Positions 1-33,176 of a stretch of DNA of 33,176 bases are shown one piece after another; the stretch's first letter is position 1, and every line of letters begins with the position of its first letter. Made by a program: the position numbers and the translations under genes. The notes beneath the pieces are model-generated. The model searched no databases. It was not told the origin of the DNA and saw only the letters and a list, made by a program, of their open reading frames with translations. This DNA comes from an uncultured Opitutaceae bacterium (GTDB lineage Bacteria; Verrucomicrobiota; Verrucomicrobiia; Opitutales; Opitutaceae), in contig CALDFV010000210.1 of the NCBI GenBank assembly GCA_937942145.1, forward strand, positions 1-33,176, read 5' to 3'.

Positions 1-1
1 C

Positions 2-106
2 ACCAAGAATGAGCTCGAGAAAGCTTTGATCGACAAGGCCCGAGCGAAGACTAAGGGCACGAGTGATGTGGATCTACTCAAACAGACCTTTGCCTCGATG
101 AAGTAG
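2..106 (+). CDS. C-terminal end of a truncated CDS (34 residues visible: TKNELEKALIDKARAKTKGTSDVDLLKQTFASMK)
   Basis: Open frame from the window edge to TAG at 104-106, followed by a terminator-like hairpin. Confidence 0.6.
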   Translation, partial: TKNELEKALIDKARAKTKGTSDVDLLKQTFASMK

Positions 107-142
107 GGCTCCTCGTTTGAGTTCGAAAAGATTTTCAATAGA

Positions 143-170
143 GAAAGCCCGGCGATTAGACCGGGCTTTC
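143..170 (+). terminator. Rho-independent-like terminator hairpin
   Basis: GAAAGCCCGG-CGATTAGA-CCGGGCTTTC perfect 10-bp stem just downstream of the truncated CDS; the 3' T-tract is weak. Confidence 0.7.
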
Positions 171-515
171 GTAGTTAACCAACCAACTAAGAAAGTTGAT
201 AGTATGTGGTGCGTAGGTATGGCGGATTCTTAAGGTTCCTGGCCGGTATTCCGGTCTTATAACTTCATTCAATCGGTTGTATTACGGATCGTCTTAACCC
301 CATTCTGTAGCATTTGTGGCGAGGCTGAGTAGAATACGTGGCAAGTGGATAGGTGCCATTACTCATTGAATACGTATAGGGATGAATTTCCGCGTTCTGC
401 GATTGTATAGTTTCACTGGGAATTCAGCCTGAGCGGTCGCTCTAATCGAAAAAATGGTTGAGTGTTCAGGGCAAGTTTACCCGGCAACCGATGCCCATGC
501 TAATAACTTGCCGGA

Positions 516-551
516 GTTCGGATCCACCACGATAGCGTGGTGGATCCGAAC
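516..551. repeat. Perfect 16-bp inverted repeat with ATAG tetraloop
   Basis: GTTCGGATCCACCACG-ATAG-CGTGGTGGATCCGAAC, intergenic, not followed by a T-tract. Confidence 0.85.
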
Positions 552-657
552 CCTTAAATGCCCTTGAGCAATCAGGGATTTCTTGCCATAGTGCATGCGT
601 TTACCATCCTTTTACGTTGTGTGTATGACCTCGGATTAACCTGTATCTAGAAGCAAA

Positions 658-1608
658 ATGAACCATCCAAAATATTTTCGGGCAAGTAGTTTGGTCTGTC
701 TTCTTCTGGTTTTGGTCTTCGGGTTTGCCGATCCTGTTTTTGGTCAGGCTGCGGTTGAGGGGAAAGAAAAGTCAGGCCAGAGTTCCGATGGCAGGCTCGA
801 AGCGATTTTGGAGAATTCGACGCAAGAGGAAACTAAAAAGCAAAAACGGAAAAGCCAGGTCACCTTGGAAGAACTACCGCCTGAGGAACGGAGGCGCATG
901 GAAATGCAAATGATGGGGGTGGACTTCCATAGCAAAGGCGGAGTGGGGTACCGAAAGAGCTGGGAGTTTAGATCGGGTGTAACGAAGTTGTATCCACCGT
1001 ATTATGACGGCTGGGAAGATGGGAGAGAGATGAAGGGGCTGTACGAGGATTACGCGGGGAAAGGAGAGCCAGGATACACGCTTTCAAGAATTATCTACAA
1101 CGACCGCTTTCTCCAGCAAACGGGATCGGAATTTGTGAATTTTTTCTCGTTGTTTTGGGTACCCGAAGCTTATGCGTTTTCGCTGTTTACTCCGCGTAGC
1201 TTCGAGAAAGTCAAAAACACGATTCGCGAGCGAATTATTGAAGCGAGGAAAGAATATGCGGAACGCGAAAAGTTCGATTCGTTTGAAGACTACATTGCCT
1301 TCAAGTTTGGAAACGATTTCGAAATGGAGGGTTTCGTTGATGGTTATTGGATCGAGGCCAATGACGGTCCAGAACACCTCACCTATTTCTACACCTCTGA
1401 ATTCGTAGGCTACAGGCGGAAGAAAAAAGAGGCCTACAAGACTCCTTTGATTGCCACCGCGACTTACATGATCGTGAGGAACAAGATGGTGAAAATGGAT
1501 GTGGTGAGGGAATACGTCGGTCGAGATGACATTCCGATTCTATTAGAATTTACCTCCAAACTTCACGCGGACATGAACGTCGTAAATCGCTATGGAGAAT
1601 CGGATTGA
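658..1608 (+). CDS. Hypothetical secreted protein
   Basis: 316-aa ORF with a signal-peptide-like N-terminus (SSLVCLLLVLVFGFADPVFGQAA); no family recognised. Confidence 0.75.
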   Translation: MNHPKYFRASSLVCLLLVLVFGFADPVFGQAAVEGKEKSGQSSDGRLEAILENSTQEETKKQKRKSQVTLEELPPEERRRMEMQMMGVDFHSKGGVGYRKSWEFRSGVTKLYPPYYDGWEDGREMKGLYEDYAGKGEPGYTLSRIIYNDRFLQQTGSEFVNFFSLFWVPEAYAFSLFTPRSFEKVKNTIRERIIEARKEYAEREKFDSFEDYIAFKFGNDFEMEGFVDGYWIEANDGPEHLTYFYTSEFVGYRRKKKEAYKTPLIATATYMIVRNKMVKMDVVREYVGRDDIPILLEFTSKLHADMNVVNRYGESD

Positions 1609-1672
1609 AGTTTGAACGACACGATTCTTAGGCATTGAGTCAGTTGAGGCGATTGTATTGAAGGAGTCGGTA

Positions 1673-1972
1673 ATGAGTCTCAACCGCTACGAACAGATCC
1701 TAATGAACTATTTGGAGAGCCATTCTGAAGAAAAGCGGTTCTGGGAAGCAAGAGTGACTGAAATCTCTCGCCGTGGAGGAAGGCGGGAATCTAGGGCTCT
1801 TGAGTTAAACGGGATTTTGTGGGAATATTTTGAAGAGCGGGCACGCTTTGAGTCTCCATTTAGGGAAGTCCTGATTAACGAAGGTGACCGAAAGATCAGC
1901 ATGCTCAACTTGTCGGAATACCTTCTCCGAATGTGGGCTCCGCCTCCGCAAAAGAAAAGGGGTCGCCGTTAG
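1673..1972 (+). CDS. Small hypothetical protein
   Basis: ORF 1658-1972; ATG at 1673 (MSLNRYEQ) is a likely start; basic C-terminus; converges on trhO with a 4-bp overlap. Confidence 0.6.
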   Translation: MSLNRYEQILMNYLESHSEEKRFWEARVTEISRRGGRRESRALELNGILWEYFEERARFESPFREVLINEGDRKISMLNLSEYLLRMWAPPPQKKRGRR

Positions 1973-2964
1973 GATGGGCCGCCCCGAGATCGGTCGGCTT
2001 TTCGTTTCGTTTCAAGTTTTTCTTCCCGCCAAGTCGCTCTCTCTTTTGGCGTCATGCCGATGTGCTTGCGAGAAAGCTTCTTGCTGATTTCAACTTGCTT
2101 TTGGCGCTGGGCGGCTCGTTCGCGCTGTTCGTCACTGAGAGATTCGTGACAGTAGGGACAGCTAACGCCTTCGACGTAGTGTTCAGACTCCTTGTCTATC
2201 TCGGAAATCGCATGGCGGCAGGCATGGCACATGTCGTACTCGCCCGGCTCTAGATTGTGATCCACCGTCACCCGATTGTCGAAAACGAAGCAATCGCCCT
2301 CCCAGAGACTCTCAGAAGCGTCGACTTTCTCGAGATAGTTCAGGATCCCACCGTCGAGGTGGTACACTTTCTTAAAACCTTTTTTGAGCAAGAGCGATGT
2401 AGACTTCTCGCATCGAATTCCTCCGGTGCAGAACATGGCGATCGGCTTGTCTTTTTTTTTCTGGAGCTCTTTGTCCACGTACTCAGGAAAGTCGCGGAAG
2501 CTCTTTGTTTCCGGATTCTGGGCTCCTTTGAAGGTGCCAATCTCGACCTCGTAGTCATTGCGGGTATCAATCAAAGTGACGTCGGGATCCGAGATAAGAT
2601 CGTTCCAGTCCTCGGGCCTTACGTATTCACCCACCTGGTCTCCTGGGTTGATGTCTGGTCTGCCTAAGCGTACGATCTCTTTCTTCAGCCGGACTTTCAT
2701 TCGGTAGAAAGGGAGCTCCGATGCTTTGGAGTATTTTACCTTCATGCGGCCGATCACGGGATCGGACTGGAGGGAATCCAATACTGCATCAATACCCATT
2801 TGAGGGCCTGATATCGTTGCGTTGATCCCTTCGTGGGCGAGTAGTATTGTACCCTTGACCCCGTTCTTCTCGCACAGATTGCGTAGGGGAATTCGGCGCT
2901 GTTCGAAGTCAGGCAGCGGAACGAATTTATAGAATGCAACAATAACGACGGTGTCAGCTTCCAT
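1969..2964 (-). CDS. trhO: tRNA uridine(34) hydroxylase, rhodanese-domain (YceA/TrhO family)
   Basis: N-terminal VVIVAFYKFVPLPDF, rhodanese motif MFCTGGIRCEKSTSLLL, Cys-rich C-terminal region CHACRH...CPYCH. Confidence 0.93.
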   Translation of the reverse strand: MEADTVVIVAFYKFVPLPDFEQRRIPLRNLCEKNGVKGTILLAHEGINATISGPQMGIDAVLDSLQSDPVIGRMKVKYSKASELPFYRMKVRLKKEIVRLGRPDINPGDQVGEYVRPEDWNDLISDPDVTLIDTRNDYEVEIGTFKGAQNPETKSFRDFPEYVDKELQKKKDKPIAMFCTGGIRCEKSTSLLLKKGFKKVYHLDGGILNYLEKVDASESLWEGDCFVFDNRVTVDHNLEPGEYDMCHACRHAISEIDKESEHYVEGVSCPYCHESLSDEQRERAAQRQKQVEISKKLSRKHIGMTPKERATWREEKLETKRKADRSRGGPS

Positions 2965-3082
2965 GGATCTAGATTTAATTGAGAACCCGAAATGCGTGTA
3001 TCAATCAAGAAGTAAACGTCGAAGTGACCGGTAGGCACTAGTGTTAGTTAAGAAGGATTGACCGGTTCCTAGTCTTTAGGCA

Positions 3083-3364
3083 ATGAACCTCGCTATGACA
3101 GTCCCTACGAGCAAAGAAAAAGCAGCTCTGCGAAATACGGCTCAGAAATTGAAGCCGGCAATCCATATTGGAAAAAAGGGGATTACACCCGCCTTGCTGG
3201 CCGAATTTACCAAAGCTCTCAAATCGGATCAGCTCGTAAAAGTGGCGTTTAAGGCAAACCGGGACGAGATTCCTCCAATCGTTGGAGAGCTGGAGTCGAA
3301 AACGGACTCCTACTGCGTAGGTGGAGTGGGAAAGCGACGGAGTTTTTACAAAGTCAAAGAGTAG
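3083..3364 (+). CDS. yhbY: YhbY family RNA-binding protein (CRS1-YhbY domain)
   Basis: LRNTAQKLKPAIHIGKKGITPALLAEFTKALKSDQLVKV is the typical YhbY core. Confidence 0.92.
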   Translation: MNLAMTVPTSKEKAALRNTAQKLKPAIHIGKKGITPALLAEFTKALKSDQLVKVAFKANRDEIPPIVGELESKTDSYCVGGVGKRRSFYKVKE

Positions 3365-3432
3365 GTCGAAACCCGATAAGGCTTCATTGAGAATATTCAC
3401 ATCTGAGGTACTCGTTCGATTGATTCGGGATC

Positions 3433-3582
3433 GTGAACTCCCTGGCAGAGCGAAATTTGCGGTGGGATGTTCTAATGCCTGAATTGAAAAAGCTTCGGTC
3501 GGAGTTCGAGACGGAAGTGGCGGACCTTTCCCAGGCGGTATTGGGCGTGAACGCCCTCAAGGTCGAAATGGGAGAAGAATAA
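3433..3582 (+). CDS. Possible small protein (49 aa from GTG, 35 aa from ATG at 3475)
   Basis: Translation VNSLAERNLRWDVLMPELKKLRSEFETEVADLSQAVLGVNALKVEMGEE; helical, charged composition; no clear homologue. Confidence 0.25.
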   Translation: MNSLAERNLRWDVLMPELKKLRSEFETEVADLSQAVLGVNALKVEMGEE

Positions 3583-3758
3583 GTGGGGCTGCAGTAATTT
3601 GTCTCCTGAGGAGAAAGGCGTTGTGCAAGGCGCACAGGCGCTACCTAAACATCTGTGGTTTGGTTGAGCGCTCTCAAAAAACGAGATTTGGGAATAAGAA
3701 CGATCACTCGAGCTCGAATCGATTGGGCGTTCCGAGCAAGCGTGTAAAGAAATATCCC

Positions 3759-5468
3759 TTACAGTATTTCAAGAGCCATCAGCGTCTTGTCGTCTTGAGC
3801 AGCCCCGCCTTGGGAATGAGCGTCGACGACGGAAAGGGCATTTCCGGGGACGGCTTCTATTCCCTCCTGCCAGATTTCAGGTAGTCTTTTCGAGAATCCG
3901 TTGATTCCTAGCATCTCTCCTGATTGGTTTTCTACCTCGTAGATACCGTCCGTTATGAAAACGATTCGGTCTTTGGCCCCCAGTTGGATCAATCGTTCAT
4001 CGTAGACATCATCGGGCTTGATGCCGAGCGGCACGCCTTCCGAACAGATCTCTTCTGGTTCACTTAATCCGTTTCTGGAAAGAAATGCGGGGCAATGCCC
4101 GGCACTCGCGAGCTTTAGCCGATAGTCATCATAGGAGTAATAGGCGACTTGGGCAGTGATGAACATGTTTAAGTGCCCGAGCTCATCATAGATTTGCTTG
4201 TTCGTTTGGGACAAAAGCCAACCCGGGGTTTCCGCCAAGTTTAGCCGCGAGCGGATCGCCGTTCTGAAAATGGTAGCTAGCAATGCTGCGGGAACGCCTT
4301 TTCCCATCACGTCGGCGATGACAAGAAGTAGTCCACGTCCTTTTATTTCAATGGCGTCTATGTAGTCACCGCCTACGGCTAAAGCCGTAACACATTTGCC
4401 AGTTAAACGAAAGTGTTCGTTGTTTGGAAATTTCGACGGTAGAAGAGACTGCTGGATTTCCGCTGCGATCTCGAGTTGTGTTTTTGAGCGAGCGTGCTCC
4501 TTCTTTTGATTAATGGTAGATGCGTTTTCGATTGCAATAGCTAGAAATCTAGAAATTGCACGCGCGAGTCTTGCAATCCTAGTCTCGAACTGAATCGCAT
4601 CCTGTTTCGGCATTTGTAAAGAGATTATACCTACGCATTCGTCTTGGTATGAAATTGGGACCAGTAGAGCACTTTCGGACACTGAATAGAGTGGATCCGA
4701 TCTAGCGAATTGGGTGCAGTCTACGATGATCTGTTCACGCTGGGTGCGGAGAGCTTGAACAATCGAGATAGAGCGGTTGCTTGTCAGCTCGAAGCGTTGC
4801 TCTTTGTGATCGAGTGGATTTATCAGGTGCCCCTGTTGCAAGACCCAGACTACGGCATGAGGAATGGTGAAGACAGATTGGAGTCTGGCGAGACTGCTTG
4901 AAACCGCCTCAGCTAGCCAGGGCTCGCGACTAAGATCTTCGGCGAATCCTTGCAGGGCATCAAGTTCGCTGTAGCTTTGACTGAGATCGTTTGTGGCGCT
5001 TTGCAGGGTTTCGTATAGCTCTTGCATCTTAGCGATAGGGCTTTGCGGACGATGCAAAGTTTTCACGAGAACCAACTTGTGCCCATACTGGGTTTTAGAG
5101 TGAACCGCGGAATCGAAAATCGAATCAATGAGAAAGCACCCTCGACCCGATTCACTCAGAGGGTCGTCTGGAAGCCTAGCGGTCTTTGGTAGATATTTAA
5201 AGGTTCCGGGGTCTTCGATTTCGATGATTAGTTGCTCCCCTTCCCATTGCCACATGACCTTGACCGACTTAGGGCGAAATCCTCGACAGCCATGTTCAAT
5301 CGCATTGTTTAACGCCTCGCAGAAACCTAGTTCGATGGCTGGCCAAATAGTGGTGTCGATCAAACGTAGTTCGCAGAATTCCTTAAGATGTTCTGCTACG
5401 CTGGATACGAAGCTCAATTCTCCCGGAACTTCGCAGTATGAAATGTTTTGGTGTTTCAGCTCCGCCAT
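3759..5468 (-). CDS. Fused anti-sigma-kinase-like HATPase, GAF and PP2C/SpoIIE serine phosphatase protein
   Basis: N-terminal RsbW-like HATPase (FCEALNNAIEHGC, DPLSESGRGCFLI), central GAF-like region, C-terminal SpoIIE domain (QQSLLPSKFP, GGDYIDAIEIKGRGLLLVIADVMGKGVPAALL, SAGHCPAFL). Confidence 0.9.
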   Translation of the reverse strand: MAELKHQNISYCEVPGELSFVSSVAEHLKEFCELRLIDTTIWPAIELGFCEALNNAIEHGCRGFRPKSVKVMWQWEGEQLIIEIEDPGTFKYLPKTARLPDDPLSESGRGCFLIDSIFDSAVHSKTQYGHKLVLVKTLHRPQSPIAKMQELYETLQSATNDLSQSYSELDALQGFAEDLSREPWLAEAVSSSLARLQSVFTIPHAVVWVLQQGHLINPLDHKEQRFELTSNRSISIVQALRTQREQIIVDCTQFARSDPLYSVSESALLVPISYQDECVGIISLQMPKQDAIQFETRIARLARAISRFLAIAIENASTINQKKEHARSKTQLEIAAEIQQSLLPSKFPNNEHFRLTGKCVTALAVGGDYIDAIEIKGRGLLLVIADVMGKGVPAALLATIFRTAIRSRLNLAETPGWLLSQTNKQIYDELGHLNMFITAQVAYYSYDDYRLKLASAGHCPAFLSRNGLSEPEEICSEGVPLGIKPDDVYDERLIQLGAKDRIVFITDGIYEVENQSGEMLGINGFSKRLPEIWQEGIEAVPGNALSVVDAHSQGGAAQDDKTLMALEIL

Positions 5469-5471
5469 GGG

Positions 5472-6650
5472 TCATACGGATCGCTTGAACGCGAGTCGCC
5501 AAAAATTGTTCCGAATAAGTTTGATGATGTTCTTGTCTCCGCCGAGAGCTTGATACGAAGCGTGCACCCACTCATTGGGATCGTCTGCACTATGGCAATC
5601 GTGGAGGTCGGACAACGAGAGAAAGCCAGGGGAAGCTTCCTTAAGCCTTTGTTCCAATTCCTGGTCCTCTTTGATTCTCCATTCGATAGGCCGGGGAAGA
5701 ATGCCGATCAAACGCATCCGTCCCTTGAACACTTCCTTTAGCCAATGCCAACGACGAGTGAGAAGGCACCCGTTGTTCCCTGTTTTAAGCGCAAGGGCGC
5801 CACCTTTTCCGTCATGAGCCTCAATTGTCGTCCAGTCAATTTGGGAAAGAGCAACGGCGGGAGCGGCGAGTGTAAAAAGCAGGATCGCGAAAAGACGCTC
5901 GATCAGGGGGGCTTTACGAATGCGGCTGCCCAGGTCGCTTAGAATGAAAGCGTCCGAAATATTTACGCGACAACCTCTTTTGATATCAATTAGCAGCCCA
6001 CCGTCGGCTGCGACCTGATCGAGTTCGGTGTTGCGTCCCACCATGGTCCCCGGGAGTATCACGGAATCTCGGACGATAGCATTGTCGTCGACTATGGTAT
6101 TTTCCCCGATGCAAGCGTTGGGTCCGATGACGGCTTGCGAGCCAATATCGCATTTACCTTGAATCCAAAATGGAGGCGTCAATTTGGCGCTCGGATGGAT
6201 TCGAGTTTGAGGGCCCACCCATCCTCTAGGACAAACGGATGTTTCGATGCGAAGCTCGTACTCCTCAATGTGTTTTACCCAATTCTTGTTTAGTTTTAGC
6301 CAATGTCGGAAAAGGTCGGAAGTTGTCGCGAGGCTTGTCTGGACTTTGTTTTCACGAGGCAGTCCAATAATGGGAATAGCGTCGTTCGGCGCTTTGTCAT
6401 CCGACTGTATAGGAATTACGGTTACGTTGCGTGACCAATAGGCTCCTCCATTTAGATAGTCTCTAACAACCGTCGGTCGATCAGAAACATATACCTTGAT
6501 ATTTTCGATATTCTCGTCAACGGCCCGATCCATCCAATGGGCGATAAATGGCTGGTTCCCAACCGGCCAGAGGCAAAAGGGTTGCGGGTTTTTCCAAAGA
6601 TCGTCCAGTTTCCCCCAATCTGGAATTAGTAGTTTCCATTTTTGCTTCAT
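5472..6650 (-). CDS. Degenerate nucleotidyltransferase-like/left-handed beta-helix protein with a sugar-transferase-like C-terminus
   Basis: Hexapeptide repeats (IHPSAKLTPPFWIQGKCDIGSQAVIGPNACIGENTIVDDNAIVRDSVILPGTMVG), then LIERLFAILLFTLAAPAVAL...VFKGRMRLIGILPRP...SPGFLSLSDL. Confidence 0.7.
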   Translation of the reverse strand: MKQKWKLLIPDWGKLDDLWKNPQPFCLWPVGNQPFIAHWMDRAVDENIENIKVYVSDRPTVVRDYLNGGAYWSRNVTVIPIQSDDKAPNDAIPIIGLPRENKVQTSLATTSDLFRHWLKLNKNWVKHIEEYELRIETSVCPRGWVGPQTRIHPSAKLTPPFWIQGKCDIGSQAVIGPNACIGENTIVDDNAIVRDSVILPGTMVGRNTELDQVAADGGLLIDIKRGCRVNISDAFILSDLGSRIRKAPLIERLFAILLFTLAAPAVALSQIDWTTIEAHDGKGGALALKTGNNGCLLTRRWHWLKEVFKGRMRLIGILPRPIEWRIKEDQELEQRLKEASPGFLSLSDLHDCHSADDPNEWVHASYQALGGDKNIIKLIRNNFWRLAFKRSV

Positions 6651-6668
6651 GTCTCGATAGGGAGTCGG

Positions 6669-7448
6669 CTAGTAAGCGCCTTTGCCGAGGAGTACGGCTG
6701 GAATGGTCAAAAAGAGTAGTTTGATATCGAGCCAGATGCTGCTAGATTGGATGTATTCGATGTCGAGCCGAACCTGGTTTTCAAAATCGAGATCCGTTCT
6801 TCCACCGACTTGCCAAAAACAGGTCAGACCCGGTTTCGCCAGAAGGCGTTTGCGCGCTTCCACAGTGTAGTCTGCTACCTCGGCTGAGACAACTGGACGA
6901 GGTCCCACGATCGACATATCGCCGAGAAACACGTTCCAGAACTGGGGCAGCTCATCGACCGAATGCTTTCGGATAAAACGCCCGATCCGCGTAATTCTTG
7001 GATCGCCTTTCAGTTTTATCTCAATGGTATCTCTTGCCTCTTGTTGTTCGATCATTAGCTGGGCCACCTTTTCGGCGTCCAGTACCATAGACCTGAATTT
7101 CCAGATCATGAATGACTGCCCTTTGAGTCCGATGCGTTGTTGAGTGAAGAACACCGGCCCTTTGTCTTCCAGTTTTATAAGCGCAGCCGTGATGCCGAAA
7201 ATGGGAGAAAGGGCGACGAGAGCGAAACCGGAAATCAGGATATCGAAAATCCGTTTGAGGGCGATTGTCGCTCCGATTACAAAAGCCCAAGTAGAGCGCT
7301 TCAGTTTAGCTCTCGTTGTGAGACCTACCTTGCCGGAGACGGTGGCAGCTTTGGCCCAATATTCGGCAAGCTCTGTGTCTGAGTCATTTGGGATTCTTTG
7401 CATTTTTGGCGAGTCTTCTTCGTAGATCGGCCAAAAACGTAGATTCAA
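6669..7448 (-). CDS. Bacterial sugar transferase (polyprenyl-phosphate phosphoglycosyltransferase, WbaP/WcaJ catalytic domain type); start may be at 7403
   Basis: KRIFDILISGFALVALSPI, IWKFRSMV, FIRKHSVDELPQFWNVFLGDMSIVGPRPVV, KPGLTCFWQVGGR. Confidence 0.93.
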   Translation of the reverse strand: MNLRFWPIYEEDSPKMQRIPNDSDTELAEYWAKAATVSGKVGLTTRAKLKRSTWAFVIGATIALKRIFDILISGFALVALSPIFGITAALIKLEDKGPVFFTQQRIGLKGQSFMIWKFRSMVLDAEKVAQLMIEQQEARDTIEIKLKGDPRITRIGRFIRKHSVDELPQFWNVFLGDMSIVGPRPVVSAEVADYTVEARKRLLAKPGLTCFWQVGGRTDLDFENQVRLDIEYIQSSSIWLDIKLLFLTIPAVLLGKGAY

Positions 7449-8067
7449 AAGCGGTATCTTCTTCTGAGTTCCAGATCAAATCAGCGTGTTGCAGGGAGGG
7501 TTCCACGTGCTCCTGGTGCATCGGAAGGGTTTGCTGGCTCCAACTCGCGCGAATTTGGTCCGCAGTATAGCCCCTGTCCTTAGTATCTCTTTTCAGTCTT
7601 CGCTTAAGGCGGGTCTCTGAATCTACATTGATGTAAAGTTTGAAATGCAGGAGGTTGCGTATCTCTGGCCAGCAAAGAACGAACAGTCCTTCCAATATGA
7701 TGAGCGGACTAGGGACGAGAATATTGCCAGAGAGCAGCCGACGATAGTTGATATAAGAATAGTCAGGTGCCTCCACCTCGATACCTTGGTTGAGACAATT
7801 GAGGTGGTGATGAAGCAGTGTGTGTTCGACCGCGTTAGGGTGGTCGAAATTGGTTTTCTTGGCCTGTTCTAGGTTAATGCCTGAGAGGTCACGGTAGTAC
7901 CAATCTTGTTCGATAACAGTCGATTCCTCGGGAAACGCAGATTGAATACGTCGGGCAAAACGTGACTTCCCAGAGCCACTGCCGCCTGAAATACCGATTA
8001 TGATAGGCGCTCTATACACTCTTTTTTCTCTTATTTTCTCTCGTAGTGATTCAAGGCGCGGGGCCAA
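7384..8067 (-). CDS. udk: Uridine kinase-like P-loop nucleoside kinase
   Basis: Walker A GISGGSGSGKSRFA, EQDWYYRDL, FDHPNAVEHTLL, PDYSYINYRR, IILEGLFVL. Confidence 0.85.
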   Translation of the reverse strand: MAPRLESLREKIREKRVYRAPIIIGISGGSGSGKSRFARRIQSAFPEESTVIEQDWYYRDLSGINLEQAKKTNFDHPNAVEHTLLHHHLNCLNQGIEVEAPDYSYINYRRLLSGNILVPSPLIILEGLFVLCWPEIRNLLHFKLYINVDSETRLKRRLKRDTKDRGYTADQIRASWSQQTLPMHQEHVEPSLQHADLIWNSEEDTAFESTFLADLRRRLAKNAKNPK

Positions 8068-8140
8068 AATGTCGTAGGAAAGAAGGAGTTGAGCTTACCA
8101 TTAGGGGGCGAGCAACGAACATTCCCAAATTCCTACAAAC

Positions 8141-8455
8141 ATGAGTACAGTAATTGATGGTCATCTGGACAACGGCATTTTGCGTGTCAAATTAGACGTA
8201 AATCGTTTGGATGCCTCTGCCTCTCGCGATTTCAAGAAGCAAGTCGACCTGATCTGGTCAAAAGACGTTACACAGGTTGAATTGGATTTCAAGCAGGTTG
8301 GTTTCATCGACAGTTCTGGAGTAGGGGCGTTGCTAGGAGTTTACAAGCGGCTCCCGAACGCAGATGGGCAGGTTCGCCTGACGAGTGTCCAAGGGCCGGT
8401 CCAATCTGTCATAGAGCTCCTGCGCTTGCATCGAATTTTCAAAATAGAAAATTGA
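8141..8455 (+). CDS. STAS-domain protein (anti-sigma factor antagonist family)
   Basis: VELDFKQVGFIDSSGVGALLGVYKRL...GPVQSVIELLRLHRIFKI: canonical STAS motif with the conserved serine. Confidence 0.92.
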   Translation: MSTVIDGHLDNGILRVKLDVNRLDASASRDFKKQVDLIWSKDVTQVELDFKQVGFIDSSGVGALLGVYKRLPNADGQVRLTSVQGPVQSVIELLRLHRIFKIEN

Positions 8456-8721
8456 GAAGGCGTAATCGCCGCTATTGGGCGGATGCTATCGCATTCACTT
8501 GATCGATGCGAGGCTTCAATTGGAGCCCGGTTTTTCCGTTGCATTCGCTCTTCCTTGAGAGGGTCTGCTCATTCTTAGCGAGCGATTTCAATTCTGGTTT
8601 CGAGTGGGAGAGTGCTCAGGGCGATTTTTGGAAAGGATTGGGTAAAAGTACCCAAAAGAGCTCTCGTTCAAGGCAGGGCTGCCGATAAGCTAAGTGGCTA
8701 AACTCATTATTGCTGCGTGCT

Positions 8722-11700
8722 ATGAATCCCACTGGCTTGTTCAAAGACATATTCCTCAAATCTCCCCATGCTCAGATTATTTCGAGTAATGGTCTCATCC
8801 AGATGGCGAATCGAGCGGCAGTAGAGCTATTGGTTCGCAGTTCAGATGTTCATTCTCTCACGGACACTCCGATGGAGGCCTACTTCAAAAATTGGGAGAA
8901 AGCGCTTCAGGAAAACGAAGGTTCCGCTTCGTTGACCTTGGCCTCGCCGACCGAAAAAGGCCCGCATGCGTGTGAAGCCATTGCGACGAAGATGGGAGAA
9001 GGGGAAGTTTTGTGGAATCTGCGTCCGATTGGATCTGGAATTGAATCAAGCGGCGCTGACCGGGAGTCGGCTCTTAAGGTGGCTCTTGATCGATCGACAG
9101 ACGGAATCGTCTGCTTATCGCAAGACCTATCTAGTGAAGATCAGGCATCAAATTGGCTTGTCCGTTTCGCTAATCGCGCTTCCCGCGAGCTTATTGGAAT
9201 CGAACGCTCAAATATTGTGGGCAGAGCATTAAGGGAAGTGTCTTCAGTTTACGACGTTCTCAAAATTGACGAGCTCATCTCGAATATTCAGAATACTCAC
9301 AAGCCGGCAAGTGAAGAGCTCGCATTTGAGGTACAAGGCGAGTTGAAAACGGTTGTTCTTTCGGCCCAGAAAACGGATCGTTCGGAGTACATTTTAGTTG
9401 TAGAAGACGTTACCAAGGCACGGCAGGTCGAGCAGGAGCTGGAAAGCAGTTCCAATGAGTTGGAGCGTTTGAGTGACCAAGTGCCTGGGGTCTACTTTCA
9501 TTTGAAGATTAACCAAGATGGTGATCCGTCCTTCCCGTTTATCAGCGAGAAGATTAAAGACCTTCTCGGAGTCGAAGCGCAAGATGTAATGAAGGATGCC
9601 TCTATCGCCATGGGGGCCGTATTCATCGAGGACTTGGAGCGGGTATATGAAAGCTTGGCAGTATCTTCGAAGAATCTTAATCCGCTCTATTTAGAATATC
9701 GAGTTAACGGTCCTAACGGAAAACAGAAATGGGTATCAACTAAAGCGATACCGGAAAAGCGTAGTGACGAGACGATTATATGGTACGGAATTTTTGAGGA
9801 CGTTACCTTGAGGAAAGAATCCGAAGAACGCCTTAGAATGGTATCTGCTGCCGTTGACGTCTCTAGCGACTTCATCCTGATGATGTCGACCGAAGGAAAC
9901 GGCATCTACCATAACAACTCCTTCACCAGCGTTCTCGGATATGACTCAGTCGACCAGTTGAACAATTCCGGTGGAGCAGTGGCTCTATTTGAAGATCAAG
10001 GCCTATTTGAGAAAATCCTCCAAGAGACTCAGGAATATGGTCACTGGCAGGGAGATGTGCAGATGGCTACGGAGTCAAGTCGAGTGCTTGATGTCTACTT
10101 TAGAACAGTTGCCGTGCGCGATGACAAAGGGCGGATTACCGCAATCGTTGCCACTGGTACTGACGTCACTCACAACAAACGGCGCCAGAATCTGTTGAAG
10201 CGATACAACTCCGTATTGAAAGCGCAATCCGAGGCATCGACCGATGGAATTCTGGTAGTAAACGAACGAGGTATCGTATCGAACTACAACAAGCGTTTTC
10301 ACGAAATCTGGTCGCTTTCTCCAAGTGTTATGGACGCGGGAGACCCTGCGAAAATCTGGGAGACCGCATCGGAACTGATGCCTGAACCTCAAGCGTTCTT
10401 GGATAAGGCGAATTCAATTTCTGCGAGTGAAACCGAGACAGTAAAAGATCTGCTCGAGTTGAACGACGGAAGAATTTTTGAGCAAGCTTCCTTCCCGATA
10501 TGCTCACCTTTAGGTGAATCGTATGGAAGGGTTTGGTTCTTTCATGAGATAACGGAGCAGAAGCGTTCTGAAGAGCAGCTAAGAGCCGCAATGCGGCAGG
10601 CAGAAGAGGCGAACGAGGCTAAGAGTTATTTTCTCGCTAACATGAGCCATGAAATTCGGACTCCGATGAATGGCATCATCGGTATGACCGGCTTGGTAAG
10701 CGATACGGACCTTGATCGCGAGCAGCGTGAATGCGTGGATACAATCCGTGCCAGTAGCGAGGCGTTGCTTGTCGTTATAAATGACATTCTAGACTTTTCG
10801 AAGATCGAATCCGGAAAACTCGAGATCGAGAGTACCCTCTTTGACCTTCGCGATTGTGTAGAGGAGGCAGTTGATACTCTCGCCTTACAGGCGACCGAAA
10901 AAGGTTTGGACATCGCATATGTGATCGACAAGTCGATGGAAACTACGCTGCTCGGAGACCCTACGCGTTTACGTCAAGTTGTGATGAACCTGATTGGCAA
11001 TGCGGTGAAGTTTACCGGGAAAGGGGGCGTTTGTGTTCGAGTTTCCCTTGTGGAGGAGAGCGATGATCGTTTGAAGGCCCAGTTCTCAATACGTGATACG
11101 GGAATTGGTATTCCTGCGGATCGAGTAGATACACTCTTCGATTCGTTTAGTCAGGTGGATGCCTCAACTACGAGAAAGTATGGTGGCACCGGTCTTGGTT
11201 TGTCGATCAGCAAGAACCTGGCCGAGTTGATGGGTGGATCTATGTGGGTGGAGAGCGCGATAGAGGAAGGGTCGACGTTCCACTTTACGGTTGAGTTCCG
11301 CAAATCTGCTATTGAATCGCTTCCTGCAGGAACGAAGACTGTGGGCGAATTTGAGGGAAAGAATGCTTTGATTGTTGAGCACAACGCATTCAGCCGAGAG
11401 TCCTTGAGGAGCCAGGTTGAACACCTTGGCCTAGAATCGATTGGTCTGGAGTCGTTGGCTGATCTTGAGAATCTTGAAGTTGAGTCTTCGAATCTGCTTC
11501 TGGCTTATGTGGAATCGGGTATCGATGGATTAGATACGAATGAATTAGTTGAAAGCGTTCGAAAAGGCTCAGGGAATTCGAATTTGCCCGTAGTGATATG
11601 CGGTCCATTGGGGAGTCTTCATGCTGGCAGCGGTGTGTCTGGCAAGGTGTTGTCTCAATTAAAGCCTTGTAAGCTTGCGAATACGAAACGCAATCTCATG

Positions 11701-12171
11701 GAATCCGTAGGGTTAGCGGAGGAGACGGTAAAAAAGACTGAAAAAACTTCCGATAAACTAGGAGAGAGAATGCCGATGTCTATCTTGCTGGCTGAGGATA
11801 ATATCGTAAACCAGAAGGTTGCCACTAGGTTGTTTAAGAAATTTGGTTACAAGATTGAAGTGGCGAATAACGGCCTTGAAGCGATAAAGGCTCTTCAGCA
11901 GAGTTCTTATGACCTTGTATTCATGGATATTCAGATGCCGGAAATGGACGGTCTTGAAGCTACGAGGCAAATAATCGCCAAGTGGGGTGATGCGAGACCG
12001 AGAATTGTTGCGCTGACCGCAAACGCTATGCGAGAAGATAAAGAGAAGTGCTACGAAGCTGGGATGGACGACTACCTGACCAAGCCGTTTAAGCCCATTG
12101 AGCTAGAAGAAGCGATTGAGAGTACTTACGAGCGTCTAGAATCAAAGGGCGGGTCAACTCCAGCCTCTTAA
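8722..12171 (+). CDS. Hybrid sensor histidine kinase with multiple PAS domains and C-terminal receiver domains
   Basis: PAS-like repeats, HisKA FLANMSHEIRTPMNGIIGMTGL, HATPase NLIGNAVKFTGKG and GTGLGLSIS, degenerate REC, intact REC (LLAEDNIVNQKVATRLF...DLVFMDIQMPEMDG). The ORF track starts at TTG 8710; ATG at 8722 is preferred. Confidence 0.93.
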   Translation: MNPTGLFKDIFLKSPHAQIISSNGLIQMANRAAVELLVRSSDVHSLTDTPMEAYFKNWEKALQENEGSASLTLASPTEKGPHACEAIATKMGEGEVLWNLRPIGSGIESSGADRESALKVALDRSTDGIVCLSQDLSSEDQASNWLVRFANRASRELIGIERSNIVGRALREVSSVYDVLKIDELISNIQNTHKPASEELAFEVQGELKTVVLSAQKTDRSEYILVVEDVTKARQVEQELESSSNELERLSDQVPGVYFHLKINQDGDPSFPFISEKIKDLLGVEAQDVMKDASIAMGAVFIEDLERVYESLAVSSKNLNPLYLEYRVNGPNGKQKWVSTKAIPEKRSDETIIWYGIFEDVTLRKESEERLRMVSAAVDVSSDFILMMSTEGNGIYHNNSFTSVLGYDSVDQLNNSGGAVALFEDQGLFEKILQETQEYGHWQGDVQMATESSRVLDVYFRTVAVRDDKGRITAIVATGTDVTHNKRRQNLLKRYNSVLKAQSEASTDGILVVNERGIVSNYNKRFHEIWSLSPSVMDAGDPAKIWETASELMPEPQAFLDKANSISASETETVKDLLELNDGRIFEQASFPICSPLGESYGRVWFFHEITEQKRSEEQLRAAMRQAEEANEAKSYFLANMSHEIRTPMNGIIGMTGLVSDTDLDREQRECVDTIRASSEALLVVINDILDFSKIESGKLEIESTLFDLRDCVEEAVDTLALQATEKGLDIAYVIDKSMETTLLGDPTRLRQVVMNLIGNAVKFTGKGGVCVRVSLVEESDDRLKAQFSIRDTGIGIPADRVDTLFDSFSQVDASTTRKYGGTGLGLSISKNLAELMGGSMWVESAIEEGSTFHFTVEFRKSAIESLPAGTKTVGEFEGKNALIVEHNAFSRESLRSQVEHLGLESIGLESLADLENLEVESSNLLLAYVESGIDGLDTNELVESVRKGSGNSNLPVVICGPLGSLHAGSGVSGKVLSQLKPCKLANTKRNLMESVGLAEETVKKTEKTSDKLGERMPMSILLAEDNIVNQKVATRLFKKFGYKIEVANNGLEAIKALQQSSYDLVFMDIQMPEMDGLEATRQIIAKWGDARPRIVALTANAMREDKEKCYEAGMDDYLTKPFKPIELEEAIESTYERLESKGGSTPAS

Positions 12172-12285
12172 CGGTCAAAAGCGGATTCCTTTTTTCGATT
12201 ACCCGATTCATTTGCTTACATTAATCTAGGCATTTGGCTTGCTCACGCAGATTCAATCTGTGTCATCCGAGCTAGTCATTGCTAA

Positions 12286-14283
12286 ATGCTAGATTCTAGT
12301 CCAAAAGGAGAGTCAGATTGCTACAAGCGAGCGAAGCGTTCGCTCGATTTAATTCTGGAAACGGGAGAAGAACTGAAATTTGATCCCGTTGCGGAGCCAG
12401 AAGTAACCATAGTAATCGCTTCGCGTAACCCAGCTCCATTCCTATTTCGGTGTCTAGAGGCGCTGTGCCTTTCGGAATCCGTCCGGATGGAGGTTGTAGT
12501 CGTCGTTGAGTCGAGCCCTCGTGAGTTGATTGCCCCTTTGCTCGATCGATTAAAGACCGTTGTGAAGGTGCGTTGTCTGGAAATCGTAAGCTACTCTAAC
12601 GCTTGGAATCAGGGCGCGAATGTAGCGCGAAGTGCAAATATCATTTTTTTGAAGGACGACGTGTGCGTAAGGAAGGATGCGATTTGCGCGACACTGAACG
12701 TCTTGGATAATGATGGCGGGGTGGGAGCCGCTGGAGCCATGTTGCTGGATGGAGATGGAGTCCTCATTGAGTCGGGATCGCTTTTGAATTCCAGTGGAAT
12801 TTGCCGATCAGTAGGAAGAGGCTGGAATCCGGACGACTATCGTGTGCAGTACAGAAGAGATGTAGCGTTTTGCTCAGGAGCCTACTTGGGAATTACAAAA
12901 GAGACTTTTCAGTCGATCGGAGGATTCGATGAGTCGTACTTGGATGAGTACTACGAAGACGTTGACCTATGCTTGAGGCTCAATCGCGTTGGGAAGAGGA
13001 TCGTTTACGATCCTTGCAGTGTAGCGACCAGAAATCTGGAGTACCGAGACTCTTGGGAAAAGGCCGCTAAATTGATGGCGGCAAATAGAAATAGGCTTTT
13101 GTTGATTCGCGAGTTAGAGCTCGCTAGTTTTCCGTCTCAAAGTGATTTCGAATTAGATACGGTTCATGAGTGTGCGAGAGGGCAGCGGATACTTTGGATT
13201 GAAGACGCTCCTCCTTTCGCCCACATGGGAGCAGGGTTTCCCAGGACGAAGGAAATGCTGCGGACTCTGATTGAATTGGGGCATTCTGTAACTCTGCTTC
13301 CCACTTTTATTACGACGAGCGACTTCACGGATGTGTACAAAGATACACCGCGAGAAGTTGAAGTGGCCTTAGGAGTTGGGGCGGAAGGTTTCGAAGAATT
13401 TTGGCAGAGAAAATGGAGAGCGTATGATACTGTCATCATTTCGCGACCCAATAATCTTAATTCTATTGGTCGCGTAATTGAAGATACAAAAAGCAAAAGA
13501 GCAGACTTGCGTTTGATATACGACGCCGAGGCTGTTTTCGCTAACCGAGAGATAAGCGAGGCGCTATACAATGGGGAACCGTTCTCGGAGTCGGAAGAGA
13601 GACAACTGCTCGAAGCGGAATTGAAGCCGGCGGTGTTTGCGGATGTAATACTATCAATATCCGAGTACGAACGAAAGCAATTTGCTTCACTGGGATTCTC
13701 TAAGGTGATCATGCTTAGGCATCACTCGACAATTGAGCCAGCGGTTAGGTCATTTGCAGAGAGAGAAGGGATACTTTTTGTGGGGGCGGTTCACTCGGAT
13801 TCAGCCCCAAACGCGATAGGCTTGATTGACTTTATTGAAAATTCCCTGCCGTTAATTCGAGCAAAACTGGGGCAGGACATAAAGCTGTATTGCGCCGGCA
13901 GATACCATTCAGATGAATTGATGAAGTATGCCTCGGATTCAGAAGTCTTTTTAGGATTCGTGGAAGACCTCAGTAAGTGGTATGAAAAATGCCGACTGTT
14001 CATTGCACCCGCTCGGTTTGCGGCGGGTATACCTCTAAAGATCATTGAAGCCGCTTCGAAGGGTATCCCCGTTGTGGCGACTACTCTTGCAAGGAGCCAG
14101 CTTGGATGGACCGAAGAGGAGTTAATCTCGGCAGATACGGCAGAGGCCTTCGCGGATGCTTGTGTTCGTGTTTATTCGGAAGAACCCTTGTGGCGCCAGC
14201 TAAGAGTGGGAGCATTGGCCAAAATACGGCTGGACTACAGCCGAGAACACATTGCCGAAGCGCTGCGTTGCGCCCTGGAGTAG
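12286..14283 (+). CDS. Two-domain glycosyltransferase (N-terminal GT2, C-terminal GT4-like)
   Basis: GT2 features VTIVIASRNPAPFLFRCLEAL, FLKDDVCV, GGFDESYLDEYYEDVDLCLRL; C-terminal GT4-like LFIAPARFAAGIPLKIIEAASKGIPVVATTLA. Confidence 0.88.
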   Translation: MLDSSPKGESDCYKRAKRSLDLILETGEELKFDPVAEPEVTIVIASRNPAPFLFRCLEALCLSESVRMEVVVVVESSPRELIAPLLDRLKTVVKVRCLEIVSYSNAWNQGANVARSANIIFLKDDVCVRKDAICATLNVLDNDGGVGAAGAMLLDGDGVLIESGSLLNSSGICRSVGRGWNPDDYRVQYRRDVAFCSGAYLGITKETFQSIGGFDESYLDEYYEDVDLCLRLNRVGKRIVYDPCSVATRNLEYRDSWEKAAKLMAANRNRLLLIRELELASFPSQSDFELDTVHECARGQRILWIEDAPPFAHMGAGFPRTKEMLRTLIELGHSVTLLPTFITTSDFTDVYKDTPREVEVALGVGAEGFEEFWQRKWRAYDTVIISRPNNLNSIGRVIEDTKSKRADLRLIYDAEAVFANREISEALYNGEPFSESEERQLLEAELKPAVFADVILSISEYERKQFASLGFSKVIMLRHHSTIEPAVRSFAEREGILFVGAVHSDSAPNAIGLIDFIENSLPLIRAKLGQDIKLYCAGRYHSDELMKYASDSEVFLGFVEDLSKWYEKCRLFIAPARFAAGIPLKIIEAASKGIPVVATTLARSQLGWTEEELISADTAEAFADACVRVYSEEPLWRQLRVGALAKIRLDYSREHIAEALRCALE

Positions 14284-14292
14284 TAGGTGATG

Positions 14293-15483
14293 TCAGTCCA
14301 GTTCCTTGACGTATTCGATTGGTAGTTGAGCCTTCTCGGCAACCTCAGGAATCAGCTCATCCCCGCAGTAGAAAGGAATCTCGTTTTTAACATGAGCGGC
14401 GCAGTTGGCGAAATGCAATAGGGTAACGTAGCAAAACTCATTTGAAGCAAAAGCTGCGGGTTCATGATGCCATGTTGTGGCTCTAACGATATTTTCTGGG
14501 AGTCCCCACATTGCGAAGAGGAAACCTCCGATGGCAGCATGGTCGCAACCGAAGATGGCTTGCTCCAAATGCCACAATGGCCGGTTGTTCTCGATGGATC
14601 TCCCCATTAGGTCAGCATATTCTTCTTGTTTGTTTGCCAAGAGAACTAATTTTCCAAGGTCATGGAGAAGAGTGATACTGGAAAGCGCTTGAGTCTGCTT
14701 CACGTTCACCCCGAACTTTCGCATCTGCAATCCGCAGTGACTGGTCTCGATGCAATGCTTCAACACCGCGTTGGCGATCTCTTGTAGCCCAGGAGAAAGA
14801 CTAAGCTGCTTTTTCGCCAACTCAGTAATTGCGAGATTACGAACGAAGTCCATGCCCAGCATCTGGAGGGCTTCCTCAATGGTTTCCACTCGGCCACCAG
14901 CTCCGAGAAAAGCGGTGTTGGCAACTTGAAGAATAGTAGCAACTGCTGTCGGATGCTGCCGTATCACAGGAGCGAAATCATCGATTCCACAATTGGGATC
15001 ATCGGAGGTTTTAAGAAGCTGCTGCATTGGCTCCGTGTTGACGTGGAGCTGTTTTGTGTCCCGAACGATTTCAACAACCTCTTTGCGTCGAATTCTCAAC
15101 TGAGTGTTTAAGACATGCTTGATCTCGGTTACGAGGTCCTCTGGTGAGATGGGTCTCTCGATATAGAGGTGGGCCAGACCAGTCCCTTTCTTTAACGAGT
15201 CTTTGTCAGACTGGTCGTGAATTAGAAACCTAAGCGAATTTGGGTATTCCCGTTTAACGTTTGATAGAAGTATGTCGCCAGAGGTCTTGGGAAGGTCTAG
15301 GCTGGTGAGTACGATATCCGCTTGATCCGCAGCTAGGGAAGCGGCTGCTTCTTCTCCATCCTGTAGGATACGCAGTTGCCATCCTTCCTGGATGATCGAT
15401 GGAGCGTTGCTAATCGAATCGAGGAAAGAAGGGTCTTTATCAGCAATCAGTATCTTGATTGCTCGCTTTGCCTTCGAACTCAT
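14293..15483 (-). CDS. Response regulator with receiver and HDOD domains
   Basis: REC (ILIADKDPSF...DIVLTSLDLPKTSGD), HDOD (VATILQVANTAFLGAGGRVETIEEALQMLGMDFVRNLAI, LLHDLGKLVLL, HAAIGGFLFAMWGLPENIV). Confidence 0.88.
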   Translation of the reverse strand: MSSKAKRAIKILIADKDPSFLDSISNAPSIIQEGWQLRILQDGEEAAASLAADQADIVLTSLDLPKTSGDILLSNVKREYPNSLRFLIHDQSDKDSLKKGTGLAHLYIERPISPEDLVTEIKHVLNTQLRIRRKEVVEIVRDTKQLHVNTEPMQQLLKTSDDPNCGIDDFAPVIRQHPTAVATILQVANTAFLGAGGRVETIEEALQMLGMDFVRNLAITELAKKQLSLSPGLQEIANAVLKHCIETSHCGLQMRKFGVNVKQTQALSSITLLHDLGKLVLLANKQEEYADLMGRSIENNRPLWHLEQAIFGCDHAAIGGFLFAMWGLPENIVRATTWHHEPAAFASNEFCYVTLLHFANCAAHVKNEIPFYCGDELIPEVAEKAQLPIEYVKELD

Positions 15484-15684
15484 TTGACTGTATCTGTGGG
15501 CGATACGGGAAGCCGTTTGTGGAAAACCTCCGTAGTTCTAATAACGTGCGCCTTGGTGAGAAAGAGAGCAGAAAAGGCGAATCCATTGGAGGGAAGGCAC
15601 CATTCAAGCGACTTTCACTGATTTTTCACAGCTCGCGCTGGCGTTGGGAGCATGATCCCCATCAGCCTGTGTATTCGCCAAATT

Positions 15685-16881
15685 TTACCTTTTGAGACGT
15701 TCAGAAATCCATAGGGATATCTCCTGTCCGAGCTGTCTTTTGCTCAGTGTCCCTAGTTCGACCGACCCTTCAGGAGTTACGAAGTGAGCAGTATTATCGT
15801 CCTGACCGAAAACGGAACCACCTGAGACATTGTTAGCGACAATCAAGTCGCAGCCTTTGATATCTAGCTTCGCTTGAGCGTTGTCTATCAGTTCTTCTGT
15901 TTCTGCAGCGAATCCGACGACCACTGCGGGACGATCTGTAGGCCCCAGTTTGCCTACCGAACGGACGATGTCTGGGTTCTCGGCAAACTCGATATTCAAT
16001 CCTTCGGACTTTTTGATTTTTCGATCGGAACGATTGACGACCTTAAAGTCACACACTGCGGCGCATCCAACGAAAATGTCTGCGGGAAGGGCTTTGTGGA
16101 CCGATTCATGCATTTCTTCGGCTGATACGACTTCGAGAACCTGCAGATTTGGGTGGCTTGCCGGACTGATACTGTTCTTGCCTAAAACCAGAGTTACCTT
16201 CGCACCTGACTGGGCAAGAGCAATTGCGATGGCATTACCCTGCTTGCCGGAAGAGAAGTTGCTAATGTATCGCACGCTATCAATGCGTTCGATCGTGCCC
16301 CCAGAGGTGACGATGGCGCGTTTCCCCTCGAGTGTTGATGCAAGCCGAAAATGGTCGTCGATCACTTCCATTATAGAACCCGGCTCAGCCATCTTACCCA
16401 TACCGATTTCCCCACAGGCCAACATGTCAGCTTGCGGAGGAATGACTGTGGCTCCATCGGATTTCGCAATTTCAAGATTGCGTTGAAAAGCAGGGTTTTC
16501 CCACATTTCCACATTCATGCTAGGGGCGAGAATGACTGGCTTATTCTTCGCCAGCATTAGGGTGGAAGCAAGATCGTCTCCTTCGCCTCGTACCATTTTT
16601 GAAATGAAGTCAGCGGTTGCCGGAGCCACGACAATCAAATCCGCTCGACGGGAAAGTTCGATGTGGCTCATTTCGTAGGCTTGGGAATCCCACATTTCGA
16701 CGTGCGCCTTTTTGCCGGTGAGGGTTTCGACGGAAAGGGGAGTTACGAAGTGCTTTCCTCCCTCGGTCAATACGCCCTTGACCGAGGCGCCGGCCTTTGT
16801 GAGCAGACGAATGAGGTCGAGCGATTTGTAGGCCGCGATGCTGCCTGTCAATATCAATAGAATGCGTTTGCCCTCAAGCAT
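15685..16881 (-). CDS. coaBC: Bifunctional phosphopantothenoylcysteine decarboxylase/phosphopantothenate-cysteine ligase
   Basis: ILLILTGSIAAYKSLDLIRLL, APSMNVEMWENPAFQRN, VTSGGTIERIDSVRYISNFSSGKQG, VGFAAETEELIDNAQAKLDIKGCDLIVANNV. Confidence 0.97.
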   Translation of the reverse strand: MLEGKRILLILTGSIAAYKSLDLIRLLTKAGASVKGVLTEGGKHFVTPLSVETLTGKKAHVEMWDSQAYEMSHIELSRRADLIVVAPATADFISKMVRGEGDDLASTLMLAKNKPVILAPSMNVEMWENPAFQRNLEIAKSDGATVIPPQADMLACGEIGMGKMAEPGSIMEVIDDHFRLASTLEGKRAIVTSGGTIERIDSVRYISNFSSGKQGNAIAIALAQSGAKVTLVLGKNSISPASHPNLQVLEVVSAEEMHESVHKALPADIFVGCAAVCDFKVVNRSDRKIKKSEGLNIEFAENPDIVRSVGKLGPTDRPAVVVGFAAETEELIDNAQAKLDIKGCDLIVANNVSGGSVFGQDDNTAHFVTPEGSVELGTLSKRQLGQEISLWISERLKR

Positions 16882-16968
16882 GACTTAAAACATAGAAGGT
16901 TCGATGTTCGTTGAAAAGATCTAGAGAGCAAGCCCTGAGAGTTGTCCGTTGAACACAAAAGGAAAAGG

Positions 16969-18021
16969 CTAGTTTTGAAACTCGAACTCGAGCTGTTTTG
17001 ATTGGCTCGCTTGATGGGTCGCGAGCCTAACGCCAATTCCGATAAGCCTCACAGGCAAAGCCTTACGGCCGAAGGCTTCTTGTAACAGGGTTTGGGCAGA
17101 AGACTCGTTGATCGCAAGACCCACTCGCTCGACGGTCGTTTTGGAAAAGTCGGAGAACTTCAGCTTTAAAAAAAGCTTCGCGATCTTCCGATCCACTTTG
17201 ATTCGGAACAAGTCCTCTTCGAGTTCCAAAAAGAGAGACTGAACCTTTTCCGCGCAAGCCTCGAGCGATTCGAGATTGGCCGAGAAAGTCCTTTCAACGC
17301 TAATGGATTTACGAATACGGTGGGAGACGATGGGACGATGGTCGATCCCTCGACACAAGTCGTAAAGCTCACCGCCGAATTTACCGAATAAATGTGTAAG
17401 CTCTAGAGAGCTGTAGGACTGAAGATCACCGCATGTCCGTATGTTTTTTGCTAGTAGCTTTTCTTCTGCCTTCTTTCCGATTCCCCAGATCTTAGATACA
17501 GGTAGACTCGACATGAATTCGGATATTTCGTCTGCAGCGATATGGAACAGGCCATTGGGCTTCTTCCAGTCGCTAGCGATTTTAGCGAGCATTTTGTTGG
17601 GAGCGACTCCTGCGGAAGCCGTCAGCCCAGTGACGCGTCTTATCTGTCTTCGGATATCGTTGGCGATTGAAACCGCGTTTCGTTCATCGCTCGATACGTC
17701 TAGGTAGGCTTCGTCGAGTGAAAGGGGCTCTACTAGATTGGTGTATTGATTGAGTATGGATCTAATGCGTTTGGACTCGAATCGATATACCTCGAATCTT
17801 ACTGGCAAAATAACGAGGTGGGGGCATTTTCGTACTGCGATAAAATTTGGCATTGCCGAGTGGATACCAAATTCTCGAGCTTCATAGTTGCATGTAGTCA
17901 GTACCCCTCTCGGACTTCTGCCACCCACGGCGATAGGCTCTCGCCTCAAGGACGGATTGTCTCGAGCCTCGATTGCTGCGTAGAAACAGTCCATATCCAC
18001 ATGTATTATCTGCCGCTCCAT
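16969..18021 (-). CDS. dinB: DNA polymerase IV (Y-family)
   Basis: MERQIIHVDMDCFYAAIEARDNPSLRREPIAVGG, SLDEAYLDVS, GIGKKAEEKLLAKNI; start set to the M of MERQII rather than ORF start 18099. Confidence 0.95.
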   Translation of the reverse strand: MERQIIHVDMDCFYAAIEARDNPSLRREPIAVGGRSPRGVLTTCNYEAREFGIHSAMPNFIAVRKCPHLVILPVRFEVYRFESKRIRSILNQYTNLVEPLSLDEAYLDVSSDERNAVSIANDIRRQIRRVTGLTASAGVAPNKMLAKIASDWKKPNGLFHIAADEISEFMSSLPVSKIWGIGKKAEEKLLAKNIRTCGDLQSYSSLELTHLFGKFGGELYDLCRGIDHRPIVSHRIRKSISVERTFSANLESLEACAEKVQSLFLELEEDLFRIKVDRKIAKLFLKLKFSDFSKTTVERVGLAINESSAQTLLQEAFGRKALPVRLIGIGVRLATHQASQSKQLEFEFQN

Positions 18022-18092
18022 CTCCTTCCTCTTGAATGTGCAAATATTTTTTCCAAGTGTAGCGACTCCAGCTTTTCTATGGACAAGCGGAA

Positions 18093-18932
18093 GTGACAAT
18101 GCTTGATGGGTTCAAGATGGCAGAACCGCTTTCAAAAGCCAAGCTTTCGGTCTTTCGAAAGTTACACAGCAAGAAAAACAGGGAGATCGAAAACCGATTC
18201 ATTATTGAAGGGTGGCACTTGCTGGAGGAGGCCATCAAATCCGGTGCGCATCTTAACGCGGTGGTATATGATGGATCCCGAAAGTTGAGTGGTGAGGACA
18301 GAGTGGTTCTGGCTAAAGCCACGCAGCATTCAGATAAGGTCTACTTGGCAAGCGAATCACAGCTGAAGGCGCTGGGAGAAACGAAGACAAACTCGGGAGT
18401 GATTGGGATTGCCGATCGCTTACATTATGATTGGGGAAGCGTTGAAGCCTCTCTCAGGACAAAAGTTGAGAGTTATTTGGTAGCCTTGGATGCGGTTAGC
18501 GACCCGGGAAATTGCGGTGCGATTGTTCGAGGGTGTGATTGGTTTGGGGCTGATGCGGTTCTCATGGGGAAGGGGTGTCCGGAAAAAGAAAACGGAAAAC
18601 TCGTAAGAGCCACGATGGGTGGTCTCTTTCATTTGCCCATCTTGCCGATTGAAAATTTAGCAGACACCGTGGGTTCTTTAAAAAGTGAAGGATTTCAAGT
18701 TGTTGCGAGTGAAATCGGGGCGAGCGAGTCCCTTCAAAGTTTTCACTGGCCGGCTAAAACCGTACTGGTAATTGGAAATGAAGCGAGGGGAGTTTCGGAG
18801 CAGATTCTGGAGCTGGCGGACCATCGGATAGAAATTCCCTCTTTTGGGAATGGGGAATCTCTGAACGCTGCAATGTCGTGCTCAGTCTTTTTAGGTCATT
18901 GGCGTATGGTTGATTCGACTACGCTCGGCTAA
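18093..18932 (+). CDS. TrmH/SpoU family RNA 2'-O-methyltransferase
   Basis: FIIEGWHLLEEAIKSG, ALDAVSDPGNCGAIVRGCDWFGADAVLM, LVIGNEARGVSEQILELADHRIEIPSFGNGESLNAAMSCSVFLG. Start may be 18093 (GTG), 18099 or 18117. Confidence 0.93.
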   Translation: MTMLDGFKMAEPLSKAKLSVFRKLHSKKNREIENRFIIEGWHLLEEAIKSGAHLNAVVYDGSRKLSGEDRVVLAKATQHSDKVYLASESQLKALGETKTNSGVIGIADRLHYDWGSVEASLRTKVESYLVALDAVSDPGNCGAIVRGCDWFGADAVLMGKGCPEKENGKLVRATMGGLFHLPILPIENLADTVGSLKSEGFQVVASEIGASESLQSFHWPAKTVLVIGNEARGVSEQILELADHRIEIPSFGNGESLNAAMSCSVFLGHWRMVDSTTLG

Positions 18933-19054
18933 GGAGATTGAGAGCAGTTCGGCGGTGTAGGCATTCCATTTTGAGAAAGGAAACTCTTTTTCCTGAAAAT
19001 AACGCATACGACCTTGCCAGGCATTGAAAGTTTTCTAGGGTTCGCGGACTTAGA

Positions 19055-19447
19055 TTGAAAACAGCGAATGAGAATCAGATGAATTGGTTGGCCGATATAG
19101 ACGAAGCGCTTGAGCAAAGGAACTCTCAGCAGAGACGACTACTCATGATTTTTAAGGGGAATGGGGATTGGTGTCCTTGGTGCAATAAGCTGGAAGCGTT
19201 GCTAAACAACGATGCTGCGTTGGATGAATATTTGGAGTTGGAAGGTATTCTCGGGGCCAAGATAGGAATACCGCGGAAGAGCGAGGATATTACCGGTATT
19301 CGAGAACGGTTTGGGATAACCGGAATTCCATTCCTCCTCTTCTATTCTGACGATGGCAGAATCGAAGGGACAACCGAATTTATCGACGGAGGAAGTGCGG
19401 TCTCCTATGTTTCTTGGATAGAATCCGTCGATTCAAGCGCCTTGTAG
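19055..19447 (+). CDS. Thioredoxin-fold protein with CxxC motif
   Basis: LMIFKGNGDWCPWCNKLEALL, FGITGIPFLLFYSDDGRI; TTG start at 19055 or ATG at 19079. Confidence 0.8.
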   Translation: MKTANENQMNWLADIDEALEQRNSQQRRLLMIFKGNGDWCPWCNKLEALLNNDAALDEYLELEGILGAKIGIPRKSEDITGIRERFGITGIPFLLFYSDDGRIEGTTEFIDGGSAVSYVSWIESVDSSAL

Positions 19448-19462
19448 CGCCGCTATATTGCT

Positions 19463-21256
19463 TTATTTTACCGAGTAGGATTTTCGTATCCCTTCGTATT
19501 GGACGATCACGTTTTTCTGATCGATACCCACGACGCGAGCCCCTGAGACTCTGTCCCCTATTCTCACCAGCTTGCTGTTGATATTGGCTACGGGAATGGG
19601 AAGGTCGTGATAAATTTTTGTTATGTTGATCTTTGGGAACTTGGTCGGCTCCTGAGAGAGGTCGAAGCTTTCTGCGACAAGTTCTTCAGCCGTAACAGTA
19701 GTGAAATACGTGTTGGACGCTTGAGCAACAAGTTCTTGGGCGGTAATCGCTTTATCATCGACTGAGTTTTCATCACTAATTCTCAAGTATGCCCCCTCAT
19801 TGATTTGCGATGTGAGGGAACCTTGCTCCCAATCGTCAATTGTCTCGGAACTTGTATTTTTGGTAACGATAAAGCCCGCGAATAGGATGCAGGCGATAGC
19901 ACAAACTCCTACGACCAATTGATTTTGAGTGATTCGTGGTTTACTGATTTTTTGTTCGTTCGGGCAATCGGTTGGGCTTTCGAAATTTGCCACATCAGAA
20001 TCCCAATTGTTTTGTGGCTGCTCAAGATCGGACCCTAATTCTCTCGTTGAAACGTTCGATTCATCGCTAAAGTTACCCGAAACCAGCCTATTCCATTTGG
20101 GCCATTGGTCTGCTTTCCCCAATTCAGAAATGAAAGGACACTCGTATCCGGAACCTGGGGGCGTATGTTTCTGAGATAAGATTCGATTGGCGACGTAGAC
20201 GGAAGCCAGTGCGGAGAACGATGAACCGGAGGAATTCACCGGCTCATGGTGGAATACTGCAGACTCGACTGCTTCGATTGGGAGTCCCCAGCGAGCGAGC
20301 AGGTAGGCTCCGGTCTCGGCGTGATTACAGCCTAGAATTCCGTTTTCGGCTTCCCATGCTGGGATTTTCTTTAATTCGGCGAACTCTTGCGCGGACTTGT
20401 AGGCATCAGGTGCCGCTCTTTGCATAATTAGTTTCCCGATGTCGTGAAAGAGTCCGGATGTATATGCCCCTTCTGCAAGTTTAGAAGTACCGGTTTCGTA
20501 CATCATAAGGTTTTTAGCGCCTACAGCGACGCTCATGCTGTGATGCCATAGTTGGTCGGTCTGAATCTTTTGTTCTCCTCCCTGGGTGTCACTAAATACC
20601 TGGATTGCGAGCACTAGGTTCTTGACCGTTTCGATACCGAGGACACTGACGGCTTGGGTAATGTCAGAAATGGTTTCATCGAAGCCGAAGAAGGAGGAAT
20701 TAACGATTTTTAGAATCTTAGCGCTGACCGTTATGTCATTGGAGATCGCTTTGCCAACTTTCTCGATGGATACATCGTCGTCGTTCAGCGTATCGACGAT
20801 TTTGATATAGAGAGAGGGTAAGCTAGGTAGTTCGCCTAGTGTGCTGACGATGCTCTTGATTTGGGGTTTTCCAAGCCAGGCCTCGATTGAGAGACACCTC
20901 TGAATTTTGGTGAGGAGTCGATTGGCAGGACATGGCTTCGGCAGAAAATGGAAGGAGCTCCCGATTCCGTCTTCCAGAACTCCGATCTCGTCCCGATTTG
21001 CGACTATGAATCGGTGAATAAACGGATGGGCTTTTTCGGCTTTGCGCAGGAGCTCTGCACCATTCATTTGCGGCATATGGTAGTCGCAGATTACGATTGA
21101 AGGGGGGTTACTGATAATCGACTCGAGGGCCTGTTGCGGATTATTGGAATACTCGAGAATCCACTGGTCTCCTTTCGAAGACAGGGAAGCCTTTATTTGG
21201 TCGAGGCAATCGATCTCGTCATCGATTACCAGAATGCGTGTGTTATTATTGGCCAT
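19463..21256 (-). CDS. REC-HDOD response regulator with a C-terminal transmembrane segment and GspB-like tail
   Basis: REC (ILVIDDEIDCLDQI...IVICDYHMPQMNGAELL), HDOD (LPSLPSLYIKIVDTL...AKILKIVNSSFFGFDETISDITQAVSVLGIETVKNLVL), hydrophobic QLVVGVCAIACILFAGFIVT, tail ANINSKLVRIGDRVSGARVVGIDQKNVIVQYEGIRKSYSVK. Confidence 0.87.
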   Translation of the reverse strand: MANNNTRILVIDDEIDCLDQIKASLSSKGDQWILEYSNNPQQALESIISNPPSIVICDYHMPQMNGAELLRKAEKAHPFIHRFIVANRDEIGVLEDGIGSSFHFLPKPCPANRLLTKIQRCLSIEAWLGKPQIKSIVSTLGELPSLPSLYIKIVDTLNDDDVSIEKVGKAISNDITVSAKILKIVNSSFFGFDETISDITQAVSVLGIETVKNLVLAIQVFSDTQGGEQKIQTDQLWHHSMSVAVGAKNLMMYETGTSKLAEGAYTSGLFHDIGKLIMQRAAPDAYKSAQEFAELKKIPAWEAENGILGCNHAETGAYLLARWGLPIEAVESAVFHHEPVNSSGSSFSALASVYVANRILSQKHTPPGSGYECPFISELGKADQWPKWNRLVSGNFSDESNVSTRELGSDLEQPQNNWDSDVANFESPTDCPNEQKISKPRITQNQLVVGVCAIACILFAGFIVTKNTSSETIDDWEQGSLTSQINEGAYLRISDENSVDDKAITAQELVAQASNTYFTTVTAEELVAESFDLSQEPTKFPKINITKIYHDLPIPVANINSKLVRIGDRVSGARVVGIDQKNVIVQYEGIRKSYSVK

Positions 21257-21499
21257 TGTGGAGCTTTCGGGTACATTTGGATCGACAGAAAGCGAGCGAG
21301 CCTTGAGCTCCACCGCGCGGATTTACTTAGGTTGGTGTGATATACTTATTAGGGGATTGGACTTATTTGAGTAGGTTCCTCCTCGCTGACTCAAGGGCTT
21401 GTCGGTGATTGAGACGGACTTCCGAAAATTAAAGCCTCAGGCTTCGACGCAAAAAGTTTGTTGTGAGCCAAGGCGAGACTGTCAGATTGATGGGTTTGA

Positions 21500-22273
21500 A
21501 TGGATAGACCTTACGAATATTGCGGTATTGAAGCCTCATCCTACGATCTGATCGACGAACTTTCAGACTTTGACGACTATCCGTTCTATCGGTTTTTGAT
21601 AGAGTCCAATCCGGGCCAAGTTCTCGATCTTGGATGTGGGACAGGGCGCATTTTGTGCCCTCTTGCTCGGGATGGAATAAGTGTGACAGGAATCGATTCC
21701 TCCCACGAGATGCTTGAAATTTGCCGAGAGAAGCTTTCGAGGTCTGGGCTAGAAGCAAAACTTTCCCGAGGAGACATACGCAAATTCGATCTAAGCTCCC
21801 AGTTCGATAGTATTCTCATCCCTGGATTCACCTTTAACCTGCTTTTGGAGACGCAGGAAATAGAAGGATGCTTAGACGCATGTTTTAAGCATTTGAAACC
21901 CTCAGGGCAGCTGGTTCTCCCGACGTATATTCCTTGGGAGATGCTCGAAGGCGAATCGAATCAAAAGCCTCTGAAAAAGAGACGCGAGTCTTCGAGCGAT
22001 CAAAAGGGAAGTAGAATTGTTGCATGGCAGGGTTGGGAGATCAACCGGTTCGACCAGCTTCTCCACTTGAGAAATCGCTTCCAGCATCTCGATTTCAATG
22101 GGGTTGTGCAAAGTGAGGAAGACCGTACGATGACACTCCGTTGGCACTTGCCTTACGATATGTTGACGCTGCTTCGGAAGTGCGGTTTTGGAGACGTCTC
22201 CGTCTATGGAGACTTCACCTTTGATCCTCCAGAATCGGATTCAGAATCAGTGATCTACGTTGCCCGGCGGTAG
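21500..22273 (+). CDS. Class I SAM-dependent methyltransferase
   Basis: VLDLGCGTGRILCPLARDGISVTGIDSSHEMLEI, LKPSGQLVLPTYI. Confidence 0.9.
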   Translation: MDRPYEYCGIEASSYDLIDELSDFDDYPFYRFLIESNPGQVLDLGCGTGRILCPLARDGISVTGIDSSHEMLEICREKLSRSGLEAKLSRGDIRKFDLSSQFDSILIPGFTFNLLLETQEIEGCLDACFKHLKPSGQLVLPTYIPWEMLEGESNQKPLKKRRESSSDQKGSRIVAWQGWEINRFDQLLHLRNRFQHLDFNGVVQSEEDRTMTLRWHLPYDMLTLLRKCGFGDVSVYGDFTFDPPESDSESVIYVARR

Positions 22274-22400
22274 CGGAGGATACGCCCTTGATTTGAGGCG
22301 CTACAGGAATGGGGCCCAGGGGGCTAACTTTCTGTCTCAAATTACTGGGAGCCAGGGATTTTTGAGAAAAACGGCTTTTTTTGCTCCTTGCCCTAAGAGA

Positions 22401-23174
22401 ATGACCGATTCTGCCGATCACCTACTAAGGTGCCGCTTAGGTACCATTCTTCATAACCTCATGGGTAATATTGCAGAACTTACTTATTTTGGGCGCGATT
22501 TGGAAGCGATGTCTTTCGCGCAAAATTATCACGAATGGATTGCGGACGAATTCTCGCCTTACCTCGGCAAAGAAGTCGCAGAAGTGGGAGCCGGCAGTGG
22601 TGACTTCACGGATCTCATTTTGGAAAGGGGTGCCGATCGGGTTACCTGCTTTGAGCCCTCGAGCAACATGTTTCCAATTTTAGAGGAAAGGCATGTCGAT
22701 AACTCTCGAGTTGAAACTATGCCACACTATTTTGGGGAATGCTTAGAGGATAACCGAGAGCGTTTTGATGCGGCAGTCTATGTTAATGTGCTCGAGCATG
22801 TTGAGCATGATGTGGACGAAGTTGGTTTTGCCTACGAGAGCTTGAAGCCAGGGGGGCACCTAGCAATTTTAGTTCCGGCTTTAGAATGGCTGTATAGCGA
22901 CTTCGATAGTCAGCTCGGCCATTTTAGACGCTATCGTAAGAAGAATCTCGTAGGAATACTCGAAGATCATGATTTCGAAATCAAAGAAGCAAAGTACTTT
23001 GATATGGCAGGAATCATGCCTTGGTACCTGATGATGGTTATGTTCAACAAGTCCCTTAATAGCGGAAATGTTAGCGCGTACGACAAACTAGTGATTCCGG
23101 TTTCCCGGTTTCTGGAAGGGAAGTGGGCTCCGTCCATTGGAAAGAACCTGCTTGTGATTGGTCGCAAGCGATAG
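22401..23174 (+). CDS. Class I SAM-dependent methyltransferase
   Basis: VAEVGAGSGDFTDLILERGADRVTCFEPSSNM, VYVNVLEHVEHD, LKPGGHLAILVPALEWLYSDFDSQLGHFRRY. The ORF opens at TTG 22260, but ATG 22401 or 22461 is more plausible. Confidence 0.88.
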   Translation: MTDSADHLLRCRLGTILHNLMGNIAELTYFGRDLEAMSFAQNYHEWIADEFSPYLGKEVAEVGAGSGDFTDLILERGADRVTCFEPSSNMFPILEERHVDNSRVETMPHYFGECLEDNRERFDAAVYVNVLEHVEHDVDEVGFAYESLKPGGHLAILVPALEWLYSDFDSQLGHFRRYRKKNLVGILEDHDFEIKEAKYFDMAGIMPWYLMMVMFNKSLNSGNVSAYDKLVIPVSRFLEGKWAPSIGKNLLVIGRKR

Positions 23175-23440
23175 CCAGAGGCTTTTGGTTGAGCGTCCCC
23201 CTCGTGTTCCTGGCGAGTCACCGAATGTGAATTTGGAAGATTCGTATCTATAGCGTTTGCCCTATCGTACATCGTTCAGTGCCGAACTCGTTTGACGTCG
23301 TTTAGGCGACATGGATAAAACCTTTGAAGAGGGCCTAAGAAATCAAGGGGTGGGCTGAGTTTTACGGCAAGACGGTCGACGCTCAATACTTAGATTAGCA
23401 ATGTAACCTTTCGCTATTTTATTGATGATACCTGAAGCTA

Positions 23441-25279
23441 CTAGGGTAGGGAGTTCACCCAAATGCCGTATGCTTCGAGATCTATTCGGTTCATATAGGA
23501 AAGCTCGGATTCTAGAAGTTTTTCCCTAATCTCTGTGTCCTGGACTTTGTCTTCGAGCTCCAAAACGATATGGGTGACTTTGCTCAGTCGAGTGATGTGG
23601 AGGGGTGTTGTAGACACCTCAGCAACCGTTTCTAATTCAAACCAGGGCCCAGGGTCATGGCCCGGAAGCGGAGTTTCAGTGATGCGATCCTCTATTGGTT
23701 GAATACCTATTGTTTGAATTACGAATATTTCATTCCAAGTCCCAAGTTCCTTGTGGAACTTTAACAAGCCTGGTTGAGACACGGCTCTTTGGAAACCGAT
23801 ATTATCGATGTCGTTTAATTCAAATTCTTGAGCATAGGATGAAATGTATAGATAGTTTCCGTCAGGCAACTGCTCATGCCAATTCATCATCCATTCCAGA
23901 CGTCGCAAGATCTTGTTGTTGTCGGAATAGAGATGCTTTGAGAAAAGAGGCAAAGCGTACAGAAAACAGACGACGACAAGTGAATGCGTGACAATTTTCA
24001 ATTTGGGACGCAGCGCATGAATCATTCCGAACGCTAGTCCTGAACTAATTAGCATGAGGAGTATAAATGGTAATCCTAAACGAGCTACTACAGGGTCATC
24101 GAGCTGACCATAAGTGAAACCGAGGACTAGGACAAACTCGGCTAAGATTGCGAAGCTGAAAATTTGTGCAACATGTAGACGATTCTTCAGGGAGGGCCAA
24201 TTTTTATAACGCGTTATGCTGAGAGTCAAAAGAATAACAAGGCTTAGTAGGCCAATTATTGAGAGCCAAGGCGAGTTCGTTGAAAAGTCGCCTGATGAAA
24301 AAAGAAAGTTGGTAGCATGGCCGAGATTTTCGTCGATATATGAAAAGCTAAAGAACCCGTCAGAATCGTATTTGTACTGTTTATATCTTTCATTTGCTGC
24401 AGAGAATGTGTGCTGCCATGCAATTGGTATGAAAGACATGGGTATGAGTACAGCGGGCCATGTTATATGGACTTCCCTTATTCGTGCCCAGCAAAGAGCA
24501 ACGACGATAACAATGGGAACGACCAAGAATGGGGATTCGTATCGAGCGTGGGAGAAGAGTGCGACTGCAACAAGTAGAGCAGAAAGTCTGGAAGTTGAGT
24601 GAGGCTTTTCTGCGTATTTCAGGGCAAGCAAGAAACAGGTGAGAATGCCGACCAAGTTAAGCGTTTCTAGCCCACCACCACTAGCGTTTTGGCTGAGAAT
24701 CGGAGCACAACATGATAGGAGCATAGCGTACCAACCGGCTTGATAATTGTACAATTTGCTAGTGCAGGTCTGTATAAGGACAAGTAGAATAACGGTTAGG
24801 AATCCGTTTAAAAAGAAAGCATTTTGAATCGCGTATCCGAATATATCGTGCACCGACGCTAAGAGGAATTGGAACAGGATGGGACGCTTGTCCACGATCG
24901 ATGTCTCGTCGATCCCTAAAATGGCAGATTCGCGCCAAATAGCGAGACGGTCATAGTGCAAGCTTTTAGCGACGTTAGAGATAGTGTGCTCGTCGAAAGT
25001 TATGTTGAATCCGCCTCCCTCCCGCGTGTACAAAAAAACCGATGCGAGGATAGCGATCCCAACGACTATCCCGTTTTTCCTTTCCGATATCCAGGTGGTG
25101 AGGTCTTTATGGTAGGCTTTTAGAACGAGAAATACGAAGCCACCAAAACAAGCTAGGATATTCCAATAGGCTAGTTTAGCAAAATTATCAGAAGCTCCAG
25201 TTGAGTCAAAGAGGAAGAATCCAACTAATATCGACGAGGTGCTTGAGAGACCGAATAGGATCCACTTGGCTAATTTCAT
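23441..25279 (-). CDS. Polytopic membrane protein, probable GT39/ArnT-like glycosyltransferase
   Basis: 612 aa with many hydrophobic segments; FNITFDEHTISNVAKSLHYD in an early extracytoplasmic loop resembles C-type glycosyltransferases. Confidence 0.6.
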   Translation of the reverse strand: MKLAKWILFGLSSTSSILVGFFLFDSTGASDNFAKLAYWNILACFGGFVFLVLKAYHKDLTTWISERKNGIVVGIAILASVFLYTREGGGFNITFDEHTISNVAKSLHYDRLAIWRESAILGIDETSIVDKRPILFQFLLASVHDIFGYAIQNAFFLNGFLTVILLVLIQTCTSKLYNYQAGWYAMLLSCCAPILSQNASGGGLETLNLVGILTCFLLALKYAEKPHSTSRLSALLVAVALFSHARYESPFLVVPIVIVVALCWARIREVHITWPAVLIPMSFIPIAWQHTFSAANERYKQYKYDSDGFFSFSYIDENLGHATNFLFSSGDFSTNSPWLSIIGLLSLVILLTLSITRYKNWPSLKNRLHVAQIFSFAILAEFVLVLGFTYGQLDDPVVARLGLPFILLMLISSGLAFGMIHALRPKLKIVTHSLVVVCFLYALPLFSKHLYSDNNKILRRLEWMMNWHEQLPDGNYLYISSYAQEFELNDIDNIGFQRAVSQPGLLKFHKELGTWNEIFVIQTIGIQPIEDRITETPLPGHDPGPWFELETVAEVSTTPLHITRLSKVTHIVLELEDKVQDTEIREKLLESELSYMNRIDLEAYGIWVNSLP

Positions 25280-25544
25280 TTGTGCGGTTTTTGACTCGGC
25301 AGATTAATCTCGCGGAATGACCAAATTGTCTTTGTTTCTCGAATACGGCTTTGAGTCGAGATATGTATGGCCCTTGTGACATTGCCTCTAATCATTGGTA
25401 ATTGTCGATTTTGTGCGTTTGCCAGTTCTATGAGTACTATAGTATATTCGGTCTGTAGAGTGAATTACTTAATGAAAATCCATACTTTGTGGAAACTCGT
25501 TGGGAAACGGAAAAAGGGTAGACGATGATGGGACTAGTCAAAAA

Positions 25545-25575
25545 TAAAAAAGCCACGCCGTGAAGGCGTAGCTTT
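25545..25575 (-). terminator. Rho-independent terminator for the prepilin-like gene
   Basis: Minus-strand AAAGCTACGCC-TTCA-CGGCGTGGCTTTTTTATTTTT: GC stem followed by a T-tract, just downstream of the 25608 stop. Confidence 0.88.
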
Positions 25576-25607
25576 GAAAATAAACTCAGACTTGAAGTCT
25601 CAGATAA

Positions 25608-25991
25608 TTACTGTTTCTGACCTTCGGCGGAGTACGTACGAGTCGTCGGATTGGCCTGAGGATGTCCAACCGAAAATGTGCCATCAGAAGTGACCGAACC
25701 TGATACGGTATATCCCTTTCCGATTTGCTTAACGTAGGAGAGAAGGTGACCGGTGATGGAACCAGAAGTCGCTGCGTAAGAAATCGTGGCAGACGTTGTG
25801 TTATTCTCGAGCATGTACTGTTGTGCAGCAGATGCGATTTGGCGTGCGTCATTGTCCATTGCGCTAGCACGTGAGCTTTCGCGAACCTTTTGGAACGCAG
25901 GTATCGCCATAGCAGCCAAGAGGCCTATGATAACGACAACGATCATGATTTCGACGAGGGTAAAACCCTTCTTAGATGTATTTTTATGCAT
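25608..25991 (-). CDS. Prepilin-like (type II secretion/type IV pilin) protein
   Basis: N-terminal KKGFTLVEIMIVVVIIGLLAAMAIPAFQKVRESSR prepilin cleavage/methylation motif. Confidence 0.95.
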   Translation of the reverse strand: MHKNTSKKGFTLVEIMIVVVIIGLLAAMAIPAFQKVRESSRASAMDNDARQIASAAQQYMLENNTTSATISYAATSGSITGHLLSYVKQIGKGYTVSGSVTSDGTFSVGHPQANPTTRTYSAEGQKQ

Positions 25992-26231
25992 AATATTGAT
26001 TCCTATTGATATTTTATTTGTGAATTAGAAAAAGGACACTACCGCCTCAATAAACGGACGTCCTTAGGAGCCCTTTAGCCGCTGCCCTTGTATTTGGTGT
26101 CAACCATATGTAAATACGGAAAGAGAGCAGCAATTTTGAAACAATAGTCGTATTAGTATTGCTCTAATTGAGACGATTACGCATCCGCCTAGAGGATTAT
26201 TACAAACAGGGAATAGGTAGTAGAATTTAAG

Positions 26232-27197
26232 ATGAAGTTTTGGACGCGAAGTTATGTGAGAGTAGCCACCGTTTTTTTTGCCTGCCTGGCCATGCAGTGG
26301 ATGGAGGCTGTGGAGGTTCGAATATCCTTAAGAAATGGGGACGTCCTTAGGGGCAGGCTGATTAGCGAAGGTGACGTTGTTTTAATTGAGCATGCAATTT
26401 TAGGTGATGTTGAGATTCCAAAAAGGAGTGTCAGGAGTATTATCCGCCCCAATCAGAATCGAAATGAAGGGGATGCTCCTGAGGAACCTGAGAACGAGGA
26501 ATCGCAAGCATCGGAACCCTGGATGAAAGATTTTGTGCGGGTGATCAGCTTTGAGGATTGGTCCCGCCAGTTTGAGTTTGGAATGAACCTGCAGAGTGAC
26601 CGCCGGGATAAATTCGACTACAATGCTCGATTCAATATGCGGCGCAGGATCGAGAAAAACGATTTCCGGTTTGAAGCCCGCAGATACTTTGGCGAGAGCG
26701 ACCAAGAGAAGACGACTGACCGGTTGTATTCCAACTTTAGATGGAGACGAGACTTATCGCCCGGCGTATTCTACCAATCCGATACGCTTTACAGTTCAGA
26801 CGCGATAAAGGAAATCGATGTTAACTTGGAGCAAACATTGGGATTGGGTTATCGCTTACTGAACCAGAAAGCCCTCAAAGTTTCGACAGGCGCGGGACTA
26901 AGTGGGCGGTATCGTGAAGACAACGTCGACAATGGGAACACGAACTACCTTTTGGACGTGTTTCAAGATCTGGACTGTCGGTTAGGTAGTCGCCTGCGAT
27001 TGACGCAAGAGTTTAGAATCGCGCTTCCCCCTGATGAGCGGAGCGAATACGAGTACGAGTTTCAGGCTGGAATTGTCAGCAGGGTAACCGACTCGTTGCA
27101 CCTTTCTATCAGGTATCAGCTAGAATACGATAGGTCGCTGCCGGAGGACCGGCGTGAGGACCAGCGAATAGTGAGTTCGGTAGGAATCGATTTCTGA
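26232..27197 (+). CDS. DUF481-like putative outer-membrane protein
   Basis: Signal peptide-like N-terminus, RISLRNGDVLRGRLISEGDVVLIEHAILGDVEIPKRSVRSI, alternating beta-barrel-like C-terminus ending ...QRIVSSVGIDF. Confidence 0.8.
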   Translation: MKFWTRSYVRVATVFFACLAMQWMEAVEVRISLRNGDVLRGRLISEGDVVLIEHAILGDVEIPKRSVRSIIRPNQNRNEGDAPEEPENEESQASEPWMKDFVRVISFEDWSRQFEFGMNLQSDRRDKFDYNARFNMRRRIEKNDFRFEARRYFGESDQEKTTDRLYSNFRWRRDLSPGVFYQSDTLYSSDAIKEIDVNLEQTLGLGYRLLNQKALKVSTGAGLSGRYREDNVDNGNTNYLLDVFQDLDCRLGSRLRLTQEFRIALPPDERSEYEYEFQAGIVSRVTDSLHLSIRYQLEYDRSLPEDRREDQRIVSSVGIDF

Positions 27198-27217
27198 GGA
27201 AGCGTATCGAACCGTTT

Positions 27218-27613
27218 TTAGGCGCTTTCTTCAAGGTTGGACATTAGCGGTTCGGCGTCGATTGCTTTGGCGTCTTTCCAAAGAGTCTCCAAATCGTAAT
27301 TTTCCCGCATTTCGGGAGTGAACAAATGGATCATAACGTCGAAGGCATCGACGACGGACCAACCGCTGTGGTCACCCTCGTCCACGCCGAGTATGCGTAC
27401 ATTGAGGTCCTTCAGCGTCTTGTCCAGATCGCGCTTCAAGGCACGCAGATGAGGCTGTGAGTTCGCAGTCGCGAGTATCAGGTAGTTTGTGATAGTCGAA
27501 ATTTTGCTCACATCGAGTATCGCGATGTCCTCCGCCTTGGTATCGTCCAACGCGTGGCAACAAGCTCCGAGAAGTTGCCTGTATTTGGAGGAAAGTTTTG
27601 TTTCTTGGCTCAT
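27218..27613 (-). CDS. rsfS: Ribosomal silencing factor RsfS
   Basis: AEDIAILDVSKISTITNYLILATANSQPHLRALKRDL, GWSVVDAFDVMIHLFTPEMRENYDLETLW. Confidence 0.95.
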   Translation of the reverse strand: MSQETKLSSKYRQLLGACCHALDDTKAEDIAILDVSKISTITNYLILATANSQPHLRALKRDLDKTLKDLNVRILGVDEGDHSGWSVVDAFDVMIHLFTPEMRENYDLETLWKDAKAIDAEPLMSNLEESA

Positions 27614-27624
27614 GGTGTGGTCAG

Positions 27625-28227
27625 TTAGTCTCGATAGAGATTCCGCGATTTGATGTAATGAAAGACCGGCTCTGGCAAGAAGTACTTCGGGAGATCACCC
27701 GATTTCGCTCGGTTTCGAATCTCAGTGGAGCTCGTTGGGATGCGTTCCATCTGCAAAGGATGGAGCTTTGTCAGACTCGAAACAACCTCTGGTAGGCTAG
27801 CTTGATCATCCCGTTCGAGATAGATGAATTCCACCTTTTGCGCTAAATCCTCAATATCTCTCCATCGGTCTAGCTGTTTCGCCTGATCTCCTCCGATTAT
27901 CCAGAAAAGCTTCGCCCCTGGATTCTGGCAGGCTACTCGTTCGGCGGTTTCTATCGAGTAGCTAATTCCACCCCGTTCAATCTCAACAGTTGAAACTTCA
28001 AAGGATGGGTTGTCCCCAATGGCGAGGCGGATCATCTCGACTCGGTCTTCGTCTGACGCCGCAGGAGAATTCACTTTGAGTGGAGATTGCGCTGCGGGAA
28101 TAAAGAGGACGCGATTCAGTCGAAATTGCTCGATCGCTTTTTTGGCAATTGACAAATGACCTGCGTGGATGGGGTCGAAGCTGCCTCCGAATAGCCCAAT
28201 CCGCAGGGTTTGGTCAGGCAAGCTCAT
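27625..28227 (-). CDS. nadD: Nicotinate-nucleotide adenylyltransferase
   Basis: IGLFGGSFDPIHAGHLSIAKKA, IPAAQSPLK, WIIGGDQAKQLDRW, PTSSTEIRNRAKSG. Confidence 0.96.
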   Translation of the reverse strand: MSLPDQTLRIGLFGGSFDPIHAGHLSIAKKAIEQFRLNRVLFIPAAQSPLKVNSPAASDEDRVEMIRLAIGDNPSFEVSTVEIERGGISYSIETAERVACQNPGAKLFWIIGGDQAKQLDRWRDIEDLAQKVEFIYLERDDQASLPEVVSSLTKLHPLQMERIPTSSTEIRNRAKSGDLPKYFLPEPVFHYIKSRNLYRD

Positions 28228-29284
28228 TTACAAAAGGAGAAAACATTCCCTCCAGCCTAGCCAAGGCGCGTTTCTCTCGTCGGGTGACTTGCTGGCGGGA
28301 AATGCCGGTCGCCCTCGCTATTCCCTGGAGCGTATCGACTACCTCCTTATTGAGAATACCAAATCTTAGAGCGATGACTTCGCGTTGTTTGGGAGAAAGT
28401 TGGGCCAGCGCCTTTTCTAGAATCTCGACTAAATCAGCTCTGGCCGCTGCCGCAATTGGAGACAGGATTTCCGATTCGAGTTCGATCGCCGTAGTGGATG
28501 ACATGTCACTCGAAAACTCTATGTGAGGTTGCTGAATGCAATTGAGAGCAAGGGTTAAGTTTTTCGTGTCGAGGCTGGGGTGGGATTCAGTCTTTTCCGA
28601 CCGCGAAACTTTGGAGATGAGGTTAACGGGTGCTGAAACAGGGATACTGTTCTTCATCAGGTAATTTCGGATACGCCTATTTGTCCATTGAAAGGCATAG
28701 CTTGCAAATGGCTTGTCGGGTTCAATCCGGTCGATCGCCTGCAGTAGACCCAAGGCTCCTTCCTGCTCGCAATCTTCTCTTCGATTGATGCTACGACAAA
28801 TTTCTTTAGCCGCCTGAATTGAAATGTACTCGTATTTCTGATACAAAATCGTTTGGGCGTTTTTGTAAGAGGGGTACCGTGAGGCCAATCTAAGTTCAAG
28901 TGCCCGCTTGAGATCTTGCCATTGGGTCAATGTAAGCTCTGCGCCCGCTCCAGGTTTATTAGAGAAACCCCAAGCTCTGGTTAGTGATAAAGCCGAGCTA
29001 CGTTTTAATCTGGGGAGTCGAATATCAAAGATGTTAACGACAACGTCTCGCTTGGATTCCAGAGGCAGCGAAAGCACCGCTTGTACAAAGCTGATCCCCT
29101 GCCTTTGCCCCGGCAAATCAAGTGCGTCGAGCGCAGATTGGATGCTATTTTGCCATTCGGGGACTCCCAGCGTCGCATCCAAAGCCCTTCGAAAGCGAGC
29201 TATGACGAGCGTTGCCGCCTGCTTAGCTTCTTCTGAAATCGTGCCGGTCTGCGTCAGCTGCCTGGAATTTTCAGTTTTGGACAT
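28214..29284 (-). CDS. RNA polymerase sigma-70 family factor, alternative/divergent
   Basis: Region 2-like EQEGALGLLQAIDRIEPDKPFASYAFQWTNRRIRNYL; region 4-like LSPKQREVIALRFGI...TLQGIARATGISRQQVTRREKRALARL. Start chosen at MSKTENS (29284); ORF extends to 29461. Confidence 0.85.
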   Translation of the reverse strand: MSKTENSRQLTQTGTISEEAKQAATLVIARFRRALDATLGVPEWQNSIQSALDALDLPGQRQGISFVQAVLSLPLESKRDVVVNIFDIRLPRLKRSSALSLTRAWGFSNKPGAGAELTLTQWQDLKRALELRLASRYPSYKNAQTILYQKYEYISIQAAKEICRSINRREDCEQEGALGLLQAIDRIEPDKPFASYAFQWTNRRIRNYLMKNSIPVSAPVNLISKVSRSEKTESHPSLDTKNLTLALNCIQQPHIEFSSDMSSTTAIELESEILSPIAAAARADLVEILEKALAQLSPKQREVIALRFGILNKEVVDTLQGIARATGISRQQVTRREKRALARLEGMFSPFVNELA

Positions 29285-29467
29285 CGTAGAAAGTCGGACA
29301 AATCTTGGCCCTAACTTAGAAGCTGCGGAACGAATCGCAAGTCTCGGTTTTCTATGAGTCTCAGGCGGTCTCTTTTGAACTTTGGGAACTGATATCGCCA
29401 GAAAGTTGATCTCAGACTTGTTTTCGCCAAAAAAACCTGCTGGCATGCGGACCAATCCCAATCCTGA

Positions 29468-29550
29468 GCCCAGGTGGCGGAATCGGTAGACGCAGCGGAC
29501 TTAAAATCCGTTGTCCGTAAGGACGTGCGGGTTCAAGTCCCGCCTCTAAT
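29468..29550 (+). tRNA. tRNA-Leu(UAA) body with a non-complementary 3' acceptor strand; probably disrupted at an integration site
   Basis: GCCCAGG TGGCGGAATCGGTAGACGC, anticodon arm GCGGA-CTTAAAA-TCCGT, variable arm GTCC-GTAA-GGAC, T arm GCGGG-TTCAAGT-CCCGC are intact; the 3' acceptor positions read CTCTAAT where CCTGGGC is expected. Confidence 0.85.
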
Positions 29551-29577
29551 TGAGTTGCTTGTTGTTAAATAGCAATG

Positions 29578-29674
29578 ATTTAGGTAAATTTTTTTACCAA
29601 TATTGAGATGACGGTTGTGCCGAGTTATTCCTATTTAGGTTGATTATTGACACTATTTAGAGTCAATTTAGAGT
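29578..29674 (+). promoter_or_regulatory. Four ATTTAG(G/A) repeats in helical phase plus a TTGACA -35-like box upstream of the integrase
   Basis: ATTTAGGT at 29578 and 29633, ATTTAGAGT at 29655 and 29666 (spacings 55, 22, 11 bp); TTGACA at 29647-29652. Confidence 0.45.
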
Positions 29675-29680
29675 ACATAC

Positions 29681-30847
29681 ATGGCACGACCGATCACCCT
29701 AAAACCCGTAAAGCGAGGTTCTTCCTGGGATGTAAGTCTTCCTCCGTCGTTAAGCCCGACTGGCAAGCGTAAGCGTAAATCCTTCCAGACAAAGGTGGAG
29801 GCGGACAAGTACAGCCAACAGCAACTACAGCAGTTCAGGAATGAGGGGCCGCATACTATTCGCTTCACTTCCAAGGAGGCTGTTGACGCCCGTGATGCGA
29901 TGAGAATATTGGACGAAGCAACGAAAGAGCTGACGGGCGTCGACAGGATAAGCCTCGCCAATGCAGCAAAGCATTTCGTCAATTTCTTGAAGGAAAGGCA
30001 GGCGGCCAAAACCTTCATCGAGGTTTGGGAGGCATCTCTTGAGTCCAGAGGTTTCGACACGTTTTCAATCAGACATAAAAATGATGTTCGTGGATTGAGC
30101 AGAAAATTCCTAGAGGTCTTTGGCAAATCTCTGATTCCCGACATCAGTCCCGATCAAATCGAGAGATTTCTGAACCGCACGTTCACACATAAGACTCAAT
30201 TCAATAAAGCCTACAGGGTGATTCACCCAGCATTTGTTTATGCAGTAAAAAGGGGTTACTTATCGGCGGACCCATTCGTAGGAATAAGCCAGAAGAAGGT
30301 TGCCAAGGGTAAGGTAAGCGTCGTCAGCATAGAGCAAGCGGAGAGGATCGCCAGTCTCTGTAGAGGCGACTTCGCCGACTGTATGCCTGCGATCATGATA
30401 ATGATGTTCGCAGGCGTGAGGCCGCTAGAGTGCGAGAGACTGGAATGGAGTGCCATCAAATTTGATTTGGATGAACCATGCATAAGAGTAACCAAAGAGG
30501 TTGCCAAAGGATCGTTAGAAACTGCCCGACCAAGAACCATTCCAATGGAAAACAACCTCATTTCGTGGCTGAATTTGATCCCGAAAGAGAAGAGGGAAGG
30601 TAAGGTTATCCCTCCCAATTGGACAAAGAGAAACACAGCCTTCAGGGCCGCTATTGGTTTTTCTGGGACTCAAGACCAAGACATCCTGCGGCACTCTTTT
30701 GCAAGCTACCATCTAGCCTACTATAACGACGAGAACAGTACTACAGCTTCACTGGGACATGGCTCCTCCAAGATGCTTTTCAAGCACTACGACGCAGCGG
30801 TTGAGCGAAAGCCAGCGCTGCGATTCTGGGGACTGTTTCCTGATTGA
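29681..30847 (+). CDS. Tyrosine-type site-specific recombinase (phage/ICE integrase)
   Basis: C-terminal catalytic motifs AGVRPLECERLEW, DILRHSFASYHLAYY, LGHGSSKMLFKHYD. Confidence 0.93.
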   Translation: MARPITLKPVKRGSSWDVSLPPSLSPTGKRKRKSFQTKVEADKYSQQQLQQFRNEGPHTIRFTSKEAVDARDAMRILDEATKELTGVDRISLANAAKHFVNFLKERQAAKTFIEVWEASLESRGFDTFSIRHKNDVRGLSRKFLEVFGKSLIPDISPDQIERFLNRTFTHKTQFNKAYRVIHPAFVYAVKRGYLSADPFVGISQKKVAKGKVSVVSIEQAERIASLCRGDFADCMPAIMIMMFAGVRPLECERLEWSAIKFDLDEPCIRVTKEVAKGSLETARPRTIPMENNLISWLNLIPKEKREGKVIPPNWTKRNTAFRAAIGFSGTQDQDILRHSFASYHLAYYNDENSTTASLGHGSSKMLFKHYDAAVERKPALRFWGLFPD

Positions 30848-30982
30848 GAGAGGACTCCAATGATAGAGGGAGTCGATCAGAAGGGAGTTCACTGTGCCTA
30901 GCGGAAGCACTTCAATACAGAAGAGGATTTAACCTTCCTGTATTGGCAAATAGTCCCCAAAGGAGTCACTGTTCCTGAGGTA

Positions 30983-31004
30983 TTTTAGATACATGTATCC
31001 AAAA
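30983..31004. promoter_or_regulatory. 22-bp near-perfect palindrome, candidate operator
   Basis: TTTTAGATACATGTATCCAAAA: 12-bp perfect core GATACATGTATC, one mismatched pair, then TTTT/AAAA flanks. Confidence 0.35.
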
Positions 31005-31599
31005 TAATCCGCCAACAGAATTGATTGGGCTGTTCAATTGAGAATTGAGAGAAAGATCGTTTAGCTTCCTCAACTTAACTCTGTTCGGGGGGGAGGATTT
31101 CAATGGAAGCAGAAGTCGTTAAAAGCCACCCTTATTTCTCTTTCGTCGGTGAAGCATAAGTAGTGAATAAATTAAAATAACTCCATCTTGTAACCCTTTG
31201 GTGAATTAGCACTAATCGGCTATATCAGAGCTTAATTGGCAGCAATTGCTCAGCTTTATAAATGATTAAGATTCTTCTATCAAAACTTATAACTAGGGCC
31301 GCGGGGTTTTCCCGCCGCTCGTTAATCCCGTGGACTCTGATTCTTTGCTATCACGTCATGGGAATAATAATACAGGGAAGGAGGGTAAGATGACTTAGTA
31401 CCATCCTCTGAATCAAGATAATAGTAATCGCCTGTAATTAAATAGGCGAAATTAACGCCCAGAAAGCGTGCCATGCGTTAGCTATGCCTACACGCAAAGG
31501 ATAAAGGCTATCAATACGATAAGCTTCTGGGATTTTCGTATCCAAAACTAATTAAAAATATACCAGATACCATGCGTGTCTCTAAATATATAAATATTA

Positions 31600-32670
31600 A
31601 TGTATAAACAAAAACACAAAGAAGCCCCTGCGATAACAGGGGCTACGAAAAACGAATACCGAGGTATCCTTAGTAAAGTAAGTACCAACGGTAACAATAG
31701 ATCAGCCCAGCGCAAGACTGAAATTCTGGAGGACTTCAAAAGCTCACCAGCAATACATGGCCAGCGCTGGTCAGACGCCCGGGAGTGGGCCGTTAAGCTA
31801 TATTGCGGAACGGACTTAAATCCGGATGAGATAGAGGAGCTACTGATCGAACACTACGGCCATGAAATGGCCAGGGAAATGCGGGGTCTTGTCAAAGATC
31901 TCCCCAATAAGTTCGAGAAACGTGACTATAGAGAGATGCGGCCGACTCGGGTTACTCCGATTTGCCCGAAGACGAAGCCGAAACTGATTGATCTTGGAAA
32001 CCTATTCCCGGATTCGGTTTCGGTTCCGGAGTCGGCGTTTTTAGAGAAGTCGGATTTCGAGCTAAACTGCGGCAGGGAGGACGCTCGATTACTGCTTTCT
32101 TGCTGCTTCAGGGAAGGAGATCTCATTGCTATCAAGACTAGCCACAAAAGTCCCTCTTTCGTGAAGTCGAGAGAGGAGTGGCTGGAGTATCTAATCGAAA
32201 ACCCAGTTCTCCAATCCGAAGAAGGTTCCTGGGTGTATGCGAATCCGATCAGTCCAGAAGTTCTTTATCGGCTTCCCAAGGACCGGCATATCAAAGCCTC
32301 TGACGTCCTAAAGCACAGGTTTATTGTCTTGGAGAATGACAACGTCAGCCTGCAAACTCAACTAAGCTTCGCTGGATATGTCCTCCCTTATCTTCAGGCG
32401 ATCGTCTTCTCAGGACGTAAGAGCTATCACTGTTGGCTAAGAGTTGATGCTGAGACGCCGGAGGACTATCGCAAGGCAGCGTCTAACATAAAATCGCTCG
32501 TTGGGGCTGGGTGCAGCAGATTCGGGAACTCCGGATATGATGTCTGCACTATTTGCTCGACTGCCCATCCACGTATGTGTGGGGCCGCGAGGGGTCTAGA
32601 GGAGCAGAGGCTTATCTTCTTGAGGAGTTCTCCAACTCCGGAACCCGTTTTTAGGAAGGAGGTGGCCTGA
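31600..32670 (+). CDS. Mobile-element replication protein, divergent archaeo-eukaryotic primase-like
   Basis: VLKHRFIVLENDNVSLQTQLSFAG...LQAIVFSGRKSYHCWLRVDA...GAARGLEEQRLIFL resembles the (E/D)xD, sxH and C-terminal motifs of AEP primases in mobile elements; overlaps the next gene start. Confidence 0.65.
   Translation: MYKQKHKEAPAITGATKNEYRGILSKVSTNGNNRSAQRKTEILEDFKSSPAIHGQRWSDAREWAVKLYCGTDLNPDEIEELLIEHYGHEMAREMRGLVKDLPNKFEKRDYREMRPTRVTPICPKTKPKLIDLGNLFPDSVSVPESAFLEKSDFELNCGREDARLLLSCCFREGDLIAIKTSHKSPSFVKSREEWLEYLIENPVLQSEEGSWVYANPISPEVLYRLPKDRHIKASDVLKHRFIVLENDNVSLQTQLSFAGYVLPYLQAIVFSGRKSYHCWLRVDAETPEDYRKAASNIKSLVGAGCSRFGNSGYDVCTICSTAHPRMCGAARGLEEQRLIFLRSSPTPEPVFRKEVA
31623..31644. terminator. 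Perfect hairpin at the start of the primase-like ORF; terminator-like when read on the minus strand
   Basis: AGCCCCTG-CGATAA-CAGGGGCT; on the minus strand it is followed by TCTTTGTGTTTTTGTTT. Confidence 0.4.
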
Positions 32671-33176
32671 TGAGCAACGATGTAGTCCGAAAGCTCGAAG
32701 CTAACGTAGTCGCCTTGCTCGTTTCTGAAATCCCTGGAACGGCAACCGAAACCGAATCGGAGAATCAGCTCGCGTTCCCCAAGGATGCGATCGGCGAGAA
32801 TCCCATCAGTCGCATGGCTCAAGAAGTAGCAAGGGTATACGGCGTTCCGCCACAGTTGCCATACATGCTGGGGTTGGCTGTGGTTTCCATCGCCATTCAA
32901 AGAGCGTTCCAGATCCTCGGGGCTTTCGATAGGCCGCGGTATGGCAACATCTTTTTGATGGGTATAGCCCGATCCGCTACCGGGAAATCCAATATTTTTA
33001 AGGATTTCATGGACCCGCTCTTGAAGCGACAAAGGAAGTTTGACGAGGATTTTCAGAAGGCGAAACGGAAAGACTCCGACGACATAGAAATCCTGCGCGA
33101 AGAGCGAAAGGATCTTATGGCCGCCATCCGCAAAAAGAAGAAGGAAGACTGGAGGAGCGATGATCCCGAATGGCGG
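32670..33176 (+). CDS. DUF3987-like P-loop protein (N-terminal part, truncated by window end)
   Basis: ATG overlaps upstream TGA (TGATG), RBS AAGGAGG at 32656-32662; NPISRMAQEVARVYGVPPQLPYMLGLAVVSIAIQ and GIARSATGKSNIFKDFMDPLL. Confidence 0.8.
   Translation, partial: MSNDVVRKLEANVVALLVSEIPGTATETESENQLAFPKDAIGENPISRMAQEVARVYGVPPQLPYMLGLAVVSIAIQRAFQILGAFDRPRYGNIFLMGIARSATGKSNIFKDFMDPLLKRQRKFDEDFQKAKRKDSDDIEILREERKDLMAAIRKKKKEDWRSDDPEWR

Follow-up and report, generated by a model that had tools for sequence, protein, structure and literature searches.

Introduction

Mobile elements that target tRNA genes follow a general rule, which is that they bring with them the remainder of the gene that they interrupt (PMC4383910). 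The fragment concerned is seldom the 5′ one: in the Islander collection, 5′ fragments are found in 159 of 3919 islands, about 4% (PMC4383910). The temperate phages that practice tRNA-dependent lysogeny depart from this rule (Guerrero-Bustamante and Hatfull, 2024; PMC10865867). Their tyrosine integrases recombine at a core of 8–17 bp within a tRNA gene that is not reconstructed, and a phage-encoded tRNA of the same isotype keeps the lysogen alive. Relatives of these phages that do reconstruct the gene have cores of 33–52 bp, although the integrases of the reconstructing and nonreconstructing phages are closely related; the secondary integration sites described in the same study are nonessential protein genes (PMC10865867). 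Examples include the actinobacteriophages Fionnbharth, LeBron, and Gaia, among others, and the phenomenon has so far been proven mainly in actinobacterial phages; its frequency beyond them was raised as a question by the authors (PMC10865867). They mention the Lactobacillus prophage Lj965 as a possible case outside the actinobacteriophages, and a study of Sinorhizobium describes a similar replacement of tRNA genes (PMC11476347, PMC12429752).

Here we analyze contig C210 in its entirety (33,176 bp, referred to below as the window), which belongs to a draft genome (G000) of 320 contigs that is 88% complete. It contains a tRNA-Leu(UAA) gene that breaks off beside an integrase gene. We regard it as fairly probable that the gene was split by a nonrestoring insertion and that its loss is made good by a tRNA carried on the element, in the manner of tRNA-dependent lysogeny.

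Results

A tRNA-Leu(UAA) Gene Is Broken after the T Arm

Positions 29468–29544 of the window (plus strand) are 100% identical to nt 1–77 of the intact tRNA-Leu(UAA) genes of G005 and G010, the two nearest relatives of G000 and members of the same genus; judged by sequence comparison, perfect identity over 77 nt is beyond chance. What remains is the acceptor 5′ strand and the D, anticodon, variable, and T arms; the gene lacks its 3′ acceptor strand and the CCA. After the T arm, the CTGGGCACCA of the relatives is replaced by TCTAATTGAG in the window, which from 29545 departs from all relatives compared. Rfam RF00005 gives a partial match to this region (model positions 7–64 of 71, 40.2 bits), and ARAGORN called no tRNA gene there. 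A preliminary description of this DNA had reported a tRNA-Leu(UAA) gene without a matching 3′ acceptor strand, in which 5′ GCCCAGG faces CTCTAAT, and our comparison confirms both statements.

The DNA to the left is host DNA. It carries a σ70-like gene (28214–29461, minus strand; Pfam Sigma70_r2 and r4) and is 93.8% identical to G010 as far as 29367. The flank is matched in 13 of 57 genomes (G000 counted), and a divergent σ70-like gene stands beside tRNA-Leu(UAA) in related genomes as well (for example, G001 and G029), and is a usual neighbor of this tRNA in the genus.

The Displaced 3′ End Lies on a Second Contig

When we searched G000 with the DNA that lies downstream of the tRNA gene in G010, we found contig C132. 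Read on its minus strand, C132 opens with 83 bp of unassigned origin that end in GTGCGAT, and continues with TTCAAGTCCCGCC, then CTGGGCACCA, and then the native right flank. The tRNA tail on this contig, TTCAAGTCCCGCCCTGGGCACCA, comprises the 23 exact 3′ nt of the gene. The right flank is 88% identical to G005 over 1988 bp, starting within the tRNA tail, and 91% identical to G010 over 1973 bp. In G005 the site is empty, with an intact tRNA-Leu(UAA) gene, the same flank directly behind it, and no element; in G010 the flank lies 5.5 kb past the intact tRNA gene, behind another insertion. The native left side of the G000 locus thus ends in tRNA nt 1–77 on C210, and its native right side starts with the 3′ tail on C132. 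The preliminary description had predicted a displaced tRNA-Leu 3′ end downstream of position 33176. Such an end exists, together with about 2 kb of native right flank, but C210 stops at 33176 and the fragment sits on C132. A relative that lacked the integrase and carried the same CTCTAAT acceptor would have spoken against an integration junction; G005, which was compared as the empty site, has a normal acceptor.

The longest string common to the two junctions (attL on C210 and attR on C132, both assigned from sequence) is the 13 bp TTCAAGTCCCGCC, which is preceded by GG in the former and AT in the latter. In the window it occupies 29532–29544 (plus strand) and covers the T loop, the 3′ strand of the T stem, and the start of the acceptor, and it would be the region of strand exchange. 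A shared sequence in the T arm had been proposed before, and its location holds but its length does not: the 16 bp GGGTTCAAGTCCCGCC cannot be the exact core because the displaced copy reads GCGATTTCAAG. Around the core, attP and the tRNA gene match imperfectly, at 18 of 20 bp. An overlap of just 13 bp leaves both junctions without a functional tRNA. If C132 represents attR, and hence the other end of the same element, then the core length of 13 bp stands and the tRNA is rebuilt at neither junction, with attL lacking the acceptor strand and CCA and attR consisting of a 23 nt tail. A crossover in the T arm and a failure to restore the gene at integration, both suggested by the preliminary description, are consistent with the two junctions.

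We infer that the junctions on C210 and C132 derive from one event. The fragmentation of the assembly into 320 contigs raises the prospect that one of them is a chimera within a metagenome bin. We consider this extremely improbable, as the same 13 bp form the breakpoint in two independent contigs, whose host flanks are adjacent in G005; in addition, assembly k-mers are usually much longer than this core, and the integrase gene is in the expected place. The 83 bp on C132 contain no good match to the arm-type motifs described below, and hence supply no tie to the integrase, and the end of C132 has no continuation among the other contigs of G000. An inverted repeat, CCCAGGG(22 nt)CCCTGGG, spans the attR core (L036, minus strand) from a point to the left of it; the pairing of element-side sequence with the displaced acceptor strand is probably due to chance.

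The same 83 bp bear on an alternative history, in which integration did restore the tRNA and the acceptor strand disappeared only later, through a deletion or a further insertion at nt 77. C132 to the left of the core faintly resembles tRNA nt 38–62, as would a decayed copy of a displaced 3′ half. The similarity to the tRNA beyond the core is not significant, however (p = 0.04–0.18 in anchored comparisons and 0.65 in a local one), and the 23 nt immediately to the right are perfectly kept; so abrupt an edge suits a recombination core better than decay. We give little credence to such a history.

The Inserted DNA Encodes an Integrase and Putative Replication Proteins

The element is visible for 3.6 kb (29545–33176) on the C210 side and for the 83 bp of C132 on the other. 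The 136 bp (29545–29680, plus strand) between the core and the integrase gene, which diverge from all relatives at 29545, would constitute the right arm of attP. Within them, three (A/T)ATTTAG(A/G)GT-like motifs at 29632, 29654, and 29665 are possible arm-type integrase sites. A near-perfect palindrome, GGTAAATTTTTTTACC, lies between the broken tRNA and int at 29583–29598; it may serve as a terminator, bind a protein, or belong to the arm.

The first gene (29681–30847, plus strand) encodes a phage-type tyrosine integrase of 388 aa (PHROG phrog_1 integrase, E = 1.5e-28), in which an alignment shows R247, K276, R337, H360, and Y370 to be conserved; its match to Pfam Phage_integrase (E = 3.7e-4) is under the curated cut-off. 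It is followed on the same strand by a primase-like gene (31600–32670; PHROG phrog_2597 DNA primase, E = 1.9e-8, residues 205–339; no Pfam match) and by a DUF3987/phage DNA helicase gene (32670–33176; PF13148, E = 4.6e-12; phrog_2373 DNA helicase, E = 1.9e-11) that is cut by the contig end and whose continuation is absent from every other contig of G000. The visible 3.6 kb contain no structural phage genes. The attL and attP strings had no match in viral contigs, and viral contigs, plasmids, and family-level genomes contained no close relative of the integrase. No copy of the element was present in the relatives scanned, and no near relative in the collections searched.

Combining the two junctions gives a predicted attP, GTGCGAT-TTCAAGTCCCGCC-TCTAATTGAG, that has no acceptor strand on either side; the circular form of the element would read GTGCGATTTCAAGTCCCGCCTCTAATTGAG, and its far end would be expected to read ...GTGCGATTTCAAGTCCCGCC. 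The preliminary description had attributed the broken gene to a noncognate attP. In an extended version of that idea, the usual target of the element is another tRNA gene, tRNA-Leu(UAA) was struck through its T-arm match, and the cell has another source of tRNA-Leu(UAA). We consider this improbable. A short and imperfect match (18 of 20 bp) that lacks the acceptor strand is what a noncognate site would look like, but the attP T arm (GCGAT/CCCGC) would pair badly within a tRNA and is therefore unlike a copy of another tRNA gene. Furthermore, published secondary sites are in nonessential protein genes (PMC10865867), and single-contig relatives have no second tRNA-Leu(UAA). The noncognate nature of attP is conjectural: phages with tRNA-dependent lysogeny ordinarily have an attP with a short core that does not reconstruct the tRNA (PMC10865867).

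Relatives of the Integrase Adjoin Ordinary tRNA 3′ Halves

Four integrases from the same order (in G056, G304, G422, and G473) are 34–37% identical to that of the window, and each adjoins a tRNA 3′ half that starts in the anticodon region and ends with CCA. A perfect repeat of 52 bp in G304 restores a tRNA-Thr gene, which is intact there. The nearest named relative is the integrase of Akkermansia phage Chantilly (ON453895; 32% identity over 99% of the query). The likeness lies in the integrase; the difference is that the first 45 bp at the int end of the Chantilly record are a tRNA 3′ half (T arm plus acceptor), and so, on their sequence, appear to be an ordinary restoring attP. No complete tRNA was present in the 21 kb of Chantilly examined. 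The attachment sites of the relatives thus lie around the anticodon loop and include a complete 3′ half, and that of G000 has a T-loop core, by which the locus departs from its own integrase group; this contrast counts against our preferred explanation. The 5′-fragment arrangement occurs in none of these four, the order-level relatives for which an attachment fragment was found.

Other Elements at the Same tRNA Gene Restore It

In two genomes of the same genus, G007 and G009, exact repeats of 47 and 57 bp, respectively, that end at the anticodon loop show that a 5′ part of tRNA-Leu(UAA) has been displaced, and an intact gene lies 8.6 kb (G007) or 11.8 kb (G009) beyond it. The copies are at 9100 and 17747 of L083 (G007:C1:22001-42000) and at 4144 and 15989 of L085 (G009:C28, minus strand), and the repeats cover the 5′ flank plus tRNA nt 1–39, to the end of the anticodon loop. 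Apparent integrase remnants are found just upstream of the intact tRNA in both elements, and homologous end sequence follows the broken half in both. The G009 element contains a filamentous-phage-type replication protein gene (L085 12235–13361; REP_ORF2-G2P, E = 2e-11) beside a small open reading frame that may encode a single-stranded DNA-binding protein.

These elements gave us our initial idea: a 5′ copy carried by the window element would restore the tRNA at the far end of that element. In that scheme, attP brings a promoter together with a tRNA-Leu(UAA) 5′ part, the intact gene stands at the end distal to the integrase, the window has just the displaced 5′ fragment, and C132 marks a second, older element of the 3′ type. 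That it operates at the same tRNA in the same genus counts against our preferred explanation, and islands with 5′ fragments do exist (PMC4383910). Once C132 had been found it became our second choice, and we now think it unlikely, although less so than any of the other alternatives considered here. Two separate insertions are needed to account for C132, and a second full-length copy of the 77 nt is needed, of which there is none in the 88%-complete assembly. Such islands are also rare (PMC4383910), and the integrase relatives described above do not share the arrangement.

In G010, an intact tRNA-Leu(UAA) gene is followed by about 5.5 kb, a displaced CTGGGCACCA tail, and native flank (L082, G010:C1:682001-702000, 5597–11209). 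The genes in the insert are sulfatase-, Na/Pi symporter-, and hydrolase-like, and its layout marks it as an apparent remnant of a restoring 3′-type element. The sequence TGATAATCAATGACTTA follows the tRNA-Leu(UAA) gene of G010; it also follows a tRNA-Arg(CCT) gene beside an integrase in G007 (L109).

The Cell Is Expected to Need a Substitute tRNA

The number of intact tRNA-Leu(UAA) genes, which the preliminary description had proposed to count, proved to be zero in the G000 assembly. Completeness is 88%, however, and the tRNA genes for Ala, Asn, Cys, and His are missing as well, which makes the absence weak evidence; an intact copy may sit in the missing part. In G010 and G007, relatives assembled as single contigs, the full tRNA-Leu(UAA) gene occurs once. 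Two copies that appeared to be present in G002 were rejected, being one locus on overlapping contig ends. Contig C189 of G000, in which CCTGGGCACCA is present twice, was likewise rejected as a copy, as its gene is tRNA-Leu(CAG) (L025, 1501–1585). Two extra copies of the 3′ tail of that gene, CCCCCTGGGCACC, lie at about 1740 and 2025, within 0.5 kb, with related spacers between the repeated tails and a transposase-like reading frame nearby.

In the window, nine host genes (nadD and dfp among them) contain 45 UUA codons; the total for ten genes is 49, of which the 4 in the σ70-like gene are unreliable because it was read out of frame. The leucine tRNAs found in G000 include those with CAA and CAG anticodons, which should not decode UUA. 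By these decoding rules, tRNA-Leu(UAA) would be essential. Since host genes contain UUA codons and the gene is present just once in complete relatives, a substitute tRNA-Leu(UAA) would be required for viability.

Discussion

In the explanation that we prefer, the tyrosine integrase recombined a short attP core with the T arm of the host tRNA-Leu(UAA) gene and so inserted an element that is either a phage or a phage-like entity bearing genes for a primase and a helicase. As attP would share only TTCAAGTCCCGCC with the tRNA and bring no acceptor strand, the integrase-side junction would keep nt 1–77 and the C132 junction only the 3′ tail, leaving the host gene split and dead. By analogy with the published phages, the element itself most likely provides the substitute, from a tRNA-Leu(UAA) gene in its unassembled portion, and would be essential for as long as it remained integrated. 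The more specific proposal, that the element holds the only working tRNA-Leu(UAA) of the cell and so represents a tRNA-dependent system outside the actinobacteria, with a T-arm core and within a restoring integrase group, seems to us evenly balanced.

If the element does supply the missing tRNA, its integration amounts to addiction, and it could be lost only through exact excision. The locus would then be a specific case for the question of tRNA dependence outside actinobacteriophages. Because both junctions are available, together with a sister species in which the site is empty and integrase relatives that restore their targets, the change from a restoring to a nonrestoring attP can be studied. 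Island finders that require an intact tRNA plus a fragment (the logic of Islander) will overlook such elements.

Among known systems, the 5′-fragment islands of G007 and G009 resemble this locus in having a broken 5′ part on the host-left side; they differ in that an intact tRNA lies within 8.6–11.8 kb, whereas here there is a lone 3′ tail with native right flank. The 3′-fragment islands of Islander share the tRNA target, the displaced 3′ fragment with CCA, and the tyrosine integrase beside the junction, but they restore the tRNA with a whole 3′ end. The standard mark of such an island is an intact tRNA at one junction, and here C210 has no 3′ end or acceptor strand and C132 has only the tail.

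The resemblance to tRNA-dependent lysogeny is closer. The element encodes a tyrosine integrase, 136 bp from the core; attB is in a single-copy tRNA gene, whose essentiality here follows from decoding rules; and related integrases reconstruct their tRNA. If C132 is the other end of the element, the 13 bp core falls within the published range of 8–17 bp, and neither junction has a functional tRNA. The published phages carry a tRNA of the same isotype, the defining second half of the system, and none is seen in the 3.6 kb plus 83 bp of assembled element. Further differences are that the core lies in the T arm of tRNA-Leu(UAA), that the host, to judge by the integrase relatives, is not an actinobacterium, and that the element is a putative phage at most. 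The locus is thus a candidate member of the tRNA-dependent lysogeny class, and would work in the same way.
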